Source of the DNA: Nitrospirota bacterium | GTDB taxonomy: Bacteria; Nitrospirota; Thermodesulfovibrionia; Thermodesulfovibrionales; UBA9159 | Reading direction: 5' to 3' | Length of the DNA stretch: 64,000 nucleotides | NCBI GenBank assembly: GCA_021790195.1 | Contig: JAJYIF010000014.1 | Location: forward strand, 1-64,000 | Part shown: positions 1 through 64,000 of the stretch, piece by piece | Position numbering within the stretch: position 1 is the stretch's first letter | How the letters are laid out: each line of letters opens with the position of its first letter | Made by a program: the position numbers and the translations under genes | The notes under the pieces: generated by a model | Seen by the model: the letters and a program-made list of their open reading frames with translations, nothing else | Told to the model about the DNA's origin: nothing | Database searches by the model: none

Positions 1-336
1 GATCTTGACGCACACCGGCAGCGCAGGCCAAATACCCACTACTACTGCCATACTAACGTATAAATATATACCAAACCTTATCGGATGTAAAGGAAACCCT
101 TGCCCAAGTGGAGTGCGCGCATCGTGCTTGACACATGCCGGCGTTTATTGCCAAGAGAAACCTCGCCGTGTGATAAAAACGCTACAGGGTCCGATACGGG
201 ACAACATGGGTAATAATTCCCCACTTTACTGAGGTAATTTTCAACAGCCGCGCGGCGTCGATTTCCCTCCTGAGGCGCAATCATCGCGATAATTCATCAT
301 TCTTTCCGTGGCACTGAAATTGCTCTTTAGTGAGTC
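1..336. other. No recognisable gene
   Basis: Both strands hold only short reading frames without ribosome binding sites or recognisable protein sequence. A TTGACA occurs near 128 but has no matching -10 box at a normal distance, so I do not call a promoter. Confidence 0.5.
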
Positions 337-690
337 GTGAATGAAATGCTCCTGTGCACGCACAATCCCCTTCTGATAAAGGACTTCTACGGGATCCTGA
401 GGGATGAAGGATTCAACGTGGCGATTGCGGACCACCCGGCCCGCGCGGTCCAGATGGTACTGGAGAAGGAGTACGCCTCGGTCATTATCGACTCCGAGTC
501 CTTCGGGCTTTCGGCGGAGGAAGCGGTCCAGATCATAAGGAGCACATTGCCCGGCATCCCTATAGTAGTCGTGGGGCTTAAACAGCATATTCCGGACGTC
601 CTGAACGTCAGGATGCCGATCGACCTTGAAGAATTCAAACAAACGATCTTAGATGTCCGCAGGGTTGGAGCTTTATACCGTACGGCATGA
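337..690 (+). CDS. Degenerate response-regulator receiver domain protein
   Basis: A stand-alone protein of about 117 residues with the receiver (CheY-like) pattern: an N-terminal hydrophobic strand (LLCTHNPLL), a central acidic residue at the phospho-acceptor strand (VIIDSE, near residue 53) and a C-terminal MPIDLEEF that matches the usual KP-[ILV]-[DE] end, but with Arg-Met in place of Lys. The acidic pocket after the first strand is missing (THN instead of DDE or similar), so normal phosphorylation is doubtful. The start is GTG at 337, with ATG at 346 as an alternative. The stop overlaps an ATGA, and methyltransferase A begins 21 nt further on, so the two are probably co-transcribed. A role in sensing or regulating the methyl-transfer operon is inference only. 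Confidence 0.6.
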   Translation: MNEMLLCTHNPLLIKDFYGILRDEGFNVAIADHPARAVQMVLEKEYASVIIDSESFGLSAEEAVQIIRSTLPGIPIVVVGLKQHIPDVLNVRMPIDLEEFKQTILDVRRVGALYRTA

Positions 691-710
691 AGGAAAAAGA
701 GGAGGTCTCG

Positions 711-1751
711 ATGACGCCAAGAGAGATAATTCTGAAGGCATTTGAAATGGGCAGGCCGGAAAGGGTCCCGGTGACTGTTTTCGGCGGGGGGATGTGGTCC
801 ATCAAGGATTACGGGACAAGCTTCGAAGAGCTTTCTCTCAACTCCGATAAGATGGCCGACATGTGCGTGACCGAGTCAGGTAGGATAAGGAGCGACGTCG
901 TGTATGTCGGCTCGGGCTACAACAACTTCCACGCCGTGGCCGTCGGCAGGGCCCTCGGCGCCGGGATCAAGTTCAGGGAGATAGGCGCGCCGGATCTTAC
1001 GGGCCATTTTATCAACTCGGAAGACGACATCGCAAAACTCGATACATCCGACATTCACAAAGACCCGGTGGTGAAGACCGTGATGGATGCTACGCGGAAG
1101 GTGAATGAGAAGATAGGAAAGGAATTCCTGATCACGATGACGTGCTGGGGACCTTTCACACTTGCTGCGAGGATGGTCGGCGAAGAGACGTTTATGAAGG
1201 CGATCTTCAAAAAGCCGTCCTTTGTGGAGAAGATGGCCGATTTTTGCGCGGACCTCCTGATCCGTCTCTATGATCCGCTTGTCTCGGAGGGAACGCTTGA
1301 CTGTCTGAGCATCGCGGACCCGACGGCATCGGGGGACCTGATAAACAAGAAGCAGATGGAGCGTTTTGCCGTTCCGCCTTTAAAGAAGGTGACGGACTGG
1401 GCGAGGTCGAAGGACGCGCATACTATCCTGCACATATGCGGAGATACGAGCGACCGCCTCGAACTGTTTCCCATGACGGGCGCGAGCACCATATTCTTCG
1501 ATCAAAAAGTGGACATAAAGAAGGCTAAGGAGGTCTTGTCCGGCAGGATGTGTTTCGGAGGGAACATCGCGCCGGTCCATGTCCTGCTCAATAAAACGGC
1601 CGACGAGGTCGAGCAGGCCTGCATAGAGGTCATCGAGATAGCAGGCAAGGATGGAGGCTTTGTGCTTGTGCCGGGCTGCGACATACCGCCGACCATCCCG
1701 TATGAAAACCTCAAGAGATTCCACGATGTGGCTTTTGAGTGGAGGCTTTAG
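711..1751 (+). CDS. UroD/MtaA-family corrinoid methyltransferase (A)
   Basis: This belongs to the uroporphyrinogen decarboxylase / MtaA / CmuA superfamily, TIM-barrel proteins that move methyl groups to or from corrinoid proteins. The zinc-binding signature is visible: HICGDT in the C-terminal half and PGCDIP near the end, giving the H-x-C...C ligand set of MtaA-type enzymes and not the decarboxylase active site. I place the start at ATG 711 because GGAGG lies 5 nt before it; an upstream in-frame ATG at 687 overlaps the previous stop but lacks a ribosome binding site. A second, different paralogue lies at 3455-4486, with a corrinoid protein just after it. By analogy with MtvB/MtoB systems, one paralogue may demethylate the substrate and load the corrinoid. 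Which one does so, and with what substrate, cannot be read from the sequence. Confidence 0.85.
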   Translation: MTPREIILKAFEMGRPERVPVTVFGGGMWSIKDYGTSFEELSLNSDKMADMCVTESGRIRSDVVYVGSGYNNFHAVAVGRALGAGIKFREIGAPDLTGHFINSEDDIAKLDTSDIHKDPVVKTVMDATRKVNEKIGKEFLITMTCWGPFTLAARMVGEETFMKAIFKKPSFVEKMADFCADLLIRLYDPLVSEGTLDCLSIADPTASGDLINKKQMERFAVPPLKKVTDWARSKDAHTILHICGDTSDRLELFPMTGASTIFFDQKVDIKKAKEVLSGRMCFGGNIAPVHVLLNKTADEVEQACIEVIEIAGKDGGFVLVPGCDIPPTIPYENLKRFHDVAFEWRL

Positions 1752-1820
1752 AAAGGGAGGTGATGCAGGAGAGTTCCGGTCATCAGGGAAGAAGGTCTTT
1801 GAGAAGAACAAGAAACTGTC

Positions 1821-1842
1821 GCTCGGGGCGAGGCGCCCGAGC
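1821..1842 (+). other. Intercistronic hairpin
   Basis: GCTCGGG and CCCGAGC form a seven-pair stem around an 8-nt loop in the 111-nt gap between methyltransferase A and the next gene. No T-run follows and a strong ribosome binding site (GAGGAGG) comes 8 nt after it. It is more likely an mRNA stability or processing hairpin than a terminator. Confidence 0.45.
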
Positions 1843-1862
1843 GCAAAGAGGAGGTAAGAGAA

Positions 1863-2300
1863 ATGGCGAAAATGACACCAGAGGAAGTCAACAAATACAT
1901 GGAGCAGACAATGGGGTTTGTCCCCAGAATGTTCAAGATCATAAACACGGTGACCCCGGACCCCGGCAAGACCTTTGCCGACTTTTACGCCACGATTTTC
2001 GGGGACGGCGCGCTTTCAAAAAAGGTGAAGGAACTGATGTTCATGTCGGGCGGTGTCTCCTATTGCTCTCCGAGGTGCATCATCCATGTCGTTCCGGCGA
2101 TCAATGCCGGCGCAACCACGGGAGAGATATTCGAGGCAGCCGCCGTCGGCATGATATTGGCCGGCTTTGTGCCTGGAGGGCCCGGAATACCCTATGCCTT
2201 TGAGTATGCCCTCAAATGCCTGGACATCGAGGCGAAGTACAGGAAGGGCGAGAGCTGGGAATACCTTCCGCAGCCGAAGTTCGACCACGGCGTGTATTAA
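1863..2300 (+). CDS. Carboxymuconolactone decarboxylase (CMD/AhpD)-family protein
   Basis: A 145-residue all-helical protein of the CMD/AhpD family. The core helix pattern is visible: SKKVKELMFMSGG, a cysteine pair with a histidine (YCSPRCIIHVVPA) and the AINAGATTGEI turn typical of the family. AhpD enzymes have C-x2-C followed by x3-H; here the spacing is C-x3-C-x2-H, so a disulfide or peroxidatic role is uncertain. The start has GAGGAGG 7 nt upstream. It lies between two corrinoid-methyltransferase genes on the same strand. Family members in metabolic operons are often of unknown function, so a redox or substrate-handling role in demethylation is inference. Confidence 0.75.
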   Translation: MAKMTPEEVNKYMEQTMGFVPRMFKIINTVTPDPGKTFADFYATIFGDGALSKKVKELMFMSGGVSYCSPRCIIHVVPAINAGATTGEIFEAAAVGMILAGFVPGGPGIPYAFEYALKCLDIEAKYRKGESWEYLPQPKFDHGVY

Positions 2301-2328
2301 GAGGAAGGTCAACTACAGACGCATGAAA

Positions 2329-2400
2329 GAACCACAGAGGCACGGAGACACAGAGGAATCCACGGCTTCTTTCTTCTCTGTGACTCAGTGTCTCGGCGGT
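2329..2400. repeat. Palindromic intergenic repeat, 'CCACAGAGGCAC' type
   Basis: An imperfect inverted repeat fills most of the gap before the MtrH-like gene. The left arm reads AACCACAGAGGCACGGAGAC and the right arm TCTCTGTGACTCAGTG and onwards. From general knowledge, this sequence style recurs in many bacterial genomes as a dispersed palindromic repeat. The right arm ends about 14 nt before the MtrH-like start and may fold in the mRNA. Confidence 0.7.
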
Positions 2401-2414
2401 AAGAGAGAGGTCCA

Positions 2415-3362
2415 ATGTTCAGCTTTTCGACAAGACAGAAGACTTTCAGTATTAACGGAATTAAGATAGGCGGTCAACCCGGAGAAAATCCGCCTCTTCT
2501 TATCGCTTCGATGTTTCACAACAAGGACAGGATACTCGAAGACAGGAAGGGGAACTTCGACCGCAAAAAGGCAGCGGCGCTGATAAGGAAGCAGGAAGAG
2601 TTGTCGGCTTCGACGGGCATCCCGGGGATGGTTGCCATGGTCGCAAACACACCGGAGGAGGCCCAGATTTACATAGACTTCTTTCTCGAAACAACTTCTA
2701 TGCCCTTCGGGATAGATATGTGGATAGCGGAAAAGAGGGCGAAGGCAACAGAGTATGTGGCGAGGCTGGGCGTCCAGGACAAATTTCTTTATAACAGCAT
2801 CACTCCATGGGACAGGGACATAAAGGCCCAGGTGGGCAAGCTCAAGGACCTCGGTATAAAGCATGTGGTGGTCCAGGCCTTCGATGACGCGGACCAGTCC
2901 CCAGCTGGAAGGCTCAAGTCCCTCGAGAATCTCCTTGAGCAAGGTGCGGGCAGCTTTGAAACGGTTATTGTGGACACTTCTGTTATGAATCTGCCTGCCA
3001 CCTCTTTTTCCCTTGCCGCCAATAGATTGATTAAAGAGAAATGGGGGCTGCCGTGCGGCGGGGCGTATTCAAACGGGACGCATATGTGGAAAGACGCTAA
3101 AGACTCGTGGGGACTTGACGGCTTCAAGGCGATGGACGCCGTGGCCCAGGGGATGTCTTCCGCGTTATGGAGCGATTTTAATTTTTATGGACCGATCGTG
3201 ACGGCGCCCAGGATCTTCCCGGCCGTGGCTACTGCCCACATATTATTATCGACGCTCGTTTACGACGAAACGGGAAGGATCACCGAAAACAAAGATGTTC
3301 CCATAAGGAAACATTTTGCGGATTTCATAGAGAAGGTCGTGACGGGAGGAGCGCGAAGATGA
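2415..3362 (+). CDS. MtrH-like methyltransferase (corrinoid to tetrahydropterin)
   Basis: A 315-residue homologue of the H subunit of methyl-tetrahydromethanopterin:coenzyme M methyltransferase. The diagnostic N-terminal block is present: FSINGIKIGGQPGENP followed by LLIASMFHNKDRI. In methanogens MtrH moves the methyl group between the pterin and the corrinoid. In bacteria stand-alone relatives (for example MtvA of acetogens) pass the methyl from a corrinoid protein to tetrahydrofolate. The rest of the Mtr complex is absent here, which fits that cytoplasmic role. GAGAGAGG precedes the ATG. The gene stands between the two UroD-type methyltransferases, upstream of the corrinoid protein, so it is the likely unloading enzyme. 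Its pterin partner is inferred. Confidence 0.88.
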   Translation: MFSFSTRQKTFSINGIKIGGQPGENPPLLIASMFHNKDRILEDRKGNFDRKKAAALIRKQEELSASTGIPGMVAMVANTPEEAQIYIDFFLETTSMPFGIDMWIAEKRAKATEYVARLGVQDKFLYNSITPWDRDIKAQVGKLKDLGIKHVVVQAFDDADQSPAGRLKSLENLLEQGAGSFETVIVDTSVMNLPATSFSLAANRLIKEKWGLPCGGAYSNGTHMWKDAKDSWGLDGFKAMDAVAQGMSSALWSDFNFYGPIVTAPRIFPAVATAHILLSTLVYDETGRITENKDVPIRKHFADFIEKVVTGGARR

Positions 3363-3379
3363 ACTTTCCATTGCATAAC

Positions 3380-3401
3380 ATGCTGAGCGCATGTTCAGCA
3401 T
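3380..3401 (+). other. Intercistronic hairpin
   Basis: ATGCTGA and TCAGCAT pair across an 8-nt loop just after the MtrH-like stop codon. There is no T-run, and the next gene follows after a good ribosome binding site (AAGGAGG). It may mark an mRNA processing or stability site within the operon. Confidence 0.4.
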
Positions 3402-3454
3402 ATGGAAATGAATTCATGCCCTGCAAGGTGAAGAATGAAGAATAAGGAGGATGG

Positions 3455-4486
3455 ATGATCAAAATAATTTCTGCGAGAGATCGGGTGATGAAGCTCTTCG
3501 GGGGCGAGGAAATCGACAGGCCGCCGTGCTTCAGCGGAATGGGAAACGTGACTGCGGAGGGACTAAAGGAGCTGGGCTACAAGTTCGCCTCGATCCATCT
3601 CGACGCCAGGAAGATGGCCGACTCCTCGGCAACTACTTACAAACTCTTCGGCTTCGAGTGCGGGGTGGTGCCCTTTGATCTCTGCGTCGAGGCGGAGGCC
3701 CTCGGGTGCGAGATAAATGTATATGCCCACCTGGAAGACATCCTCTACCCCACCATAAAAAAGAAGATCATTCACACCGAGGACGAGATGGATATCGCCA
3801 TACCTTCCGGTCTTCAGCACAGGGGAAGGATACCCCTGGTTTGCGAGGCCATCAGGCTCCTGAAGAAAGATATAGGGGGCGAGGTCCCGGTAGGCACATA
3901 TGTGCTCGGGCCCTTTACCCTCGCGGGGCAGATCATGGAGCTCAACGACCTTTTGAAGCTCTCGTTCAAGAAACCCGACAAGGTAGGCAGGCTGCTCGAT
4001 GCGCTTGCAGACGCCGTTATTCTGGTTGCCGGGGAATATGAGAAGGCAGGTGTGGATTATATAACGGTGAGAGAAATGGGCGCTACCTCGGACGTTCTCA
4101 GTCCGAGGGTCTTCAAGGGCCTGATACTGCCATACCTTAAGAAGATCTTTGAGAAGATCAGCGTTCCGAGCGTGCTTCATATCTGCGGCAAGACTAATGA
4201 TATCGTTCCTTTCATGGCGGAGAGCGGGGCGCGGGCGATAAGCGTAGACCAGAAGAACGACGTCGCCGAGTCGCGCAAGAAACTCGGGAAAGAGGCGCGG
4301 ATCTTCGGCAATTACGATCCCTATAACGTACTGGTCGCGGGCAGGCCCGAGCTCGTGCGGGAGACTGTCAGAAAATGTGTCAATGACGGGGTGAGCGCGG
4401 TATGGCCGGGCTGCGACATCTGGCCCACTGTCCCCCCTGAAAATTTCAAGGCCATGATGGAAGAAATCAGAAAGGACGGGAGGTGA
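3455..4486 (+). CDS. UroD/MtaA-family corrinoid methyltransferase (B)
   Basis: A second member of the MtaA/UroD superfamily, 343 residues, clearly diverged from the copy at 711-1751. The zinc ligands are again visible as HICGKTND and PGCDIWP. Other family features are GTYVLGPFTLAG and a C-terminal NYDPYNVL, which corresponds to the NIAPVHVL segment of copy A. The start has AAGGAGG 5 nt upstream. The corrinoid-protein gene begins 3 nt after the stop, a spacing that usually marks a cognate pair, so this copy is the better candidate for the enzyme that acts directly on that corrinoid protein. The substrate, possibly a methoxylated aromatic by analogy with MtvB/MtoB, is not determined by the sequence. 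Confidence 0.85.
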   Translation: MIKIISARDRVMKLFGGEEIDRPPCFSGMGNVTAEGLKELGYKFASIHLDARKMADSSATTYKLFGFECGVVPFDLCVEAEALGCEINVYAHLEDILYPTIKKKIIHTEDEMDIAIPSGLQHRGRIPLVCEAIRLLKKDIGGEVPVGTYVLGPFTLAGQIMELNDLLKLSFKKPDKVGRLLDALADAVILVAGEYEKAGVDYITVREMGATSDVLSPRVFKGLILPYLKKIFEKISVPSVLHICGKTNDIVPFMAESGARAISVDQKNDVAESRKKLGKEARIFGNYDPYNVLVAGRPELVRETVRKCVNDGVSAVWPGCDIWPTVPPENFKAMMEEIRKDGR

Positions 4487-4489
4487 GTT

Positions 4490-5182
4490 ATGGTGACCGA
4501 GGATAAGAAGAAGGAGCTCCTGGAAAGACTCAAGAACGCTGTAATACAGTACGACGAAGACACCGCAAAGGAAGCGGCCAAAGAGGTCCTCGATGTCGGC
4601 ATGAACGCCAACGACGCGATATTCAACGGCCTTGTGAGCGGCATGGAAGAGGTCGGTAGGCTGTTTGAGGCCCAGGAATATTTCGTGCCCGAGCTTTTGA
4701 TGTGCGCCGACGCCCTTTATGCCGGGCTGGACATATTGAAACCTCACGTGCAGCAGCTCGACCTCGGGGTCAAGGGTTCGGTCGTCATCGGAACGGTCGA
4801 GGGCGATGTCCATGACATAGGCAAGAACATCGTGAAGATGATGTTTGATGTGGCTGGCTTTACGGTGTATGACCTCGGCAGGGACGTCCCGCTCGATAAA
4901 TTCGTCGAAGAGCAGCTGAAGACTGACTCGGACCTTGTGTGCCTCTCCGCAATGATGACTACTACGATGGTCGGCATGAAGAAGGTCATCGACGACCTCA
5001 GGGCCAAGAACCCTAACGTGAAGATAATGATCGGAGGGGCCCCTGTCTCCCAGGACATCGCGGAGAAATGGGGAGCGGACGGATACGCAAAGGACGCAAA
5101 TAACGCGCTTAAAGACGCGATCAACATGATCAGCTCTCTCAAGAAACTCAAGGAAGAGGCGGAGGCCAGGAAGTCCCGGTGA
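4490..5182 (+). CDS. Corrinoid (B12-binding) methyl-carrier protein
   Basis: A 230-residue MtaC/MtbC/MtvC-type corrinoid protein that carries the methyl group on cobalt. The N-terminal helical cap domain (about residues 5-90) is followed by a Rossmann-like B12 domain with the base-off/His-on motif EGDVHDIGKNI near residues 103-113, where His is the lower cobalt ligand. LSAMMTTTM and MIGGAPVSQ are the other standard B12-pocket strands. The C-terminus ends in a charged helix. The gene lies 3 nt after methyltransferase B and overlaps the next gene by 4 nt. The cobalt is easily over-oxidised, which explains the activator gene nearby. Confidence 0.95.
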   Translation: MVTEDKKKELLERLKNAVIQYDEDTAKEAAKEVLDVGMNANDAIFNGLVSGMEEVGRLFEAQEYFVPELLMCADALYAGLDILKPHVQQLDLGVKGSVVIGTVEGDVHDIGKNIVKMMFDVAGFTVYDLGRDVPLDKFVEEQLKTDSDLVCLSAMMTTTMVGMKKVIDDLRAKNPNVKIMIGGAPVSQDIAEKWGADGYAKDANNALKDAINMISSLKKLKEEAEARKSR

Positions 5183-5832
5183 ACGATATCCTCAGGAAAG
5201 AGCTTCTCGGCTCCGGGGCCTCTGTTGTCGGCTTCGCTGGTCTCAGGGGAGTTCTGAACAGCGAGATAGCGCACCTTGAACGGGCGGTCTCCATCGGAGT
5301 TGACAGGAACCTTAATGAAAGCACCCTGCGTCTGCTTGGCACGCTGCAAGAGAGAGCAGCAAAGATATTGAAGGCCGAAGGGCACCGCTATCTCTGCATA
5401 CCGCCCGATTCCGACAGGATCAGGAACACCTTTGTGTCGAGACTCTATCCCCTTGTTACGCACAAGATGGCCGCCACCTCGGCCGGTCTAGGATGGATAG
5501 GCAGAAACGGTCTCCTCATAAGCCCCGTTTTCGGTCCGAGGCTGACGCTCGCCACAGTACTGACCGATGCCCCTCTGAAAATCGGCAGTCCTGTAGAATC
5601 CAGCGGATGCGGAGAATGCAGCTTGTGCATGGATTTTTGCCCTTCCAGGGCCATAACAGGCAGGCAGTGGTCGAGGCACGATCCGTACGTCGCCCTTATC
5701 AGCCGGAAAAAGTGCGACTCTCACAAAAGAAAGATGAGGGCGCTCACAGGCAAGCCGAATTGCGGTTTGTGCAGAAGCATTTGCCCTTACGGGAGAGATA
5801 ACAAGGTCTCAAAGATTGGTCAGGCCGTTTAG
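5179..5832 (+). CDS. 4Fe-4S protein related to epoxyqueuosine reductase C-terminal half
   Basis: A 217-residue iron-sulfur protein with two clusters: CGECSLCMDFCP (C-x2-C-x2-C-x3-CP) and a later CGLCRSICPYG that completes the second site with KKCDSH. The segment LGWIGRNGLLISPVFGPR matches the QueG-type family. QueG proteins are usually over 300 residues and have an N-terminal cobalamin-binding domain; this one is shorter, so it is not a standard queuosine enzyme. The GTG start overlaps the corrinoid-protein stop by 4 nt, which implies translational coupling. An electron-transfer role in reducing the corrinoid or its activator is the natural inference. Confidence 0.75.
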   Translation: MNDILRKELLGSGASVVGFAGLRGVLNSEIAHLERAVSIGVDRNLNESTLRLLGTLQERAAKILKAEGHRYLCIPPDSDRIRNTFVSRLYPLVTHKMAATSAGLGWIGRNGLLISPVFGPRLTLATVLTDAPLKIGSPVESSGCGECSLCMDFCPSRAITGRQWSRHDPYVALISRKKCDSHKRKMRALTGKPNCGLCRSICPYGRDNKVSKIGQAV

Positions 5833-5841
5833 TCGCATTGA

Positions 5842-6001
5842 GGAAGGCAGATACGCCTCAAGACCTTTTATAACGCGATTTGATATTAGAACAGGATGTG
5901 CAGAGGCATTCATACATATTGAACTTTGAGATTATCTTCTCGCGTGGTATCGCAATTAAAAGGTATCGCTATAAAAGTCTTTTCGGCGCATCCGCCTTTC
6001 C
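5842..6001 (+). promoter_or_regulatory. Structured palindromic leader element, copy A
   Basis: This 160-nt element ends 41 nt before the activator start codon and begins 9 nt after the previous stop. Its outer arms GGAAGGCAGATACGCC and GGCGCATCCGCCTTTCC pair, and the inner arms AAGACCTTTTATA and TATAAAAGTCTT pair with one bulged C. The interior of about 80 nt is less conserved. Three more copies occur at 16049-16207, 17163-17326 and 18286-18440, each just upstream of a gene and in the same orientation relative to it. It could be a cis-regulatory RNA or an ERIC/REP-like transcribed repeat. Confidence 0.75.
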
Positions 6002-6042
6002 GGCGAAATTGAATTTGAAGCGTTGCATTAATAGGAGGCTTT

Positions 6043-8019
6043 TTGATGACGAAGCACAGAGTGATTTTCCAGCCCTCAGGCAGGCGCGGAGAGGTTGAGG
6101 AAGGCAAGACACTGCTGGAGGCGGCCCAGTCCCTCGGGGTTGATATAGAGGGCCTCTGCGGCAGCAAAAAGGTCTGCGGCAAGTGCAAGGTAAGGATCGA
6201 GGAGGGATATTTTGAAAAGGACAATATCGAATCCGGGATGTCCCATCTTTCCCCTATCACGGAGGCAGAAAAAAAACATATAAAACCCGAAGACGGTCCG
6301 GGAATGCGTCTCGCCTGCACTGCGGAGATTTACGGGGACCTCAAGGTCTTTGTGCCGGAGCGTTCGCGGGCCGGGAAACAGGTGATCCGCAAGGCGGCGA
6401 AGGAGCTTTCCATAGCCATCGATCCCGCGGTGAAGAAATACAACATCGATCTCGTCCCACCGACCCTTCACGACATGGCCACCGGCGATTACGAGCGTGT
6501 TCTGAGATTCCTGGAGGAGGACTACGGAATCAAAGGCCTCACCTTCGACTATGCGGCACTGAAAGGGCTTCAGGACGCCTTGAGGCAGGGAGATTGGAAG
6601 GCGACCGTTACGGTCTGGATGGACAGGGAGATAATAAAGGTCGAGCCAGGTTTTGTGGAGACCTGTTACGGTCTTGCTGTAGACATCGGGACTACAACGT
6701 GCGTGGGATATCTCACTGATCTGAATACCGGGAAGGTGGTCAACACCGAATCTATGATGAACCCCCAGGTGCCTTACGGGGAGGATGTTATGTCCCGCAT
6801 AACCTATGCGATGTCGAACCCTGCGGGACTCGAAACCATGCAGAAGGCCATTATCGAGGGACTCAACGAGATCATTGAGAGGGTGGTTTCGGAGATAAAA
6901 AAGGACGGGCCGAACCCCGGTCACGCGGTGGACGACATGACGATCGTCTTCAATACTGCGATGCACCACATATTCCTCGGTCTCAACCCCGTTTATATAG
7001 GGCGTTCTCCTTTTATACCGGCCGTGCAGAATTCCATGAATATAAAGGCCCGGGACCTCGGTATAAAAATCAACCCTTCCTCTTACATCCATGTGCTGCC
7101 AATCGAGGCCGGTTTTGTGGGTGCAGACAACGTCGGGGTCCTTATAGCCGAAGAGCCATACAACCAGGACGAGATGGTGTTGATAATTGATATAGGCACT
7201 AACGGCGAACTGCTTCTCGGCAATCGCAACAAGGTTTGCTCGACCTCCTGCGCCACCGGCCCTGCCTTCGAAGGGGCGCAGATCAAGTTCGGAATGAGGG
7301 CCGCGCCCGGGGCGATAGAGAAGGTGCAGATTGATCCGCTAACGAAAGAGCCTTTGTACAAAGTCATCGGAAAGGCAGACTGGCATACGCACCTGGAGAA
7401 AGTGAATGCCAAAGGGATCTGCGGCTCAGGCATCATCGAGATTGTCGCGGAGATGTTCAAGGCCGGGATAATAGACAAGACGGGAAGGTTCGTTGTGGAC
7501 CTCGACACACCGAGAGTGAGAAGAGATTCTGAGGGAAAGCCGGAGTATGTCCTGGCCTGGGCGGAAGAGACCTCTATCGGAACGGACATCACAATCACCC
7601 AGGGGGATGTCAGGGCGCTTCAGCTCGCGAAGGGCGCGCTTTATACCGGAGCAAAGCTTCTCATGAAGAGACTGGATGTCGCGAAGCTCGACCGCGTTGT
7701 CCTTGCCGGGGCCTTCGGCAGCCACATAGACAGGGAGGCCTCTCTCACCCTGGGCATGTTCCCTGACTGTCCCATGGACAAGGTTTATGCGGTCGGAAAC
7801 GCGGCCGGGGACGGAGCTAGAATGGCCCTTCTCAATAAAGGGAAGAGGAGTGAGGCGAACGAAAGGGCGAGATGGGTGGAATTTGTCGAGATCGCGACCG
7901 ATCCGACGTTCGAGAAAGAATTCATGCAGGCCATGCATATCCCTCACATGAAGGACAAGTTTCCGAACCTCAAGGCGTTCCTCGAAAAATCGGGAAGCAA
8001 GGTCGAGATAAAAGGATAG
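6043..8019 (+). CDS. Corrinoid protein activator (RACE-type ferredoxin-ASKHA ATPase)
   Basis: A 658-residue reductive activator of corrinoid enzymes (RamA/AcsV/MtoD-like function). The N-terminal 2Fe-2S ferredoxin domain has CGSKKVCGKCKVRI and a later LACTAE. A linker domain with VPPTLHDMATGDYERVL follows, and then the ASKHA ATPase core: AVDIGTTTCVGYL, IIDIGTNGELLLG, the ICGSGIIEIVAEM block and LAGAFGSHID. These proteins use ATP to return inactive Co(II) to Co(I). The start is set by AGGAGG 8 nt upstream, and a structured leader precedes the gene. It very likely serves the corrinoid protein encoded at 4490-5182. Confidence 0.93.
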   Translation: MMTKHRVIFQPSGRRGEVEEGKTLLEAAQSLGVDIEGLCGSKKVCGKCKVRIEEGYFEKDNIESGMSHLSPITEAEKKHIKPEDGPGMRLACTAEIYGDLKVFVPERSRAGKQVIRKAAKELSIAIDPAVKKYNIDLVPPTLHDMATGDYERVLRFLEEDYGIKGLTFDYAALKGLQDALRQGDWKATVTVWMDREIIKVEPGFVETCYGLAVDIGTTTCVGYLTDLNTGKVVNTESMMNPQVPYGEDVMSRITYAMSNPAGLETMQKAIIEGLNEIIERVVSEIKKDGPNPGHAVDDMTIVFNTAMHHIFLGLNPVYIGRSPFIPAVQNSMNIKARDLGIKINPSSYIHVLPIEAGFVGADNVGVLIAEEPYNQDEMVLIIDIGTNGELLLGNRNKVCSTSCATGPAFEGAQIKFGMRAAPGAIEKVQIDPLTKEPLYKVIGKADWHTHLEKVNAKGICGSGIIEIVAEMFKAGIIDKTGRFVVDLDTPRVRRDSEGKPEYVLAWAEETSIGTDITITQGDVRALQLAKGALYTGAKLLMKRLDVAKLDRVVLAGAFGSHIDREASLTLGMFPDCPMDKVYAVGNAAGDGARMALLNKGKRSEANERARWVEFVEIATDPTFEKEFMQAMHIPHMKDKFPNLKAFLEKSGSKVEIKG

Positions 8020-8046
8020 CGTGTTAGAATTGATTAAGGGATTTGA

Positions 8047-8373
8047 ATGACAAAGGTTGAAGTCAGATCAGGGGCGTGCGGGTTCAGCGTTATGATAACC
8101 GCCGAGAAGGGCAGAGACAAAAAGATCCATATCTCGATCGAGACCGAATGCGAAATGGTAAAACAGATGCTCCCCGACATCTCCGCAGTCGATATGATGA
8201 CTCTCTTTTCCGGGTGGCTGAACAATCCGGTCTACAAGTCAGCATCCAGGCAACTAAAGCATGTATCCTGTCCGGTGCCGAGCGGGATACTGAAGGCCGT
8301 GGAGGCCGAAGCAGGCCTTGCCGTCCCTAAAGAGGTGAGTATAATTTTCCTGAGCAGGAACAGCGAAAAGTGA
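8047..8373 (+). CDS. Conserved small protein in methyl-transfer operon
   Basis: A 108-residue protein that I cannot assign. It starts with a strand-rich part (KVEVRSGACGFSVMITAEKG) and contains a Cys-Pro pair (HVSCPVPSGILKAVEAEAGLAVPKE split around residue 75). There are no membrane segments. The first cysteine (GACGF) and the SCPVP cysteine are candidates for metal or cluster binding. It lies between the activator and the membrane Hdr-like gene, 3 nt before the latter, so it is probably part of the same operon. The start has AAGGGA upstream. Confidence 0.65.
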   Translation: MTKVEVRSGACGFSVMITAEKGRDKKIHISIETECEMVKQMLPDISAVDMMTLFSGWLNNPVYKSASRQLKHVSCPVPSGILKAVEAEAGLAVPKEVSIIFLSRNSEK

Positions 8374-8376
8374 GAC

Positions 8377-9057
8377 ATGGGTATTGCGCTGACTCTATGC
8401 ACTTATCTGATCATGCTGGTCTTCCTGGGCGTATCAGGCTCCCGGTTCCTGACATTGTGGAAGGCCTCCATAGCAATGAGGACCGCAATGCCGAAAAAGC
8501 CGCCCGACCCGCTTGTTGTTTTGAAAGGCATCGGGGACATCATTCTTCTGACCCGCCTGATGGAGGCGAACGATCTCCTCTGGCTGGCGGAATGGACGTT
8601 TCACTTCTCTTTTGTCGTCGTCGTCATCAGACATCTCAGATACATTCTTAACCCGGTGCCCGACTGGGTGTGGTATTTTCAGACCCCTGGACTTATTGCG
8701 GGTTATATCCTGCCCGTTTCCCTCCTGTGCATTCTTGCCATAAAGTTGCGGGGCAAAGAATATTTGCCGTCTTATAATCTTTTCCTTCTCGTCCTCTTAT
8801 TTCTGATCGGCATATCCGGTCTCCTCTTGAAGACGGTTTTCCACTCGGATGTTGTGGCGGTCAAGAATTTCATGCTGGGGATTTTTACCTTCAGCCCGCG
8901 GGATCAGCAGCTAAGCCTCCTGTTTGCCGTTCACTATCTCCTTGTCCTCGTGCTGTTTGCCTCTCTTCCCTCCCATATATTTACAGCGCCCTTTGTGATC
9001 ATGGAGGCCAGGATACGCGACGAAGGACTCGAAGCGGTGGTGCATGAAAAAAGATAG
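8377..9057 (+). CDS. NarI/HdrE-like membrane cytochrome b subunit
   Basis: A 226-residue integral membrane protein with about five hydrophobic segments: at the N-terminus (ALTLCTYLIMLVFLG), around WTFHFSFVVVVI, LIAGYILPVSLLCIL, LFLLVLLFLIGISGLLLK and FAVHYLLVLVLFASL. Histidines at FHFSF and VHYLL lie in membrane helices, as expected for heme-b ligands in the NarI/HdrE family. Its last 14 nt overlap the HdrD-like gene, the typical pairing for HdrDE or DsrMK-type modules that link a quinone pool to a cytoplasmic disulfide or ferredoxin-type reaction. It probably supplies or accepts electrons for the methyl-transfer system; direction and partner are inferred. Confidence 0.8.
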   Translation: MGIALTLCTYLIMLVFLGVSGSRFLTLWKASIAMRTAMPKKPPDPLVVLKGIGDIILLTRLMEANDLLWLAEWTFHFSFVVVVIRHLRYILNPVPDWVWYFQTPGLIAGYILPVSLLCILAIKLRGKEYLPSYNLFLLVLLFLIGISGLLLKTVFHSDVVAVKNFMLGIFTFSPRDQQLSLLFAVHYLLVLVLFASLPSHIFTAPFVIMEARIRDEGLEAVVHEKR

Positions 9058-10252
9058 AAGATCCTTTGCCGAAGGGTTATCGGTGCAGCAGCTTCTCGAA
9101 CTGGATGCATGCACGCAATGCGGGGAGTGCCTTGCACGGTGCCCTGTTCAGGACGTCACCGGCAACCCTGCCGTGTCGCCTCCTGAAAAGATCCGCATGT
9201 TCAAGGAGTTCATAAAGAGCACAAACGGTCTTCGCGCGCAGCTCTTCGGGCCAAAGGATGTGGACAAGAGACTCCTTGAGGATTTTGCCAAGGCCGTCTT
9301 TGAGTGTACGACCTGCGGGTCCTGCAGCCAGGTCTGCCCGGTCGGGATCTTTACCCAGAGGCTCTGGCCGGCCCTGAGGAAAGAGATGGTGAGAAGAGGC
9401 CTCGGGCCGATCGGCGTACAGAGGGAGCTTCCGAACGCTGTCAGCCGGACAGGGAACCCTTATGACAGACCGGCAGGGCAAAGGTACTCGCCCTGGTTTC
9501 CAGAGGAGGTCAGGATCTCCGACAGGGCTGATATCGCCTATTATGCAGGATGCACAGGCGCATACGAGGCTCAGCCGATGGTAAGGGGCGATGTGCTTGT
9601 GCTGGCAAGGATCGGCGAGGCCTTTACGATGCTTCCGCCGGAGGAGGAGGTGTGCTGCGGTTTCCCGCTCTTCATCACCGGGCAGCACGATATCCTCGAG
9701 GACCTGATTAAGAGGCTCGTGAATGCGTATAAGGCCCGGGGGGTAAATATATTATTATGTTCATGCCCCTGCTGTGTAAACATGATGACGCGGGATTGGC
9801 CGCTGTTTTACGGAGAGGAGCTTCCCTTCAAGGTCCGCCACATCACTCAGTTCGTTGCGGATGCCGTGAAGGGCGGAAAGCTTCGTATACGGAAAGGACT
9901 TAAGGAGAGGATCATCTATCATGACCCATGCTATCTGGCGCGTGGAGTGAAGGTGATAGAAGAGCCGAGAACCATTCTGAGAAGCATACCTTCGGTGGAG
10001 CTTCTGGAGTTTGAAAGGCACGGCCTTGATACGCGTTGCTGCGGAGCGGGCGGCGCCGCGAGGAAGGTCTTTCATGACAACGCCGTTGCCATGGGAAGGC
10101 TGACTATAAAGGAGGCGACCGACAAGAAGGCAGATAGGCTGATCCTGAGCTGTCCGGCCTGCTATTCAAAGGTAAACGAAGCGATGCAGGGCTATGAGAG
10201 ACAAATCGTGATTACGGATATTATGGAGCTGATCGCCTCTCTGATTAAGTGA
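9044..10252 (+). CDS. HdrD-like iron-sulfur protein (two 4Fe-4S, two CCG domains)
   Basis: A 402-residue heterodisulfide-reductase-type protein. The N-terminus holds two 4Fe-4S sites, CTQCGECLARCP and CTTCGSCSQVCP. Two CCG domains follow: the first around GCTGAYEA, EVCCGFPLF and CSCPCC, the second around HDPCYLARG, TRCCGAGG and SCPACY. The arrangement matches HdrD/DsrK/GlpC-like subunits with a non-cubane or related cluster in the CCG domains. It overlaps the membrane partner by 14 nt and lies downstream of the corrinoid activator. A reasonable model is delivery of low-potential electrons to the activator's ferredoxin domain or oxidation of a thiol product. Confidence 0.85.
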   Translation: MKKDRRSFAEGLSVQQLLELDACTQCGECLARCPVQDVTGNPAVSPPEKIRMFKEFIKSTNGLRAQLFGPKDVDKRLLEDFAKAVFECTTCGSCSQVCPVGIFTQRLWPALRKEMVRRGLGPIGVQRELPNAVSRTGNPYDRPAGQRYSPWFPEEVRISDRADIAYYAGCTGAYEAQPMVRGDVLVLARIGEAFTMLPPEEEVCCGFPLFITGQHDILEDLIKRLVNAYKARGVNILLCSCPCCVNMMTRDWPLFYGEELPFKVRHITQFVADAVKGGKLRIRKGLKERIIYHDPCYLARGVKVIEEPRTILRSIPSVELLEFERHGLDTRCCGAGGAARKVFHDNAVAMGRLTIKEATDKKADRLILSCPACYSKVNEAMQGYERQIVITDIMELIASLIK

Positions 10253-10295
10253 AGTTTGGAGCGCGCAAACAATTAACATAGTAAGGAGTTATATC

Positions 10296-10829
10296 ATGTC
10301 TAAGGAAGAAAGACCTTTACCACGTCCTCCTGTTTCGCCGTTTGGCGGCAAGCGGCGCTTTGAAGAAAGAGAGGAAGATGTAAACCTGATGGCCGACCGG
10401 ATGGCCTCGGCAGTCGCAGAGGGCAAACTTGAAGAATTCCTGCAGAAGGAATTGCCGGACAATGAGCACGCAAAGACCCTTGCGAGAATGATGCTCGGCA
10501 TGAGCGGGATGCTGCCGCCCGAAGGTCTATCCGCTCCCTCGCCCTCTCCTTCCCCACCACCGGAAGAAATAGTGAGAGCGGCCGGCGCCGGAGATGTCAA
10601 GGCGCTCATGGAGCTCCTCAAGAGAGAGCAAGCGAAAAGGGCTTCGTCCCCGGAAGACGTTGAAGAACAGAAGGAGGAGGCCGGTCTCCCGGATCTTACG
10701 CAGGCGCAAAGAGAAACGATTGAACAGATAGTCCGCATAGCCTCGGAAAACGACGTCACCTTCGACTGGCTGGCCTTGAGGGCCTTTAAGCGGTATATCG
10801 AAGAATACAGGAGAACAGGGCTTCTCTGA
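10296..10829 (+). CDS. Acidic hypothetical protein
   Basis: A 177-residue charged protein with a proline-rich middle (LSAPSPSPSPPPEE) that separates an N-terminal helical part from a C-terminal helical part ending in AFKRYIEEYRRTGLL. No motif is recognised. It starts 43 nt after the HdrD-like gene, with AAGGAG upstream, and is the last gene of the plus-strand run; the following gene converges from the other strand. Its place suggests an accessory role in the same operon, but this is not supported by sequence. Confidence 0.6.
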   Translation: MSKEERPLPRPPVSPFGGKRRFEEREEDVNLMADRMASAVAEGKLEEFLQKELPDNEHAKTLARMMLGMSGMLPPEGLSAPSPSPSPPPEEIVRAAGAGDVKALMELLKREQAKRASSPEDVEEQKEEAGLPDLTQAQRETIEQIVRIASENDVTFDWLALRAFKRYIEEYRRTGLL

Positions 10830-10850
10830 TACCGTCTCGTTGCGGACGGT

Positions 10851-12260
10851 CTACAGCAGGCCCCGGAGCAGGTGGGCAACGAACTCCCTGACCCTCGGAA
10901 ACAGCGGCCTCGTCTCCCACTGTTTCTTATGGATCTGGTCGGAATCGGCAATATCCCTCGCAAACAAGTTCTCCATTTGGGCGGCAAAGCTTCTGCACAG
11001 GATAATCGCGTTCACCTCATCGTTTCTCGCAAAACTCCAGAAGTCCATATTGGTGGAACCGATTGTGGACCAGACGTCGTCGATCACCGCAGTCTTTGCG
11101 TGCAGCATCGCATAACGCCGCTGATATAATTTTACCCCTGCCTTCAGGAGATCTGAATAGTAATATTGGCCGGCATAAAGGGCGAGCGGCAGGTCGCTTA
11201 TACCGGGCACGACAATCTTTACGTCAACGCCGCGGCGGGCAGCATCAATAAGGGCCTTCACGGTCTGGTCGTCAGGATCGAAATAAGCGCTTGTCAGGTG
11301 GATCGACCTTTCAGCAAAGGTTATGGCGGAAACGTACATTACGAATGTGGTCCTGTTCTCCTCGCCGGACACACTGCCGATCACCTCTACAAGGGCATTC
11401 CCCTTCTCCTTCAGGTGTGGGAAGAAGTTCCGTTTACCGAGAGCGGGGCCGTTCTGCCTCCGCCAGGTGCCGAGAAAAAGTTTCTGGAACTCGGCAACAG
11501 CAGGTCCCTCTATTTGAACGTCCGTGTCCCGCCAGGGCAATGGTCTCTTTTCTTCCCGTTCTTCGCCGAAGGGTCTGCTCGAATACACCTGACTCAGGTT
11601 GACTCCGCCGGTTATGGCAAGCTTGCCGTCCACGACCAGGATCTTACGATGGTCCCTGTAAGTGATCCGCCGTTTCCCGACGATCTTTAACGGATTTATA
11701 GGGTTGAACGCAACTACATTTATCCCTCCGTCGCGCAGACGCTGGAAGAATGACTCCGGGGTGCCGGAAGAGCCGTAACTGTCATATATGATATTCACTT
11801 GAACCCCCCGCGCCCGTTTTCTCAGAAGAAGATCAGCCAGTTTCCGGTCCGCCTTATCGTCTTCGAAGATATAGGTTTCGAGGTTGATGTGGTTTCTGGC
11901 TCTTCGCACCGCTCTGAACATGGCGGCGTATGTAGCGGGTCCGTCCACCAGAAGCTTGACCCTGTTGCCTTTGATAAGAGGGTTCCCGCTGAGAAATTCC
12001 ATTATTGCGATGTGGCGCTCCAGAAAGTCCGTCGGGGCTACCGAACTGTTCAGGCGCTCAAGAAGGACCTTTGTTTTTTCCGGCGACAAGGGACCGTTGG
12101 CCGAGAAGATCCGGGGCTGTTCATGGGTGCTCAAGATATCATGGATCGTTTCGGAGACCCGGGGCAGACTTGCGCATCCGCCGAAGATGAGCACAAGTAA
12201 AAGGGAAAGCATCGAGGCGGAATTCCTGAATAATAGAAATGGTCCTGATCTCACACTCAC
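10851..12260 (-). CDS. Phospholipase D / cardiolipin synthase-like lipoprotein
   Basis: A 469-residue protein with two HKD motifs: HRKILVVD (about residue 215) and HAKTAVID (about residue 400), each followed by the usual GGVN or GSTN segment. This is the cardiolipin synthase subgroup of the PLD superfamily. The N-terminus has a hydrophobic signal ending in FGGCAS, a lipobox, so the enzyme is likely anchored to a membrane on the outer side, unlike E. coli ClsA with its two membrane helices. It probably joins phosphatidylglycerols to cardiolipin or transfers phosphatidyl groups. It converges with the gene at 10296-10829. Confidence 0.85.
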   Translation of the reverse strand: MSVRSGPFLLFRNSASMLSLLLVLIFGGCASLPRVSETIHDILSTHEQPRIFSANGPLSPEKTKVLLERLNSSVAPTDFLERHIAIMEFLSGNPLIKGNRVKLLVDGPATYAAMFRAVRRARNHINLETYIFEDDKADRKLADLLLRKRARGVQVNIIYDSYGSSGTPESFFQRLRDGGINVVAFNPINPLKIVGKRRITYRDHRKILVVDGKLAITGGVNLSQVYSSRPFGEEREEKRPLPWRDTDVQIEGPAVAEFQKLFLGTWRRQNGPALGKRNFFPHLKEKGNALVEVIGSVSGEENRTTFVMYVSAITFAERSIHLTSAYFDPDDQTVKALIDAARRGVDVKIVVPGISDLPLALYAGQYYYSDLLKAGVKLYQRRYAMLHAKTAVIDDVWSTIGSTNMDFWSFARNDEVNAIILCRSFAAQMENLFARDIADSDQIHKKQWETRPLFPRVREFVAHLLRGLL

Positions 12261-12393
12261 TTACCTTTTCAAATAATACCAATACTTTGACAAATAGCAA
12301 GCTATCTGAAGGAGAGCGACAATCGTTACGGCCTGCGACTTTTCGGGACTTTGCCTTTACATATCCTGTCTTTTTCTGGCATCCTAAAACATA

Positions 12394-13407
12394 ATGAGAA
12401 AAAATGTCATGATAATAGTTTTGTCCCTTCTTTTCACCTTCGTCGTCTACTCGGCGGTCCAGTTGCTAATCCCTTTGCCTTTTGGCGACAAGCCGATAGA
12501 GTTCGAGATCAAGCGGGGAACGACCTTCAGGCAGGCTGTCGATTCCCTTGCCGGGAAAGGCATGGTCAGGGACAAGTGGGTCTTTCTCTTTCTCGGAAGG
12601 GTGACCGGAGCGGACCGCAAGATCAAGGCGGGGTATTATCCGCTTTGGGGAGGCATGAGCCCCTTGCAGGTATTCAATGCCATCCGGTCCGGAAAGATCA
12701 TTGAATACGAAATCACTGTAGTGCCGGGTGATTCCATCTTTGAGATCGAAGACAAGTTTTCAGCCCTGAACACCGCGTACGGCGAGGAATTTCAGAAACT
12801 GACGACTGACAGGAAATTCCTGGACGACCTCGATATCGACGCACCTTCGCTGGAAGGCTACATCTTCCCCGATACCTACAAGTTTCCGAAAGGACTCGAA
12901 ATCAGGGAGGTAGTGGCCAGGATGGTGGGGAGGATGAGGGAGAAGTTCGATGGCGACATCATGCTCAGGATGCTCGAAATGGGACTCTCGGAAAGAGAGG
13001 TCCTGACCATGGCCTCGATAGTCGAAAAGGAGGCCATCACACCGAGCGAACGCCCTGTCATTGCAGCGGTATATTACAATAGGCTTAAGAAACACATGCA
13101 GTTGCAGGCCGACCCTACCGCCATATACGGCGTGAAGAGTTCCAAGGAAAAGATATTGATAAACGACTTGTCCAAGAAGACACCATACAACACCTATGTC
13201 ATTAAAGGCCTGCCTCCGGGACCTATAGCCTCGCCGGGTCTCGAATCCATAAAGGCGGCCGTTAATCCTGCCAACGTCCCTTACCTGTACTTCGTCTCGA
13301 ATAACGACGGCACCCATACTTTCTCCGTCACACTCAGCCGCCATCTGGCGGCCGTTAGAGCTTACAGGAATAAGAAAAAGCTGGCGGCTTTGAAGGGCGA
13401 ATCATAA
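12394..13407 (+). CDS. mltG: Endolytic murein transglycosylase
   Basis: A 337-residue MltG (YceG) protein that cuts nascent glycan strands at the inner membrane. It has a single N-terminal membrane helix, a LysM-like region (EITVVPGDSIFEIEDKF) and the catalytic YceG block with EGYIFPDTY and ASIVEKEA, where the Glu of the latter is the catalytic acid. LPPGPIASPG and the C-terminal YFVSNNDGTHTFS are family hallmarks. The length matches the family. The next gene, ispG, starts 16 nt downstream, so the two may be co-transcribed. Confidence 0.95.
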   Translation: MRKNVMIIVLSLLFTFVVYSAVQLLIPLPFGDKPIEFEIKRGTTFRQAVDSLAGKGMVRDKWVFLFLGRVTGADRKIKAGYYPLWGGMSPLQVFNAIRSGKIIEYEITVVPGDSIFEIEDKFSALNTAYGEEFQKLTTDRKFLDDLDIDAPSLEGYIFPDTYKFPKGLEIREVVARMVGRMREKFDGDIMLRMLEMGLSEREVLTMASIVEKEAITPSERPVIAAVYYNRLKKHMQLQADPTAIYGVKSSKEKILINDLSKKTPYNTYVIKGLPPGPIASPGLESIKAAVNPANVPYLYFVSNNDGTHTFSVTLSRHLAAVRAYRNKKKLAALKGES

Positions 13408-13423
13408 GGGGTCGGGACTGAAG

Positions 13424-14473
13424 ATGATACGAAGAAGGAAGACTAGGATCATATATGTCGGCAGAGTACCCATCGGCGGCAAGAACCCGGTCGTTGTCCA
13501 ATCCATGACGAAGACCGACACAAGAAATGTAAGGGCGACTGCAAATCAGATCAGGACACTTGAAAAAGCGGGCTGCGAAATCATAAGGATAGCCGTGCCC
13601 GATATGCAGGCGGCAAAAGCGCTCGGCGGGATCAGAAAAGCGGCGGCTATTCCGGTCATCGCCGATATCCACTTCGACTGGAGACTCGCCCTCGAGGCGA
13701 TAAGGCAGGGAGTTGATGGGCTCAGGATCAATCCGGGGAACATCGGCGCAAAATGGAAGGTTGCCGAAGTTGTTTCCGCATCGGCGGACCACGGCGTCCC
13801 CATAAGGATAGGGGTCAATGCGGGCTCACTCTCGAAGAAGCTCCTCGAAAAATACGGTCACCCGACCCCGGAAGCACTCGTGGCAAGCGCGGCCGAGCAT
13901 ATCGATATCCTGGAGCGCCTTAATTTCAACTCGATAAAAGTTTCCCTTAAGGCGTCGAACGTCCCTACGACTGTAGACGCATACCGGCTCTTTTCGAAAA
14001 GATTTTCTTACCCGCTGCACATCGGCATATCCGAGGCCGGACCTTCTTTTACCGGAATGATCAAGAGCTCTGTCGGTCTGGGCATCCTGCTTTCAGAAGG
14101 GATCGGGGACACGATAAGGGTATCTTTGTCAGCAAATCCTGTCGAAGAGGTGCGGGTCGCCTATGAGATCCTCAAAGCCCTGGGGGTCAGGGCGAAAGGG
14201 GCTAACATCATTTCATGCCCCACGTGCGGCAGGTGCGAGATCGACATCAGGGGACTCGCATCGAAGGTCGAGCGGACCCTCAAGGATATCGACAGGCCGG
14301 TCACGGTCGCTGTCATGGGTTGTGTTGTGAACGGCCCCGGGGAGGCCAGGGAGGCGGACGTGGGGATCGCCGGGGGAAAGGGCATCGGCATTCTCTTCAA
14401 GAAAGGGAAAGTAATTAAGACAGTAAAAGAAAAAGACCTCTTCGACGCCCTTCTCGATGAAATAGGAAAGTGA
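13424..14473 (+). CDS. ispG: 4-hydroxy-3-methylbut-2-enyl-diphosphate synthase
   Basis: IspG (GcpE) of the non-mevalonate isoprenoid pathway, 349 residues. It converts methylerythritol cyclodiphosphate to HMBPP with a 4Fe-4S cluster. The N-terminal TIM barrel (VVVQSMTKTDTRNV) and the C-terminal cluster domain (SCPTCGRCEID and GCVVNGPGEA) are complete with the three cysteine ligands. It follows mltG closely and converges with prpD. Confidence 0.97.
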   Translation: MIRRRKTRIIYVGRVPIGGKNPVVVQSMTKTDTRNVRATANQIRTLEKAGCEIIRIAVPDMQAAKALGGIRKAAAIPVIADIHFDWRLALEAIRQGVDGLRINPGNIGAKWKVAEVVSASADHGVPIRIGVNAGSLSKKLLEKYGHPTPEALVASAAEHIDILERLNFNSIKVSLKASNVPTTVDAYRLFSKRFSYPLHIGISEAGPSFTGMIKSSVGLGILLSEGIGDTIRVSLSANPVEEVRVAYEILKALGVRAKGANIISCPTCGRCEIDIRGLASKVERTLKDIDRPVTVAVMGCVVNGPGEAREADVGIAGGKGIGILFKKGKVIKTVKEKDLFDALLDEIGK

Positions 14474-14539
14474 TGCCCCGGACCTCCTGCACACCTCTAA
14501 AGAAATCCTTCATCTGACCCTTTTTAGACTAAAGCCGAC

Positions 14540-15994
14540 TCATTTCCTGACGACAAACATATCCATGAAGTCGTTTACACGCGTTTTCTCCAGACGTGGG
14601 CGGTCGAGTAAAAGGCTCAGGATCTCTTCGACCTTCTTCTCCGGCAGCCTTGACGCTGCATTCTCCCTGAATTTTTCTATCAGAAGAGGGATCCCTTCCT
14701 TTCTCCTTCTTCTATGGCCGATGGGATATTCCACCTCGGCCTTCTCTGTAGAGCTTCCGTCTTTAAAGAAGACCTGAACTGCATTAGCTATGGAGCGCTT
14801 GTCCGGATCTAGGTAATCCCTGCTGTACCGTTTGTCCTCCTCAACCTCCATCTTTTCTCTGAGCCTGTCGATGCGCGGGTCTGATGCGAAGCTGTCTTCG
14901 TAGTGGTCTGCCGTGAGTTTGCCGAAGATCAACCCTATGGCAACCATATATTGAATGCAGTGGTCTCTGTCCGCGGCATTATAGAGGGGGCCGGTTTTGC
15001 TGATGATGCGTATGGCAGACGCCTGGGTTGTGATTACGATTCTTTCGATGTCGTTAATTCTGTCTTTCACGCGCCCATGCAGTTTCAAAGCGCATTCAAC
15101 TGCGGTCTGTGCATGGAACTCGGCAGGGAACGAGACCTTAAAGAGAATATTCTCCATTACATATGAACCGTAAGAGCGCTGGAAACGGAACCGCTCACCT
15201 TTGAAGACAGAGTCGTAAAATCCCCATTTCTTTGCGGTCAAGGCGCTCGGATATCCCATTTCACCCTGCAGGGTCATAAGCGCGATACGCACTCCCCTGC
15301 TCGTGGCATCCCCCGCGGCCCAGGACTTGCGTGAGCCGGTGTTCGGGGCATGACGGTAAGTACGCAGGGTGGCGCCGTCGATCCATACCTGTGAAATCGC
15401 ATTGACTATGTCGTCCCGCCCGCCCCCGAGGAGATGCACCGCCGTTGCGGCAGTGGCGAGTCTCACGAGGATTACATGGTCGAAGCCCAGCCTGTTGAAA
15501 CTGTTTTCAAGGGCGATCACCCCCTGAATTTCGTGGGCCTTGATCATGGCCGCGAGGACATCCCGTACCGTCAGTGCCGGCCTGCTCTCTGCCGAGACCT
15601 TACGGCTTATATAATCCGCAACAGAGAGGATGCCGCCGAGATTATCCGAGGGATGTCCCCATTCTGCGGCAAGCCACGCGTCATTGTAATCGAGCCAGCG
15701 GATCATTATGCCAATGTCAAAGGCGGCCTTTACGGGATCAAGAACAATCCTGGTCCCTGGAACGCGTACGCCGAGAGGGACTTTTGTTCCGGGTATTATG
15801 GGACCGAGAAGCCTTGTGCACGCCGGGTAGCGAAGAGATAGCAGCGCACACCCCAAACTGTCCATGAGAACATAGCGGGCGGTTTCAAATGCCTCGTCAC
15901 TCGTAATTGCGTAGCTCAGGACATATTCCGCGATATCGGCCATCTCCCTGTCCGGGGAAGGACGGATATTTAGATCAGATGTTTGCAGTGACAT
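14540..15994 (-). CDS. prpD: 2-methylcitrate dehydratase (MmgE/PrpD family)
   Basis: A 484-residue MmgE/PrpD protein, the usual length for PrpD. It carries the family segments [47 protein letters not shown] and [10 protein letters not shown]. PrpD dehydrates 2-methylcitrate to 2-methyl-cis-aconitate in propionate oxidation. prpB lies upstream on the same strand but no prpC (methylcitrate synthase) is in the window, so the cycle is incomplete here. A structured leader element lies 54 nt before the start. ATAAGGA occurs before the ATG as a weak ribosome binding site. Confidence 0.88.
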
Positions 15995-16048
15995 GTAAAG
16001 TCCTCACTTTATCCTTATTAACGTCATCGTTCAAGCAGCACGGGGCCA

Positions 16049-16207
16049 GGAAGACGGATACGGCGAAAAACTCTTATAGCGATACCTTCAGACCTCGAAG
16101 AACTGCGAAACGATATCATGTGAGACTTCACTTAATCAAACTACCCTTACACATCCATTTCCAATATCCAATCGCATTATAAGAGTTTTGAGGCGTTTCC
16201 GTCTTCC
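16049..16207 (-). promoter_or_regulatory. Structured palindromic leader element, copy B
   Basis: In the sense of prpD, the outer arms GGAAGACGGAAACGCC and GGCGAAA..TCC end in GGAAGAC and GTCTTCC, and the inner arms AAAACTCTTATA and TATAAGAGTTTT pair fully. Relative to copy A, two inner pairs differ on both strands at once (G-C to A-T and T-A to C-G), so pairing is preserved. The element starts 20 nt after the prpB stop and ends 54 nt before the prpD start. Confidence 0.78.
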
Positions 16208-16227
16208 GTTTTCATGCAATCATGAAA

Positions 16228-17118
16228 TCAATCCTTCTTTCCTTTTGAAAACAGCTCATCCAGCTTCTTTTCATACTCGTAGTAGTCAAGAAACTCGTAA
16301 AGCTCCTCCCGGCCCTGCATGAGGTCAAGAACGTTCTTCTGAGTCCCCTCCTTGCGGATCGTCTGATAGACCTTGAGGGCAGCCGAACTCATAGCCCTGA
16401 ATGCAGAGAGCGGATAGAGGACTATGCTCACTCCGGCCCCCCCGAGTTCATTTACGTTGTAGAGAGTATTCACACCGAACTCGGTCATATTCGCCAGGAC
16501 CGGAAGTCCTGTCGCCTCAGCGAATTTCCGGTAATGCTCCAATTCCTTCACTGCCTCGGGAAAGATCATGTCCGCCCCGGCTTCTTTATACCGACAGGCC
16601 CTGTCGATTGCCGCGTCAAGTCCCTCCACTGCGATAGAATCGGTGCGGGCCATGATGACAAAGTCAGGCTCTGACCTCGCATCCACCGCGGCCTTGATGC
16701 GGTCTGCCATTTCCTCCGGGCTCACCACCGCCTTGCCAGGGCGCTGACCGCAACGCTTAGCCGCGACCTGGTCTTCTATGTGGACGCCTCCGGCCCCTGC
16801 GGCGATTATTTCCCTGACGGTCCTGCCGATCACAAACGCATGCCCCCAGCCGGTATCGATATCGACAAGGAGAGGGATACTGACCACGCTTGTAATACGC
16901 CTGACCTCTTCGCTAACATCGTTCAGACCCGTAATACCGAGATCCGGGAGACCGTGCGAAGCGTTTGCCACTCCGGCACCGGAAAGATAAAGCGCGCGGA
17001 AGCTTACCCGTTCGGCCATGATCGCCGCGTAGGCGTTTATCGCACCAACCATCTGGAGCGGCTTTTCTTCCGCTAAAGCGGCCCTCAATAGTCCGCCGGG
17101 AGTGCGCTTCTTTTCCAC
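16228..17118 (-). CDS. prpB: Methylisocitrate lyase-like protein (ICL/PEP mutase superfamily)
   Basis: A 296-residue protein of the isocitrate lyase / PEP mutase superfamily, closest in layout to PrpB, which cleaves 2-methylisocitrate to pyruvate and succinate. Family segments are [36 protein letters not shown], the catalytic-loop block KRCGQRPGK and MARTDS. The catalytic loop usually reads K-[KR]-C-G-H; here the His is Gln, which may change the reaction. The GTG start follows GAAGGAGG. A leader element precedes it. The partner prpD lies downstream. Confidence 0.85.
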
Positions 17119-17162
17119 CTTGCCTCCTTCAATAGATTCTGATGTTGCATAGACCCCGTTGC

Positions 17163-17326
17163 ACGGAAGAGCCGATATGCCAAAGAACCTTTTATAGCGA
17201 TACCTTTGAATATCAAAGAACCGAGAAGCAATATCCCGTCAAACTTCACTTAACCGGACTCCTATTACAACCATTTTCAAAGTCGAATCGCATTATAAGA
17301 GTTTTGAGGCGTGTCCGCTCTTCCGT
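17163..17326 (-). promoter_or_regulatory. Structured palindromic leader element, copy C
   Basis: In the sense of prpB, the outermost arms ACGGAAGAGC and GCTCTTCCGT are perfectly complementary, while copies A and B have GGAAGGC and GGAAGAC arms that are complementary within themselves. The inner arms CTCTTATAATGCGAT and ATCGCTATAAAAGG pair with mismatches. The element begins 24 nt after the comA stop and ends 44 nt before the prpB start. Confidence 0.77.
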
Positions 17327-17350
17327 TTTATGCATTTGTGGGGTGAAGTT

Positions 17351-18220
17351 TCATTTTCTTGAACTGTCCTTGTACGTCAACACCCTTCCCCACACATCCT
17401 TGGTCCCCCATATGCCTGAGCGCAGACATTCGAGCTGCACGATCTGGCTGTGGTCCACAAAGAGGTTCACCTCGGGGCCGTAGTTCTTGATATACCAGCT
17501 GAAGACATCAGGCTCCGCCGCTTCGAACATCGTCTTTTCGAGACCGAGTTCACGGATCATCTTACTAATAACGTCTGTCCTCCACGTCCGGACGCTTTCT
17601 GTTATGCCCTCGGACTCGATCATGATCATGTACGCGCCTGCGTCGAGATGCCTCTTGGCCCGCTGTATCGCCCAATCCGGATCGCTTATCCCTTCGGCTT
17701 CGAGCTCCTCCACTTTGCTGGCGCCCCCGGCGCCGAACTGGACTCCGACCTCTGCCTTCACCTTCAGACCGGCCTTTTGCACCTTTTCGGTCAGCCTCAC
17801 AAGATTATCCGCCGGAACGCTGATGAAACCGCTCGATATCTCCACTATATCGAACTCCAGCCTCTTGCACTCCTCGATATACCGGCCGACCGCTTCCGGT
17901 CCCTGCGTCAAGACGTGCTCTATGAATCCCCCTGTATCCACCTTCACGTTATAGCTGTGGCAGAGGTCTATAAGACCCTTCACTGCCTTGCGGGGCATAA
18001 GGCTGAACGAGCCACCTGCGAACTTCAAGATATCGACGTATTCGCCCATAGTCTCGAGGATATCTTCCAGGTAGCGCTTCCCCATGGGTGCATAATAGGG
18101 CCCGCGCATCTCGGTCACTCCGATCTTCCGGGGTTTTGATTCACGGCTGTTCAATGGAATGAAGGAAAAGGCCCGATCGCCCTCTTTTCGCTCCAATTTC
18201 CCTATAGCCTTTTTTGGCAT
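17351..18220 (-). CDS. Phosphosulfolactate synthase (ComA) family protein
   Basis: A 289-residue ComA-family TIM barrel. In methanogens ComA adds sulfite to phosphoenolpyruvate to make phosphosulfolactate, the first step to coenzyme M; bacterial and plant relatives have other or unknown roles. Diagnostic segments are GVTEMRGPYYAPMG, VDILKFAGGSFSLMP, VDTGGFIEHVL, VEISSGFISVP, IESEGITES and VNLFVDHSQIVQLECLR. No other coenzyme M genes are seen nearby. GAAAGGAG precedes the ATG, and a diverged leader element lies upstream. A sulfonate or sulfolactate link to the local methyl metabolism is inference. Confidence 0.88.
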   Translation of the reverse strand: MPKKAIGKLERKEGDRAFSFIPLNSRESKPRKIGVTEMRGPYYAPMGKRYLEDILETMGEYVDILKFAGGSFSLMPRKAVKGLIDLCHSYNVKVDTGGFIEHVLTQGPEAVGRYIEECKRLEFDIVEISSGFISVPADNLVRLTEKVQKAGLKVKAEVGVQFGAGGASKVEELEAEGISDPDWAIQRAKRHLDAGAYMIMIESEGITESVRTWRTDVISKMIRELGLEKTMFEAAEPDVFSWYIKNYGPEVNLFVDHSQIVQLECLRSGIWGTKDVWGRVLTYKDSSRK

Positions 18221-18285
18221 ATCTTTCTCCTTTCAAACAAGAATATCAAAGTCTACCTTTCGTTGCATAGTTCACAAAGACTATA

Positions 18286-18440
18286 CAGGGCCGACGTGCG
18301 GAAAAGTATTCACCAACGATACCTTGAAGTATCGGAAGCACGGAACACGCTCGCTGCCGCGCCTCATTGATCGTTAAACCGCCTTTCCCCCACTTCAGAT
18401 GACTCATCGTTTGTAAAGACTTTGGAGCGCATCTGTCCTG
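18286..18440 (-). promoter_or_regulatory. Structured palindromic leader element, copy D (diverged)
   Basis: The most diverged of the four copies, recognised by position and architecture. In the sense of comA the outer arms begin CAGGACAGATGCGC and end GCACGTCGGCCCTG. The inner arms CTTTACAAACGAT and ATCGTTGGTGAA pair with few mismatches. ACGAT/ATCGT here replaces GCGAT/ATCGC of the other copies, again a compensated change. The AAGGTATCG segment is common to all copies. It begins 16 nt after the previous stop and ends 65 nt before the comA start. Confidence 0.65.
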
Positions 18441-18456
18441 CATCCTAGCAACATGT

Positions 18457-19770
18457 TTACTGTCGCAGGACATGCTCTTTCAGGAACGTCTCCACCAATT
18501 CCGTCAAATCTACATCAAAATCGTATGAGACCCTTACCGTCGGTTTTTGTATATCAATGATTCTCCTCAAGTCAACCGGTGTCGCAACTATCACGACCTC
18601 GCAGGGGACGGCCGAAATGGTCTTCTCGAACTCTCTCATTTGGTTTTCTGAGTAGCCCATTGCCGGAAGAACGGAGCCGATATGAGGGAACTTTGCATAG
18701 ATGTCTCTTAGCGACCCTCTTGCATAAGGTCTGGGGTCCACAAATTCCGATACGATTCCAATAGACGAAGAAACCCCTGCGCCGTAAGGCATGCCCCCGT
18801 GGGTGATAGTCGGACCGTCCTCGATAACAAGCGCCTTCCTGCCTGAGACGGCATCATAATCGCTTATTGCAAAAATTGAGCGAGTCTCAAGCACGCCGGC
18901 ATCAGGATTGTCTCTCCTGATATCGTTTCTGACGAGTTCGAGAGCGTCCTCTTTTGCCTCGTTTATCTTCGTTATTATCAAGAGGTCCCCCCGCCTCAGA
19001 TTCACCTCTCCGGGATAGAACAGCCTCTCATGGCCAGGTCTCATGGCATCAAGAAGAACGACCTCAAAATCAGAACGCACAAACGGGAAATCATTATTTC
19101 CCCCGTCCCATATAATGACTTGCGAGACCTCTTCTGCCTGCTCAAGCACTTTCTCATAATCCACACCGGCATACACGGTAACGCCTTTCTCCACGAGGGG
19201 TTCGAATTCCTCCCTCTCTTCTATCGTGCAGGCCCCTTTGTCTATGTCCTCAATGGAAGAGAACTTCTTCACAGGAGCAAAATCACAATATGCCATGGGA
19301 TGCCTTATCACGGAAACTCTTATTCCTCTTTCCTTGAAAGTATGCGCAAGCTTCTTCGTGATTATCGATTTGCCGCAACCTGTCCTTACAGCGCATACCG
19401 ATATCACAGGCACCTTGGACTCAAGCATAGTCCTTTCCGGTCCGAGGAGCATGAAATCGGCTTCGAGTGAAAGACAAAGCGAAGCGCTGTGCATGAGGTT
19501 TTCATGAGACACGTCACTGTAAGCAAACACAACACGGTTCGCTCCGTGAGACGCGATCAGAGACGCAAGTTCGTTCTCCGGATATATCGGTATCCCCGAC
19601 GGATAGTTCGGTCCCGCAAGCCCGGGAGGATAGGTCCGTCTTTCTATAAAGGGTATCTGGGCTGCGGTAAAGGCGACCACTTCGGAAAGCGGGTCGCTCC
19701 TGTAGACCATGTTGAAGTTGTGGAAGTCTCTTCCGCCCGCCCCCATTATAATGACTTTTTCCTTTTTCAA
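18457..19770 (-). CDS. Cyclic 2,3-diphosphoglycerate synthetase-like NTPase
   Basis: About 437 residues. The N-terminus has a nucleotide-binding strand-loop (VIIMGAGGRDFHNFN) and the middle a P-loop, CAVRTGCGKSIITKK. Further segments WDGGNNDFPF, LLDAMRPGHE and ITKINEA match the family that includes cyclic 2,3-diphosphoglycerate synthetase of methanogens and many bacterial members of unknown function. I set the start at TTG 19770 because it overlaps the stop codon of the upstream aminotransferase (TTGA); the open frame continues upstream but there encodes the aminotransferase in another frame. A role as a GTPase or ligase is possible; the product is unknown. Confidence 0.75.
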   Translation of the reverse strand: MKKEKVIIMGAGGRDFHNFNMVYRSDPLSEVVAFTAAQIPFIERRTYPPGLAGPNYPSGIPIYPENELASLIASHGANRVVFAYSDVSHENLMHSASLCLSLEADFMLLGPERTMLESKVPVISVCAVRTGCGKSIITKKLAHTFKERGIRVSVIRHPMAYCDFAPVKKFSSIEDIDKGACTIEEREEFEPLVEKGVTVYAGVDYEKVLEQAEEVSQVIIWDGGNNDFPFVRSDFEVVLLDAMRPGHERLFYPGEVNLRRGDLLIITKINEAKEDALELVRNDIRRDNPDAGVLETRSIFAISDYDAVSGRKALVIEDGPTITHGGMPYGAGVSSSIGIVSEFVDPRPYARGSLRDIYAKFPHIGSVLPAMGYSENQMREFEKTISAVPCEVVIVATPVDLRRIIDIQKPTVRVSYDFDVDLTELVETFLKEHVLRQ

Positions 19771-21047
19771 TTTTCCGTCTTCCTGATCGCCTCTTCCAGT
19801 ATATCCAACCCCTTGTCCATTTCTGCCTGCTTTATAACCAGCGGCGGGGCAAGCCTTATAACATTCTTGTCCACGCCGCATTCGATAAGTACCAATCCCT
19901 TGCGAAGACAGTAATCCATTATCTTCTTCAGACCCTGAGTAAAAGGCCGTCCTCCCTTTACAAACTCTATGCCTATCATAAGGCCGATACCCCTCACATC
20001 GCCAATGACCTGATATCTCTCCTTCATTGACCTGAGACGCTGCAGCGCGACTTTGCCCACTTTCCTTGCGTTATCGAGAAGCTTTTCCTGTTGGATGACC
20101 TCGACTGTCGCTATGGCCGCAGCGCAGGAGACCGGATTCCCTCCAAAAGTAGTACCGTGAGCCCCTGAAGGCCATCGGGACATTATCCGTCTATTTGAAA
20201 CGACTGCGCTCAGAGGCATTCCCGACGCAATACCCTTTGCAATTGTCATGACGTCGGGCACAACTCCGAAATTCTGGGACGCGAACCATTGCCCCGTCCT
20301 CCCCATTCCCGCCTGGACCTCGTCAAAAATAAGCAAGATGCCCCACTTGTCGCATAGCGTCCTGAGCCTTTTGAGAAAGGCGGCTGGAGGGACTACGTAT
20401 CCCCCTTCTCCAAGTACAGGCTCGATGATGATGCAGGCTATCTCCTCGGGATGAATAAGGTGTTTGAACAATCTTTCGAGATGCTCATAGCAGTCCATTT
20501 TGCAGGTGTCTGCCCTCTGGCCGAAAAAGCAGCGGTAGCAATACGGATAGGGAGAGTGGTAAACGGAAGGCACGAAAGGCTGATAGTTCCTCCGGTAGCG
20601 TATACTTGAGGTGGTGAGGCTCATCGCGCCGAAGGTCCTTCCGTGAAAGCAACCTGTGAAGGCCACTATACCCTGTCTTCCCGTGTAGAAGCGGGCAAGT
20701 TTCAGCGCACCCTCGACCGCCTCGGCGCCGGAATTGCTGAAGAAGAACATGTCGAGCCCCTTTGGCGTAACCTTTGCAAGCATCTCCGGCAGTTTGACCA
20801 GAGACTCATAATAAAAGATGCAGCCGGAATGGACAAGGGAATCGATTTGTTCCCTTATCGCTTGAAGGACCCTCGGATGATTGTGACCTATATTTGTGGT
20901 GGCAAGCCCCGAGGAAAAGTCCATGAACACCTTTCCTCTGACATCCTCGACATAAATCCCGCGCGCCTTTCGCACCACTATGTCCGTATGGATTCTCAGC
21001 GCTGGCGTTAATACTGCTTTTGCTCTCCGGATCACGTCAGATTTCAT
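19767..21047 (-). CDS. Class III aminotransferase (4-aminobutyrate / ornithine type)
   Basis: A 426-residue PLP enzyme of aminotransferase class III. Visible motifs are FSNSGAEAVEGALKLAR, the cofactor Asp block IFDEVQAGMGRTG and the Schiff-base Lys in TIAKGIASGMPLSAVV. A cysteine-rich insertion (CYRCFFGQRADTCKMDC, about residue 170) is seen in archaeal-type 4-aminobutyrate aminotransferases. Its stop overlaps the start of the NTPase gene. The aldehyde dehydrogenase lies upstream on the same strand, so together they could convert an omega-amino acid to a semialdehyde and then to an acid, but the substrate is not fixed by sequence. Confidence 0.88.
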   Translation of the reverse strand: MKSDVIRRAKAVLTPALRIHTDIVVRKARGIYVEDVRGKVFMDFSSGLATTNIGHNHPRVLQAIREQIDSLVHSGCIFYYESLVKLPEMLAKVTPKGLDMFFFSNSGAEAVEGALKLARFYTGRQGIVAFTGCFHGRTFGAMSLTTSSIRYRRNYQPFVPSVYHSPYPYCYRCFFGQRADTCKMDCYEHLERLFKHLIHPEEIACIIIEPVLGEGGYVVPPAAFLKRLRTLCDKWGILLIFDEVQAGMGRTGQWFASQNFGVVPDVMTIAKGIASGMPLSAVVSNRRIMSRWPSGAHGTTFGGNPVSCAAAIATVEVIQQEKLLDNARKVGKVALQRLRSMKERYQVIGDVRGIGLMIGIEFVKGGRPFTQGLKKIMDYCLRKGLVLIECGVDKNVIRLAPPLVIKQAEMDKGLDILEEAIRKTEN

Positions 21048-21071
21048 CGCTTTATTTCGTCCTTCCTTTAG

Positions 21072-21170
21072 GTGTCATTCCGGGCTTGACCCGGAATCCA
21101 GCGACTCTTTCGTAGTAGGGTAGATTCAAAGAAGCGAAGGCAAAGCCACTGGATACCGGCTTTCGCCGCC
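21072..21170. repeat. Palindromic intergenic repeat, 'TCATTCCGGGCTTGACCCGGAATCCAG' type
   Basis: The left part has a perfect stem TTCCGGG / CCCGGAA, and ATCCAG on the left pairs with CTGGAT on the right, which leads into CCGGCTTTCGCCG. The style matches a dispersed palindromic repeat found in many bacterial genomes (general knowledge). It lies between the aldehyde dehydrogenase and aminotransferase genes. Confidence 0.72.
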
Positions 21171-21201
21171 CTTCATCCCAAGATGCGTTAAGTGCTGTCC
21201 T

Positions 21202-22692
21202 CTATCTGTCAATCTGCGCCTTCTGGAGCCGGCCGCTGTAGTCCCTGTAGATGACCTTCCATCTTGTGAACATATCTATGGCCCCGCCTCTTCCTCCCGC
21301 CTCTTTATGTCCAAAACCACTCCTCTTTGTTCCCCCGAAGGGCAACTGGACTTCCGAGCCGATAGTCGAGGCGTTTACATAGACAAGTCCCGTGTCGAGA
21401 TCTCTTTCGGCAATGGCTGATTTGTTCACGTCCTGTGTATAGATAGACGCCACCAGACCGTACTTCGTGCCGTTTACGATCCCGATCGCCTCTTCAAGGT
21501 CTTTTGCCTTCATCACAGAGACGAAAGGACCGAATATCTCCTCCTGAGCGATCCGCATGGCCGGTGTCACCTCCGAAAAAATCGCAGGTTCTATAAAGTA
21601 GCCTCTTGCGCAGTTGCCTTCCTTATATGCCTTGCCGCCCGCAACAAGCCTGGCCCCCTCCTTTTTCCCTATGTCGATGTAATTGAGGACCTTCTCCATC
21701 TGGACGCTGCTTATCACAGGACCGATATCCGTATTCTTGAGAAGGCCGTTCCCGATCTTGAGCCGCGACGCGGCCCCGGCAAACATATCGAGAAACTTGT
21801 CATGAACGTCCGAATGAACGACTATCCGGCTTGCCGCCGTGCATCTCTGGCCCGAGGTTCCGAAGCCTCCCCATACAGCGCCTTCAACCGCAAGCTCCAG
21901 GTTTGCATCGTCCATCACGATTATGGCGTTCTTGCCCCCCATCTCGCAGGAGACCTTCTTCCCTTTTTCTGTACAGGCTGCCGCGAGTTTCTGTCCCACA
22001 GCTGTAGAGCCCGTGAAAGAAACGCAGTCTATGTCCGGATGGAGGGCCAGGTGCTCGCCTATCTCCTCACCCCTGCCGTGGACAAGGTTCAGTACCCCCC
22101 TGGGGAGCCCCGCCTCATGAAGGATCTCCACAAGCCTTGCCGCAGACAGGGACGTATAATTGCTCGGCTTGAAAACTACCGTATTACCACAAACAAGGGC
22201 CGGCATTATCTTCCAGGCGGGGATGGCGATGGGGAAATTCCATGGAGTAATGAGCGCGCAGACGCCGACGGGCACCCTGACGGACTTGCAGTCTTTGTTC
22301 GGCAGCTCGGAGGGGATCGTCTCTCCCGAAAGTCTCCTTCCTTCCCCTGCCATGTAATACAACATATCAATTGCTTCCTGAACATCTCCGAGACCTTCGG
22401 GAAGGATCTTGCCCATCTCGCGCGTTTCGAGTTCGCCGAGCTCCTGTTTCCTCTTTGTCAGCAGCTCTCCCGCCTTAAAAAGTATCTCCGCTCTCTTAGG
22501 GGCAGGGGACAGCCTCCATTCATTGAACGCCCCGCGCGCCGCTTTCACTGCTTTATCCACGTCGGTCTTGTCGGACTTGGTCACAACTCCTACCATTTCG
22601 GAGATATCGGCGGGGTTTCTGTTTTCGAAGGTCTTGCCCCCCGACGCCTCTTCCCATGCGCCGTTTATCAGGTTTTTTGCAATTTCGGCCAT
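21202..22692 (-). CDS. NAD(P)-dependent aldehyde dehydrogenase
   Basis: A 496-residue ALDH-superfamily enzyme. The cofactor-binding segment [19 protein letters not shown], the general base region [11 protein letters not shown] and the catalytic Cys in [13 protein letters not shown] are all intact, as is [11 protein letters not shown]. The length is standard. It stands upstream of the aminotransferase on the same strand, separated by a palindromic repeat, and is divergent from panC. It probably oxidises a semialdehyde such as succinate semialdehyde or a related compound. Confidence 0.92.
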
Positions 22693-22793
22693 ATCCCAAC
22701 CTCCCTTTCAATGTCCGGTAATAAGATTGTATCAGGGCCGACAGAAATCTCAAGATGATGAAAACGCATGTGTGTATAGAATCCGTCATCAGT

Positions 22794-22823
22794 TTGACAA
22801 AAGCACCGGTCTTTGGATAGCTT
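22794..22823 (+). promoter_or_regulatory. Promoter of panC
   Basis: TTGACA at 22794-22799 and TAGCTT at 22818-22823 are 18 nt apart. The -10 box lies only 10 nt before the start codon at 22834, so the 5' untranslated region would be very short. Confidence 0.45.
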
Positions 22824-22833
22824 ATATCGAATT

Positions 22834-23694
22834 ATGGAGACCATCAGAATACCGAGAGTATTGCAGGATGCCGCAAGGACGCACAGGAGGCAGGGCAAGT
22901 CAGTGGGCCTCGTCCCCACGATGGGCGCTCTCCATGAAGGCCATATGAGCCTTGTGAGAATGGCCAGGAGAGAAAACGATATCACAGTGGCGAGCATTTA
23001 TGTTAATCCAAAGCAGTTCGGGCCGTCCGAAGATCTCTCAAAATATCCAAGGGACCTTGAAGCAGACTTAGCAAAGCTCGAAAAAGAAGATATCAACATA
23101 GTCTTTTTGCCCGATGATTCCCTCATGTACCCGGCAGGTTTCAGTACGCGCGTGGAAGTCGAAGCTCTTTCTGACAGGCTCTGCGGCGCCTTCAGGCCGC
23201 GCCATTTCAGCGGTGTCGCTACAGTGGTCACAAAGCTCTTCAATATAGTCTCCCCGTTGAGAGCATATTTCGGGCAGAAGGATTTCCAGCAGGCAGTTAT
23301 TATCAAGAGAATAGTTAAAGACCTCGATATGGGGATAGATGTGGCGGTCTGTCCCACTATCCGGGAGCCTGATGGTCTTGCGATGAGCTCCAGAAACCGC
23401 TATCTCTCCGAAGAAGAGAGGGCTGCTGCGACCATTATTTACAGATGTCTCAGCGAGGCAGCCGGGGCAGTAAAATCTGGTATAATACAAGTGGATACGT
23501 TGAAGAAAGTTATGCGCGAAAAGCTCATGACAGAACCCCTGGTCTCGAAAGTGGATTATTGCTCGGCATACGATCCCGAGAGACTGGAGGAGCTGGAACA
23601 GATAAAAGGCGAGGCATTGCTCGCCATAGCCCTCACGATAGGCGCCACAAGGCTGATTGACAATTTGCTAGTATCGGTTCCGTCGTCAACGTAG
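22834..23694 (+). CDS. panC: Pantothenate synthetase
   Basis: A 286-residue PanC, which joins pantoate and beta-alanine with ATP in the coenzyme A pathway. The HIGH-like motif is in PTMGALHEGHMSL, and the rest of the active site in FGPSEDLSKYPR, FGQKDFQQ and the KMSKS-like MSSRNRYLS. I start at ATG 22834 (METIRIPR); the frame extends a few codons upstream, but those codons overlap the promoter. There is no clear ribosome binding site. Confidence 0.95.
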   Translation: METIRIPRVLQDAARTHRRQGKSVGLVPTMGALHEGHMSLVRMARRENDITVASIYVNPKQFGPSEDLSKYPRDLEADLAKLEKEDINIVFLPDDSLMYPAGFSTRVEVEALSDRLCGAFRPRHFSGVATVVTKLFNIVSPLRAYFGQKDFQQAVIIKRIVKDLDMGIDVAVCPTIREPDGLAMSSRNRYLSEEERAAATIIYRCLSEAAGAVKSGIIQVDTLKKVMREKLMTEPLVSKVDYCSAYDPERLEELEQIKGEALLAIALTIGATRLIDNLLVSVPSST

Positions 23695-23730
23695 GAAGCC
23701 CCTAAGGGTCTTGGAGGAAAAAATTTAGAC

Positions 23731-24069
23731 ATGTTACAGCGCGTGCACATACAGATACTTGACAATCCGATAGAAGAGGTCATCCTCGACGCAAATGAGT
23801 TCGAGGAGCCCATAAAGAACAAACTCCTTGCTGATGAACTGAAAAAGGAGATGAATTATTACTATCCCACTGTTGTGTCGGTGGAATATATAGACCTCTT
23901 CATGGGTGACGAGCTTGACTTCCCCGAAATAAGAGAGTTGCTCAGACAGGGCGCAATCAATCCTCCCGTGATACTCATAAACGGCGTGCCCAAGATCCAC
24001 GGAGGCATTCCGAGAACGGTCATAAGGGACGAAGTGGACAAGCTCGTGTCCGACGGTCCCGTGCACTGA
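23731..24069 (+). CDS. Small thioredoxin-fold-like protein without catalytic cysteines
   Basis: A 112-residue protein with no cysteine at all. The pattern VVSVEYIDLFM..., NPPVILINGVPKIHGGIP and a C-terminal helix resembles the end of thioredoxin-fold proteins such as the YuzD/DUF1462 group, in which a cis-Pro strand is followed by a Gly-rich turn. It starts 36 nt after panC and ends 12 nt from the convergent activator gene. GGAGG lies upstream of the start. The function is unknown. Confidence 0.6.
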   Translation: MLQRVHIQILDNPIEEVILDANEFEEPIKNKLLADELKKEMNYYYPTVVSVEYIDLFMGDELDFPEIRELLRQGAINPPVILINGVPKIHGGIPRTVIRDEVDKLVSDGPVH

Positions 24070-24081
24070 AGCGGAGACCCC

Positions 24082-25947
24082 TCACTTCTTCATCAAAGAA
24101 GCAACTGTCGGGAACAGTCCCAGCTCCGTATGCGGTAGAAAGAGGGCTGACAGGTATTCGTCCATGAAGCCCCTTGATACGGAAAGCTCCATATAGGTCA
24201 TTTTCGAGGCTATTTCCTCGGCCTCTTTGCGCAGGTCCTCCGAAAGCAGACAGAGGTATGCCCCAGTGACCGAGGTATTACCGAGGAATGAGAACTTGTC
24301 CCTCGGCAGGTCCGGCAGCATGCCCAGGATGATCGCCTTATCGACATTGAGATAATTGCCGAACCCTCCGGCGATGTAGACCTTCTCTATCGCTTCGAGA
24401 CCGAATCCCACCTCTTTCAGCAGGAGGGAGACGCCGGCATAGACTGCGGCCTTTGCCCGGAGGATGTTTTCGATATCCACATCGGTGAGTACCACGCTCC
24501 TCTCGGCGTCTTCGTATAGAACAAACTCCGCGCCGTCCTCGCCTTCCCTGATCCTGCCGCCTCTGTCCTTCACGAGTTTGCCCTTCAGGTCAACTATACC
24601 CGAGAGAAACATCTCTGATATGACATCTATCATTCCGGACCCGCATATCCCGGTCGGCTTTGAATCTCCTATGATCCCAAGCTCCGGATCGAGGGTCTCA
24701 GGGTTTATTCTTACGGATTCGATGGCGCCTTCCGTCGCCCGCATCCCGTGCTTTATTCCGCTTCCCTCAAAGCACGGACCAGCGGAACAGGCTGCCGTCA
24801 CAAGCCACTCATTGTTTCCTATGGCGATCTCACCGTTAGTGCCTATGTCCATGAAAAGGGCGACCTCCGGGTTCCTGTGCATCTTCGAGGCAAGCACTCC
24901 CGCGACGATGTCCCCGCCCACGTAACTGGCCACACATGGGAACGTCCAGACAGGGGCCTGGGAATTGACGAGGACCCTTGCAGTGCCGGCCTTCCACCGC
25001 GGGAAGAAATTCACGGTCGGTATATACGGCTCTTCTCTGATGGAGGCAGGGTTAAGGTCCCAAAACAGATGGGACATAGTCGTATTGCCTGCGACCACTA
25101 CCGACTCTATGTCTTCCCTGTCTACCCCATGCCTTTCTATAAGAGGCGCTAGAAGGTCGTTTATGTCGGACACAACCGCGTCCCTCAATTCATGGAGCCC
25201 GCCGTGCTCCGTGGCGTGAACGATACGCGTGATCACATCGTCCCCGTATCTTATTTGAGAATTATAGGTCGAGCCCACGTCGATGAGCCTTCCGTCCCCG
25301 AGATTCACGAGATAGACAACGACCGTAGTTGTTCCTATGTCCACGGCAAGACCGTATCTGTCTCTATACTTGTCCGCCGAGCCGAGGAAGACAGCCTCGA
25401 AGTCTTCGGTATATCCGAGGACAATCTTCCACCCTGCGTTCCTGAGCGCTTCGGTCATGGACTTTACGAAGCCGTGTGAGAATCTCATTCCCCTTATCCC
25501 CGCTTCCTGCAGCGACCTCTTAAGACGCTCCACGTCGCTTATGTTGTCATGTATGGTAGGAGGCGGCACTTCGAGGATGAGACGCCTGACTACCGGCGAG
25601 ACCGCGGTGGAAAAGGACTCGAGAAGCTCGAAAAGGTCTCTGGACCTGGAAACGGCAATCTTGTCTCCGACCGCAAGTCGCGACTCCCTCGGGATATCCA
25701 GGAGCAGATCTCCCTTCGGGAACGCCTGACACGCAATTGCAAAACCGGCAGCCCTTTCTTTCTGCCCGAGCTTTCCGTAGGAAAGGGTCTCAACCTGCCC
25801 TTCGACAATCCGCACCTTGCATTTTCCGCAGGTGCCCTTGCCCCCGCAGGAGGAGACAAGATAGACGCCCTGCCGTTTCAGAGAGCGGTAGATAGTCTCA
25901 CCATCGAGCACCGGAATCGTCTTTCCTGAAGTCAGCCTTATTTCCAT
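24082..25947 (-). CDS. Second corrinoid activator (RACE-type ferredoxin-ASKHA ATPase)
   Basis: A 621-residue paralogue of the protein at 6043-8019. The ferredoxin domain has CGGKGTCGKCKVRI and IACQAF; the linker has VPPPTIHDNISDVERL; the ATPase core has AVDIGTTTVVVYL, FMDIGTNGEIAIG, ICGSGMIDVISEM and IAGGFGNYLN. No methyltransferase or corrinoid gene is adjacent, so it may serve a corrinoid protein encoded elsewhere or provide redundancy. There is no structured leader upstream, unlike the first copy. Confidence 0.9.
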   Translation of the reverse strand: MEIRLTSGKTIPVLDGETIYRSLKRQGVYLVSSCGGKGTCGKCKVRIVEGQVETLSYGKLGQKERAAGFAIACQAFPKGDLLLDIPRESRLAVGDKIAVSRSRDLFELLESFSTAVSPVVRRLILEVPPPTIHDNISDVERLKRSLQEAGIRGMRFSHGFVKSMTEALRNAGWKIVLGYTEDFEAVFLGSADKYRDRYGLAVDIGTTTVVVYLVNLGDGRLIDVGSTYNSQIRYGDDVITRIVHATEHGGLHELRDAVVSDINDLLAPLIERHGVDREDIESVVVAGNTTMSHLFWDLNPASIREEPYIPTVNFFPRWKAGTARVLVNSQAPVWTFPCVASYVGGDIVAGVLASKMHRNPEVALFMDIGTNGEIAIGNNEWLVTAACSAGPCFEGSGIKHGMRATEGAIESVRINPETLDPELGIIGDSKPTGICGSGMIDVISEMFLSGIVDLKGKLVKDRGGRIREGEDGAEFVLYEDAERSVVLTDVDIENILRAKAAVYAGVSLLLKEVGFGLEAIEKVYIAGGFGNYLNVDKAIILGMLPDLPRDKFSFLGNTSVTGAYLCLLSEDLRKEAEEIASKMTYMELSVSRGFMDEYLSALFLPHTELGLFPTVASLMKK

Positions 25948-26108
25948 TGTTTTTCAGGTCTTATTATACATCATTTGGCCGGGCCGGCCACCCTCTTGCA
26001 TTCGACTGAATTCTTCCGCGCAGATCCCATCTTTCGGCCGGAATACCTGTTGCCTTGCTGACTCAATACACTATAAATGATATTGTGAAATTTGCAGAAA
26101 CTGTGTAT

Positions 26109-26114
26109 TATAAT
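26109..26114 (+). promoter_or_regulatory. -10 box touching the start codon
   Basis: TATAAT ends 5 nt before GTG 26120 and no ribosome binding site can fit between. A -35 box is not clear. The arrangement suggests a leaderless mRNA. Confidence 0.4.
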
Positions 26115-26119
26115 TTTTT

Positions 26120-26503
26120 GTGGCAAAAGACTACCTTCATTTTGGTCAGTTCCTTCTGGAAAAGGGTCTCATCTCTGAAACAGATATTCTCAATGCAAGG
26201 TTTATTCAAAAGAAAAGTAATCTGAAGATCGGGGAGCTTGCCGGTGCAAAAGGCTGGCTTACGACAGACGATATTTACAGGATACTAGTTATTCAGGAAG
26301 AGACACTCGAGAAATTCGGGGAGATCGCCGTCAGGGAAAGATATCTCACCAGAATCCAGCTAGCTGAGATCCTCAATGAACAGGAGGACGCCTACGTTTT
26401 TTTCGGAGAGGCCCTTGTCCGGACCGGCGTGATAAACGAGAGGGATCTTATTGAGCAGCTTAAGGAATTCAACAAGATGAGGCTTCAAGGTCTTCAGACC
26501 TGA
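26120..26503 (+). CDS. Small protein resembling type II secretion ATPase N-terminal domains
   Basis: A 127-residue soluble protein with three short repeats of the type FGQFLLEKGLISETDI, FGEIAVRERYLTRIQLAEIL and FGEALVRTGVINERDLIEQL. This 'LG..L...G.I....L..AL' pattern is that of GspE-N/MshEN domains, which bind c-di-GMP or partners at the front of secretion ATPases. Here it is stand-alone. The TPR and ExeA-like genes that follow on the same strand also have links to secretion or pilus systems in other genomes. The start is GTG 26120. Confidence 0.65.
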   Translation: MAKDYLHFGQFLLEKGLISETDILNARFIQKKSNLKIGELAGAKGWLTTDDIYRILVIQEETLEKFGEIAVRERYLTRIQLAEILNEQEDAYVFFGEALVRTGVINERDLIEQLKEFNKMRLQGLQT

Positions 26504-26575
26504 GACCCCTTCGGGCAGCGGGGTTTGCTGTTGACACTCTTCGCCTATGTGTGATAGTTTGAAGCATTAACTATA

Positions 26576-28822
26576 ATGGATAAGAACGTTATATTAAAAG
26601 AAGCCCAGAAGTATCTTGCCCGGGGCCAGATCGACAAGGCCATCGTCGAGTGGGAGAAGCTCGCCAGAGAGACGCCGGACGGCAACATATATAACACCAT
26701 CGGAGACCTTTACCTCAAGAGCGGCGACAAGAGGTCGGCGGCCGAATATTTCCACAAGTCGGCCGATTTTTTCAGAGAGGGCGGATTTTCCCTTAAGGCC
26801 CTCGCGCTCTACAAGAAGATCATCAACATCGATACTTCAGATGCGGGCGCCTATACTGCCCTGGGAGAATTGAGCGAAGACAAGGGCCTGGCTACCGACG
26901 CGATAAAATATTATCTCACCGCCGCGGACATCCTATCGAGGGATGCAAACAAGGAAAAGTTTCTTGGCATGTACGAGAGAATACTGGCCCTTGCGCCTTC
27001 AAATATCCCTCTGCGCGAGAAAGTTGCGGGGCTCTTCCTCAAGGAAGGGCTGTCCTTCAACGCGGCAAGAGAATATGTCCATATTGCGCAGTACTGGACT
27101 GAAAAAGGGGATCTTGAGCAGGCGCGTTCTGCCTTTGCGAAGGTCCTCGACATTCAACCCGATAATAAAGACGCGTTATTCGGGATGATGACCATATATG
27201 GCGGGAAGGGAGACCTTCAGCGCGCCATCGAGTATGCCAGGAAGGCGGCCGGGGTGCAGCCAGGCGATCATGACCTTGCCTTGCGATGCGCCGGTCTTCT
27301 CAAGGAAGCGGGCGCGACAGACGAGGCGATGGAATATGTATTAAAGGTCCTTGAGACAAACCCTTCAGGCGTTGAAGCCAACAAGCTCATGGGGGACCTT
27401 TACCTTCTCAAAGGCAACCGGGAGGCTGCATGGGAGGCATATAAGATCGTGGTGGACTTCATGGTCTCCGAAGACCGCCTGGAAGATGCGGCGGAGCTTA
27501 CCCGGGAGTTCAAGGACACAAACCCCGTAGAGATCGGAAAGTTTCTGATATCCCTGTATAAACAAAAAGGCGACGCAGATGCGGTCTTTGAGGAGACCCT
27601 CTTTGTGGCCGACCTGCTGATGGACAGCGGCCTTCAGGAGGAAGCGGTCGACCTGTATAAAGAAGCACTGAAGCTCCGGCCGGATGACGTACAGATCAAA
27701 AAGCTGCTCGCCGAACAGGAGATAACTGTTTCAGGCATGGAACCCTCGGTGGCGGAAGGTGAGAGATCGACTGAGGACCTGCTGACAGATGCGGAGATAT
27801 TCATTAAGTACGGCCTGCACGAAGAGGCCATGTCGATCCTTGAGGAGCTGAAGCTGAAAGAGCCGGCCAACGCCGACGTGCATGTAAAGCTGAAGTCGCT
27901 CTACATCGAAAAGAACGAAAAGGAGCAGGCGGTTACGGAATGCCTCATCCTTTATGAACTCTACGGCAGGAGCGGCAACCTCGAAATGAGGGAGGAGGCT
28001 CTGAAGGAGGCTGCCGGTATAAGCCCCGACGACCCCAGGGTCCTCGAGAGGATGTCCGCAAAAGCAGAGGGCGCAGCCGGGACGGGGTCCCAGGAGCGTC
28101 TCGAGGATTATGCGGAAGAAATGGCCGAAGCGGAGTTCTATTTGAGGCAGGGCCTGAAAGATGACGCCCTCAGGATCTATCAAAAGCTCTTAAATCTTTT
28201 CCCCGAGGAAGCGGACCTCCGGGAAAAGATTTCTTCGATTGAAGGCGGCTTCGCAGGGTTCGGGGAGGCGGAGAAATTCCCGGCCATGGAAACAGAAATC
28301 GTCGAGGCCCACGAGATGTCTTCCCCGGAAGCGCAGCCTCTCGACACTGACGTGCTCGACATATTCGAGGAGTTCAAAAAGGGCCTCGAAAAGGAGCTCG
28401 AAGAAGAAGACTACGAAACGCATTACAACCTTGGCATAGCTTACAAAGAGATGGGCCTCATAGACGACGCGATAAAGGAGTTTCAGACCTCAAGGCACGA
28501 TCCCAAATGCATAGCCCGCTCAATGACGATGCTCGGAATATGCTACATGGAAAAAGGCCTTTTCCCTCTTGCCATAGATGCCTTCAGAAAATCTCTCGAA
28601 AACATTGCATCGCGTGACGAGTCCTACTGGGGCGCCGAATATGATCTTGCCACCGCTTATGAGAAGAACGGCGACATCAAAGAGGCGTTCGAGATTTTCA
28701 GTGAGATATACGGCATTGACTCTAAATTCAGACAGGTCTCTGAAAAGCTGGACAATCTGAGGGCGATATTGCCGAAGGAGGAGACTGTGGTGAAAAGGAA
28801 GGACAGGGTCTCTTACATTTAG
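26576..28822 (+). CDS. Large TPR-repeat protein
   Basis: A 748-residue protein built almost entirely of tetratricopeptide repeats, for example NTIGDLYLKSGDKRSAAEYF, YTALGELSEDKGLATDAIKYY and, near the C-terminus, YNLGIAYKEMGLIDDAIKEF. There is no signal peptide or membrane segment, so it is cytoplasmic. An acidic, low-complexity stretch (about residues 565-620) separates the main array from the last repeats. The next gene, an ExeA-like ATPase, begins 3 nt after the stop. A scaffolding role with that ATPase is likely but the process is unknown. Confidence 0.85.
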   Translation: MDKNVILKEAQKYLARGQIDKAIVEWEKLARETPDGNIYNTIGDLYLKSGDKRSAAEYFHKSADFFREGGFSLKALALYKKIINIDTSDAGAYTALGELSEDKGLATDAIKYYLTAADILSRDANKEKFLGMYERILALAPSNIPLREKVAGLFLKEGLSFNAAREYVHIAQYWTEKGDLEQARSAFAKVLDIQPDNKDALFGMMTIYGGKGDLQRAIEYARKAAGVQPGDHDLALRCAGLLKEAGATDEAMEYVLKVLETNPSGVEANKLMGDLYLLKGNREAAWEAYKIVVDFMVSEDRLEDAAELTREFKDTNPVEIGKFLISLYKQKGDADAVFEETLFVADLLMDSGLQEEAVDLYKEALKLRPDDVQIKKLLAEQEITVSGMEPSVAEGERSTEDLLTDAEIFIKYGLHEEAMSILEELKLKEPANADVHVKLKSLYIEKNEKEQAVTECLILYELYGRSGNLEMREEALKEAAGISPDDPRVLERMSAKAEGAAGTGSQERLEDYAEEMAEAEFYLRQGLKDDALRIYQKLLNLFPEEADLREKISSIEGGFAGFGEAEKFPAMETEIVEAHEMSSPEAQPLDTDVLDIFEEFKKGLEKELEEEDYETHYNLGIAYKEMGLIDDAIKEFQTSRHDPKCIARSMTMLGICYMEKGLFPLAIDAFRKSLENIASRDESYWGAEYDLATAYEKNGDIKEAFEIFSEIYGIDSKFRQVSEKLDNLRAILPKEETVVKRKDRVSYI

Positions 28823-28825
28823 AAT

Positions 28826-29659
28826 ATGGACTATCTCGAGTACTACGGCTTAAAGGAGCATCCATTCACCAACGTCGTAGACAACAGGTTCTATTACAGC
28901 AGCCCGCAGTACAGGGACGCCCTGGTGAAGCTCAGATACGCAATCGACACAAAGAAGGGCCTTGCTGTCGTCATCGGAGACATAGGCACGGGAAAGACCA
29001 CGCTTGCCAGAAGGCTCCTGGAGGACCTTGACGAAGAGCGCTATGAGGCCACGCTGCTCGTCATAATACATTCTTCGGTGAGCTCGGAATGGCTCCTGAA
29101 GAAATTTGCGATCCAGCTTGGGGTAGTGGATGCGAAGGAGCACAGCAAGGTGGAGATGCTGGGCCAGATCTATCGCAGGCTGCTCGAGATCAACGAAAGC
29201 GGTAAGACAGCTGTTCTCCTTATGGACGAGGTCCAGATGCTGAAGTCCAAAGAGATCATGGAAGAGTTCAGGGGCCTCCTGAATATGGAGATGCCCGGAG
29301 GTAAGATGATCAACCTCCTGTTCTTCGGGCTCCCGGACCTTGAGGACGTCCTGTCGCTGGACGAGCCCCTGAAACAAAGGGTGGCTATGAAGATCGCTTT
29401 GAAACCCTTTTCCATAGACGATACCAGCGAGTATATAAAGCACCGCCTGAAAGTTGCGGGGTGCGTCGCCGAAGTCTTTACGGCAGAGGCGATAAAAGAG
29501 GTCCTCCGTTACTCAACGGGTGTGCCGAGGCTCATTAACACCATATGCGACAACGCCCTTCTTGAGGGATACCTTTTCAAGACAAAGACCATAGATGAGT
29601 CGGTCATCAAGGCTGTTGCTATAGACCTCGGTCTCAACAGTCTGCCCCAGGAACTGTAG
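28826..29659 (+). CDS. ExeA-like AAA ATPase
   Basis: A 277-residue ATPase of the ExeA/GspA type. The N-terminal YYGLKEHPFTNVVD..FYYSSPQYRDAL block is the family signature. The Walker A is VIGDIGTGKTTLARR and Walker B VLLMDEVQML, with sensor regions GLPDLEDVL and STGVPRLINTICD. Unlike full ExeA there is no C-terminal peptidoglycan-binding domain, so this is the short, cytoplasmic form. It is coupled to the TPR gene upstream and converges with the lipoprotein gene. Confidence 0.88.
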   Translation: MDYLEYYGLKEHPFTNVVDNRFYYSSPQYRDALVKLRYAIDTKKGLAVVIGDIGTGKTTLARRLLEDLDEERYEATLLVIIHSSVSSEWLLKKFAIQLGVVDAKEHSKVEMLGQIYRRLLEINESGKTAVLLMDEVQMLKSKEIMEEFRGLLNMEMPGGKMINLLFFGLPDLEDVLSLDEPLKQRVAMKIALKPFSIDDTSEYIKHRLKVAGCVAEVFTAEAIKEVLRYSTGVPRLINTICDNALLEGYLFKTKTIDESVIKAVAIDLGLNSLPQEL

Positions 29660-29662
29660 ACC

Positions 29663-30358
29663 TCAGGGGTCCGTCTGAGGGTTGAATGACAGAGTTTTGA
29701 TCTTCAGGTCGAGTGATTGACCTGAGAGTTTGATCCGCATCCTCGAAGGGAACCATATCCCGTCTATGAGGTCTGGCTCCTCGTAATCGACGACCAGCTC
29801 TTTCCCGCCTTCCAAGTCGACTATCTGCTTTTCCGGCATCATCGTCTTCTTGTTGAGGAAGAGTCTCCTCCACGAATTCGACACACGGTAGGAATCGTGT
29901 TCCTCCCTGATGTCGGCGTCCTTTAAAGACCACCAGAAGAAGCTGTTCCTGATCCCGTCAATAAGCATGAGGAGCTTGCTCCTCTCAAGCGGAGGATTGC
30001 TCCGCATCACCGTACCGTTCGACGTCACCTCGCCCACCAGGAAACCGAGGGAGTAGACCTGAAGGTCCACAGAATCCGGCGTCAGCCGGAGAACGGCGTC
30101 GCCCTTCATGACGCTTCCATCCCTTTCAAACTCCAAGCGGAAGGTCGATTCAAGATATTTGATATTCTCCTTCTCTGCCAGGACCTCCCCCGGGTCAATC
30201 CCTTCATAAACAGGGATCTCGATCCTCTTGGTTGCGCATGATACAAGAAGAAGACAGCAGATAGCGGACAGAAGACGAGAAACCGTCCTCCGTAACGCGA
30301 TCCTCTCCCGCAACAGGGGAGAGAGGAGAAAAGCGGAAATCCTACGCCTTGATTCCAT
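29663..30358 (-). CDS. LolB-like outer-membrane lipoprotein
   Basis: About 231 residues. A short hydrophobic signal ends in CCLLLVSCATK, a lipobox. The mature part is beta-rich and includes LESTFRLEFERDGSV and VDLQVYSLGFLVGEV, as in LolB/DUF4292-type proteins. I start at ATG 30358 (MESRRRISAFLL), preceded by AAGGCGG; the frame continues upstream into the end of radA. It probably sits on the periplasmic face of the outer membrane. A role in lipoprotein insertion is inference from fold-like features. Confidence 0.65.
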   Translation of the reverse strand: MESRRRISAFLLSPLLRERIALRRTVSRLLSAICCLLLVSCATKRIEIPVYEGIDPGEVLAEKENIKYLESTFRLEFERDGSVMKGDAVLRLTPDSVDLQVYSLGFLVGEVTSNGTVMRSNPPLERSKLLMLIDGIRNSFFWWSLKDADIREEHDSYRVSNSWRRLFLNKKTMMPEKQIVDLEGGKELVVDYEEPDLIDGIWFPSRMRIKLSGQSLDLKIKTLSFNPQTDP

Positions 30359-30368
30359 TTTGCCGCCT

Positions 30369-31730
30369 TCAGCTGACAGCGGCTTCGAGAAGGTCCTCGA
30401 CATTATTCACCTCTATTATTTCAAGTCCGAAGGTCTCCTTCAGTCGGGCCTTATTAGTTTTCGGAAGGATCGCCCGCTCGAACCCGATCTTCGCGGCCTC
30501 CCTGATCCTCGCCTCCACCTGGGCCACCGCCCTCACCTCTCCCGACAGCCCCATCTCGCCGCACAGCACCGTCTTCGGATGAATCGGGATTTCCCTGAGG
30601 GACGAGGCTATGGCAGCGACTACTCCGAGGTCGACCGCGGGCTCAATGATCTTTATCCCTCCTACCACGTTGATGAAGATGTCCATCCCTCCGAGGTGGA
30701 GACCCGCTATCTTCTCAAGCACTGCCACAAGAAGGTTTACCCTGTTGAAATCCACTCCCATAGATGTCCTCCTCGGCATTCCGAAGGTGGTAGGGGACAC
30801 GAGGGCCTGAAGCTCTATCAGGAGCGGTCTTGTGCCCTCCATACTCGCAACGACCGTCGAGCCGGAGACATTCTGCGGCCTCTCCGAGAGAAAGAGCTCG
30901 GAGGGGTTCTCAATCGCAAGAAGCCCGGCGTCAGTCATCTCGAAAACTCCAATCTCGTTGGTCGAACCGAATCTGTTCTTAACAGTGCGCAGCATGCGGT
31001 ATGAGTGTCCCCTGTCCCCCTCGAAATAGAGGACTGTATCGACGATATGCTCAAGGACGCGCGGGCCCGCAATCGCGCCCTCCTTCGTTACGTGACCTAT
31101 GATAAAAAGCGGCATGCCCGACTTCTTCGCAAAGGACATCAGCCTGGCAGCGCATTCCCTGACCTGCCCCACAGAACCCGGCGCCGAGGCGAGCTCCTCG
31201 GCATACATCGTCTGAATCGAGTCTACGACGACGACGCCTGGCAGAAGGGAAGCTGCGGTGGCGATGATCGCCTCAAGGTTTGTCTCGGGGAGCAGGATTA
31301 TATTGTCCGAATTGATCGAAAGCCTCTCCGCCCTGAGCTTGATCTGCTCGGGGGACTCCTCGCCGGATACATAAAGCACCTTGCCGGCACCTTCGGAAAG
31401 TCTTGCCCCGGCCTGAATGAGAAGGGTCGATTTGCCTATGCCGGGGTCCCCCCCCACAAGTATGACAGAGCCTTCCACAACCCCGCCGCCCAGTACTCTG
31501 TCAAGCTCGGCAATCCCCGTTGACATCCTCTTTTCCCTGCCGCCCGATACGGAACTTAGCGGCTGAGGTCCCGACCTGGCAAAGGCCGCGTGGGCCGACA
31601 TGCTGCGTCCCGGAGATGTCTTCTCCTCGACCATCGTGTTCCACGCGCCGCAGTCGGGACACCTGCCGAGCCACTTAGGGCTGCTGTACCCGCAAGCCTG
31701 ACATTGATAGAAGGTCTTTATCTTGGACAT
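30369..31730 (-). CDS. radA: DNA repair protein RadA
   Basis: A 453-residue RadA (Sms), a RecA-related helicase that processes recombination intermediates. The N-terminal zinc finger is YQCQACGYSSPKWLGRCPDC, the Walker A GGDPGIGKSTLLIQ, and the RadA-specific KNRFG motif is in TVKNRFGSTNEIG. The C-terminal Lon-like domain is complete. The lipoprotein gene begins 10 nt after its stop. All signature residues are present. Confidence 0.97.
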   Translation of the reverse strand: MSKIKTFYQCQACGYSSPKWLGRCPDCGAWNTMVEEKTSPGRSMSAHAAFARSGPQPLSSVSGGREKRMSTGIAELDRVLGGGVVEGSVILVGGDPGIGKSTLLIQAGARLSEGAGKVLYVSGEESPEQIKLRAERLSINSDNIILLPETNLEAIIATAASLLPGVVVVDSIQTMYAEELASAPGSVGQVRECAARLMSFAKKSGMPLFIIGHVTKEGAIAGPRVLEHIVDTVLYFEGDRGHSYRMLRTVKNRFGSTNEIGVFEMTDAGLLAIENPSELFLSERPQNVSGSTVVASMEGTRPLLIELQALVSPTTFGMPRRTSMGVDFNRVNLLVAVLEKIAGLHLGGMDIFINVVGGIKIIEPAVDLGVVAAIASSLREIPIHPKTVLCGEMGLSGEVRAVAQVEARIREAAKIGFERAILPKTNKARLKETFGLEIIEVNNVEDLLEAAVS

Positions 31731-31791
31731 AGTTCAACGCGAAAAAAGTAACGGCCGGCGTCAGGTCGGCGCAGAGACGCAACGGGTCTTC

Positions 31792-32556
31792 TTATATTCT
31801 CAGCAGACCCATCCCTTTCCCGAGGTGATACGACTTTCTGATAGCCGCTGTTACGAAGTCTTTGGCTCTTCTGACGGATTCGAGGGCATCGTGCCCGTCG
31901 GCGAGAAACGCCGTAATGGCGGCGGAAAAAGCGCAGCCCGTCCCATGGTATTCGCCCTTGATCTTCGGCCCATCGAGCCGGTGGAACTCGTTACCGTCGT
32001 AATATAGATCGAGAGTCAGTTTTTCGAGATGGCCCCCGGTAATTACAACTACACGGGGGCCCATGTCCTTCAATTTCCGCGCAGCCTCCTGCATATCCTT
32101 CTCGTTTTCTACATTCGAGCCGGTAAGGACAGAGGCCTCATAAATATTAGGGGTGATCACGCTCGACAGGGGGAAGAGCTTGTCTTTGATCTTATCGAGG
32201 GTCCCGTTTTCGACAAGACTCGCCCCTGTTGAAGAGACCGTCACCGGGTCAACAACAAGATTTCCGAGCGCATAGTTCCCGATCAGCTCTGCGGATGCCT
32301 CGACAGTCCATCCGCTGTAGAGCATCCCTGTCTTCATGGCATCCGGCCTTATATCCGACAAGAGGAGATCCATCTGGCCGAAGAAGAAATCCTTGTCGAC
32401 AGGCGAGATCTTTCCCACTTTAGAGGTATTCTGAGCCGTGAGGACGGCGGGTATGGACATTCCGTGGACACCCAGCGCAGCGAAGACCTTGAGGTCGGCT
32501 TGAAGTCCTGCGCCGCCTGTAGGGTCAGAGCCCGCTACAGTCAAAGCAGATTTCAT
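31792..32556 (-). CDS. thiD: Hydroxymethylpyrimidine kinase / phosphomethylpyrimidine kinase
   Basis: A 254-residue ThiD of thiamine synthesis, phosphorylating HMP and HMP-P. Family segments: the N-terminal TVAGSDPTGGAGLQADLK, VLTAQNTS, VDPVTVSSTGASL and the anion-hole GEYHGTGCAFSAAI with the catalytic Cys/Asp region. A TATAAT lies 5 nt before the start codon, so the mRNA may be leaderless. No other thiamine genes are adjacent. Confidence 0.96.
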   Translation of the reverse strand: MKSALTVAGSDPTGGAGLQADLKVFAALGVHGMSIPAVLTAQNTSKVGKISPVDKDFFFGQMDLLLSDIRPDAMKTGMLYSGWTVEASAELIGNYALGNLVVDPVTVSSTGASLVENGTLDKIKDKLFPLSSVITPNIYEASVLTGSNVENEKDMQEAARKLKDMGPRVVVITGGHLEKLTLDLYYDGNEFHRLDGPKIKGEYHGTGCAFSAAITAFLADGHDALESVRRAKDFVTAAIRKSYHLGKGMGLLRI

Positions 32557-32561
32557 GGTCT

Positions 32562-32567
32562 ATTATA
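32562..32567 (-). promoter_or_regulatory. -10 box immediately before thiD
   Basis: TATAAT in the sense of thiD, separated by 5 nt from the ATG. A -35-like TGACTT lies about 17 nt further upstream. There is no ribosome binding site. Confidence 0.42.
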
Positions 32568-32587
32568 ACCGCCTCTGAATATTTAAG

Positions 32588-33337
32588 TCATCTATTGTCG
32601 GTGTCGACAGAGGCTTTCAACGGGTCTTCCTGAGGCAGACTTAATCTCACGACGCGGCCCTTTTCTCCAAGCGTCCCCAGGTCCCTGCCGTTCAGGACCA
32701 GTTTCACGCCGCCCGCATTCCCCAGCTTTATATCGAAGCCCTTTTGGGATGTCCACTTCCTCATCTCTCCCGGTTTCATCAGGGTTTCTTCAATCTTTCC
32801 TTCTCCTGTCTGCACGCGAAGCCAGGACGCATCCGAACAGACCGCGTTAAGGACATAGCGCGAATAAGCATCAGGGTGCGAGATCTGTGTTTTGCTTTTC
32901 TCGGCAGCAACCAAGGGGACACGGGGCGTCTCTGCGGGCGCAATTTGACCGGACTCGCGCGCAGGTCCCGAGGGAGGGACCCTATTCCTGAGAAGAGAAA
33001 TGGCGGCGATCGAGATAGCAGCAACGATTACAAAACCGAAAACCGCGAAGCGAGGAAGGGCGGGCTTTCTCTTGGCGGGCTGGGGCGGGACCGGTTCAAC
33101 CTCCTCCGTCTTCACCCAGCCTTCGGCATATTCGTTAAGGAGGGGCTCAGGATCGACATTCAGAAACCGCGCATATTCACGTATGTAACCTCTCGTATAG
33201 ACCTGCGGGGGGAGTTTTTCAAGCGCATTGTTTTCGAGAGACTTAAGATATTCGTACTGGATCCTTAGGGTATTAGCCACCTCTCTAAGGTCAATACCGA
33301 GTTCTTCGCGCCGCTTTCTTAGAATCTCTCCAATCAA
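32588..33337 (-). CDS. rodZ: RodZ-like cell-shape protein (HTH plus DUF4115)
   Basis: About 249 residues. The N-terminal helix-turn-helix domain (LIGEILRKRREELGIDLREV, LKSLENNALEKLPPQVYTRGY) is the RodZ signature that binds MreB. One membrane helix follows (FAVFGFVIVAAISIAAISLL), then a periplasmic DUF4115 domain (SWLRVQTGEGKIEET, GFDIKLGNAGGVKLVLNG). I place the start at TTG 33337, after GGGGCGGA; the longer frame upstream reads through AT-rich promoter-like sequence. Sequence downstream of the membrane helix is shorter than in E. coli RodZ. Confidence 0.85.
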   Translation of the reverse strand: MIGEILRKRREELGIDLREVANTLRIQYEYLKSLENNALEKLPPQVYTRGYIREYARFLNVDPEPLLNEYAEGWVKTEEVEPVPPQPAKRKPALPRFAVFGFVIVAAISIAAISLLRNRVPPSGPARESGQIAPAETPRVPLVAAEKSKTQISHPDAYSRYVLNAVCSDASWLRVQTGEGKIEETLMKPGEMRKWTSQKGFDIKLGNAGGVKLVLNGRDLGTLGEKGRVVRLSLPQEDPLKASVDTDNR

Positions 33338-33471
33338 TTCCGCCCCTTCGACACTATTAAAATATAGCACAAAATAGTGGCAAAAGACAGACTGCCACGG
33401 CCCGGCTTTCGGCCGTTCATGTGGTATCATAAAATGGATCCCGGAAGAAGAGGCATCCTTATTAGCAAGTC

Positions 33472-34785
33472 ATGAGAAGATTGATGAATAGAGTAGTAGT
33501 GACCGGCATAGGGTCCGTCAGTCCCCTGGGGAATTCCTTCGATAGGGCATGGTCTGCAATGAAGGCAGGCAGGTCCGGTATCTCCCAAATGTCGGGGACC
33601 GAGGCCTCCGGTCTGCCGTGCCGCGTCGCAGGACAGTTAAAGGACTTTGATGAAGCGAAAAGATTTTCGGCGAAAGAGATGCGCCGTTTTGATCGGTTTG
33701 CGCTCTATGCTATTGCAGCTGCCGTCATGGCGCTCGAAGACGCGGGATTGCTGGAAGGTTACGAGTCACAAGCTGCGAGTTACAAGTCAAAGGAGAAGAA
33801 TTTTTCTGATAACTCACCACTTGTCGCTCCTCACTCGTCGCTTAATTCGGCAGGCGTGATCATCGGATCGAGCAGAGGCGGCATAAGCACGATAGAGAAA
33901 GCCTTAAGTCTAAGTAGAGCGCAAAATCCAAGGCCCAAACAATGCCGGCTATCCCCTTATCTTATGCCCTCGACCACGATCGGTATGGCAGCTTCTTATG
34001 TGGCGCAGAAGTTTGGCATAAGAGGTCATTGTCTTGGTATCTCGAACGCGTGCGCCTCGGGCGCAAGCGCCATCGGCGAGGCATTCAGGACCATTAAGTC
34101 CGGCTATTCGGGATTGATTGTGGCCGGCGGAGCAGAGGCTCCGATATGCCGGTTCTGCATAGAAGGGTACGGGGCTTCCGGCGCCCTAACAAGCAGAACC
34201 GGAGAGACGCCAAGACCGTTTGACAGAGACAGGGATGGCTTTGTGCTGTCCGAAGGGGCTTGCCTGCTCGTTCTGGAAGACCTTGAGAACGCGAAGGAAA
34301 GGGGCGCGAGTATATACGGTGAGGTGGTGGGATATGGAAACACCTCCGACGCCTTCCATATGACAAAGCCGCATCCGGAAGGCGAAGCGGAGGCAATAAG
34401 ATCGGCATTGAAGGATGCGGACCTGAGTACAGATGATGTAGATTATGTCAATGCACATGGGACAGGTACGAAGATAGGAGATGCCGCAGAGTCCGGGGCG
34501 ATACGGGAGGCCTTCGGGAAAAAAGGATCGACGGTCCCCGTCAGCGCAATAAAATCGATGACCGGTCATATGCTCGCAGCCTCGGGTGCCTTCGAAATAG
34601 CATCCACCCTGAAAAGCATCTGCGAGGGCATTATACCCCCGACCATAAACCTCGACAATAAAGACGCCGCGTGCGATATTGACGTTGTGACTGAAAAGAC
34701 AAGGGCAGATATCGATATCGCCGTCTCGAATTCCTTCGGCTTCGGAGGCGTAAACGCCGTGGTCGTTCTGAAGAAATATCGTTAA
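33472..34785 (+). CDS. fabF: Beta-ketoacyl-ACP synthase II-like, with in-frame palindromic insertion
   Basis: A 437-residue condensing enzyme of fatty-acid elongation. The catalytic triad is intact: Cys in ISNACASGASAIGEAF, His in NAHGTGTKIGD and His in IKSMTGHMLAASG. It is about 25 residues longer than usual. The extra segment, about residues 97-125 between LEDAGLLEG and SAGVIIGSSRGG, is encoded by an imperfect palindromic repeat (33758-33845) that keeps the frame open. The start may be ATG 33472 or ATG 33484 (MNRVVVTGIG, the usual N-terminus). It may instead be a FabF paralogue for a special lipid; no acyl carrier protein gene is adjacent. Confidence 0.9.
   Translation: MRRLMNRVVVTGIGSVSPLGNSFDRAWSAMKAGRSGISQMSGTEASGLPCRVAGQLKDFDEAKRFSAKEMRRFDRFALYAIAAAVMALEDAGLLEGYESQAASYKSKEKNFSDNSPLVAPHSSLNSAGVIIGSSRGGISTIEKALSLSRAQNPRPKQCRLSPYLMPSTTIGMAASYVAQKFGIRGHCLGISNACASGASAIGEAFRTIKSGYSGLIVAGGAEAPICRFCIEGYGASGALTSRTGETPRPFDRDRDGFVLSEGACLLVLEDLENAKERGASIYGEVVGYGNTSDAFHMTKPHPEGEAEAIRSALKDADLSTDDVDYVNAHGTGTKIGDAAESGAIREAFGKKGSTVPVSAIKSMTGHMLAASGAFEIASTLKSICEGIIPPTINLDNKDAACDIDVVTEKTRADIDIAVSNSFGFGGVNAVVVLKKYR
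33758..33845. repeat. Palindromic repeat inserted inside fabF
   Basis: The left arm TTACGAGTCACAAGCTGCGA and the right arm CACTTGTCGCTCCTCACTCG are imperfect inverted repeats built from GAGT-x-ACAAG-like units. The element is related in style to 56343-56410. It encodes the 30-residue insertion that distinguishes this FabF from typical ones. Confidence 0.65.
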
Positions 34786-34865
34786 TAGTCAATACAGTAT
34801 CCGGACGCCGCTCGCACGCATCATTCTAGAATACGCTGACCAGACCCATGGAGTGGAGCGGACTC

Positions 34866-34895
34866 TTGACAAGTTGCATAGTATCGAAATAAACT
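34866..34895 (+). promoter_or_regulatory. Promoter of the DsrE-like gene
   Basis: TTGACA at 34866-34871 and TAAACT at 34890-34895 with an 18-nt spacer, 26 nt before the start codon and followed by a ribosome binding site (GGAGGAG). Confidence 0.6.
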
Positions 34896-34921
34896 AACTG
34901 AAAACAGTTACGGAGGAGTCC

Positions 34922-35308
34922 ATGGAAAACAAGAAGTATCTCTTCGTCATTACCCACGCAACCACCAGACCCATCGAAGTGCTCGTGTTCATGAAGATCA
35001 TCTCGAACATGAAGGCATTCGACGACAGCGCCGACATAGCGGTCTTTCTCGTCGATGAGGGGATTCAACTCGCAAAGAAAGGTGTTGCACAGGGCATTTC
35101 CCTGGAGTTTGAAGGCAAGAACGTGAATCTTGGTGAGATGATCGACATGATAAAAGAGTTTGATGTGAAATTCTATGTCTGTCAGGCATTCATGCCGGTC
35201 TTCAAGATGACAAAGGAAGACCTCATCGAAGGCGCGGAAGAGAGGTCGAGCGCCTATCTCGGCGAACTTCTCCTGGACGGCTACACGCCTTTTTCTCTGA
35301 GCGTCTGA
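34922..35308 (+). CDS. DsrE-family sulfur-transfer-like protein
   Basis: A 128-residue protein of the DsrE/YchN fold. It begins KYLFVITHATTRPIEVLVFMK and has a C-terminal strand with the only cysteine, FYVCQAFMP, where DsrE-like sulfurtransferases place their active Cys. Such proteins carry persulfide or act in peroxide response. A strong ribosome binding site precedes the ATG. It is a single-gene unit just outside the tRNA-flanked island. Confidence 0.78.
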   Translation: MENKKYLFVITHATTRPIEVLVFMKIISNMKAFDDSADIAVFLVDEGIQLAKKGVAQGISLEFEGKNVNLGEMIDMIKEFDVKFYVCQAFMPVFKMTKEDLIEGAEERSSAYLGELLLDGYTPFSLSV

Positions 35309-35409
35309 CGTCTCAGAAGAACACGCTTATTGTTGTCACGGCGCTATTAACTCAAAAGGCACGGCACGGGGAATTGGCGTCCTTCGCCCTGTCGTTTAAT
35401 CCGGATTAT

Positions 35410-35437
35410 TGGTGCGAGAGAGGGAAGTCGAACCCCT
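35410..35437 (-). pseudogene. tRNA-Leu 3' fragment (T arm, acceptor, CCA)
   Basis: In the minus sense this reads AGGGG TTCGACT TCCCT then CTCTCGC ACCA: a five-pair T stem with loop, an acceptor strand and an encoded CCA. The acceptor CTCTCGC is the exact complement of GCGAGAG, the 5' end of the tRNA-Leu fragment at 46068-46106. No D arm or anticodon arm precedes it. It is the detached 3' half of that gene. Confidence 0.8.
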
Positions 35438-35567
35438 ATTAGGGTACAAAAAGTTAGCGCGCGCCCTACTGACTGTATTAATTCAATGCAACATGGAACC
35501 CCATATTTTCGCCATTTATCTCGACTGATGGGACTAATTCTATAAATATGCATCCAGTTGCAAATTA

Positions 35568-35652
35568 TGGTGCAGGCACCGAGACTCGAACTCGGACGGG
35601 TTACCCCACCAGATCCTAAGTCTGGCGCGTATGCCAATTCCGCCATGCCTGC
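35568..35652 (-). tRNA. tRNA-Leu (anticodon UAG), island-borne
   Basis: An intact 85-nt class II tRNA with encoded CCA. The acceptor GCAGGCA pairs with TGCCTGC, the anticodon stem CCAGA / TCTGG closes the loop CTTAGGA (anticodon TAG), a variable arm with GTGGGG/ CCCGT follows, and the T arm has GTTCGAGTC. It lies inside the island, next to the 3' remnant of the split gene that reads the same codon. Confidence 0.95.
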
Positions 35653-36178
35653 ATAGAAAATATTAGTATATCGATTATATCTGATGCATGTGGGCCCTAG
35701 CAATGGCGACGGCCAAATAGAGAGGTCTCTCGAAGGCTGTTACCGCCGGTTAAAGAAGGACCTACCCACCTACGCAAAAGTAACCCATTTGCCGGTTTTA
35801 AATGGTCTGAGAATAACAGGGAAGAAGTACCTACCCCGAACCGGCCCAAAAGTTTCCATAGCTGGTCTGTTTCAGTTTGCTCGTTCTCGATAAGTTTTGC
35901 TTACGAGAGTGGAGAGTCCCTTTGGAACGCGACGAAGATGCCGAATTATATGTTGGGCAAGTCGGTAGGGATAAAATCCTCACAGTACACCATATCGGTT
36001 GCAATCTTCCGAAATAAAGTAGTACGGGAAGAATTGTGTCGGCCTTCATGACACCGAGGGTGTGCTCCTTCAAATAGGCTGGGAAAGCTTGGACTTACCC
36101 AGGCGTAAAATACTAGTTGAAACCTTTAGACGAGCTCAGGAAATGCAGACCCCAGCGATCAGTTGTAATCTTGGGCTT
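35653..36178. other. Gap without recognisable gene
   Basis: About 525 nt between the tRNA and the recombinase. Short overlapping frames on both strands look like decayed coding sequence, but I recognise no family and see no ribosome binding site. It is probably degraded island DNA. Confidence 0.4.
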
Positions 36179-36781
36179 CTATTTTCCGTGCAGAATATCC
36201 ATCCACCTGATTGCCTCAGTGTCACTGATCTTGCCCAAGTAGATCTGAGTCGTTTTCAGATCCTGATGTCTCAGGATAACCTTGGAGATGATCTCCAATG
36301 GAACCCCATTTCTGCTGGCATAGGTCGCTGAATGCCGGCGTAGATCATGCGGAGATATCTTTACATTCAGCTTCTGACCCAATCCGGTGACCAGGTTTCT
36401 CACTGCTGTGTAGCATAGTGGAAATACCCTGTCTTCAGACTGCATCTGTTTTGTCTGAATATACTCGGTCAGTCTGGCCGCAATGTGTCCAGGCATAAAG
36501 GCGACTTCGGCATCTCGTCCTGACTTGGGCTCTTGGATCACCAGCTTTCTGCCGGTAACGTCTGCTGCCCGTAGATTGAGAACCTCCCCGATTCTCAGTC
36601 CACAGCGCGCCTGAAGCTCCAGTATCAGCCGATCCCTGACACTTCGTGAGTTAAAGATTATTTCGTCAAGCCAGGCAAATATTGATGGGACAGGCGGCGT
36701 GAGCTTGGGTAATCTTGCTGGTACGCTAAGCACACCAGCCTTTATTGCAATAACGGGAAGCCCCACAGCAGTGCCTACCAT
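36179..36781 (-). pseudogene. Truncated tyrosine recombinase / integrase
   Basis: The catalytic domain is complete: Arg in CGLRIGEVLNL, Lys in KSGRDAEV, HxxR in SPHDLRRHSATY, His in LRHQDLKTT and the nucleophile Tyr in IYLGK. The N-terminal core-binding (SAM-like) domain is missing: only a hinge-like LPKLTPPVPS precedes the catalytic domain. The first 20 or so codons overlap an IPTL-CTERM relic on the other strand, so the true break is probably near 36720-36770. The product, if made, could not bind att sites normally. It is the likely remnant of the enzyme that mobilised the island. Confidence 0.82.
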
Positions 36782-36863
36782 GAACGAATGGGGGATGATG
36801 GTCTTCGTCCTCTTTGCCGGAATTGCCTCGATCTATTATCTGAAAAGACGGAAGGCAGTTTAA
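36771..36863 (+). pseudogene. IPTL-CTERM sorting-signal fragment
   Basis: The frame from 36771 reads VPTMNEWGMMVF, a hydrophobic stretch and YYLKRRKAV before a stop. This is the C-terminal sorting tail of IPTL-CTERM proteins and matches the tail of the intact gene at 44378-45490 (VPTMTEWGMIIF...YYLKRRK). The rest of the gene is lost at the junction with the recombinase. The open frame continues some way upstream, with a Gly-rich sequence that may belong to it. Confidence 0.75.
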
Positions 36864-37084
36864 CTATAGAGAGGTTGTGATTAGGTAATGAAGGGCGAGA
36901 GAAGTTAACTCGTTCTTTCTTGTTTCAGTTTCTTCGCTAAGCGGTTCAAGGTTGTGTAATCTCTTCTTCGCTTCCCCGTGATAATGACAGATTGAGAAGT
37001 TCAATACCAAACTTTGGTAGATATCAGTCTTCCTGACTATAAATTTTCAAAAGAAACATCGAGATGTTGCAAGAAGACCCCAAT

Positions 37085-37102
37085 GTTGAGTTACAGGAAG
37101 AA
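37085..37102 (-). repeat. Cassette-boundary repeat copy (minus sense)
   Basis: In the minus sense TTCTTCCTGTAACTCAAC, 16 nt after the stop of the zinc-ribbon gene. AGTT before the core and AACT after it can pair. Confidence 0.55.
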
Positions 37103-37117
37103 AAACTGATTCGGAAG

Positions 37118-37606
37118 TTAATAATTATCGATGCCACCATCTTGAAGCATATCTTTTAATATTGTTGTTGCTGTTTCGACATCCTTTCTTGCAACGTCTA
37201 TCTTTATTGTGCCAATCACTGGATTAAATTCTCCAAGCAAACCTGCGGCAAATAGGTTTTGAAGGTTTTCGCCTCTTGCATAATAGTGAATATGCTCGCG
37301 TTCAAATATTGACTTTATTACAGATAATTCACCAAGATTCGTCGTTTCATAAACTGTTACTATTTCGATAAATTCGGCAGGCTCGTCGGAAATCCCTTCT
37401 TCCGACTTTTCATTTTCTTCTTTTTGAAAAAAATCGAGGTCAACTAAACATTCTTCACAATAGCTTTCTTCAAATGAATACGTCTTCTTACATGAAGGGC
37501 ATCTCGGCGGCACTTCTTCATATTTTACAAGTGCTACTTTACAATCGCTGCAACGTCCTTCAGATTCAAAATATTCTGTTCTGCAACGTGGACAATATTT
37601 CAGCAT
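37118..37606 (-). CDS. Zinc-ribbon protein with DUF2007-like domain
   Basis: About 162 residues. Two zinc ribbons at the N-terminus are formed by CPRC/CSDC and CPSC/CEEC. An acidic linker follows, then a C-terminal domain (IVTVYETTNLGELSVIKSIF, LLGEFNPVIGTIKIDVARKD) that matches the DUF2007 'putative signal transducing protein' family. I start at ATG 37606 (MLKYCPRC); an upstream GTG at 37636 is possible. AT-rich codon use sets it apart from the flanks. It is bounded by two copies of the cassette repeat in the same orientation. Confidence 0.75.
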   Translation of the reverse strand: MLKYCPRCRTEYFESEGRCSDCKVALVKYEEVPPRCPSCKKTYSFEESYCEECLVDLDFFQKEENEKSEEGISDEPAEFIEIVTVYETTNLGELSVIKSIFEREHIHYYARGENLQNLFAAGLLGEFNPVIGTIKIDVARKDVETATTILKDMLQDGGIDNY

Positions 37607-37688
37607 CTTGTTTGGTCTTCTTTGTCTTCTTCGCACTCGATATTACTAAAAATACTCCTTACTCGAAATCAGTATAGCACAGGCGTGT

Positions 37689-37706
37689 TCTACAGGAAGA
37701 CATAGA
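37689..37706 (-). repeat. Cassette-boundary repeat copy (minus sense)
   Basis: In the minus sense TCTATGTCTTCCTGTAGA: a TCTA/TAGA stem around the core GTCTTCCTG. A TATACT -10-like box follows within about 20 nt and then the zinc-ribbon gene, so repeat, promoter and ORF come in order. Confidence 0.5.
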
Positions 37707-37920
37707 GAGGTCAAGAAAGGTTCCAGATTTGGGCACGTCCCTTGCAAAGTTCTCCTTAAAACGTGACGGGAGGAACTTCTGGGTGAAAGCCCATTCTTTA
37801 GGTGTCTCCCTCATAGCGAAGCCGTGTTATACTCTTCAAGACTGGCAGTTAGAGCGAATATATGTGCATCTGGCATATCCATAATAGAAGAGTCTGCGAA
37901 ATTGGCGGTATACAACACGG

Positions 37921-38244
37921 GTGAATATGAATCGTTGGGGCATCCCTCATTGGCTCGAAGAAGAAGTAAAGAAGCGCGATACAGCTTGTATCTACTGTGG
38001 TGTCCAAATGACCGAGCAGATGCCGCTAAATGGCCATAGGAGATCTGTGGCAACTTGGGAGCACATCATCAATGATGCAAGGATTATCAATCGTGAGAAT
38101 ATTGCCCGTTGCTGCGCCGCTTGTAATTCCAGTAAAGGGACCAAGAAGCTTTCCGATTGGATTCAGTCGAAATACTGTAAGAAGCATGGAATCAGCAAAG
38201 ACACCGTTGCAGACATTGTGAAAAATGCGCTGAAGACAGCGTAA
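37921..38244 (+). CDS. HNH endonuclease
   Basis: A 107-residue HNH-family nuclease. Zinc-binding pairs CIYCG and CAACNSSKG frame the active-site ATWEHI and the Asn-rich segment NRENIARCC. GTG 37921 or ATG 37927 may start the gene. No terminase or phage gene is nearby, so a restriction-type, homing or DNA-repair role is possible. It is part of the island. Confidence 0.85.
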   Translation: MNMNRWGIPHWLEEEVKKRDTACIYCGVQMTEQMPLNGHRRSVATWEHIINDARIINRENIARCCAACNSSKGTKKLSDWIQSKYCKKHGISKDTVADIVKNALKTA

Positions 38245-38406
38245 GAATAGGGAGGCAACAATGTGGGATGAGGGGTACTTTCTTGGCGGCAAGTTTCCTC
38301 CTTGAGACACTCGCCTGTAGTGTACGGAGCAACAATCAAGATTAGAAGATGTAATCTTTTCTTCGGTGATTATTTTAGCCAAGTGAAGCTAAACAGAGGT
38401 GAGACC

Positions 38407-39837
38407 TTGAAACTGGACAAACCTAGCTGCAAAAGCCGGCATTCTTCCTCTATCCTCCTCGGCATAGTTTTGCTTCTCTCCACCTGGTGTCTTGCTTCCT
38501 GCGCCCCCGTCCTTGACCAGCATTACTATGACCTGAAATCCAATCCTGATGAAGCATTAAGCTACCTGAACCGCCGGCTTTCTTCTGATCCGTTTTTCAC
38601 TGACGCCTATCTGGAGCGTGGTTATCTTTATTTCAACGCACGCAGATACCGTGAAGCAGCCGCCGATTTTGAACGAGTTGCATCTGCAAAATCCGATTGC
38701 CGGCGTTGCGTGATCTCGATGAACACCATGATTGGCTCCTGTCTTTTGGAATTGGGTGAAACCGAAAAAGCACGGTTGCACTTCGAAGCTGTCCGCAAGC
38801 TGAATCCAGAAGAAGCCGCAGGCGTAGCAGGGTTGGGTTTGGTTGCACTAAAGGAGGGCAAAGCAGCGGAGGCCGTAGAAGCTTTCAACGAAGCGATCCG
38901 GCTTGACCCGAAAGAGTCGTCCTATTATGGGAACCGGGGATTGGCCTACGCAATGACCCATAATAACAAGAAGGCGCTTGCGGACTACAACCGCGCTCTG
39001 GAGATGAATCCCCGGTTTGCTCGGTGTTACGCAAACAGAGGTTCCCTGTTTTTGGATGAGGGACGGGTAATCGAGGCCGAGAAGGACTTTTCCCGTGCGG
39101 TGGAACTTGATAAGATGTCGGCCGAATACTGGAATGATCGTGGGTATGCCCGTCATCTGCACGGTCGGTTTGAGGAGGCGCTTGCGGATTACAACCATGC
39201 GCTGGAACTGGCACCCAGGATGCCGCGGGCACTTGGGAACCGCGCCTTGTTGTATCTCCAGACCGGCAGACCAAAGGATGCAGCGCGGGAATACGAGCAG
39301 GTCAACATACTCGTACCCATGGATCCCATAAATCATTTCAATCGCGGAGTAGCTCTTCTTGCCACCGAAGAATACCAAGCCGCTATCGAGGAAATGAACC
39401 GGGCAGAAGAGCTCGGGGTACATCTGCCAGATTTGTACTACAACCGTGGCATGGCACTGTATTACGTAGGGCGTGCCCAGGAGGCGGTGGCCGAACTTGA
39501 TCGGGCGCTAGTCCTGAAGCCGAATTGGCCGGAAGCATACGCCGAGCGGGGTACCGCCTATATTTTGGTCTGCGAGCCGACCAAAGCAGTTAAAGACTTC
39601 CGCAAGGCAATCGCCTTGGCTCCGGAGCGCACCGCAAACTATTATTTTCTGGCAATTTCGCTTGAGTGCGCGGGCCGGACTGAGGATGCGGCACGGGCAT
39701 ACGAAAGCTACGCAGGCATGACAATTCCTCCAGGAGATGTCTCTTACGTAGAGGACGCGCGGCGCTCCGCGGAGAAACTGCGTAATCACGGTGCGACGGA
39801 GGGCCTTCCCTGTCTCACCTGTAAGGGAACTAATTAA
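38407..39837 (+). CDS. TPR lipoprotein
   Basis: About 476 residues. A signal peptide with lipobox CLASCAP is followed by roughly eleven tetratricopeptide repeats of the type YYGNRGLAYAMTHNNKKAL and YWNDRGYARHLHGRFEEAL. I place the start at TTG 38407, after AGAGGTGAG; the frame extends upstream without a start signal. It is probably an outer-membrane-anchored protein-interaction scaffold. A cassette repeat lies about 90 nt downstream. Confidence 0.85.
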   Translation: MKLDKPSCKSRHSSSILLGIVLLLSTWCLASCAPVLDQHYYDLKSNPDEALSYLNRRLSSDPFFTDAYLERGYLYFNARRYREAAADFERVASAKSDCRRCVISMNTMIGSCLLELGETEKARLHFEAVRKLNPEEAAGVAGLGLVALKEGKAAEAVEAFNEAIRLDPKESSYYGNRGLAYAMTHNNKKALADYNRALEMNPRFARCYANRGSLFLDEGRVIEAEKDFSRAVELDKMSAEYWNDRGYARHLHGRFEEALADYNHALELAPRMPRALGNRALLYLQTGRPKDAAREYEQVNILVPMDPINHFNRGVALLATEEYQAAIEEMNRAEELGVHLPDLYYNRGMALYYVGRAQEAVAELDRALVLKPNWPEAYAERGTAYILVCEPTKAVKDFRKAIALAPERTANYYFLAISLECAGRTEDAARAYESYAGMTIPPGDVSYVEDARRSAEKLRNHGATEGLPCLTCKGTN

Positions 39838-39929
39838 AGAAGGGCTTCCCTCAAAGGGCGGGGAATTGAAAAGATTACCATTGAGACCTGGTAATGTCAT
39901 CATTTTTGGATATGAGATTCTTGAAGCAG

Positions 39930-39947
39930 CGCTTCTTCCTGTATCCG
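39930..39947 (+). repeat. Cassette-boundary repeat copy
   Basis: GCTTCTTCCTGTATCCGA, with GGATA upstream pairing to TATCC and GAAGC to GCTTC, so the copy can form a hairpin of about 30 nt. A TATAAT with extended TG follows near 39965. Confidence 0.55.
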
Positions 39948-40007
39948 ACGCGTTTGAAGTCTGATATAATGGGTCAGAGTACAAACAGCAATGGAGAGGG
40001 GGAATAA

Positions 40008-40208
40008 GTGGAATTCATTTTGGCGCTTGTTGGGCTAGGTATAGCAATTTGGGCGATATCATCCTTGTTCTCACCGCCTAGAAAGCGTAAAGACTTTGCT
40101 CTGCATGATCGGGATGAAGCAACGAGCAGAGCATTAGGGGGAAGCGCACCACCTGATCTATCCGAGATAGAGCCTACCGTGAAAGAGCAAAAAAGGAAGA
40201 AGGCTTAG
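40008..40208 (+). CDS. Small membrane protein
   Basis: A 66-residue protein with one N-terminal membrane helix (FILALVGLGIAIWAISSLF) and a charged C-terminal part rich in Lys. GTG start after GGAGAGGGGG. No homology is recognised. It is unit 1 of the cassette-like series. Confidence 0.6.
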   Translation: MEFILALVGLGIAIWAISSLFSPPRKRKDFALHDRDEATSRALGGSAPPDLSEIEPTVKEQKRKKA

Positions 40209-40214
40209 GACGAC

Positions 40215-40233
40215 GTTCCTTCCTGAACTCAAC
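40215..40233 (+). repeat. Cassette-boundary repeat copy
   Basis: GTTCCTTCCTGAACTCAAC, 7 nt after a stop codon. CGTT just before the core and AACG just after can pair. Confidence 0.58.
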
Positions 40234-40235
40234 GC

Positions 40236-40264
40236 TTGACCGCGTAGCCTTCAAGGTGTATAGT
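40236..40264 (+). promoter_or_regulatory. Promoter of small membrane gene
   Basis: TTGACC and TATAGT with a 17-nt spacer, directly after the cassette repeat. The downstream gene starts at 40297 with GGGAGGGAGG before it. Confidence 0.7.
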
Positions 40265-40296
40265 TCAAACAATAATTTTGTCGTTGGGGAGGGAGG

Positions 40297-40563
40297 TTGG
40301 CAAGAATTCTGTCATTAATTGTCGCAGGTGGGTATTTGGTTGCTGCATATCTTTCTTCTGGTTCAGACGTTCTTTTTAAAATTACATTATTCCTATTTCT
40401 CGGTATTGCCTGTATTTGGTTTGGCGATCCACTGGGTAAGATCACAGGATTCATATGGATTGGGAATATCAATGTCAGCCAAGAAACACCGGGCAGCATC
40501 ATTAAAGTTCTTGGGTGGATTGTGCTTTTGTTGGTACCCGCCATCATCTTAGTGTATCAATGA
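40297..40563 (+). CDS. Small integral membrane protein
   Basis: An 88-residue protein with about three membrane helices: SLIVAGGYLVAAYLS, FKITLFLFLGIACIWFG and a C-terminal VLGWIVLLLVPAIILVY. The TTG start follows GGGAGGGAGG. No family is recognised. It is unit 2 of the cassette-like series. Confidence 0.65.
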   Translation: MARILSLIVAGGYLVAAYLSSGSDVLFKITLFLFLGIACIWFGDPLGKITGFIWIGNINVSQETPGSIIKVLGWIVLLLVPAIILVYQ

Positions 40564-40566
40564 GGC

Positions 40567-40581
40567 CTGCTTCCTGAACTC
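40567..40581 (+). repeat. Cassette-boundary repeat copy
   Basis: CTGCTTCCTGAACTC, 4 nt after a stop. TCAATG before and CATTGA after can pair. Confidence 0.55.
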
Positions 40582-40586
40582 TTGCA

Positions 40587-40615
40587 TTGACTTGTCAGAC
40601 CCGCCGCTGTATACT
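40587..40615 (+). promoter_or_regulatory. Promoter of lipoprotein gene
   Basis: TTGACT and TATACT with a 17-nt spacer, just after the repeat. This promoter shows that the next CDS starts at 40655 and not at the upstream in-frame codons. Confidence 0.72.
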
Positions 40616-40654
40616 TCAATCGGAGATTGTCATAATCCAAGGGGGAAATCTTTC

Positions 40655-41524
40655 GTGAAGCGCACTTCTTTATTGGGGAAGATTCATTTCTTGCTTTGGG
40701 TAATAATATTGCTTTCTTCCTGTGCACCCACTAACACGTATGTTTATACAGGGCCGTCTTTCGAACAACGTATTTCTGAAGTCAAAAAAATAGCGGTTAT
40801 TGATGATGCATGTATACTTATCCTACCTTTCGGTAAAGATGCGGATTATGTCTCTATAGCGGATACAGTGTCAACAGAATCCTTTATATTGGATAGCACC
40901 AGAACTTATTTGGAGCAGAAGGGATATCAGGTCAGTACGCTGCTCTCTCCGTTTGTGTGCGGATTTGTGACGCCTAATGAATCATTTAAGGCAGCTCAAC
41001 GAAGAGATGCAGAAAAATCAGACCGATTTGCGCCGCTTTATATTTCCGATTCCGTATATAACAATAAGGAGTATAAACAGGCCTTGCTTAAGGTAATTAG
41101 GCAGATACGCCCGATATTTGGTCAGTTAATGCAAAAAGACATGACTGCGCAGACAACAGTGCTGCCGAAAATCAGTTTTGTGAAAAGACAAGTTATTTTT
41201 GACGAGGAGATGCTGAAGAGTTTCAAAGTTATTTCTGCTGCAACCAATTCCGAAATAGCCCTTTTTATAATAGGACATGGTGGGATTGTCTCCACTGGCA
41301 AGACAGTAGCCGTTGGACTTGCTTCAACAATTCTTTCTTTTGGAATGCTTTCTGTATGGCCAGTATCTGCCCTTGACACATGGGCTATGCTTGTTGATTT
41401 GAAAGACGGTGAAATCCTCTGGTCAAACTGTTTAAGGGTACAGATGAATCCCTCAAACCGTGATGCTTATGCGAAAGTGTGGCCATCGAGTATTTTGTAT
41501 CATCTTCCATCCAGAAGTAATTGA
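40655..41524 (+). CDS. Island lipoprotein of unknown function
   Basis: About 289 residues. The signal peptide FLLWVIILLSSCAPTN ends in a lipobox. The mature part includes IAVIDDACILILPFG, a possible strand-rich beta fold, and near the C-terminus a Gly-rich hydrophobic segment (TVAVGLASTILSFGML) before LDTWAMLVDLKDGEILW. The end is like that of lipoproteins that report a stored parameter, but I know no family. GTG start after AAGGGGG. It is unit 3 of the cassette-like series. Confidence 0.65.
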   Translation: MKRTSLLGKIHFLLWVIILLSSCAPTNTYVYTGPSFEQRISEVKKIAVIDDACILILPFGKDADYVSIADTVSTESFILDSTRTYLEQKGYQVSTLLSPFVCGFVTPNESFKAAQRRDAEKSDRFAPLYISDSVYNNKEYKQALLKVIRQIRPIFGQLMQKDMTAQTTVLPKISFVKRQVIFDEEMLKSFKVISAATNSEIALFIIGHGGIVSTGKTVAVGLASTILSFGMLSVWPVSALDTWAMLVDLKDGEILWSNCLRVQMNPSNRDAYAKVWPSSILYHLPSRSN

Positions 41525-41541
41525 CTTGATTCCTATATCAG

Positions 41542-41560
41542 CCTTCTTCCTGAAAGCGAC
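41542..41560 (+). repeat. Cassette-boundary repeat copy
   Basis: CCTTCTTCCTGAAAGCGAC, 17 nt after a stop; TCAG before and CTGA can pair. A TATAAT lies at 41576-41581. Confidence 0.5.
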
Positions 41561-41611
41561 TCTATTACTTCGCGATATAATTGTGATGCGTATGGCGGGT
41601 AATTAACAGTC

Positions 41612-41755
41612 ATGAAGAAAGCAAAAGAGACAAAACGAGGGGGTCATTTTGAAAGGGAAGCGAAGGTCATGTGGTTAATCTGGATTCTCCCGATTCTCTT
41701 GGGATTCTTCGCTACGCTCGTCGCCCCCTTCATATTCAATATATTCAAGAAATGA
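41612..41755 (+). CDS. Tiny membrane protein (47 residues)
   Basis: Starts MKKAKETKRGGHFEREAK and continues with one membrane helix (VMWLIWILPILLGFFATLV) before APFIFNIFKK. It lies between a TATAAT box at 41576-41581 and a cassette repeat 5 nt after its stop, which is the same layout as the units upstream. There is no strong ribosome binding site. It is too short for most gene finders. Confidence 0.55.
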   Translation: MKKAKETKRGGHFEREAKVMWLIWILPILLGFFATLVAPFIFNIFKK

Positions 41756-41760
41756 GTTAT

Positions 41761-41779
41761 AGCTTCTTCCTGTAACTGA
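41761..41779 (+). repeat. Cassette-boundary repeat copy
   Basis: AGCTTCTTCCTGTAACTGA, 5 nt after a stop; AGTTA before and TAACT after form a perfect 5-bp stem. Confidence 0.58.
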
Positions 41780-42039
41780 GATAGAAGGCAGCGCTTAGAA
41801 GGGCGATAGATTCTAACGAAAATCATCATTGATGCATTGTGCTTGCCAGTGCAACGTGTCGGGAATCACTCTTCGGAAACATCCTGGCCGGGCTGGAGTG
41901 ATATATATCTGGCTGCATCGGTCGCAACACAATTTTCTCTTTCCTTTACAACTCAGTTTTGTTATATTCCTTAAAGGGGTGGCTGGTAGATCTTTGCTTG
42001 ATGATTCCAAGAAACAATCAAGAAATGAAGTGAGGGGGA

Positions 42040-43917
42040 ATGCCTATTATGAAAGCAAACAAGACTCAAAGTGCGTTCAGTGTCTTTCTTATTTCCCTAT
42101 TACTGATTTTCACTACGAACTGCGGAGGCGGAGGGGGAGGAGATTCCTCTGGCAGCACTACACCCCCGCAGTCTCAGCCAGCTGTTCCGTCGGCACCGCA
42201 AGGGGTAACGGCAACCGCCGGGAATGGACAAGTGACGGTAAGCTGGAACCAAGTCGCTGGTGCAACCTCCTACAACATTTACTGGTCAAGGACTGGCGGG
42301 GTGACGAAGAATACAGGAACGAAAATATCTGCTATGACAAGTCCGTATTTGCATGCTCCCCTTGACAACAATACGACATACTATTACGTGGTTACAGCGG
42401 TCAGTATTTCAGGGGAAAGCGCTGATTCACCACAGGTATCGGCAACTCCCTCTGCTCCTGTAAACAAGGTGACGACAGCCTTGTTCGTCGGACCAGACAG
42501 TGCATTAAAGGGTGCCACAGTCACGTTTGATGCATCTGCATCCAGTAGTCCCAACGGCGCCATAGCATCTTATTCCTTTGACTTTGGTGAGAGCGGTCCT
42601 AGCGTTACACAAACCTCTCCCGTATTTACACATACGTATGCAATATCGGGAACTTATTCGGTTACTTTAAGTGTGACAGATACCAGCGGAACAACTGTTT
42701 CAACAAGCAAGGAAATTACCATTGGAATGGTCCTTTCTCAGCCCGTCAATGTATCAAATACCGCGGGATGGTCTCAGGGCCAGAGTTTTGCCATTGATGG
42801 ACAGGGCGCAATAAATGTCGCTTGGCAGGAAGATGGAGGGGACATTCTATTTTCTCGTTCAGTGGATGGAGGAAAGACGTTTTCTGCTCCAAAAGCAGTA
42901 ATGACTCGACTTAGTAATTATAACTCTGATCAGATTAGATTAGTGAATACTAATAGCGGCACCATACTGATCTCATGGACATTGTTTGACACGGTTTCTG
43001 GAGGCGCTGAAGTCCTATTTTCCAGCTCTTCGGATGGCGGCAGCACTTTTTCTTCCCCGGTCATAGTATCAACCGTTGATAATGTAAATTCTTATACGCC
43101 TTCAATTGCAACAGATGGCAACAACAGAATAGGAATCGTCTGGGATGATGCCAATCTTAATTTCGAAAATACTAAGGCTGTCGAAGGTATCTTTTATGGC
43201 CGATCTGATGACAATGGTTCCACCTTTTTTCAACCAAAGATTATCCTGAGGCAGGACGGGACTCCTTCCACTTCTGGCACAAGTTGTCCCGACATAGCGA
43301 TATCTTCCCAAAACATATATGTTACCTGGCCTATGGGACCATCTGAGGGAGATATATATTTTTCGAGATCTACCGATGGCGGAACGACATTCTCTGCACC
43401 TATAGACATTCCCAATTATCCCGCAAAATCCTGGTGTCCACATATGGGTCTAGATTCTGCGGGCAATATCTATGTTGTTTGGGACGAAGGATCTGCCTTG
43501 ACAAAAAATAGATATATTCTTTTCTCACAGTCCACCGATAAAGGTTTATCTTTCAGCAGGTATCGATATCTGTCGACTCTGTTCCCAGATTCTTTCTGTT
43601 CCAATATTGCGGTCAGTGATGCAGGAACAATATTTGTTACATGGTCGACTGGCGATTTCAACAACAATACGCATAAATCCTTCCTCGTTTATTCATCAGA
43701 CAGTGGTAAGACCTTTTCCGCTCCGCTCAAAATCCCGGTTATCACCGGTCAGGATGCTTGCCCCAGCATTGCTGCAAAGGGTTTAAATCAGATTAGCTTT
43801 GTGTGGAGCGGGCCATTTAAACTACCTGTTATCCCCTCCCAAAGCTCGCCTGTTCCGAATGCAACGCTTGATAAGCCTGACATATTTTATAGCAGTGGCA
43901 TAGTGTCAATTCCTTAA
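42040..43917 (+). CDS. Lipoprotein with FN3, PKD and Asp-box repeats
   Basis: A 625-residue exported protein. The signal peptide ends in the lipobox FTTNCGGGGGG. A fibronectin type III domain follows (about 50-140: PQGVTATAGNGQVTVSWN), then a PKD domain (about 145-232: SYSFDFGESGP...FTHTY..SGTYSVTLSVTD), and then six or seven sialidase-type Asp-box repeats with the pattern SxDGGxTFSxP (for example SVDGGKTFSAP, SSDGGSTFSSP, STDGGTTFSAP), which predict a beta-propeller. There is no catalytic sialidase site in view, so it is likely an adhesive or polymer-binding surface protein. Confidence 0.82.
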   Translation: MPIMKANKTQSAFSVFLISLLLIFTTNCGGGGGGDSSGSTTPPQSQPAVPSAPQGVTATAGNGQVTVSWNQVAGATSYNIYWSRTGGVTKNTGTKISAMTSPYLHAPLDNNTTYYYVVTAVSISGESADSPQVSATPSAPVNKVTTALFVGPDSALKGATVTFDASASSSPNGAIASYSFDFGESGPSVTQTSPVFTHTYAISGTYSVTLSVTDTSGTTVSTSKEITIGMVLSQPVNVSNTAGWSQGQSFAIDGQGAINVAWQEDGGDILFSRSVDGGKTFSAPKAVMTRLSNYNSDQIRLVNTNSGTILISWTLFDTVSGGAEVLFSSSSDGGSTFSSPVIVSTVDNVNSYTPSIATDGNNRIGIVWDDANLNFENTKAVEGIFYGRSDDNGSTFFQPKIILRQDGTPSTSGTSCPDIAISSQNIYVTWPMGPSEGDIYFSRSTDGGTTFSAPIDIPNYPAKSWCPHMGLDSAGNIYVVWDEGSALTKNRYILFSQSTDKGLSFSRYRYLSTLFPDSFCSNIAVSDAGTIFVTWSTGDFNNNTHKSFLVYSSDSGKTFSAPLKIPVITGQDACPSIAAKGLNQISFVWSGPFKLPVIPSQSSPVPNATLDKPDIFYSSGIVSIP

Positions 43918-43935
43918 TAGCAGAGCCGATATATG

Positions 43936-44121
43936 TCAGTAAAGTCTAAACGATCTCATATATAATGCAACATATATATTTGCGCTCATACTCCCTACAA
44001 TAAACTGGGATGCTTGAAGTTCTTCAGCTTCTGAAAGCGACATTTGATTCACAAGACGCCAGACTTTCTCCCGTACCATGCTCAAAAAAAATCGGTCAGC
44101 AACGACAGATAGAAGTTTCAT
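43936..44121 (-). CDS. Possible small protein (61 residues)
   Basis: MKLLSVVADRFFLSMVREKV... with ORF-like composition (LVNQMSLSEAEELQASQF). AGGAAG lies 4 nt before the ATG, within a cassette-repeat copy read in reverse. No family is recognised. It may be a relic. Confidence 0.3.
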   Translation of the reverse strand: MKLLSVVADRFFLSMVREKVWRLVNQMSLSEAEELQASQFIVGSMSANIYVALYMRSFRLY

Positions 44122-44122
44122 T

Positions 44123-44137
44123 TTCTTCCTGAAGTCG
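44123..44137 (+). repeat. Cassette-boundary repeat copy
   Basis: TTCTTCCTGAAGTCG, with GTTTC before and GAAAC after as possible arms. It is not at the 3' end of an obvious gene. Confidence 0.4.
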
Positions 44138-44377
44138 AAACCTATTTCGATTTCTCGAATCTATTTCTTTCCATTTATACTCTCCACAACGCATAGTCGA
44201 AGCTGCAGTTTGGTCCTACAATTCTAAAGCCATATCTGAGGCTCTATCATTCAATATCGACATTGCAAGGAAGGCCCCCAGAAATAGGAATTCTCTCGAA
44301 AAATTCGGTGATTATTTACTTGACTTTTCTTTTATGAGTGTATAATTATCTTTAGCAAGCGAAAAGGAGGAGGGCAA

Positions 44378-45490
44378 ATGAAGCTTAAAATCTTAGTCTT
44401 AGCATTCCTTTTGTTAATTGTTTTGTCATATCCTGTCTATGCGCAGACATGGACAAACGTCTCCCCTTCATGGGATCCTACTAACGGTTACGTTTATAGC
44501 ATGGCGGTTTACGGGGGCAACCTCTATGTGGGAACGTATAACGGAGGGCCAGCGCAGGTGTGGCAGTATAACGGGACAACATGGTCAAACGTCTCCCCTT
44601 CATGGGCTGCTGCTAACGCTGGCGTTTATAGCATGGCGGTTTACGGTGGCAACCTCTATGTCGGAACGTATAACACCGGAGGGGCGGCGCAGGTGTGGCA
44701 GTATGACGGGACAACATGGTCAAACGTCTCCACTTCATGGGCTGCTACTAACAATGCCGCTGAAAGCATGGCGGTTTACGGTGGCAACCTCTATGTCGGA
44801 ACGTATAACGGCGGAGCGGCGGCGCAGGTGTGGCAGTATGACGGGACAACATGGTCAAACGTCTCCCCTTCATGGGCTGCTGCTAACACAGATGCTTTAA
44901 GCATGGCGGATTACGGGGGCAATCTTTATGTCGGAACGATTAACACCGGAGGAGCGCAGGTGTGGCAGTATGACGGGACGATATGGTCAAACGTCTCCCC
45001 TTCATGGGCTGCTGCTAACGATTACGCTAGTAGCATGACGGTTTACGGAAGCAACCTTTATGTCGGAACGGATAACGGCGGAGGAGCGCAGGTGTGGCAG
45101 TATGACGGGACAACATGGTCAAACGTCTCCCCTCCATTGGCTGCTCCTTACTATGCCGCTTATAGTATGGCGGTTTACGGTGGCAATCTTTACGCGGGAA
45201 TATATAACGGCGGAGGAGCGGCGCAGGTATGGCAGTATAACGGGACGACATGGACAAACGTCTCCCCTTCATGGACTGCTGATAACTTTGCCGTTTATAG
45301 CATGGCGGCTTACGGGAGCAATCTTTATGTCGGAACGAGTAACAGCGGCTTCGCGGCGGCGGAGGTGTGGCAGTTGTATGTTGGTGTAAGTGTCCCTACC
45401 ATGACTGAATGGGGGATGATAATTTTCATGATCTTGGCAGGCCTTGGGTCGGTATACTATCTCAAGAGACGGAAACAATTGGAAAGCTAA
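44378..45490 (+). CDS. IPTL-CTERM surface protein with seven propeller repeats
   Basis: A 370-residue exported protein. After the signal peptide (MKLKILVLAFLLLIVLS) come seven repeats of about 44 residues, each of the type TWSNVSPSWAAAN, SMAVYGGNLYVGTYN, AQVWQYDGT. Seven such units predict a seven-bladed beta-propeller. The C-terminus is an IPTL-CTERM sorting signal (VPTMTEWGMIIFMIL, then a hydrophobic stretch and YYLKRRK), which in other bacteria is processed by a dedicated exosortase-like enzyme (XrtH); none is in this window. GGAGGAGGG precedes the ATG. The repeats are nearly identical at DNA level. Confidence 0.88.
   Translation: MKLKILVLAFLLLIVLSYPVYAQTWTNVSPSWDPTNGYVYSMAVYGGNLYVGTYNGGPAQVWQYNGTTWSNVSPSWAAANAGVYSMAVYGGNLYVGTYNTGGAAQVWQYDGTTWSNVSTSWAATNNAAESMAVYGGNLYVGTYNGGAAAQVWQYDGTTWSNVSPSWAAANTDALSMADYGGNLYVGTINTGGAQVWQYDGTIWSNVSPSWAAANDYASSMTVYGSNLYVGTDNGGGAQVWQYDGTTWSNVSPPLAAPYYAAYSMAVYGGNLYAGIYNGGGAAQVWQYNGTTWTNVSPSWTADNFAVYSMAAYGSNLYVGTSNSGFAAAEVWQLYVGVSVPTMTEWGMIIFMILAGLGSVYYLKRRKQLES
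44429..45372 (+). repeat. Tandem coding repeats of about 130 bp
   Basis: Seven units share long identical DNA blocks such as TGGTCAAACGTCTCCCCTTC and GTGTGGCAGTATGACGGGAC. Such identity suggests recent duplication or homogenisation. Confidence 0.85.
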
Positions 45491-45504
45491 GATAGCTTAT
45501 GAGA

Positions 45505-45545
45505 ACAAGACAGGGGCGAGAATGTCATTTTATCCCCTGTCTTGT
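45505..45545 (+). terminator. Strong hairpin after the IPTL-CTERM gene
   Basis: ACAAGACAGGGG and CCCCTGTCTTGT form a perfect 12-bp stem with a 17-nt loop, 15 nt after the stop. There is no clear T-run, so it may be a stability hairpin as well as a terminator. Confidence 0.6.
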
Positions 45546-45586
45546 ACGAAGCGTTTTATCCCGATCGTATTCTTCATAAAGTTGCT

Positions 45587-45603
45587 GCTTCTTGAAACTC
45601 AAC
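45587..45603 (+). repeat. Cassette-boundary repeat copy
   Basis: GCTTCTTGAAACTCAAC, lacking the CC of the core; AGTT before and AACT after can pair. It lies about 100 nt after the IPTL-CTERM gene. Confidence 0.45.
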
Positions 45604-46067
45604 AGTTGTCGGTGGAGCCCGGAGCGTGAGGCTTCCTTATTCACATATCTGCTCCGGTGAATGCTTCTGGACAAAACTTTCTTTTCCGAAGAAGAGGTTC
45701 TTTGACGTTTAATGTCCGGAGAAACCAACACCGCCGACCATCGCGCTGAAAGCTCGTGCCGATTATTGGCATGGATCTTCATTTCTGCGGAGGCAAGCGT
45801 GTTACGGGACAAAGTCTGCGTCAGTTGCGGAACCGGCTACCTATTTGTTCTCAGGTGCTAGAGACTTTTACGGACAGAGGCTTGACTTTGGATTTCTGTA
45901 AGGTAGATTACTTTCTAAACAGTAGCAAAATTGTAGCAGAAAATATCCGAATGCACAGAAATTAGGAAAAATATGTAAATTTTGCAACTAAACTTTTCTC
46001 TGACGTTTCAATCAGTTAGGCTCGAATCCAGACCAGAAGCCCGTTTGCGAAAATGGCTCCGGAGCGG

Positions 46068-46106
46068 TCCTAAGTCCAGCGCGTCTGCCAGTTCCGCCAC
46101 TCTCGC
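46068..46106 (-). pseudogene. tRNA-Leu(UAG) 5' fragment
   Basis: In the minus sense GCGAGAG TG GCGG AACTGGCAGA CGC and the anticodon stem and loop start CTGGA CTTAGGA are intact. The sequence then departs (CCGCT, not the TCCAG needed to close the stem). The fragment is 39 nt and includes the UAG anticodon. Its acceptor strand matches the 3' fragment at 35410-35437. Confidence 0.85.
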
Positions 46107-46220
46107 TGATTGATTCTTAGAAGGTCTCCATTTCTCTTGAAATCCGTCCTGATCGTCTTCGGGTCCAAAGAGCGGCACGACGCAAAGCCGCATTGCGAGC
46201 GCCCGGAACCGATCTTATTT

Positions 46221-46412
46221 CTACTTCTCGGACTTCCCTTCGGTAAAGAAACGCATCAGAGAATCCGCTTCCTTCGGAGGCAGGTCGAATTTGAAGCACG
46301 CCTCTTCAATCAACTTTCCCAGGACCGCTTCCGGATGCTCCAAGCGCATGCCCGATATCCATCTGACCGCCTTTCTGAACTGCTCGCCTTCAGGCTGAAT
46401 GTCCTTCTTCAT
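46221..46412 (-). CDS. Small hypothetical protein
   Basis: A 63-residue helical, charged protein (KKDIQPEGEQFRKAVRWISG, ACFKFDLPPKEADSLMRFF). The ATG is preceded by GGAGGG, which supports a real gene. No family is recognised. It lies just outside the island. Confidence 0.6.
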   Translation of the reverse strand: MKKDIQPEGEQFRKAVRWISGMRLEHPEAVLGKLIEEACFKFDLPPKEADSLMRFFTEGKSEK

Positions 46413-46511
46413 GTTTCCCTCCAGAAATTATTCAGACACATCTATTATAATTCTTTTTTGCGGATTATCGCCCTTCAACCTGGTCTTTAAGGACTGACTC
46501 GTAAAAACCTT

Positions 46512-46540
46512 TTGCATCAGAGTGCGTTTTGTGCTACGAT
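46512..46540 (+). promoter_or_regulatory. Promoter touching the PilZ gene start
   Basis: TTGCAT and TACGAT with a 17-nt spacer; only 6 nt separate the -10 box from ATG 46547. No ribosome binding site fits. The mRNA should be leaderless. Confidence 0.5.
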
Positions 46541-46546
46541 TTTCGC

Positions 46547-47203
46547 ATGGATGAGAGGCGGCATTACAAGAGATTCGTTGTAGAGGGCATAGAGGGGACC
46601 CTCATGTTTGCCACCGATGTAGAGATCCTGAACATAAGTATCAACGGCGTTGCCCTCAGAGCCAACAGAAGACTTGAGATAGGCAAGGAGTATACCTTAA
46701 AGCTTGATTTTAAGGACAAGAGCGTTTCCATGACCGGGATCGTTGTCTGGTCGGTCCTCAGCGAACTGCACACGGACCGGCATGTCGAGGGGGTCCCGAT
46801 GTACAAGGCCGGCATGAGATTCACCGACGTAATATCGAACAAGATGGCCAAGCTCCTGGATTTCATCGAGACTTATAAGCTCTCTGAAGATCACCGGCTC
46901 AATTTCAGGTTCGGTGTGGCATCCCCGGAAAAAGCGGTCCTCGGAGGACCGCACAATTATCACGTGAAAAAGATCAGCGCTAGCGGCATGCTCATAGAGA
47001 CAGACATGCCCCTCGAGGCCGAGGACAGGCTTCCCATGGAGTTTTTTCCGGAGGGCAACAGCGCTATAAAATTCATAGGAAGAGTTGCATCCTGCGTCGA
47101 GATCACCAATGCCGTGCCCAAACACTATGACATAGGCGTCGAGTTTATCGAGATGGGGGAGGACGACAGGAAACGCCTAAGAGAATTCATCGGGACCCTC
47201 TAA
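46547..47203 (+). CDS. Tandem PilZ-domain protein
   Basis: About 218 residues with two PilZ units. The first has the c-di-GMP motif DERRHYKRF (R-x3-R) and ILNISINGVAL (NxSxxG). The second is degenerate: EDHRLNFRFG and VKKISASGMLIE. Such proteins bind c-di-GMP and tune motility or polysaccharide systems. The start at ATG 46547 is set by the promoter and the PilZ N-terminus; an upstream in-frame ATG overlaps the promoter. It converges with the TPM gene. Confidence 0.85.
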   Translation: MDERRHYKRFVVEGIEGTLMFATDVEILNISINGVALRANRRLEIGKEYTLKLDFKDKSVSMTGIVVWSVLSELHTDRHVEGVPMYKAGMRFTDVISNKMAKLLDFIETYKLSEDHRLNFRFGVASPEKAVLGGPHNYHVKKISASGMLIETDMPLEAEDRLPMEFFPEGNSAIKFIGRVASCVEITNAVPKHYDIGVEFIEMGEDDRKRLREFIGTL

Positions 47204-47213
47204 AAGCACCCCT

Positions 47214-47852
47214 TCAGACTATAACGTCATCGGACAATTCGTTCGTATCATCCGGAGTAACAGGGAAATGGAGGGCTAGCAGCTCGCCGGACTCGTGAAT
47301 CGCCTTGCAGAGGGAATCGCAGGCCCGTCCTTTTCTTATGCCTTCTGACACGCCCTTCACAAAGCCGTCCAACGTCTCCTGGCCGATCTTTTCATGAATG
47401 CCGCTGTCTGCAAGGACCCTGACCTTTCTTTCAAAAATTGAAATCAAGAAGAGGATGCCTGTGTTCTTTCTGGTCTTATACAGTCCCTTCTCATAAAAAG
47501 CCCTTACCGCCCTCTGCCTCACGGCATGCTCCTTCCTGTGTAACCCCACAAATGCAGATTTAAGCGTCCCGACCCTTCTGAAAAGGAGCCGGGCCGGAAA
47601 GAACAAAACAAAATTAAGAGGCACGTACCACCAGACCGAGGAATGAAATAAGGAAACGGTCGTCGTCAGCGACAAAAGTCCTGAGAGGAGCACGGCGCCG
47701 ATAACCTCGGCTTCAAAATAGTGGTCGCTGCTTTCTACGACCATGACCGCTATCTCGCCGATCGTCCGCGACTCGGAACTGCGGATCGCTTCCCTTATCC
47801 TTTTTCTTTCCTCTTCGGAAAAAAACTTCTCCGCCCTTAATCCATGCTTCAT
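47214..47852 (-). CDS. TPM-domain membrane protein (short, YgcG-like)
   Basis: About 212 residues. The TPM-like region (FFSEEERKRIREAIRSSE, IGEIAVMVVESSDHYFEAEV) is followed by a membrane pair (VLLSGLLSLTTTVSLF and WWYVPLNFVLFFPARLLF) and a C-terminal TPM-like half (GILFLISIFERKVRVLAD). The start at 47852 overlaps the stop of the upstream TPM gene (TAATG). The frame upstream is the antisense-like shift of a Gly-rich tail and is not used. LemA and two TPM genes form a conserved unit of unknown biochemical role at the membrane. Confidence 0.82.
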   Translation of the reverse strand: MKHGLRAEKFFSEEERKRIREAIRSSESRTIGEIAVMVVESSDHYFEAEVIGAVLLSGLLSLTTTVSLFHSSVWWYVPLNFVLFFPARLLFRRVGTLKSAFVGLHRKEHAVRQRAVRAFYEKGLYKTRKNTGILFLISIFERKVRVLADSGIHEKIGQETLDGFVKGVSEGIRKGRACDSLCKAIHESGELLALHFPVTPDDTNELSDDVIV

Positions 47853-48829
47853 TACCAATCTCCCGAGGCCCCGCCGCCGCCGAAATCGCCCCCGCCGCCG
47901 CTGAAGCCTCCCCCGCCGAAATCGCCGCCGCCCGAACCGCCACCCATTCCCCAGAAACCGCCGCCCGGTCCAAACCCGCCACCCGGTCCGAATCCTCCGC
48001 CTCCATAACGTCCTCCCGCCGAAAATAGGAGAGGCAGAAGAATCCCGGCGCCGCACCCTACCAGCGCAAGAACAATAAGCGCAATAAGTCCGAGAGGAAA
48101 TCCTGCAAGATGGGCGAGCATGGGCAGACCCACGGCACCTGATACCGCCCCCATCAGGCGGGACATGCTTCCAAGGACAAGCAGGGCGATACCGCCGAAG
48201 ATGAGGAAGGTCAGGGCACGGGAATACTTTTCATGTATCTGCGGCGCATGGTTTCCGTCAGCCTTGAACTCGCCCCGCGTCGCATCGATTAACGAAGAAA
48301 TGCCGGCGATAAAACCCCCGTCGTAGTCTCCTCGCTTGAAACGGGGTTTCACAACAAGATCTATGATCCTTCCGGCCATGAGATCCGTCAGCCTTCCCTC
48401 CAGACCCTGTCCCACCTCTATCCGCATCTTCCTCTCCTGTCTCGCAACGATAAAGATAGCGCCGTTGTCCTTGCCCTTCTGGCCGATCTTCCATGACTCG
48501 GCGACCTTGATGCCGAAATCCTCGATCTCTTCGCCCCCTAAAGAGGGGACCGTCAGAATTACTATCTGCGTCGAGTCGCTCTTTTCGAAGGCCGCCAATT
48601 CCCTTTCGAGCTCTCCCCTTGCCTCAGCAGATATCATACCTGCATAATCATTCACATATCCGTGAAGCTCCGGCACATCAAGGGCATATGCCGGAGAAGA
48701 GAGAACGACGAAGCAGGACACGAGACATAGTATGCACGCAATGAACGCGCCCCGTGCATCACGCATCGCGCATCCCGAAGCGCCTGCCGGTAATTCCCCG
48801 GACTTGACGAGCCGCATTAACCGAATCAT
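47852..48829 (-). CDS. TPM-domain protein with Gly-rich C-terminal tail (YgcG family)
   Basis: A 325-residue exported membrane protein. A signal sequence ends near ASPAYALDVP-like residues (SSPAYALD). The TPM domain (YVNDYAGMISAEARGELERE, TQIVILTVPSLGGEEI, GQGLEGRLTDLMAGRI) follows, then membrane helices (FLIFGGIALLVLGSM and LIALIVLALVGCGAGIL) and a Gly-rich tail with FGGGG units. TPM proteins are often paired with LemA. Its start is 2 nt after the LemA stop and its end overlaps the second TPM gene. Confidence 0.88.
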   Translation of the reverse strand: MIRLMRLVKSGELPAGASGCAMRDARGAFIACILCLVSCFVVLSSPAYALDVPELHGYVNDYAGMISAEARGELERELAAFEKSDSTQIVILTVPSLGGEEIEDFGIKVAESWKIGQKGKDNGAIFIVARQERKMRIEVGQGLEGRLTDLMAGRIIDLVVKPRFKRGDYDGGFIAGISSLIDATRGEFKADGNHAPQIHEKYSRALTFLIFGGIALLVLGSMSRLMGAVSGAVGLPMLAHLAGFPLGLIALIVLALVGCGAGILLPLLFSAGGRYGGGGFGPGGGFGPGGGFWGMGGGSGGGDFGGGGFSGGGGDFGGGGASGDW

Positions 48830-48832
48830 GAG

Positions 48833-49417
48833 CTAAAACTGCACCTTCGGCGCCTTTTCAGCGCCCGCCTCCGCTTTGAAGGGCTCTTTGAGCTTAAGGT
48901 GAAGAAGCATGCTGTTTGTAATATTATTGGGGAATATCCTTAAGGATGTATTGAACGTCTCAACCGCCCTGTTATACCTTATGCGCGCCACATTGATCCT
49001 GTTTTCGGTGCCCTCGAGCTGATGCTGCAGGTCCTGAAAATTCTGGTTGGCCTTGAGGTCGGGATACTTCTCCACGACGACCATAAGACGTGAAAGGGCG
49101 CTGCTCATTGCGCCCTGCGCTTCCTGAAACTGCGTAAACGCCTTTGGATCTTCCAGGATTCCCTTGGACATCTGGATAGAGCCTACCTTGGCCCGCGCCT
49201 CGGTCACCGCAGTAAGCGTTTCCCTCTCGTGTTTTGCATACGCCTTCACAACCTCCACGAGGTTCGGGACAAGGTCGTTCCTTCTCTGGTAAGCCGCCTC
49301 GACGTCTCCCCAAGCCGCCTTCACCGCCTCTTCGTTCGCCTGCATCTTATTATAACCGCAACCATAGAAGCTGAAAAGGACAACAAAAGATATCAAACAC
49401 AACAGACTTCTTCGCAT
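48833..49417 (-). CDS. lemA: LemA family lipoprotein
   Basis: About 194 residues. A signal peptide with lipobox FSFYGCGYN is followed by the coiled helical LemA body ([51 protein letters not shown]). I start at ATG 49417, after GGAGGAAGG; an in-frame ATG at 49429 is an alternative. It is the first gene of the LemA-TPM-TPM unit and is divergent from the L,D-transpeptidase. Confidence 0.9.
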
Positions 49418-49526
49418 TCCTTCCTCCATTACTATTTTGATCCAATCTATAGTAGAATATTTTAAACAAAAAATACTTTTAAAGCCATACCGGCACATAA
49501 CGAATTCTGAAAACAAAGGGTGATCT

Positions 49527-50432
49527 ATGATATTAAGAAGCTGGAAGAAGATGGAAGTTTCCCTGATGGTTGCATTTCTTTTTGTCTTTGCCCTGCCGCC
49601 GGGGGCAAAAGGAGAAGTGTTTTTTTACGGGGCCGGCCAGACCGTGATCGGCAACCCGAAAACCGAATTGGCTGAAAACGGTGATTCCCTGATTGAGATG
49701 GCACGAAGGTTCGATCTCGGATACAACGCGATTGTGGCCGCAAATCCCACGCTCGACCCCTTCGTGCCGGGAGAGGATGCTGACGTCGTCCTGCCTACCT
49801 CTTGGATATTGCCGGACGTGAAGTCATACAGCGGCATTGTTATCAACGTTTCCGAAATGCGAATCTACTATTTTTATCAGCGGGGAAAATCCAGGCTGGT
49901 CGATACATTCCCCATCGGGATCGGCAGCGAGGGATTTGAAACGCCCGTAGGGCAATTTAAGATAATACAAAAAATCGTTCACCCGAACTGGTATCCACCC
50001 GCGTCCATCAGAAAGGAAAGACCGGAGCTGCCCAAGGTGGTCCCGGCGGGTCCGGACAATCCCCTTGGATCACATGCATTGAGGCTCTCGCTCGGCACCG
50101 TCCTTATCCACGGCACAAACAGGCCCTTCGCTGTGGGCAGGATGGACAGCCATGGCTGCATAAGAATGTATCCTGAGGATATTCCCGAGCTTTACAAGAA
50201 AGTCCCCAATGGCACCGTGGTGACCATTGTCCGTCAGCCCGTCAAGGTGGGCGTCAGGGACAAGAAAGTGTATATCGAGGTACACAAGGACGGGAATCGG
50301 AGCAGAAGGGACTATTCCGTTGAAGCGGTCCGCTTGCTGACGAGTAAGGGACTGATCAAAGAGGTCAATACAGAGAAACTTTATCGGGCGTTGCAGAAAA
50401 AGCGGGGAATACCGGTCAACATCTCAAATTAA
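49527..50432 (+). CDS. L,D-transpeptidase (YkuD family)
   Basis: A 301-residue exported enzyme that cross-links peptidoglycan or attaches proteins to it. Signal sequence at the N-terminus, then a LysM-like domain ([38 protein letters not shown]) and the YkuD domain with catalytic [20 protein letters not shown], Cys in SHGC. The C-terminal part is a 70-residue tail. A hairpin shared with the convergent gene follows. Confidence 0.94.
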
Positions 50433-50468
50433 GAAGAGGGCCCAAAGACCTATCTTCAGGCCCTCTTC
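50433..50468. terminator. Bidirectional terminator-like hairpin
   Basis: GAAGAGGGCC and GGCCCTCTTC form a perfect 10-bp stem with a 16-nt loop between the convergent transpeptidase and lipoprotein genes. There is no T-run on either side. Confidence 0.6.
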
Positions 50469-50485
50469 ACAGCATCGCCTTATCG

Positions 50486-50884
50486 CTACTTTCTCTGCTT
50501 TAGTTCGAATGCCTTTGCGGCCTTTTCCGCGGCAGCCTCCGCCCTCGCGGCGGCGGCCTCAGCCTTGTTCGCAGCAACTTCCGCCCTCTTGGCGGCAGCA
50601 TCGGCCTTATCGCAGCAGTCTTTGGCCGTCTTCATCGCTTCGTCGGCCAGCGACTTTGCCTCTGATGCTTCTTTCTTTGCCTGCTCTATATCGGACGTGA
50701 GAGCGCCGACTTTCTTTTCAAGATTGTCCAGCCTCGACTCAACGGCGGAGACCCTTGATTCGAGCTTGCTGATTCTCTCCACAAGCGGCTCTATCTGCTG
50801 CCTCACGTATTCCCTCGTAGCACACCCAAAAGAAAGGATCGATAACAGGCTCAGTGCCAATAAGATACCCAAAGTCTTCTTCAT
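50486..50884 (-). CDS. Lpp-like coiled-coil lipoprotein with alanine-zipper tail
   Basis: About 132 residues. A signal peptide with lipobox LSFGCAT is followed by a long coiled coil (VERISKLESRVSAVESRLDN) and an Ala-Lys zipper (DEAMKTAKDCCDKADAAAKR). GGAGGTG precedes ATG 50884; an upstream GTG-extended frame overlaps the ribosome binding site. It resembles major outer-membrane lipoproteins that link to the wall, but without a C-terminal Lys-Arg end like that of Lpp. Confidence 0.82.
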   Translation of the reverse strand: MKKTLGILLALSLLSILSFGCATREYVRQQIEPLVERISKLESRVSAVESRLDNLEKKVGALTSDIEQAKKEASEAKSLADEAMKTAKDCCDKADAAAKRAEVAANKAEAAAARAEAAAEKAAKAFELKQRK

Positions 50885-51006
50885 GTTTTCACCTCCTTTC
50901 GAAAGATGGTAATCCATTATTAAAAATGATACACCTAAAAAAACTAGAATTCAACCACTTTTGTCCGCGTTGTGAATCGGGCGGCCGTCGCCCTCGATTC
51001 GCCGTC

Positions 51007-51036
51007 TTTACATTTTTCGGTGATTTACGGTATCTT
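51007..51036 (+). promoter_or_regulatory. Promoter touching the PHP gene start
   Basis: TTTACA and TATCTT with an 18-nt spacer; 6 nt separate the -10 box from ATG 51043. No ribosome binding site is visible. Confidence 0.42.
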
Positions 51037-51042
51037 TTTAGG

Positions 51043-51699
51043 ATGATCGATTTGCACACCCACACCATCTTCAGCGACGGTGAACTGTTGCCGTTTGAAC
51101 TGGTAAGAAGGGCCGCCGCAGTCGGCTGTAGCGCCATAGCAATAACCGACCATGTGGACGTTTCCAATATTGATTTCGTGGTCCCGAGGATAGTAAAGGC
51201 GGTCAGAAGACTGAAGGAATATGTGCCCCTCGATGTAATCCCGGGAGCCGAGATAACACATGTCCCGCCGCGGCTCATCCAGGAACTCGTAAAGGAAGCG
51301 AGGACGCTGGGCGCGAAGATTGTGATCGTTCATGGAGAGACTATTACTGAGCCCGTCTCAGAGGGCACAAACAGGGCCGCGATCGAGGCTGGAGCCGACA
51401 TCCTCGCCCATCCGGGTCTGATTTCCACAGAGGACATTCTTTTCGCAAAAGACAAGGGTATTACCCTGGAAATCACCTCGCGGAAGGGCCACTGTCTCTC
51501 AAACGGATATGTTGCTAGGGAGGCCGTTAAATTCGGAATATCCCTATCGATAAACACTGATTCGCACAGTCCTGGGGACCTTATTTCCAGGGAGGTCGCG
51601 CGGAGGGTGCTTTTCGGTGCCGGCATAGACGAAAGCCGCATCGATTCCATTTTTGAAAATTCAAAATTGCTTGTGGAAAAGGCCCTAAGGAGGGAGTGA
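51043..51699 (+). CDS. PHP-domain histidinol-phosphatase-like hydrolase
   Basis: A 218-residue PHP hydrolase, with metal-binding motifs DLHTHTIFSDG, ITDHVDV, GAEITH, VIVHGE and the final NTDSHSPGD. The family includes phosphoesterases such as the 5'-3' exonuclease RnmV/TrpH-like and histidinol phosphatases. I start at ATG 51043; the frame is open further upstream. The stop overlaps the start of the next gene (TGATG). Confidence 0.88.
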   Translation: MIDLHTHTIFSDGELLPFELVRRAAAVGCSAIAITDHVDVSNIDFVVPRIVKAVRRLKEYVPLDVIPGAEITHVPPRLIQELVKEARTLGAKIVIVHGETITEPVSEGTNRAAIEAGADILAHPGLISTEDILFAKDKGITLEITSRKGHCLSNGYVAREAVKFGISLSINTDSHSPGDLISREVARRVLFGAGIDESRIDSIFENSKLLVEKALRRE

Positions 51700-52415
51700 T
51701 GCCGAAGGCGATTAAAAAGAGAGTTGTAAAGTCTCCAAAGTCTGAAGAGGGCGTTAAAGACGTCCTTTACGGCGCCAAGGAATATATAGGCGAAAGACAG
51801 AAGACCTTTTTTGTGGTTATCGTAGGAGCGATAGTGATCTCGGTCGCCGCTGCGGCGTTCTTCATTTACAGGTCCACCTCCGAGAGCAAGGCCCGGGCAC
51901 TTGAATACAACGGCTACAAGATATATTACGGCCTCTTCCAGAAACAGCCTCTTCAAAAGGAAGAGCAGTATCAGAAGGCGTTTGAGAAATTCACTAAGGC
52001 ATATGACATAAGAAGATCCCCCTATTCTCTTTTTTATATGGCGAACTGCCTGTACAACATGGGGAAATACGACGAGGCCCTTAAGGACCTGAAAGACTTG
52101 ACCTCGCGTTTTCCTGACGATGAGAGCTTCTTTGCGTTTTCTTATTATAAAATGTCGGATATCAGCTTGAAGAAAGGGGACAAGGAAGGGGCCCTGAAAT
52201 TCCTCGATGCACTTTACCAGCGCAGAACAGCCCCGCTCAGGGACCTCGCCCTTGTCGAATCGGCAAGGGTGCTTGAGTCTATGGGAAAGACTGAAGAGGC
52301 GTCCGTGAAATACGCGGAGCTTGAGAAGGATTTCCCCGGATCGCCGTTTGCGGCAGAGGCGCAGGCAAAGACCAGCGCAAGCGCAAAGACAGGGGCTCCT
52401 TCAAAGAATAAGTGA
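51699..52415 (+). CDS. YfgM-like membrane TPR protein
   Basis: A 238-residue protein with an N-terminal cytoplasmic basic stretch, one membrane helix (TFFVVIVGAIVISVAAAAFFI) and TPR-type repeats (FYMANCLYNMGKYDEALKDL, YYKMSDISLKKGDKEGALKF, VLESMGKTEEASVKYAELEK), like YfgM/ancillary SecYEG or cell-envelope proteins. It is coupled to the PHP gene. The C-terminal 20 residues are Ala/Ser/Lys-rich. Confidence 0.78.
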   Translation: MPKAIKKRVVKSPKSEEGVKDVLYGAKEYIGERQKTFFVVIVGAIVISVAAAAFFIYRSTSESKARALEYNGYKIYYGLFQKQPLQKEEQYQKAFEKFTKAYDIRRSPYSLFYMANCLYNMGKYDEALKDLKDLTSRFPDDESFFAFSYYKMSDISLKKGDKEGALKFLDALYQRRTAPLRDLALVESARVLESMGKTEEASVKYAELEKDFPGSPFAAEAQAKTSASAKTGAPSKNK

Positions 52416-52429
52416 GTGGACAATAACAG

Positions 52430-53782
52430 CTAATCTTCTGCCACGATATGCTTCTTGTCCAGGGAGGTTACGATGATCTTCCTGACCCGTTTCCTTCTCG
52501 CTTCGTGTCTGTGTCTTAATACTCTGTGTTTGAACACTCTGTGTCTTACCGGCTTCCTTTTTTCAAGCCTGTCGTCACGATCCAGATGGAACTTTTCCTT
52601 CGGGGGAAGATAAACAGTCTCGCCGGCCTTAAGAGGACTCCTGCCGCCATCATCCTCGTTTAACTCCGCTATAACGCTCACCGGAATTCCAGTCCTCTTC
52701 GAAATCTTCTTCAGGGTGTCGCCTTTTCTGACTGTGTATCTCGCCACAGAAAACTTCTCGTCTTCAGGGACGTTGGCAAGATTTGCCAAAAAAACAGCCT
52801 TCTTTCCGAAAGGTATTCTCAGCGTATAAGGCCTGACATTGGCCGGAGTGCTCCATCTCCTGATCTCAGGATTAAGATCTCTGATTGTCTCAACCGAGGT
52901 CTCCGCGCAACGAGCGGCAACGTCGAGGTCAAGCGGGCCGTCGAGAACGACCTCATCATATTCAAAGGGCGCACGATAAACAAGATCGTCGAAGCCGTAG
53001 TAACCGGGGTTTGCCGCAATCAGCTTGGCGGCGATAAACCTGGGCACGTACTCCTTTGTTTCCTTTTTTATGTGGCGGGTATTCAGCAGCGCCCAGTAGT
53101 TATCGCTCTTGGTCCTGTTGAGCGCCTTGAGTATCTTCCCTTCGCCGGCATTATAGGCGGCCATGGCGAGATTCCACGACCCGAACATGTCGTAAAGGTC
53201 CTTTAGGTAGCTGGCGGCGGCAGCGGTGGACTTCACAGGGTCCTTCCGTTCGTCCCGCCACCAATCAATCGTAAGACCATACTTCTTGGCAGTGGAGGCG
53301 ATGAACTGCCACGGACCCACCGCCCTTGCCACGGAATAGGCATTTGGATTGAATCCGCTTTCTATGAGCGGGAGAAAGGCTATGTCCTCCGGAATGTTAT
53401 AGGACTTCAGTATCTCCTTCATGAGTTCGACATACTCACCAGAGCGCTGAAGGTAGAGAGAGAACCTTTCCTTTATCTTCTCCGTAAAGAGGGTTATGCT
53501 TTTCTCCACTGCCTTTTCGGCCACAGGGTTTGAAGCATAGGACACCGGGACATTCTCCTTGGGATCGGGGGAGACCGGTGACTCAGTCTTCGGGGCAACA
53601 GAAATTACGTCCGGGTCGGCCTTGTCCGCCGGGGCCCTGTTTTGGCTCGGCTCCTGACTAGAAGGAGCGACTTGAAACGGCGCGGTGCTTTCGGTCCCTA
53701 TCCCCTTATCGATTTCAACTGCAAATAAATAAGATGGGGAGAAAAAGAGCAAAAAAAAGAGGGCAAGCGATTTTAACATCAT
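52430..53782 (-). CDS. mltD: Membrane-bound lytic transglycosylase D-like
   Basis: A 450-residue exported enzyme. The signal peptide is followed by a Pro/Ser-rich region, an SLT domain with the catalytic Glu in LIESGFNPNAYSVARAVGPW and MAAYNAGEGKILKAL, and a single LysM domain near the C-terminus (YTVRKGDTLKKISKRTGIPV, LKAGETVYLPP). A basic His/Arg-rich tail of about 40 residues (HRVFKHRVLRHRHEARRKR) follows, which is unusual. MltD cleaves glycan strands in the periplasm. Confidence 0.92.
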   Translation of the reverse strand: MMLKSLALFFLLFFSPSYLFAVEIDKGIGTESTAPFQVAPSSQEPSQNRAPADKADPDVISVAPKTESPVSPDPKENVPVSYASNPVAEKAVEKSITLFTEKIKERFSLYLQRSGEYVELMKEILKSYNIPEDIAFLPLIESGFNPNAYSVARAVGPWQFIASTAKKYGLTIDWWRDERKDPVKSTAAAASYLKDLYDMFGSWNLAMAAYNAGEGKILKALNRTKSDNYWALLNTRHIKKETKEYVPRFIAAKLIAANPGYYGFDDLVYRAPFEYDEVVLDGPLDLDVAARCAETSVETIRDLNPEIRRWSTPANVRPYTLRIPFGKKAVFLANLANVPEDEKFSVARYTVRKGDTLKKISKRTGIPVSVIAELNEDDGGRSPLKAGETVYLPPKEKFHLDRDDRLEKRKPVRHRVFKHRVLRHRHEARRKRVRKIIVTSLDKKHIVAED

Positions 53783-53881
53783 ATGCGTTTATTTATACCC
53801 CAAAAATACTTTTTTGTCAAGAATTCTGCGATAATTCCTGAGAAGCTGGCTTCGTTGCATCGAAACCGTTTGTAGATCTTT

Positions 53882-53910
53882 TTGCAAAACCTATCGGGAA
53901 AATGTTAAAT
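53882..53910 (+). promoter_or_regulatory. Promoter touching queF
   Basis: TTGCAA and TTAAAT with a 17-nt spacer; the -10 box ends 9 nt before ATG 53920, so the leader would be at most a few nucleotides. Confidence 0.45.
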
Positions 53911-53919
53911 TTTTTCGTC

Positions 53920-54303
53920 ATGGTCCGCTACGGAGAGAAAGCGATAAAGCGAGCAAAACTTGAGGTGTGGAAGAACCCGAGCGCCGAGAGAGACTACGAA
54001 ATCAAAATAAGTTTTCCGGAGTTCACCTGCCTATGCCCCCGTTCAGGATACCCTGACTTCGCGGTCATTTTGATGACCTACGTGCCGGACAAGAAGATTG
54101 TAGAACTCAAATCTCTCAAGCTCTATCTGAATTCTTTCAGAGACATCCACATGTCCCATGAGGAGGCCATAAACAGGATCTATTCCGAACTCGAAAGGAA
54201 ATTGAGGCCTCGCTTCCTCGAAGTCACCGGAGATTTCAATCCAAGGGGCAATGTAAAGACCGTGGTGAGGGTTTGCTCCGGGGACCTGAGACGGCGGCAG
54301 TAA
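53920..54303 (+). CDS. queF: NADPH-dependent preQ0 reductase
   Basis: A 127-residue type I QueF that reduces preQ0 to preQ1 for queuosine. The catalytic Cys is in [15 protein letters not shown], and the NADPH/substrate block is [14 protein letters not shown]. Short QueF length. I start at ATG 53920 (MVRYGEKA), as the frame upstream overlaps the promoter. Confidence 0.93.
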
Positions 54304-54426
54304 AGTCCCGTTACAGAGTCTTCCGAGAAAGCATTTCTGTCTCTTCCGACGCCGGTTTTCCCTGCCGCTTCCACTGGCTAAAACGCACATTTCCGAAATA
54401 TGCTTCTTATGTGCTAATATTTTTAT

Positions 54427-56280
54427 ATGGTAAAGGATCTGATGCTCCACGGTTCCATCGGTCCGGTCGATTTTTTTGTTTTTGTGGCGGGCGCGAACGT
54501 GGGGAATATCTATTTCTACGAAGAGAGGGGAGAGGGAATAAGGTTTTTTTCGAAGGGAAACGAACTCTCTCTGTCGAATGAGTACGTCCGGTACGGTGGT
54601 ACGGGCGGCAGCTTTTGCGAGTACATGTTTGGGGTCGAAAAACCGTTTAAGGATCTGGTCAAGCCGAATGTCCTTAACCGGCTGGTGATGTTCGGGGCAT
54701 TTCTTGATCAGAACGAAAAGCTCGTATTTACCAACGACACGTCCGGTTCGGAGTCGTTCCTCAGGCTTTTTCTCCTCGGTCATGCCGTGAGGAACTATTA
54801 TTTCTTCGTATCCTCTGATAACAAGACCGAACCGAAAAGACGGCAGCGCCAGATATTGAGGTCGGTGGGAAAGTTCTTAAAGAGGAACGACCGGATAACT
54901 CATGATGCCGATGCAGAACTCCTTGAAGGTATGGTGGGAGCGCTTGACGAGCCACAATCGACTGTTTTCGTCTTCAAGCTCGTCCATCGAGAGAACCTCG
55001 AATTCTCGAGAACGTTCCTGGATATTTATTCAGAAAGAAGCATGCTGCGGCCGGAGGAGGAGACGCTCTTGGACGGCATAGCCCTTAAATACCACATAGA
55101 CGATTATCAGCAGGAACGAATGAAGATCGACTGCATGTACAGGCACCCTGAGAACAAGAATGTCGTGGATGAATACAGGGACATATTGCTCGGAATTGCA
55201 AGCAAAGAGACCGCTCAGCAATCGGCCCTTGCAAGACTTCACCGGCTGAGGACATTAAGTATACGCAACAATATCCCCGGCATACTCTTCGATACCCTCG
55301 ATGCCCTCCTTCTTAAAGGCAAAGACTTCCAGGCCGTCGAGGAGCCGGAGTATCTGAGGGAATCTCGGGCCATTCTGGAGAACCTTTTTTTCAAGAGTCC
55401 TTCCCTGAAAAGCCACATAATTAACGAGGACATAGCAAAACTGATCAGGGCCAAACACGCGGCCCATACGCAGAGCGACGCCGGGTTTGAACGCATTCTC
55501 CTTGACATAGGGAAGTCCTGTGACGAGTTCGCCCGGGAGAACAACGACTTCAGCATATTCGAGGAACTGAGCTCCATAATCACCTACTTCGACAGATACG
55601 ACAACATCCAATCGTTTCTGAGCAGGGTAGCCTTTATGGAGCAGCTCGAACTCACCGAGACATTACTGAGAAGTCTAATGGGCAACAAGAGGGAGTTCGA
55701 CGCGCTGGACAAAAACCTCTTCAGGGAGATATTCGTAGCCGACCTCCTGGCTAACAGATACATCACCTTTTTTGGAAAGAAGAAGATCAGGACCCTTACC
55801 GATGGGATCGAGAGGGTCTCGCGGGGAGATGCCTCGCTGAAGGACCTGATCTCGGCCTTGTATAAGATCAGCGAAGAAGAAAGGGTTTACAAATATATAC
55901 GCGCCTCCCTGAAAGAAAGGATCCATGAGTTATACACGTCCCTCGACGTCAAGGAAGAGATGATTAGGATACGCAGCGAAATAGAGAAAGAACTTATCAG
56001 GCAGGGCATCGGATGGGAGGTCCGGGAAAGTCTTTTCGATAGGGTGCTTCTCGATCTGAAAAAGGAATCCTATTACGTCAATCATCTCTTGCCGATGATA
56101 AAGAAGAACGAGGACCTCGCTCTCAGGGAAGATTTCTTAAATAACAGCGGCCTCGACCGTTTCTACATTGAGAGCATCGAAAAGGAGCACTTCAGGGGAA
56201 ACGGCTTTAAGTCGCTGCTTCAAACGCCGATAGGTGAAGACAGGGAATTTTCTGGTGCTGGAGGCGGCGAGCGGATTTGA
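54427..56280 (+). CDS. Large conserved-type protein of unknown function
   Basis: A 617-residue soluble protein with no membrane segments. The N-terminus (HGSIGPVDFFVFVAGANVGN) is strand-rich; the rest is helical (DEYRDILLGIASKETAQQSA, SIRNNIPGILFDTLDALLLK, RIHELYTSLDVKEEMIRIRS). It has no P-loop or enzyme motif that I can name; it resembles proteins of about 600 residues known mainly from Geobacter-like and Nitrospirota genomes. The last 22 nt overlap the convergent tRNA-Cys gene, so the last seven or so residues are read from antisense tRNA sequence. Confidence 0.75.
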   Translation: MVKDLMLHGSIGPVDFFVFVAGANVGNIYFYEERGEGIRFFSKGNELSLSNEYVRYGGTGGSFCEYMFGVEKPFKDLVKPNVLNRLVMFGAFLDQNEKLVFTNDTSGSESFLRLFLLGHAVRNYYFFVSSDNKTEPKRRQRQILRSVGKFLKRNDRITHDADAELLEGMVGALDEPQSTVFVFKLVHRENLEFSRTFLDIYSERSMLRPEEETLLDGIALKYHIDDYQQERMKIDCMYRHPENKNVVDEYRDILLGIASKETAQQSALARLHRLRTLSIRNNIPGILFDTLDALLLKGKDFQAVEEPEYLRESRAILENLFFKSPSLKSHIINEDIAKLIRAKHAAHTQSDAGFERILLDIGKSCDEFARENNDFSIFEELSSIITYFDRYDNIQSFLSRVAFMEQLELTETLLRSLMGNKREFDALDKNLFREIFVADLLANRYITFFGKKKIRTLTDGIERVSRGDASLKDLISALYKISEEERVYKYIRASLKERIHELYTSLDVKEEMIRIRSEIEKELIRQGIGWEVRESLFDRVLLDLKKESYYVNHLLPMIKKNEDLALREDFLNNSGLDRFYIESIEKEHFRGNGFKSLLQTPIGEDREFSGAGGGERI

Positions 56281-56333
56281 ACCGCTGCATAAAGGTTTTG
56301 CAGACCTCTCCCTTGCCACTTGGGTACGCCGCC
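56259..56333 (-). tRNA. tRNA-Cys (anticodon GCA)
   Basis: 75 nt with encoded CCA: GGCGGCG acceptor, anticodon loop CTGCAAA in stem GAGGT/ACCTT, T arm GGTTCAAAT, ending CTCCA. It overlaps the end of the large unknown CDS on the other strand. Confidence 0.96.
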
Positions 56334-56342
56334 GTCTTCTTA

Positions 56343-56410
56343 GTAACAAGTTATTGGTAACGGGTAACGAGTCTTAATCTGTACGCTGCTCGTTACTTGT
56401 TGCTCGTTAC
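56343..56410. repeat. Palindromic repeat between tRNA genes
   Basis: GTAACAAGTTATTGGTAACG and CTCGTTACTTGTTGCTCGTT, with GGTAACGAG, form imperfect inverted repeats built from GTTACTCG-like units. The style is that of the insertion inside fabF. Confidence 0.65.
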
Positions 56411-56419
56411 TGTCCTTCT

Positions 56420-56495
56420 TGGAGCGGGCGACGGGATTCGAACCCGCGACCCCAACCTTGGCAAGGTTGTGCTCTACCAACTGAGCTACACCCGC
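56420..56495 (-). tRNA. tRNA-Gly (anticodon GCC)
   Basis: 76 nt with encoded CCA: acceptor GCGGGTG, D arm AGCTCAGTTGGTAGAGC, anticodon loop TTGCCAA, T arm GTTCGAATC. Confidence 0.97.
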
Positions 56496-56498
56496 ATT

Positions 56499-56528
56499 TT
56501 TACTCTTCCAATCCGGCTGTGATATAAT
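56499..56528 (+). promoter_or_regulatory. Promoter of the trp genes
   Basis: TTTACT and TATAAT with an 18-nt spacer, about 30 nt before trpE. I see no trp leader peptide or attenuator hairpin in the short leader. Confidence 0.55.
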
Positions 56529-56557
56529 GGTTGAACATCAAATTTTAATGAATAATA

Positions 56558-58060
56558 ATGGATTTTGTCAATATGACTCACCCTGATATTAACGAATTCA
56601 AGAAGTTATGCTCCAAGGGAAACCTCATACCGGTTTACAGGGAGATCCTCGCCGACACGGACACCCCCGTATCGGCCTTTCTGAAGATAGACGACGGCCG
56701 CTACTCCTTCCTTCTCGAAAGCGTAGAAGGCGGGGAGAAATGGGCAAGGTATTCTTTTCTGGGGAGCAGGCCGATGACTGTCATCAGGAACTTCGGCCGC
56801 TCAGTCGAAATTATCAGAAATGGTAAGAAGGAGACGCGTTCCGTTGTAAGAGACCCTCTGGAGGTCGTGAAGGATGTTCTCGCCGAATACAGGCCTGTGC
56901 CGAACCCCGGCCTGCCACGTTTTTTCGGCGGCGCAGTAGGTTTCATCGGTTACGACGCCGTCCGTTTCTTCGAGAGAATGCCGGAACGTGAAAAACCGGG
57001 GCTGGGGTTGCCCGACATTTTTTTCATGATCACCGACACCCTTGTCATCTTCGACAATGTCACTCAGAAAATAAAGGTCGTCTCGAACGCTCATGTCGAC
57101 GGAACTTCTCCAGTCGCAGCTTACAAAGAGGCAGTCGGAAAGATAGATGCCCTCATAAAGAAGCTGAGAAGGAACATAAAGGTTCATTCCCTTTCTGCGG
57201 CAAAGCCTTCCAGGAAAGCCCGGCAAAACGTAAGATCCAATTTCACGCAGGGACGTTATGAGCGGGCGGTGCTTAAGGCGAAAGAGTATATCAGGGCCGG
57301 AGATATCTTCCAGGTCGTGCCCTCGCAGCGTTTCGAGGCGCGGATCGGTGTTGAGCCCTTTGAGATCTATCGGGCGCTGAGACTCATCAATCCCTCGCCT
57401 TATATGTATTTTCTCCGATGCGGCGACTCGACGATCACCGGCACGTCCCCCGAAGTCCTGGTGAGGCTCGAAAAGAACAGGATTGAGCTTAGGCCGATAG
57501 CCGGAACGCGTCCCAGAGGCGTTACCGAGGAAGAGGACGAGGCGCTCGAAAAGGAACTTCTCGCCGACCCGAAGGAGAGGGCGGAGCATATCATGCTTGT
57601 AGATCTCGGCAGAAACGATGTCGGAAGGGTAAGCAAGTCCGGAAGCGTTCACGTAAGCGAACTCATGGTCATCGAGAGATACTCCCACGTTATGCATATA
57701 GTCTCAAACGTTCGCGGAACGCTCGGGGGAGGGAATGACGCTTTTGACGTTGTGAGGGCCTGTTTCCCCGCCGGGACTGTCACGGGAGCACCGAAGATAC
57801 GGGCCATGGAGATCATCGATGAACTGGAGCCCACAAGGCGCGGGCCTTATGCCGGCGCGGTCGGATACTTCGGCTTTTCGGGCAACATGGACACCTGTAT
57901 CACGATCCGGACGCTTGTCATAAAGGACAAAGTCGCATATATCCAGGCCGGCGGCGGCGTTGTTGCCGACAGTGTCCCCGCGCTCGAATATCAGGAGACG
58001 GTCAACAAGGCGAAGGCCATGATGCGCGCTGTCGAGATGGCCGAAAGGGGGCTCGAGTAG
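56558..58060 (+). CDS. trpE: Anthranilate synthase component I
   Basis: A 500-residue TrpE that makes anthranilate from chorismate. The C-terminal chorismate-binding core is complete: GRNDVGRV, ERYSHVMHIVSNVRG, FPAGTVTGAPKIRAMEII and IQAGGGVVADSVPALEY. The feedback-binding N-terminal domain (SFLLESVEGGEKWARYSFLG) carries the LLES element of tryptophan inhibition. The start at ATG 56558 or 56573 is unclear since no ribosome binding site is seen. trpG follows directly. Confidence 0.97.
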   Translation: MDFVNMTHPDINEFKKLCSKGNLIPVYREILADTDTPVSAFLKIDDGRYSFLLESVEGGEKWARYSFLGSRPMTVIRNFGRSVEIIRNGKKETRSVVRDPLEVVKDVLAEYRPVPNPGLPRFFGGAVGFIGYDAVRFFERMPEREKPGLGLPDIFFMITDTLVIFDNVTQKIKVVSNAHVDGTSPVAAYKEAVGKIDALIKKLRRNIKVHSLSAAKPSRKARQNVRSNFTQGRYERAVLKAKEYIRAGDIFQVVPSQRFEARIGVEPFEIYRALRLINPSPYMYFLRCGDSTITGTSPEVLVRLEKNRIELRPIAGTRPRGVTEEEDEALEKELLADPKERAEHIMLVDLGRNDVGRVSKSGSVHVSELMVIERYSHVMHIVSNVRGTLGGGNDAFDVVRACFPAGTVTGAPKIRAMEIIDELEPTRRGPYAGAVGYFGFSGNMDTCITIRTLVIKDKVAYIQAGGGVVADSVPALEYQETVNKAKAMMRAVEMAERGLE

Positions 58061-58629
<569 letters not shown>

Positions 58630-58633
<4 letters not shown>

Positions 58634-59640
58634 TAAAAGAGGCGGTCAGCCTTCTCGTTCAGTCCATGCACCTCTCCGAGAAAGAAATGGCTGAGTGCAT
58701 GAAGGAGGTAATGGAGGGGAAGTGCTCTGATGCCCAGATAGGGGCGTTTCTCACTGCGCTTCGCATAAAGGGAGAGACCGTCGAGGAGATAACGGGCGCT
58801 GCCAAGATAATGAGAGAGAAGGCGGCCACCATAAAGGCGCCTGAGGGAGTGGTCGATACATGCGGCACAGGCGGAGACATGTCTCATACTTTCAACATCT
58901 CCACAGCGGCAGCGGTCGTTGCAGCAGCTGCAGGGGTTCCCGTTGCCAAGCATGGAAATCGTTCCGTCTCAAGCCGGTCGGGTAGCGCCGACGTCCTGGA
59001 AGCCCTCGGGGTCAAAATAGACCTACCCCCGGATAAGGTCGAAAAATGCATATTTGAAACCGGATTTGGTTTTCTTTATGCGCCGATTTTTCACCCGGCG
59101 ATGAGGTATGCCATAGGACCGAGAAGAGAGATAAGCATAAGGACCATCTTCAATATTCTCGGTCCGCTGACCAATCCTGCCGGCGCAAAGAGGCAGGTAT
59201 TGGGTGTTTTTGCAGACAAGCTCACGGAGCCCCTTGCGCAGGTGCTCGGGAATCTCGGGACCGAAGACACGATGGTAGTCCACGGAGAAGACGGTCTGGA
59301 TGAGATAACGATCTCCGACGGCACAAAAGTTTCGCGCTGCAGGGGAGGCAAAGTGGACACATTTTTCATCACTCCTGAAGATTTCGGCCTGCAGAGGGCC
59401 GATGTCGAAAACCTTTCGGGGGGTGACAAGGATACGAATGCCGGATTGCTCATGGCGGTCCTAAAGGGCGAGCGCGGGCCGAAGCGCGATATTGTGCTCA
59501 TGAATGCGTCGGCGGCCCTGGTGATCTCGGATAAGGCAAAGGATTTCAGAGACGCAGTCCTTATTGTATCGGATGCGGTCGATTCCGGGAGGGCACTCAA
59601 GAAACTTGAGGAGATAGTCAGGGTTTCGAATTCGCTATAA
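58630..59640 (+). CDS. trpD: Anthranilate phosphoribosyltransferase
   Basis: A 336-residue TrpD. PRPP-binding motifs [15 protein letters not shown] and [20 protein letters not shown], with [18 protein letters not shown], are intact. The start at ATG 58630 overlaps the trpG stop. No trpC, trpF, trpB or trpA genes follow, so the pathway is split across the genome. Confidence 0.97.
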
Positions 59641-59692
59641 CGGCGGCCTGAATCCGTTCTGGTTTCGAGTCTTTGCGTTTGAAGGGAGCAAA

Positions 59693-60166
59693 ATGATAAA
59701 GACCCATAGTCGCCGACCCCACAGGGAACGGCAGCCCGTCAGAATCCGTGCTCACGGCCCCTCCCTTGAAGACCTGGAGAGGGCTGGGAGACTGCGCGAG
59801 GCCCTGGAGGCTCTATATGAGGCGAACAAGAGAACTCCGGTCATCGTAGAGGGCAAAAAAGACGCTCTCGCCCTGCGGAACCTCGGTCTCGTGGGAGAAA
59901 TCATAACCCTCCACAGGGGAAACAGTCTCTACGAATTCTCCGAAGAGGTGTCCGAGAAATTCCACAAAGTCATACTCCTTCTCGACTGGGACGACAAGGG
60001 AGAGGCCCTCCACAAGATCCTCGCAGCGAACCTCAGGGGACAGTGGGAAGAATACTCGGGGTTCCGCGAGATCCTGAGGATACTCTGCCAAAAAGACATC
60101 AAGGACATTGAGGGCATACCTAAGCTCCTGAAGAACCTTGAGGGCGATGAGACTGCTGGGCATTAA
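59693..60166 (+). CDS. Toprim-domain protein
   Basis: A 157-residue protein with a Toprim fold: RTPVIVEGKKDALALRNLG (the catalytic Glu) and VILLLDWDDKGEALH (the DxD metal motif). It resembles RNase M5-like or archaeal UPF0292-type nucleases but with an added C-terminal helical part. The start has AGGGAG upstream. Its end overlaps the yraN gene by about 20 nt. Confidence 0.78.
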   Translation: MIKTHSRRPHRERQPVRIRAHGPSLEDLERAGRLREALEALYEANKRTPVIVEGKKDALALRNLGLVGEIITLHRGNSLYEFSEEVSEKFHKVILLLDWDDKGEALHKILAANLRGQWEEYSGFREILRILCQKDIKDIEGIPKLLKNLEGDETAGH

Positions 60167-60494
60167 AGGCGAAGACCTCGCTGCCAGGTTTCTCATGAAG
60201 AAGGGCTACAAGGTCGTAGATAGAAACTTCAAGACACCGATCGGCGAAATAGACATTGTTGCAAAAGACGGAGAATTTCTTGTCTTTGTCGAAGTGAAGA
60301 CCAGGTGCAGCGATGCCTTCGGCCATCCCTTCGAGGCAGTAGACGCAAGGAAGCGGGAGAAACTCCGGAAGGTCGCCCTGTATTACCTCAAGAACCGGTG
60401 GAAAAAAGACGCTCCTTCGAGGTTCGATGTCCTGAGCATCAGAGCCGAAAACGGCAAAGATGAGATAGAGCATATAATAGATGCATTTGAATAG
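60147..60494 (+). CDS. yraN: UPF0102 / YraN family nuclease-like protein
   Basis: About 115 residues. The family motif is complete: GEDLAARFLMKKGYKVVDRN, IGEIDIVAKDGEFLVFVEVK (an Endonuclease-like D..E-x-K core) and AVDARKREKLRKVALYYL. Start at ATG 60147; a TTG at 60138 is possible. The function is uncertain, probably DNA or RNA processing. Confidence 0.9.
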   Translation: MRLLGIKGEDLAARFLMKKGYKVVDRNFKTPIGEIDIVAKDGEFLVFVEVKTRCSDAFGHPFEAVDARKREKLRKVALYYLKNRWKKDAPSRFDVLSIRAENGKDEIEHIIDAFE

Positions 60495-60521
60495 GATTCC
60501 TGTCAGCGTCGGATTATTACT

Positions 60522-60980
60522 ATGCCGCTATTCGTAGTTCATGAGCATCACGCGAGTCGCCTGCACTTCGATTTCAGGCTCGAAATGGAAGGGATACTGA
60601 AATCGTGGGCTGTGCCGAAGGGCCCGTCAATGAACCCGGCCGACAAGAGGCTCGCCATAATGGTTGACGATCACGCTCTGGATTACGGCTCCTTTGAAGG
60701 GATTATCCCTGAAGGCAACTACGGAGCCGGGACGGTTGTGATCTGGGACAGGGGCGAGTTCGAATTGCTTCGCGGCGGTATCGGGGAAGGCAGAATGGAG
60801 TTTTCCCTCAGGGGCAAGAAACTTAAAGGAGCCTTCGCTATGGCCAGGATGTCGGGGAAGGAAAAAGAATGGCTACTTATAAAGAAAAGAGATTCGTTTG
60901 CTGAAGACGGCTTCAATATGAAGACCGTTCTCTCGCCCTCTCTGCTCAAGAAATTCAGAGGTGAAGACCGGAATTCCTGA
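60522..60980 (+). CDS. Stand-alone LigD-type 3'-phosphoesterase domain protein
   Basis: A 152-residue protein equal to the phosphoesterase module of DNA ligase D. The signature FVVHEHHASRLHFDFRLE, the block MVDDHALDYGSFEGIIPEGN and YGAGTVVIWDRGEF are all present, with the metal-binding His and Asp. The ligase and polymerase modules of LigD are absent. It probably trims 3' ends in DNA repair. It shares a bidirectional terminator with groL. Confidence 0.9.
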   Translation: MPLFVVHEHHASRLHFDFRLEMEGILKSWAVPKGPSMNPADKRLAIMVDDHALDYGSFEGIIPEGNYGAGTVVIWDRGEFELLRGGIGEGRMEFSLRGKKLKGAFAMARMSGKEKEWLLIKKRDSFAEDGFNMKTVLSPSLLKKFRGEDRNS

Positions 60981-61000
60981 ATCAAGAAACAACGGCAAAG

Positions 61001-61034
61001 AAAAGGGCGGCAAGATATTCCAGGCCGCCCTCTT
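61001..61034 (-). terminator. Terminator of groESL (bidirectional)
   Basis: GGGCGGC and GCCGCCC form a seven-pair stem. In the minus sense it is followed by TTTTCTTT, and in the plus sense by TCTTCTTT, so it can end both groESL and the phosphoesterase gene. Confidence 0.85.
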
Positions 61035-61064
61035 CTTTGAACCCTAAACAGACTTCGGTTGCTT

Positions 61065-62699
61065 TTAATACATCCCTTCCATGCCTCCGCCTCCGGGCAT
61101 CGGGGGCATCTTCTTCTCCTCCTCCGGCAGTTCCGATATCATGACAGAGGTTGTAAGCATCAGTGATGCTACGGATGCCGCATTCTGAAGTGCGGTCCTC
61201 GTGACCTTTGTGGGATCGATGATTCCGGCCTTCATCATGTCTACGTAGTCTTCATTCTGGGCGTCGAAGCCGAAGTTTGCGTCCTTTTGCGCCTTCACCT
61301 TCTCCACCACAACTGAACCCTCCACGCCGGCGTTGTTTACGATCTGGCGGATAGGTTCTTCCAGGGACTTCATGATAATCTGAACGCCGATCTTCTGATC
61401 ATGGTTGTCCAGCTTGAGGTTCTTTAATGCCGAGACACACCTGAGAAGCGCCACTCCGCCGCCGGGCACAATCCCTTCCTCCACTGCAGCCCTCGTGGCA
61501 TGAAGCGCGTCTTCCACCCTTGCTTTCTTTTCTTTCATCTCTGTTTCGGTCGCTGCGCCGACATTGATTACAGCAACTCCGCCAACAATCTTCGCGAGAC
61601 GCTCCTGAAGTTTTTCGCGGTCATAATCGGAAGTAGTCTCCTCGATTTGGGTCTTTATCTGCTTGACCCTTCCCTGGATCTTGCCGGTCTCACCAGCGCC
61701 CTCGACGATAGTTGTGTTCTCTTTGTCAACGGTGATCTTCTTCGCTCGCCCGAGGTCCGTAAGCTTTATGTTCTCGAGCTTGATGCCCAGATCCTCGGAT
61801 ATCATAGTCCCGCCCGTCAGGATAGCGATGTCCTCGAGCATGGCTTTTCTCCTGTCTCCGAAGCCAGGCGCTTTGACGGCGCAGACCTGGAGCGTGCCGC
61901 GAAGTTTGTTCACCACAAGCGTTGCAAGTGCCTCTCCCTCAACGTCCTCTGAGATGATGAGAAGCGGCTTCCCCATCTTTGCGATCTGCTCCAGGACCGG
62001 AAGCAGGTCCTTCATGCTGGATATCTTCTTTTCATTCAGAAGGATATAGGCATCTTCAAGGGTGCACTCCATCCTCTCCGGGTCGGTAACAAAATAGGGC
62101 GATATATATCCGCGGTCGAACTGCATTCCCTCGACGACATCCAGGGTTGTCGCCGTACCTTTCGCCTCTTCCACAGTAATAACACCGTCTTTTCCCACTT
62201 TGTCCATGGCCTCTGCAATGAGTTCCCCTATCGAAGAATCGTTATTGGCAGATATCGTACCGACCTGTGCGATCTCTTTCTTGTCGACGACGGGTTTGCT
62301 GATCTTCTTCAACTCATCGAGAACAACCTCGACCGCTTTCTCGATTCCCCTTTTCAGATCCATCGGGTTCCCGCCAGCCACGACATTCTTCATACCTTCC
62401 CGGTAGATCGCGTGCGCCAGGACGGTCGCTGTCGTAGTCCCGTCGCCGGCCACATCGGATGTCTTGGAAGCCACCTCCCTGACGAGCTGTGCGCCCATAT
62501 TTTCCCATGCGTCCTTCAACTCAACTTCCTTTGCGACAGTAACCCCGTCCTTTGTTATAGTGGGTGCGCCATATTTCTTGTCCAGGATCGCGTTTCTGCC
62601 TTTGGGTCCAAGAGTGGCCTTGACCGCATCGGTCAGTATTGCGACTCCCCTCAGGATAGCGCTCCTTGCCGCCTCATCAAAAATCAATTGTTTCGCCAT
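61065..62699 (-). CDS. groL: Chaperonin GroEL
   Basis: A 544-residue GroEL with all hallmarks: [54 protein letters not shown] and a C-terminal GGMEGMY tail. It folds proteins with GroES. The groES gene is upstream and the operon is under CIRCE control. Confidence 0.99.
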
Positions 62700-62725
62700 A
62701 AATGTCCTCCTTATCTGTTATAACC

Positions 62726-63016
62726 TCATTTTTCGACTATGCCCAAGATATCTTCTTCCCTGATTATGAGATACTCCACATCGTCCATCGTGACCTTTGA
62801 ACCCGAATACTTATCGAACAGCACTACGTCGCCCACCTTAACCGAAATGGCTTGGAGCTTCCCGTCGTCTGTAATCTTTCCCGGTCCCACGGCTACGACT
62901 TCTCCTTTCTGCGGCTTCTCCTTCGCTGTGTCCGGAATATAGAGTCCTCCGGCAGTTCTTTCGGTCTCTTCGGAATACTTGACCAATACCCTGTCTCTAA
63001 GCGGCTTAAACTTCAT
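62726..63016 (-). CDS. groS: Co-chaperonin GroES
   Basis: A 96-residue Gro[22 protein letters not shown], the mobile-loop [21 protein letters not shown] and [16 protein letters not shown]. It is 26 nt before groL. AGGAGAG precedes the ATG. Confidence 0.99.
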
Positions 63017-63048
63017 ACTGTGCTCTCCTTTCTTTTTATAAGATTATA

Positions 63049-63075
63049 TTAGCACTCACTGAACGAGAGTGCTAA
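63049..63075 (-). promoter_or_regulatory. CIRCE operator
   Basis: TTAGCACTC, nine nucleotides and GAGTGCTAA: a perfect match to the HrcA-binding CIRCE element, positioned between promoter and groS. Confidence 0.98.
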
Positions 63076-63103
63076 TATAATCTTTATCGATAGCCTATGG
63101 CAA
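63074..63103 (-). promoter_or_regulatory. groESL promoter
   Basis: In the minus sense TTGCCA and TATATT with an 18-nt spacer. The -10 box overlaps the start of the CIRCE element by two bases, which fits repression by HrcA. Confidence 0.7.
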
Positions 63104-63173
63104 GGTCCGATTGTAATAAATATTGGGTAAGATGAAGAGAAAGAGGCAAAAAAGACATTATATTTAGCTTTTT

Positions 63174-63935
63174 CTAAGAATTTTTAAGCATCTCTTGTTT
63201 TCTCTTTTCCATGAAGTCATTGATGGCCTCATTGAAGAAATCTCCGCGGCTCCTGACATCTGCCTGCACTCTGTTTTCGTATAGTTTAATCCCCTCTCTA
63301 AGCTCCGACGCGAACGTCCTGTGAAAAGTATCATTCATTATCGAATCATCAACCCTCGCCTTACTATAGAGATAGATATCCGCTATAATAGTCCGCGCAA
63401 GCCGTCTTGCCCGTTCCACAGGCTCATTCGCAACAATTTTCTCCTTTTCCATGACCGGCTGCTGGGGCTTCTTACTTTCTTTCAAGACCCTCTCGCCGGC
63501 CGTTTCTCTTTCCGCCGCGGTCTGCGGGACAGGCCTGTCCTCCGCCCCTGAAGGCTCCGGCGTTTTTACCCCTCCATCTCCTTTCAGAGCCGTTATCTTT
63601 CCGAGAAGAAGCTGCTCCATATCATGCTCTTCAATATAGTCGTCGGCATCGTGCAAGGATTCAGGGTCTCTGCGATATCTCCTCTTGTCGTAGACGGAGG
63701 CCATAAGGATGACCTTCATTTCCTTTGTCTCGGGCATAGTCTTCAGGCGACGGCATACCTCAAATCCGTAGATCTTCGGGATAGCGACGCCGAGAACGGC
63801 AAGGAACGGCAACTCTCTCGTTGCGCTTACCATGGCCTCGATTCCGTCTTTGGCCAAAACGACATTATAGCCGCCGGCTGTGAGGATCGCCTTCAGTCTT
63901 TCCGCAACCCCGGCATCTTCATGCGCCACAAGCAC
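63174..63935 (-). CDS. Pseudo-receiver regulatory protein (may extend past window)
   Basis: At least 253 residues. The receiver-like domain starts VLVAHEDAGVAERLKAIL and has AVLGVAIPKIYGFEVCRRLK, in which the usual phospho-acceptor Asp is a Gly. A basic, Pro-rich linker and a C-terminal helical part (ARRLARTIIADIYLYSKARV, EGIKLYENRVQADVRSRGDF) follow. The frame is open to the window edge, so a longer N-terminus is possible; GTG 63935 is a working start. It may respond to a partner without phosphorylation. Confidence 0.65.
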   Translation of the reverse strand: MLVAHEDAGVAERLKAILTAGGYNVVLAKDGIEAMVSATRELPFLAVLGVAIPKIYGFEVCRRLKTMPETKEMKVILMASVYDKRRYRRDPESLHDADDYIEEHDMEQLLLGKITALKGDGGVKTPEPSGAEDRPVPQTAAERETAGERVLKESKKPQQPVMEKEKIVANEPVERARRLARTIIADIYLYSKARVDDSIMNDTFHRTFASELREGIKLYENRVQADVRSRGDFFNEAINDFMEKRKQEMLKNS

Positions 63936-64000
63936 TTTGCCCTTATCAAGGATGCCCGCCTTTGCGGCGGGTTTCTTTACAATGAGAATCGTACTGCACT

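Follow-up and report, generated by a model that had tools for sequence, protein, structure and literature searches.

The window, a 64,000-nucleotide stretch of DNA from a Nitrospirota bacterium, carries a one-direction operon at positions 711-10252. According to the ORF list, all genes named in the original prediction are intact open reading frames on the plus strand and, together with their Pfam and profile matches, this confirms the two UroD-type proteins, the MtrH protein, the corrinoid protein, the activator and the Hdr pair as real genes. Three genes that had gone unnamed are included below (337-690, 1863-2300 and 8047-8373). The components are:

337-690, plus strand: stand-alone receiver-domain gene (weak Response_reg Pfam match, 22.2 bits against a cut-off of 30.2)
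711-1751, plus strand: U1, UroD-fold zinc methyltransferase of the wider MtaA/CmuA family (URO-D Pfam match)
1863-2300, plus strand: AhpD/carboxymuconolactone-decarboxylase-like protein (CMD; PF02627, 27.7 bits, cut-off 23)
2415-3362, plus strand: MtrH-family methyl-pterin:corrinoid methyltransferase (PF02007, 185 bits; NF002142, 342.3 bits)
3455-4486, plus strand: U2, MtaA-like zinc methyltransferase (TIGR01463, 252.6 bits; NF004889, 275 bits)
4490-5182, plus strand: corrinoid protein, methyl carrier (PF02310, B12-binding; PF02607, B12-binding_2)
5179-5832, plus strand: short QueG/RDH-like protein with two 4Fe-4S motifs (PF13484, Fer4_16, 35.6 bits)
6043-8019, plus strand: RACo/AcsV-type ATP-dependent corrinoid reductive activator with a 2Fe-2S domain (PF14574, PF17651, PF17650, PF00111)
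8047-8373, plus strand: DUF6951, small Cys/His-containing protein (PF22263, 107.6 bits)
8377-9057, plus strand: HdrE/DsrM/NarI-type membrane b-cytochrome subunit (PF02665, just below cut-off; DsrM, 57 bits)
9044-10252, plus strand: HdrD-like subunit with two ferredoxin and two complete CCG motifs (PF02754, CCG; Fer4)

The order of these genes is found across the Nitrospirota, and in 80 named loci the genes present follow it, with L108 as the sole exception. Because the order is constant over all but one of these loci, the association of the genes exceeds chance, and at the level of sequence comparison MtrH, the corrinoid protein, U1, U2, the activator and the HdrDE-like pair form a single conserved unit. 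When only loci with enough downstream sequence are counted, the genes kept downstream of U1 are CMD (70 of 77 loci), MtrH (59 of 66), U2 (56 of 61), the corrinoid protein (52 of 57), the activator (47 of 52) and HdrD (21 of 24). Upstream of U1, a relative of the receiver-domain protein is present in 51 of the 75 named loci with room for such a gene; the protein encoded at 337-690 is probably a regulator. In L108, HdrD is called as fragments flanking HdrE on both sides. Locus L094 belongs to the Nbg-4 genome, which we take to be that of Ca. Sulfobium mesophilum.

Both UroD-type proteins carry a His-Cys-Cys (H-C-C) zinc set, specifically H249, C251 and C331 in U1 (invariant in 29 sequences; numbering from residue 1 at position 687) and H242, C244 and C320 in U2 (invariant in 27 sequences). 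Conservation favours position 711 over 687 as the start of U1. A selenocysteine in U1 was considered on account of an in-frame TGA in three relatives and rejected, the TGA lying ahead of the ATG in 3 of 3. Structure prediction for the UroD pair, which had been suggested as a check, yields models that lie nearest to MtaA (Z of 39 and 45). The best solved-structure match of both is M. mazei MtaA, with Z 39.2 for U1 (4ay8) and Z 45.2 for U2, the latter compared with 36.4 for the best non-MtaA entry. MtoB, MtvB and CdmB are absent among the structure matches of the two models, an absence that does not exclude them. The genome itself encodes three URO-D proteins, namely U1, U2 and a HemE-like protein on a different contig (C28; 471.6 bits), and the aligned HemE has Y-V-H at the zinc-site positions where U1, U2 and the others have H-C-C. 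The view that U1 and U2 are not true uroporphyrinogen decarboxylases is thus borne out by the separately located HemE and its different residues.

U2 exceeds the cut-offs of the MtaA/CmuA subfamily (TIGR01463, 252.6 against 235.4 bits) and of NF004889 (275 against 244 bits), and U1 stays below the former with 180.3 bits. Neither protein reaches the MtaA equivalog NF040654 (cut-off 400; U2 245.4, U1 152.1 bits) or the MtbA equivalog NF041608 (cut-off 600; U2 185.8, U1 168.5 bits). From its sequence, U2 is a probable corrinoid:coenzyme M (CoM) methyltransferase. A tree of 36 UroD proteins, among them MtaA, CmuA and an unannotated Acetoanaerobium protein, has weak deep support and was used only for the placement of CmuA and the separateness of U1 and U2. 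U1 and U2 represent separate lineages, U2 falls with MtaA at weak support (64.7/85), and CmuA pairs with L058 (97.9/100), apart from both. This placement bears on whether the operon encodes a dehalogenating methyltransferase system for haloalkanes of the Cmu/Mec kind. The corrinoid protein gene directly follows that of U2, which matches the domain order of CmuA, and MtrH resembles CmuB in its role. However, U2 shares just 24% identity with CmuA of pCMU01, CmuA does not group with U1 or U2, and two ORFs encode U2 and the corrinoid protein, which in CmuA are fused. A CmuA-like chloromethane system was rejected on identity and tree, and we regard a system of this kind as highly improbable.

The cobalamin motif D106-x-H108-x-x-G111 of the corrinoid protein is invariant in 26 sequences, and the CMD motif S69-x-x-C72-x-x-H75 is invariant in aligned relatives. 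MtrH passes the subfamily profile NF002142 (342.3 bits, cut-off 287), and the stricter equivalog TIGR01114 is not reached (163.7 bits, cut-off 271.4); its PDB relatives are MtrH and methylcorrinoid:tetrahydrofolate methyltransferase. The QueG-like assignment is distant (TIGR00276, 68 bits against a cut-off of 200). In loci L140 and L157 a DsrE gene adjoins U1-CMD, and in L156 a TusA-like gene is found close to U1.

In the membrane-linked pair, the HdrE-type subunit has a borderline NarI-type match (PF02665, 22.7 bits against a cut-off of 22.9) and a DsrM match of 57 bits, also below cut-off; its residues H76, H86, H186 and H200 are invariant in 19 sequences. The motif cysteines of HdrD (two 4Fe-4S ferredoxin and two CCG motifs) are invariant in 20 sequences, and its TfrB score of 200.7 bits is below the cut-off of 385. 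The pair has the same build as HdrDE of Methanosarcina and the DsrMK/TfrB relatives, a membrane b-cytochrome subunit next to a subunit in which ferredoxin and CCG motifs each occur twice, but it differs in staying under every named cut-off.

In most relatives, genes for cysteate synthase (CysS) and sulfopyruvate decarboxylase (ComDE) come after HdrD. At locus L034, the scores are 455 bits for cysteate synthase (cut-off 324.9) and 183 bits for the ComD half (cut-off 147.95). The genome under study encodes CysS and a probable ComDE pair on another contig (C11), where cysteate synthase (TIGR03844 equivalog, 466.9 bits, cut-off 324.9) and ComD (alpha; TIGR03845, 173.4 bits, cut-off 147.95) exceed their thresholds and ComE (beta; TIGR03846) falls just short at 219.7 bits (cut-off 221.5). 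Across 395 genomes of the phylum, 58 encode both U1 and ComDE, 6 only U1, 2 only ComDE and 329 neither (Fisher p 6e-60, without tree correction); counted per genus (170), the numbers are 37, 3, 1 and 129, respectively (p 1e-32, likewise without tree correction). U1 and ComDE share one contig in 40 genomes and are less than 14 kb apart in 39 of these. The genomic data thus indicate that the operon travels with Methanosarcina-type synthesis of the CoM precursor (CysS and ComDE, leading to sulfoacetaldehyde); the available text of PMC12068725 designates cysteate synthase plus ComDE as the type 2 CoM pathway. That the CoM genes merely mark the Wood-Ljungdahl pathway was rejected, as CODH/ACS is found in 98 of 101 relatives and U1 in 35 of 101. 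It should be noted that U1 is not tied to cysteate synthase everywhere: among 9 U1 holders that are more distant or paralogous, the latter exceeds its cut-off in 4. Further, the CoM synthase ComF/MMP16 (COG1900; TIGR03287, cut-off 363.95) is not above cut-off in 100 of 101 relatives, including the genome under study; completion of CoM synthesis from the precursor is therefore putative. The single genome above cut-off (G006) encodes U1 and MMP16 without CysS/ComDE. An NMT1/THI5-like gene adjoins ComDE on C11 and in the archaeon described below, an adjacency seen in only part of the loci, and is a candidate for the last CoM step.

This linkage and the zinc ligands bear on the original prediction of an Mtv/Mto-type O-demethylase acting on methoxylated aromatics. 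Four roles do match those of the MtoABCD/MtvABC systems (covered by PMC8630106 and PMC13222342): a UroD-type methyltransferase I, a second methyltransferase (here of MtrH type), a corrinoid protein and an activator. The operon differs from these systems in its zinc ligands, its second UroD protein, the CoM linkage and HdrDE. In the portion of PMC10418091 available, the His-Cys-Cys set is assigned to S-methyltransferases, and by its rule Mtv/Mto-type enzymes would have carboxylate or missing ligands in its place; U1, U2 and their aligned orthologs have H-C-C. With U2 also above the MtaA/CmuA subfamily cut-off and the co-conserved genes making a CoM precursor, methoxyaromatic demethylation was rejected on zinc ligands and CoM linkage, and we give it very little credence.

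The available portion of PMC10418091 also describes type 1 mlp clusters for selenium/sulfur methyl salvage, defined by at least two UroD-type Mlps, a corrinoid protein and a Ram protein encoded in one direction within 2 kb. The operon has this spacing and direction and resembles these clusters in its several UroD methyltransferases, single corrinoid protein, single Ram-type activator and H-C-C set. However, the same definition excludes a tetrahydrofolate methylase homolog within 20 kb and MtrH, an H4folate-type methyltransferase, lies inside the operon (2415-3362), while CoM biosynthesis and HdrDE are not among the parts described in that portion (PMC10418091). A cluster of this type is accordingly quite improbable.

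Ca. Hydrothermarchaeum profundi, an archaeon (genome JdFR-18), has the main parts too, split over separate clusters. One is U2-corrinoid protein-activator-MtrH, another has U1 near CMD and DUF6951, and a further one is HdrE-HdrD-CysS-ComDE, where CysS and the two Com proteins score above cut-off. A search for the MCR alpha subunit (PF02249), the marker used for methanogenesis and alkane oxidation, was negative in all 101 relatives and in all 4 distant holders and positive in the two control methanogens. As far as its available text goes, PMC6775978 reports mtrH without mcr in Hydrothermarchaeota, suggesting that methyl-CoM may have an alternate fate, and names mtrH and methyltransferases but not the module, CoM genes or a bacterial counterpart; the same parts are found in the JdFR-18 genome. 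Because HdrDE is linked to CoM genes in the Nitrospirota as well as in an archaeon, we favour for it a putative role in reducing a CoM-linked disulfide over the proposed delivery of quinone-pool electrons to the activator.

We hypothesize, with a probability of about 0.66, that the operon forms the central part of a CoM-dependent methyl-transfer module in a Nitrospirota bacterium lacking methyl-CoM reductase. MtrH and the corrinoid protein would connect by methyl exchange to the methyl-tetrahydrofolate of the Wood-Ljungdahl pathway, and U2 would move methyl groups, in one direction or the other, between the corrinoid protein and CoM. U1 might bring in or remove the methyl group of a further sulfur compound. 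The activator would repair oxidised corrinoid, perhaps fed by the QueG-like protein, and HdrDE would couple the menaquinone pool to a disulfide that contains CoM. Compared with the MtaA/MtbA/MtsA systems of methylotrophic methanogens, such a module shares the UroD fold, the H-C-C set, a corrinoid partner, U2 above the MtaA/CmuA subfamily cut-off and cysteate synthase with ComDE (type 2 in the available text of PMC12068725). It differs in being bacterial, in its soluble MtrH partner, in having no MCR, in the second UroD lineage U1 and in that U1 and U2 both fall under the MtaA and MtbA equivalog cut-offs. No methyl-CoM-consuming enzyme is known in these holders, which counts against a CoM module.

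The same genes could instead serve methyl-sulfur catabolism, with U1 and the AhpD-like protein demethylating a methylated thiol or thioether. By way of the corrinoid protein and then MtrH, the methyl group would reach tetrahydrofolate for oxidation by a reverse Wood-Ljungdahl pathway, CoM being only a helper thiol. The H-C-C sets of both proteins, the near-universal CODH/ACS, MtrH within the operon and the DsrE and TusA-like neighbours of U1 all agree with this, but it leaves unexplained both the tight linkage to CoM biosynthesis and the retention of two S-type methyltransferases, and we consider it unlikely. Extending the CoM-dependent module, Nitrospirota and Hydrothermarchaeota may share a complete MCR-free, CoM-dependent C1/sulfur energy metabolism, in which soluble MtrH-corrinoid-UroD proteins link methyl-CoM with the Wood-Ljungdahl pathway, HdrDE respires the CoM disulfide, and U1, the AhpD-like protein and DUF6951 act on a methyl-sulfur compound. 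This extension is tentative, and we rate its chances as somewhat below even.

No description of this CoM methyl-transfer module was found in the literature, which was searched mostly without subscription papers, and two Nitrospirota genome papers (PMC10203281, PMC11033732) contain no mention of CoM, methyltransferase, heterodisulfide, corrinoid or cysteate. The accessible text of PMC12068725 describes CoM as carrying methyl groups in methane-metabolising archaea; in bacteria, according to the same text, it arises by another pathway and is a cofactor in alkene metabolism. In Nitrospirota, the archaeal-type CoM pathway is spread widely but patchily. If the CoM-dependent reading is true, the CoM half of methanogenesis would exist as a free-standing module, combining an archaeal-type CoM pathway, CoM-type methyltransferases and an HdrDE-like complex with no MCR. 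Such a conserved gene set without the methane-forming enzyme would point to an unrecognised use of methyl-CoM in uncultured bacteria.

The operon of the window (337-10252) contains eleven genes on the + strand, separated mostly by short gaps, or overlapping; the window begins where contig C38 begins, in a genome of 3.3 Mb. In order, the genes are:

Gene 1, begins 337, +, receiver-domain protein
Gene 2, +, U1, UroD fold
Gene 3, +, AhpD/carboxymuconolactone-decarboxylase-like protein (CMD)
Gene 4, +, MtrH
Gene 5, +, U2, UroD fold
Gene 6, +, corrinoid protein
Gene 7, +, QueG-like ferredoxin
Gene 8, +, RACo/AcsV-type activator
Gene 9, +, DUF6951, family of no known function
Gene 10, +, HdrE/DsrM-like membrane subunit
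Gene 11, ends 10252, +, HdrD-like subunit

These parts and their zinc and cobalamin sites were observed directly. A HemE-like URO-D protein (471.6 bits) is encoded on contig C28 of the same genome, and U1 and U2 are therefore not the housekeeping enzyme. Both carry a His-x-Cys motif and a distant Cys, specifically H249, C251 and C331 in U1 (counted from the alternative start at 687; invariant in 29 sequences) and H242, C244 and C320 in U2 (invariant in 27 sequences). M. mazei MtaA has identical residues at the aligned positions; the HemE of this genome has Y-V-H there. According to Kountz and Balskus, the H-C-C set is found in S-methyltransferases, with one or both cysteines replaced in O-methyltransferases (PMC10418091). 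The AlphaFold models (mean pLDDT 87.8 for U1 and 89.7 for U2) both match MtaA best, with Z 39.2 over 330 residues at 2.2 A for U1 (best other entry 37.4), only slightly ahead of UROD, and Z 45.2 over 339 residues at 1.9 A for U2 (best other entry 36.4). U2 exceeds the MtaA/CmuA and methylcobalamin:CoM (coenzyme M) subfamily cut-offs, U1 falls below them and neither reaches equivalog cut-offs. In a 36-sequence tree, U1 and U2 form separate clades, U2 lying on the MtaA side with weak support. The retained H-C-C set, the models and the separate HemE thus bear out the original prediction in that neither protein is a true UroD. A further UroD protein in relative G001 (locus L058, contig C62) groups with CmuA (97.9/100) and is followed by corrinoid-protein and MtrH homologs, possibly representing a haloalkane-type cluster.

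Counting the window genome, 35 of 101 relatives carry U1 (E <= 1e-30), and the regions fetched around it repeatedly showed the gene order of the window. Scanning named genomes gave 161 matching loci, of which the best 80 were kept; these are the closest ones, so the resulting counts, each restricted to loci with sufficient downstream sequence, are tilted toward the canonical form. Labels among these best 80 of 161 are mostly Nitrospirota, with a few Desulfobacterales, Desulfobacteraceae, Proteobacteria or Nitrospina and one archaeon. Directly observed co-conservation in this set comprises, downstream of U1, CMD (70/77), MtrH (59/66), U2 (56/61), corrinoid protein (52/57), QueG-like protein (51/57), activator (47/52), DUF6951 (47/52), the divergent and weakly detected HdrE (36/51) and HdrD (21/24), as well as the receiver gene upstream (51/75). 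Only L108 deviates in order, its HdrD being called as fragments flanking HdrE.

In most relatives, two further genes follow HdrD, encoding cysteate synthase and a fused sulfopyruvate decarboxylase (ComDE). At locus L034, the former scores 455 bits for TIGR03844 (cut-off 324.9) and the latter 183 for the alpha half (cut-off 148) and 215 for the beta half (cut-off 221.5). The window genome has the pair at C11 24508-26897, inside a contig of 141,830 bases (cysteate synthase 467 bits, alpha 173, beta 219.7 against 221.5). The two genes also adjoin each other in Methanosarcina. Of the 101 relatives, 35 have a ComDE match (E <= 1e-20), that of G067 being weak at 26%, and 34 have one to cysteate synthase, which is again weak in G052. 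In an overlapping set of 395 phylum genomes, U1 (E <= 1e-90) occurs in 64, ComDE (E <= 1e-50) in 60 and both in 58, with U1 alone in six (G006, G165, G307, G312, G368, G389) and ComDE alone in two (G092, G171), G092 having a partial U1 in the 101-genome search. Ignoring kinship, Fisher p is 6e-60 by genome and 1e-32 by genus (both in 37 genera, U1 alone in 3, ComDE alone in 1, neither in 129). Both genes share a contig in 40 genomes, lying <=14 kb apart in 39. Single-contig genome G010 has a ComDE match with one internal TAA (C1:110721-111815), possibly a broken gene or an assembly error. The two enzymes belong to the Methanosarcina-type route from phosphoserine to the CoM precursor sulfoacetaldehyde, which can react with sulfide without an enzyme (PMC12068725).

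For the last step of CoM synthesis, MMP16/ComF exceeded its cut-off only in G006 among 101 genomes (C95:7833-9053; L171, L175), alongside a partial second match; G006 carries U1 twice, yet neither cysteate synthase nor ComDE was detected in it. In the window genome, an NMT1/THI5-like gene whose product seems to lack a signal peptide adjoins ComDE (C11; L085:9525-10457); a counterpart in the archaeon Ca. Hydrothermarchaeum profundi (L182:7919-8836), likewise with no apparent signal peptide, does so in the same direction. The product is a candidate for this step.

The most distant of the best 80 of 161 loci belongs to Ca. Hydrothermarchaeum profundi (47%). Here, U2, corrinoid protein, activator and MtrH form one run, CMD and DUF6951 lie beside U1, and a third run holds HdrE, HdrD, cysteate synthase (495) and ComDE (halves 183 and 236), with cysteate synthase and both halves over cut-off; U2 reaches 275 against MtaA and 261 against TIGR01463. 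The same parts are therefore kept in two domains in different order. Nine U1 holders, all of them either more distant or paralogous, were scored for cysteate synthase; four pass the cut-off (G399, G402, G405, G406), five do not (G400, G401, G403, G404, G407). In MAGs L140 and L157, a DsrE gene directly follows U1 and CMD, without the CoM pair. Thus, U1 is not tied to CoM everywhere. DsrE-family genes also sit between cysteate synthase and ComDE (L195:12480-12893) and upstream beside an OsmC-like gene (L120, L134), and a TusA-like gene lies near U1 in L156, OsmC and TusA being named by reading sequence. U1 paralogs in L163 (10001-13387), L164, L165 and L169 adjoin an unannotated protein of ~590 aa, the L163 copy matching nothing in Pfam or NCBIfam, with a LarC2-like nickel-insertion protein nearby in most; the L163 neighborhood also holds DUF2284, another UroD, corrinoid protein, activator and DUF1638.

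HdrD keeps two complete CCG and two ferredoxin motifs, and HdrE four histidines. Methyl-CoM reductase (MCR) alpha was absent from all 101 relatives and all four distant holders searched; controls in two methanogens were positive. Carr et al. likewise report no mcr in Hydrothermarchaeota, note mtrH and suggest that an alternate fate of methyl-CoM may exist (PMC6775978). Family membership suggests that MtrH together with the corrinoid protein exchanges a methyl group with methyl-H4folate, which Wood-Ljungdahl organisms possess (CODH/ACS in 98 of 101 relatives). U2 would exchange the corrinoid-borne methyl group with CoM, U1 may serve a second sulfur substrate, the activator would reduce Co(II) and HdrDE could couple CoM disulfide to the quinone pool.

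The operon of the original prediction (711-10252) is confirmed, its named parts being present and their order conserved in relatives. Its reading as a corrinoid methyl-transfer operon with an HdrDE-like pair stands; the Mtv/Mto type does not, given the H-C-C set and the CoM genes. No description of this combination in bacteria was found in the literature searched, which lay mostly outside subscription papers. Nearly all protein families involved are already known. A more fitting description of the operon is that of an MCR-free CoM methyl-transfer module.

What the first reader, a model, noticed from the sequence alone, without database searches (positions are those of the whole stretch)
35410..46106. 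tRNA-Leu(UAG) gene split by an island that brings its own tRNA-Leu(UAG)
The 5' part (46068-46106) keeps acceptor GCGAGAG and ends exactly after the anticodon loop CTTAGGA. The 3' part (35410-35437) has the T arm and acceptor CTCTCGC with CCA. They are complementary. Normally integration rebuilds the tRNA gene; here neither junction does. An intact tRNA with the same anticodon but a different acceptor lies 130 nt inside the island. It looks like functional replacement of a host tRNA by an element-borne one.
Basis: partly seen in the sequence, partly recalled or inferred. Interest (0 to 1): 0.78.

Follow-up and report, generated by a model that had tools for sequence, protein, structure and literature searches.

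The report
Host leucine tRNA replaced by immigrant
In this bacterium the gene for the transfer RNA that reads the CUA leucine codon lies in two dead pieces around a 10-kb block of foreign DNA, and a different, intact version inside that block appears to do its job, a swap that has happened several times in related bacteria at this same gene.

Summary
On the minus strand the window holds the first 39 nt of a tRNA-Leu(UAG) (46106-46068), a 10.4-kb island, an intact but different tRNA-Leu(UAG) (35652-35568), 130 nt, then the native T arm and acceptor (about 30 nt, 35439-35410). Relatives carry the native gene intact. No other UAG-reading tRNA-Leu was found in this 96%-complete assembly. The left junction matches, at 87% over 189 nt, the left end of a common kind of element that cuts this tRNA at the anticodon loop and normally rebuilds it at the other end (G006). 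Here the rebuilt copy is missing. The replacement tRNA plus its 130 nt and the native 3' end recurs in two other families (79-82% identity). The tRNA is conserved far beyond its flank, with a compensatory acceptor-stem change. A second immigrant tRNA-Leu(UAG) sits nested in the split native gene in other genera, some with intact congeners at the same site. Replacement of the host tRNA is therefore well supported. That one island did it in a single step is not: the junctions share no core, about 16 nt are missing, and the island's integrase is a truncated, unrelated fragment. New variant of a known kind.

The parts
46068..46106 (-). Native tRNA-Leu(UAG), 5' half (nt 1-39, ends after the anticodon loop)
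   Evidence: 39/39 identical to the intact native gene of relatives; sequence
45919..46067 (-). Left end of a type-B (5'-fragment) integrative element, with an arm-like TGCTACAATTTTGCTACT motif at 45921-45938
   Evidence: With the 5' half, 86.8% identical over 189 nt to the left end of the G006 element; weaker matches in G132, G147, G039; motif
36179..36832 (-). Truncated tyrosine recombinase (catalytic domain only), unrelated to the type-A and type-B integrases
   Evidence: PF00589 E 2.6e-19 with no N-terminal domain; 21-27% identity to either clade and no relative among the loci
35568..35652 (-). Replacement tRNA-Leu(UAG), intact, acceptor GCAGGCA/TGCCTGC, CCA encoded
   Evidence: ARAGORN, Rfam 56.9 bits; 84/85 and 82/85 identical to G161 and G102
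35438..35567 (-). 130-nt segment between the replacement tRNA and the native 3' part, shared with G161 and G102
   Evidence: Alignment A1; no native-like sequence in it
35410..35439 (-). Native tRNA-Leu(UAG), 3' part (T arm, acceptor, CCA)
   Evidence: Profile match to model positions 96-125 of 125
37118..45490 (.). Island cargo: zinc-ribbon/DUF2007 protein, weak NinG/HNH-like protein, TPR protein, PKD/BNR-repeat protein, beta-propeller-like repeat protein, unknowns
   Evidence: ORFs, Pfam
46529..47203 (+). Left host flank: PilZ protein, next to the intact native tRNA in G001
   Evidence: 70% identity in G001 locus L095
33472..35308 (+). Right host flank: FabF-like and DsrE-like genes; a FabF/RodZ pair also lies near this tRNA in family f10
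   Evidence: tblastn matches in L068, L076, L177; order and orientation differ

Best explanation
The tRNA-Leu(UAG) gene of this Nitrospirota lineage is an integration hot spot. One kind of tyrosine-integrase element (called type B here) recombines at the anticodon loop, strands the host 5' half at its left end, and normally rebuilds the gene at its right end with an element-supplied 5' half. The window's left junction is such an end (shown). An immigrant tRNA-Leu(UAG), with about 130 nt of its own downstream DNA, arrived at the same gene on mobile or recombining DNA (the cassette is shown; its carrier is inferred). With a second tRNA of the same anticodon present, the native or rebuilt copy became dispensable and was lost by deletion or decay (inferred). 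That left the 5' half, the T arm plus acceptor, and a broken integrase. The immigrant is now the only UAG-reading tRNA-Leu found in the assembly (shown) and is under selection as a working tRNA (shown indirectly, by conservation and a compensatory change). So this is in-situ replacement of a host tRNA gene by a foreign isoacceptor at an integration hot spot, most likely in more than one step.
For: Native gene intact in relatives, with the window's left-flank genes beside it in G001. Assembly has Leu UAA, GAG, CAA, CAG and a single UAG, the one in the island. Left end 87% identical to the G006 element, which rebuilds the gene. Cassette of foreign tRNA + 130 nt + native 3' end in G161 and G102, two other families. 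In G102 it sits where congeners G104 and G103 have the intact gene (74% over 1852 nt, 72% over 1010 nt). The tRNA differs at 1-4 of 85 sites against 30-34 of 125-128 in the flank (p 6e-7 to 2e-5), with a compensatory acceptor pair in G102. A different foreign tRNA-Leu(UAG) is nested in the split native gene in g20 and in G428, with intact relatives G030 and G391 at the same sites.
Against: The genome is a 54-contig draft at 96.3%, and drafts rated 100% complete in this order (G013, G041, G080) hold other Leu isoacceptors but lack UAG in the assembly, so an unassembled intact native copy cannot be excluded. The carrier of the cassette was not found in viral contigs, phages or plasmids. No intermediate with both tRNAs intact was seen. 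The direction of transfer between G002/G073-like genes and the cassette is not established.
Confidence: 0.72

Rival explanations
1. One element did it in one step: it carried a complete tRNA-Leu(UAG) near its attachment site, integrated into the native gene, did not rebuild it, and supplied the replacement.
For: The foreign tRNA lies inside the island and between the native pieces. The cassette has moved between families. G102 also shows a type-B left end with a 5' half, on another contig.
Against: Conservative recombination leaves a shared core, but the left junction is at nt 39 and the right one in the T arm, with about 16 nt missing. G006 has the left end without the cassette; G161 has the cassette without a 5' half in the 11 kb beyond it. 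The integrase is a truncated, unrelated fragment. Replacement also occurs with no island.
Confidence: 0.18
2. Assembly gap or duplicate: an intact native tRNA-Leu(UAG) exists in an unassembled part of the genome, so the window holds only relics plus an extra tRNA, and nothing was replaced.
For: This gene is missing from several drafts rated 100% complete.
Against: Both native pieces and the island are on one contig, and the left flank is that of the native locus. Parallel in-situ replacements occur in other genera. Conservation of the replacement tRNA argues that it is needed.
Confidence: 0.09
3. The two pieces are a working split tRNA joined after transcription.
For: Acceptor strands pair 7/7 and the 5' half ends at the anticodon loop, a place where archaeal tRNAs can be split (general knowledge).
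Against: About 16 nt (3' strand of the anticodon stem and the variable arm) are in neither piece. A complete tRNA with the same anticodon is present. Trans-spliced split tRNAs are not known in bacteria (general knowledge).
Confidence: 0.01

Closest known systems
tRNA-targeted genomic islands (Islander catalogue, PMC4383910), minority class leaving a 5' tRNA fragment
   Same: Tyrosine-integrase element in a tRNA gene, anticodon-loop site, displaced tRNA fragment; the G006 element fits fully
   Different: By that catalogue's principle the island restores the target gene. Here no restored copy exists and another complete tRNA with the same anticodon stands in its place
tRNA-Thr(GGU) disruption in Caldiarchaeum (Sugahara et al. 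2012, PMC3293823)
   Same: A 5' tRNA fragment, a recombinase-bearing insertion and a complete tRNA in one locus, explained by element integration
   Different: There the complete gene is the rebuilt native tRNA with an added intron, in an archaeon; here it is a foreign isoacceptor with another acceptor stem
Tycheposons (cited in PMC10872708 and PMC11389934)
   Same: Integrative elements with a tyrosine recombinase and a complete tRNA gene at a border
   Different: The defining paper was not in the library; the window's recombinase is broken and unrelated to the site, and no tycheposon marker genes were tested
Xenologous gene displacement (general concept)
   Same: A foreign gene with the same function takes over and the resident is lost
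   Different: It happens inside the resident gene's own split remains, and repeatedly at one tRNA locus

Membership tests
tRNA-targeted integrative island (Islander definition) | A displaced fragment of the target tRNA marks one end | tested here: met
   5' half at 46106-46068 and 3' part at 35439-35410
tRNA-targeted integrative island (Islander definition) | The target tRNA is restored at the other end | tested here: not met
   No intact GCGAGAG-type tRNA in window or assembly
tRNA-targeted integrative island (Islander definition) | Integrase gene in the island | tested here: inconclusive
   Only a truncated recombinase without N-terminal domain, unrelated to integrases known at this site
Type-B (5'-fragment, anticodon-loop) element family of this order | Conserved left end next to the displaced 5' half | tested here: met
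   86.8% over 189 nt to G006
Type-B (5'-fragment, anticodon-loop) element family of this order | Type-B integrase directly upstream of the rebuilt tRNA | tested here: not met
   No type-B integrase match in the window
Functional tRNA-Leu(UAG) (replacement gene) | Type II tRNA fold, UAG anticodon, A73, CCA, selection on the sequence | tested here: met
   expression and charging not testable here
Tycheposon | Intact tyrosine recombinase and characteristic gene set next to a complete tRNA | not tested
   Recombinase truncated; defining gene set not available in the library
Split (trans-spliced) tRNA | The two pieces together hold the whole tRNA | tested here: not met
   About 16 nt missing

The most novel reading that the evidence does not exclude
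Some integrative elements of Nitrospirota carry a complete spare tRNA-Leu(UAG). It frees them from having to rebuild their target, so they can enter hosts whose tRNA does not match their own half, and they drive repeated turnover of a tRNA gene that the host needs.
Probability: 0.25. Interest if true: 0.75.

Novelty: new variant of a known kind. Interest (0 to 1): 0.56.

Why it matters
tRNA genes are thought to be safe targets because integration restores them. Here one tRNA locus has been overwritten by a foreign isoacceptor in at least two separate series, across several families and two orders. That gives a concrete case of element-linked replacement of translation machinery, and a testable model of how tRNA genes turn over. 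It may also explain why this gene is missing from many draft genomes of the group.

Tried and rejected
(a) My own idea that the 130 nt hold a decayed rebuilt native tRNA: an early pairwise alignment looked suggestive, but a profile of 53 native loci finds nothing there beyond the 3' end, and ordinary windows of the 64 kb score as well. Dropped. (b) Split functional tRNA: rejected, bases missing. (c) Phage or plasmid origin of the replacement tRNA: only remote tRNA-Leu matches; no exact cassette in viral contigs. (d) A donor elsewhere in the phylum sample: the closest genes are G002 (98%) and G073 (91%) in the same order, direction of transfer undetermined. (e) Empty site for G161 against congener G162: flanks did not match, so not used.

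Full report
What is there. Reading the minus strand, the window has GCGAGAG...CTTAGGA (46106-46068), then 10.4 kb of foreign-looking DNA, an intact tRNA-Leu(UAG) with acceptor GCAGGCA/TGCCTGC (35652-35568), 130 nt, and a T arm plus acceptor CTCTCGC with CCA (to 35410). The two outer pieces pair 7/7 in the acceptor. They are parts of one gene: in many of the 176 genomes of the order that were searched the same tRNA is intact, GCGAGAG...CTTAGGATCCAG...CTCTCGCACCA. About 16 nt of it (3' strand of the anticodon stem and the variable arm) are in neither piece. Named holders of the same cassette are Nitrospirota MAGs; the order is probably Thermodesulfovibrionales, which is my inference.

Is the host gene really gone? 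The assembly is 96.3% complete. It has Leu tRNAs UAA, GAG, CAA and CAG, and one UAG, the one in the island. The best match to the native gene is the 39-nt half. Caution is needed: drafts of this order rated 100% complete (G013, G041, G080) hold other Leu isoacceptors but lack UAG in the assembly, so this gene is prone to be lost from assemblies. Here, however, both fragments and the island lie on one contig. The left flank (PilZ and TPM-type genes) is the neighbourhood of the intact native gene in G001 of the same family.

What the left end is. In G006 of the same family the locus reads: displaced 5' half, 6.1-kb element with a 336-aa tyrosine integrase, complete tRNA-Leu(UAG). G039 shows the same order of a displaced 5' half and a rebuilt gene. 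So the element brings a 5' half and rebuilds the gene at its right end. The window's left end is 86.8% identical to G006's over 189 nt including the junction. A second integrase clade (type A) uses the same anticodon site but leaves a 3' fragment instead. The anomaly is at the right end.

What the right end is. From about 40 nt upstream of the replacement tRNA to the native 3' end, the window matches G161 (82% over 282 nt) and G102 (79% over 258 nt), from two other families. Beyond it the flanks differ. In G102 this cassette sits where congeners G104 and G103 have the intact native gene (74% over 1852 nt; 72% over 1010 nt). G102 also has a decayed native 5' half with a type-B left end on another contig. 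The 130 nt contain nothing native-like. The window's recombinase (36179-36832, -) is a truncated catalytic domain unrelated to either integrase clade.

Is the replacement tRNA working? It scores as a normal tRNA. Between the three hosts it differs at 1, 3 or 4 of 85 positions, while the adjacent 125-128 columns differ at 30-34 (Fisher p 6e-7 to 2e-5). Two of the three differences between the window and G102 are a compensatory change of one acceptor pair, C-G to U-A. This is what selection on a needed tRNA would give. It does not show expression.

It has happened elsewhere. In genus g20 (G019, G150, G152, G153) a different tRNA-Leu(UAG), GGGCGTG type, is nested between the native promoter plus 5' part and the native 3' part, with no island between. 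G030 of the same genus has the native gene intact with the same 3' flank. In G428, of another order in the class, a GGGCGTG-type tRNA is nested between about 18 native nt on each side, while congener G391 has the native gene intact at that site (75.6% over 1215 nt). The constant feature is a foreign tRNA-Leu(UAG) inside the split native gene. The large island is not constant.

How it probably works. Shown: hot spot, type-B left end, shared cassette with an intact conserved tRNA, loss of the native gene from the assembly, recurrence. Inferred: the cassette came in on mobile or recombining DNA; once a second UAG tRNA was present, the rebuilt native copy and the element's right end were lost; the remaining pieces are relics. 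A single integration by an element carrying its own tRNA is simpler, but does not fit junctions without a common core, the missing 16 nt, and the left end and the cassette being found apart.

Place among known things. Islander describes islands whose tRNA target is restored, 3760 with 3' and 159 with 5' fragments (PMC4383910). The window departs from that rule. The nearest reported case read here is the archaeal tRNA-Thr disruption: a 5' fragment, a recombinase and a complete tRNA (PMC3293823). Tycheposons also have a tRNA at a border, but their definition could not be tested. I did not find a report of repeated replacement of one tRNA by foreign isoacceptors nested in its own remains, within an open-access library and six searches; subscription papers were not searched.

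Noticed in passing
G013, G041, G080 (loci L261-L278): Drafts rated 100% complete hold other Leu isoacceptors but no tRNA-Leu(UAG) in the assembly. The hot-spot gene probably breaks assemblies, so its absence from drafts of this order should not be read as loss.
   Followed up: partly
L066, L067, L068 (type A) and L061, L093, L077 (type B): Two integrase clades (about 27% identical) use the same anticodon loop of the same tRNA but with opposite outcomes: one leaves a 3' fragment, the other a 5' fragment.
   Followed up: partly
L195 (G162) 6200-6570 (-); L249 (G335) just upstream of the tRNA: A displaced tRNA-Leu(UAG) 5' fragment, a 77-aa ORF that looks by eye like a GIY-YIG nuclease domain, then the intact tRNA about 300 nt on. 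Perhaps a minimal element at the same site.
   Followed up: no
window 44378-45490 (+) and 36700-36863 (+): Two ORFs end in a similar sorting-like C-terminal tail (VPTMTEWGM...YYLKRRK). The second overlaps the truncated recombinase on the other strand, perhaps a recombination scar.
   Followed up: no
L147, L148, L060, L200 (genus g20), just upstream of the nested tRNA: The native 5' part carries a 16-nt hairpin insertion in the D loop (TCTACGACTCGTAGAG) and a changed anticodon arm, yet is nearly identical in four species with different outer flanks. Why a dead piece stays so conserved is unexplained.
   Followed up: no

Follow-up and report, generated by a model that had tools for sequence, protein, structure and literature searches.

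A promoter-bearing 60-bp element and its small genes in Nitrospirota look like an undescribed integron-like cassette system

The described systems nearest to the locus presented here are integrons and dif modules. Integron cassettes are mostly promoterless and carry their attC site 3' of the gene (PMC6557892, PMC11014356), whilst the dif (pdif) modules of Acinetobacter plasmids are described as lying between Xer sites and being moved by the host XerC and XerD (PMC6449649, PMC13141974). Halovirus HF2 carries 58-bp intergenic repeats that hold promoters (PMC8707807). These are like the element described below in being intergenic, promoter-bearing and of near-equal length; they differ in belonging to a viral genome and in being described with a promoter role only, and not one in cassette exchange with a recombinase. 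We found no description of the element itself in the open-access papers searched.

The DNA analysed (the window) is a stretch of 64,000 nucleotides from Nitrospirota bacterium GCA_021790195.1 (contig JAJYIF010000014.1, positions 1-64,000; order Thermodesulfovibrionales, UBA9159). The initial annotation had described a series of five sites in it, each a short core followed by a promoter, one small ORF and then the next core. This series is real and its cores lie where they were placed, with CTTCCTGWA at 39935, 40219, 40570, 41546 and 41766; this is also the minimal form to which the proposed core has to be cut back, since the 40570 site reads TGCTTCCTG. A promoter sequence follows the first four cores, whilst the fifth is a core without a recognisable promoter: TATAAT stands exactly 23 nt past CTTCCTG at the 39935 and 41546 sites, and the 40219 and 40570 sites have TTGACC-17-TATAGT and TTGACT-17-TATACT, respectively. 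Likewise, one ORF follows each of the first four cores (66, 88, 289 and 47 codons, ending 10, 6, 21 and 10 nt before the next core), although 289 codons is not small and the fifth core has no recognisable ORF. That each unit carries its own promoter holds, the promoter lying within the 5' element. The array sits in a GC-poor island (0.43-0.48 in most 2-kb steps versus ~0.53), the features of which are as follows.

35568..35652, minus strand: tRNA-Leu; left edge of the low-GC island holding the array.
36182..36670, minus strand: truncated tyrosine recombinase that covers residues 117-279 of a 279-aa family (318 bits, 89% identity; Pfam Phage_integrase).
37092..37102, minus strand: core TTCTTCCTGTA behind the stop of the 172-codon unit (core match).
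37118..37636, minus strand: 172-codon zinc-ribbon/DUF2007 protein of the opposite-strand unit; the next core is 17 nt past its stop.
37676..37699, minus strand: opposite-strand core and partial element ahead of the 172-codon ORF (weak match, E 0.12 to 0.48).
39933..39990, plus strand: element 1, of type B (nhmmer 44 bits, E 8e-12); CTTCCTGTA, 23 nt, extended -10 TGATATAAT, and AGTACAA as its conserved right end.
40008..40208, plus strand: cassette ORF 1, 66 codons, small membrane protein; homologous core-to-stop unit in another genus (G005).
40217..40276, plus strand: element 2, of type A; CTTCCTGAA, TTGACC-17-TATAGT, with TATAGTTCAA as its right end.
40297..40563, plus strand: cassette ORF 2, 88 codons, membrane protein without Pfam or NCBIfam match.
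40568..40627, plus strand: element 3, type A; CTTCCTGAA, TTGACT-17-TATACT (profile match).
40655..41524, plus strand: cassette ORF 3, 289 codons, lipoprotein-like, without Pfam or NCBIfam match.
41544..41603, plus strand: element 4, type B; CTTCCTGAA, 23 nt, TATAAT (27.8 bits, E 1.1e-6).
41612..41755, plus strand: cassette ORF 4, 47 codons, membrane protein (from the ORF list).
41764..41774, plus strand: fifth core TTCTTCCTGTA at the array end; the rest of the element is not recognised by the profiles and no ORF lies directly behind.
44123..44133, plus strand: isolated core TTCTTCCTGAA, in the gap preceding a beta-propeller protein with an IPTL-CTERM-like tail.
46060..46105, minus strand: by eye, sequence like the 5' half of tRNA-Leu; right edge of the island.

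The weaker opposite-strand unit, in which the 172-codon ORF stands between two cores, belongs to the same island. So does the repeat beta-propeller protein with the IPTL-CTERM-like tail (44378-45490; weak Pfam matches), and an orphan tail fragment of the IPTL-CTERM-like kind is found at 36699-36863 (weak Pfam match). Compared with plasmids, the array DNA gave no match.

The core is the left end of an element of ~60 bp that carries a promoter sequence, predicted to be active. Two types can be told apart: type B has an extended -10, TGnTATAAT, 23 nt past the core, and type A has TTGAC-17-TATAnT. The conserved positions are a T at -2, CTTCCTG[AT]A, a C at 14, TGATATAAT at 27-35, TTGTGC and AGTACAA, to ~57; both ends are equally spaced in the two types, though the -10 of type A sits ten bases later. 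A gapped pattern search finds the exact spacings again elsewhere in the genome of the window, 23 nt at C15, C20 and C36 and 33 nt at C15 and C34, in addition to two occurrences of each in the window. Element 2 scores 59.9 bits (E 5.5e-16) with profile R2, of which it is a training member, and is 83% identical over 53 nt to the C15 copy of the same genome (BLAST, E 1.6e-7). In related genomes the profiles detect copies with E down to 1e-15, often as neighbouring copies; on reversed sequence they gave 0 matches in 1.2 Mb. The copies are diverged, with a mean column identity of 70%, and there is little conservation in the sequence on the left side of the core, so that an ordinary two-armed tyrosine-recombinase site is not visible. 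No Rfam family covers the elements. By eye, the right half of the element resembles a dif site.

We gathered ~130 element copies from draft assemblies, one per species and with arrays at contig ends, and almost all come from one order of Nitrospirota. The element is present in 54 of the 176 genomes of this order and, outside it, in 3 of 295 genomes sampled across the phylum. A scan of 84,980 species genomes yielded 11 stretches, all labelled Nitrospirota bar one contig of a Bathyarchaeota MAG; this contig (L123, MEZD01000006.1, in a Candidatus Bathyarchaeota bin) holds three copies, and may be Nitrospirota DNA put in the wrong bin or else DNA transferred to an archaeon. Among viral contigs, neither the element pattern nor the 279-aa recombinase was found. 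The element usually stands ahead of one small, unrelated ORF, sometimes in arrays, which occur in many genomes. The ORFs behind it, mostly small and unrelated to each other, encode membrane proteins, lipoproteins, acetyltransferase-like proteins and others, where names beyond Pfam are ones that we read from the sequences ourselves. In G005, an array flanked by two seemingly core genes holds a homologue of the 66-codon ORF of the window, followed by a different unit. In one family (L262, L264, L287 and L186) a hairpin, GTCGGATTAGCGAAGCGTAATCCGACA, comes right after the element in place of an ORF, and the element extends ~60 nt further left. Elsewhere (L104, L123, L168 and L255), a conserved left flank beginning ACGGGGCGAAAGAAACACCCCAATCCAG lies ~90 nt upstream of the core; it has no Rfam match and is possibly another platform or an RNA. 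In two genomes a dus gene looked like a carrier of the element; this was rejected, as in G003 the element heads another ORF.

How the units are shared between genomes bears directly on whether they move. The window unit at 39932-40207 and its counterpart in G005 (L100:5725-6001) are 71% identical in DNA from the core to the stop codon, with unrelated flanks. A 497-codon unit common to G002 and to G170 and G171, in two families, is 83-87% identical, and its homology runs from core +4 to directly behind the stop. In G095 and G138 a shared block of 856 nt, 90% identical, ends in CTTCCT with unrelated sequences beyond; for G036 and G166 it is the left flank that is shared (85.6% identical), stopping at the core. 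Within one genus, G084 and G041 differ by a single core-to-core piece of ~94 nt, absent from G084. When blocks shared between different genera were considered, with alignments of the recombinase gene excluded, 6 of 28 block ends fell at -15 to +10 of the core, versus 0.43 by permutation with jittered element positions (p<=0.0005); the unfiltered test, dominated by recombinase-gene alignments, gave p=0.011. The unit of G146 and G118, 93% identical, loses its homology at ~+45, within the element and not at the core. For the low-identity pairs, constraint on promoter and ORF alone could give the same ends of homology. Separately, we considered the element as the crossover site of tRNA islands and rejected this for G039, in which the insert has tRNA-Ser end repeats on both sides and of which G090 shows the empty site. 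A mini-island of 1.73 kb at the 3' end of tRNA-Ser, with the direct repeat TGGCGGAGGGGGTGAGATT at both ends (L114 2937-4682 versus L213 (end)), has an antitoxin-like zinc-finger gene and no integrase; a genome of the same genus has the site empty.

The 279-aa tyrosine recombinase family is represented in the window by the truncated gene 3.3 kb from the array, in which the N-terminal domain is gone and the catalytic residues are kept: R142, K165, H224/R227, H251 and Y260 are invariant in 13 aligned sequences, this copy included. The family is found in 21 of the 176 genomes of the order, and the element is present in 17 of these 21 versus 37 of the 155 others (Fisher p=5.5e-7). Six recombinase copies lie within ~4.1 kb of an element, where ~0.4 would be expected by chance (a hand estimate). 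At three loci (G174, G142 and G125) a divergent element or core stands ~140-170 bp upstream of the recombinase. For G142 and G125, the recombinase together with its left flank is 79-80% identical until shortly after the core, from where the sequences are unrelated. On the G174 contig, two units upstream of an intact recombinase point away from it, the first core ~142 bp from the recombinase start and the second overlapping the stop of the first unit's ORF; the other side of the recombinase has a UPF0158 gene and another three cores, with ORFs. A UPF0158 family gene adjoins the recombinase in three genomes, in differing orientations (L107 2122-2592, L275 5132-5455 and L318 3214-3687).

At most recombinase copies besides these three loci a divergent platform core was not seen, and most full-length copies have no confident element nearby. 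Many element-rich genomes, near-complete ones such as G003, G005, G036 and G087 among them, are without the family, and five genomes of the phylum outside the order carry it, none of which gave an element match. Among the gene families recurring near the first ~60 element loci there was no recombinase, which emerged only with more loci added. Recombinase and element could be found together in part because islands are where both reside, and thus most weight rests on the divergent platform loci and on the block ends. The best relatives of the family are archaeal XerA and XerD recombinases (NCBIfam XerA_Arch, 116 bits), and the nearest solved structures are XerA-like (PDB 4a8e, 5hxy). It has in common with tyrosine recombinases the full catalytic set of R, K, HxxR, H and Y; it differs from XerA and XerD in scoring far below their cut-offs (220 and 329.6 bits), and in that some copies are linked to cassette arrays.

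The cassette idea of the initial annotation is thus largely supported and stands up to the checks proposed with it: in relatives, the core with its flanking element was found at gene boundaries, units recur with different neighbours in blocks that end at the core, and the linked recombinase that it suggested looking for exists. The same cannot be said of the folded site it envisaged, with a constant loop and varied arms. The individual stems it named are within chance expectation; over 93-100 copies, the longest stem between the left flank and the right of the core averages 4.05 bp versus 3.80 bp with re-dealt flanks (z ~3), with no strong fixed register, and 41 copies show no covariation.

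Integrons remain the closest comparison. Shared with them are arrays in which single genes, small and unknown, all have one orientation, a platform site from which a tyrosine recombinase diverges, variable units on one side of a short core, and orphan clusters without an intact recombinase. Indeed, the platform arrangement, in which the site stands beside and divergent from the integrase at a boundary of fixed and variable DNA, is found at G174, G142 and G125. However, the linked recombinase is not of the IntI type, reaching 49.5 bits with the IntI model TIGR02249 where the cut-off is 265, and for the element an attC-type site, with paired R and L boxes and a single-strand fold, is not supported. 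Whereas integron cassettes are mostly promoterless with attC at the 3' side, here the promoter is inside the site, which is 5' of the ORF. It is thus very improbable that the arrays are an ordinary integron or an integrase-less attC cluster (CALIN), for all their array logic and small unknown ORFs. The genome of the window does have a true integron on another contig (L136, G000:C5:1-16000, 3826-5121; IntI 396 bits), the upstream array of which resembles classical attC cassettes, and an element-headed ORF in G097 is 53% like a cassette ORF of that integron; yet no element lies near it, 0 of 14 regions around IntI genes hold one, and IntI and element show no association (p=0.71). On these last two counts IntI was rejected as the enzyme. 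With dif modules the resemblance is that of gene modules between short recombination sites, shuffled among replicons by tyrosine recombinases; the difference is that here the repeats are of ~60 bp and all gene-directed, with the promoter inside, and that the candidate enzyme is a separate family.

Other readings dispense with cassettes altogether. The elements could be regulon promoters, the binding sites of a lineage-specific regulator (CTTCCTGWA upstream and a second, conserved box near the start site) ahead of accessory genes that were otherwise acquired, with no recombination. They are consistently promoter-like, with fixed spacings, 23 or 33 nt, that are one helical turn apart; ORFs 45 or more codons long, preceded by an SD and starting 50-150 nt past the core on the same strand, are found behind 32 of 90 cores versus 11 of 90 in the mirror control; and in G039 the island of 1.73 kb that has the element 107 bp from its edge used as insertion site the tRNA-Ser end and not the element. 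Against this stand the equidistant ends of types A and B despite the 10-nt shift of the -10, the high-identity blocks that break at the core in both directions, and a recombinase that co-occurs with the element and adjoins a divergent copy, and we regard the regulon as unlikely, though still to be reckoned with. Were the element a dispersed mobile promoter or a MITE-like repeat, able to insert alone upstream of genes, this would account for many copies per genome ahead of unrelated genes, but such a repeat should leave recent, near-identical insertions, whereas the copies here are diverged within and between genomes, and the shared blocks hold element and gene, not the element alone; this we consider improbable. 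Finally, a coincidence of ordinary promoters with a pyrimidine-rich heptamer can scarcely be credited. The 11-mer alone is found at merely ~2x control in the genome of the window (29 versus 15; 5 of the 29 matches fall within the 10-kb island of the window), but the strength of the profile matches in relatives, the empty reversed-sequence null and the near-confinement to one order speak against chance, and the first two of these refute it.

The reading we prefer, and judge probable, is that the units are mobile gene cassettes exchanged at the core, for which the likeliest enzyme is the 279-aa tyrosine recombinase; both the site-specific recombination and this choice of enzyme we infer from the block ends and the divergent platform loci. 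A cassette would begin with the core CTTCCTG, continue through the 60-bp element with its promoter and through a single ORF, and end shortly after the stop, where it would abut the next core. Units would be gained, lost and exchanged through core-by-core site-specific recombination, by a recombinase residing beside the arrays with a divergent platform core; what lies left of the core would stay with the upstream unit or platform, and what lies right of it would travel with the downstream gene. Compared with attC the site would be mirrored: it would stand 5' of the gene, move with it and have a promoter built in, and because of this position and promoter a captured gene would be expressed wherever it landed. 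As the genome of the window has only the truncated recombinase left, and no intact member of the family, its array has probably become a relic, or else is served in trans in the manner of integrase-less attC clusters. More tentatively, and with somewhat less belief than doubt, we posit a dedicated gene-capture system with an enzyme and a site unrelated to those of integrons, a platform core, and a 5' site that doubles as a promoter.

Integron cassettes usually rely on an external promoter, and the expression of cassettes deep in an array is a standing question. If the cassette reading is true, captured genes would be expressed regardless of their position in the array, and a second cassette system, with a 5' recombination site and a built-in promoter, would represent an independent solution to gene capture. 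The candidate pair of enzyme and site is directly testable, and the system would explain many of the orphan small genes in the islands of Nitrospirota.
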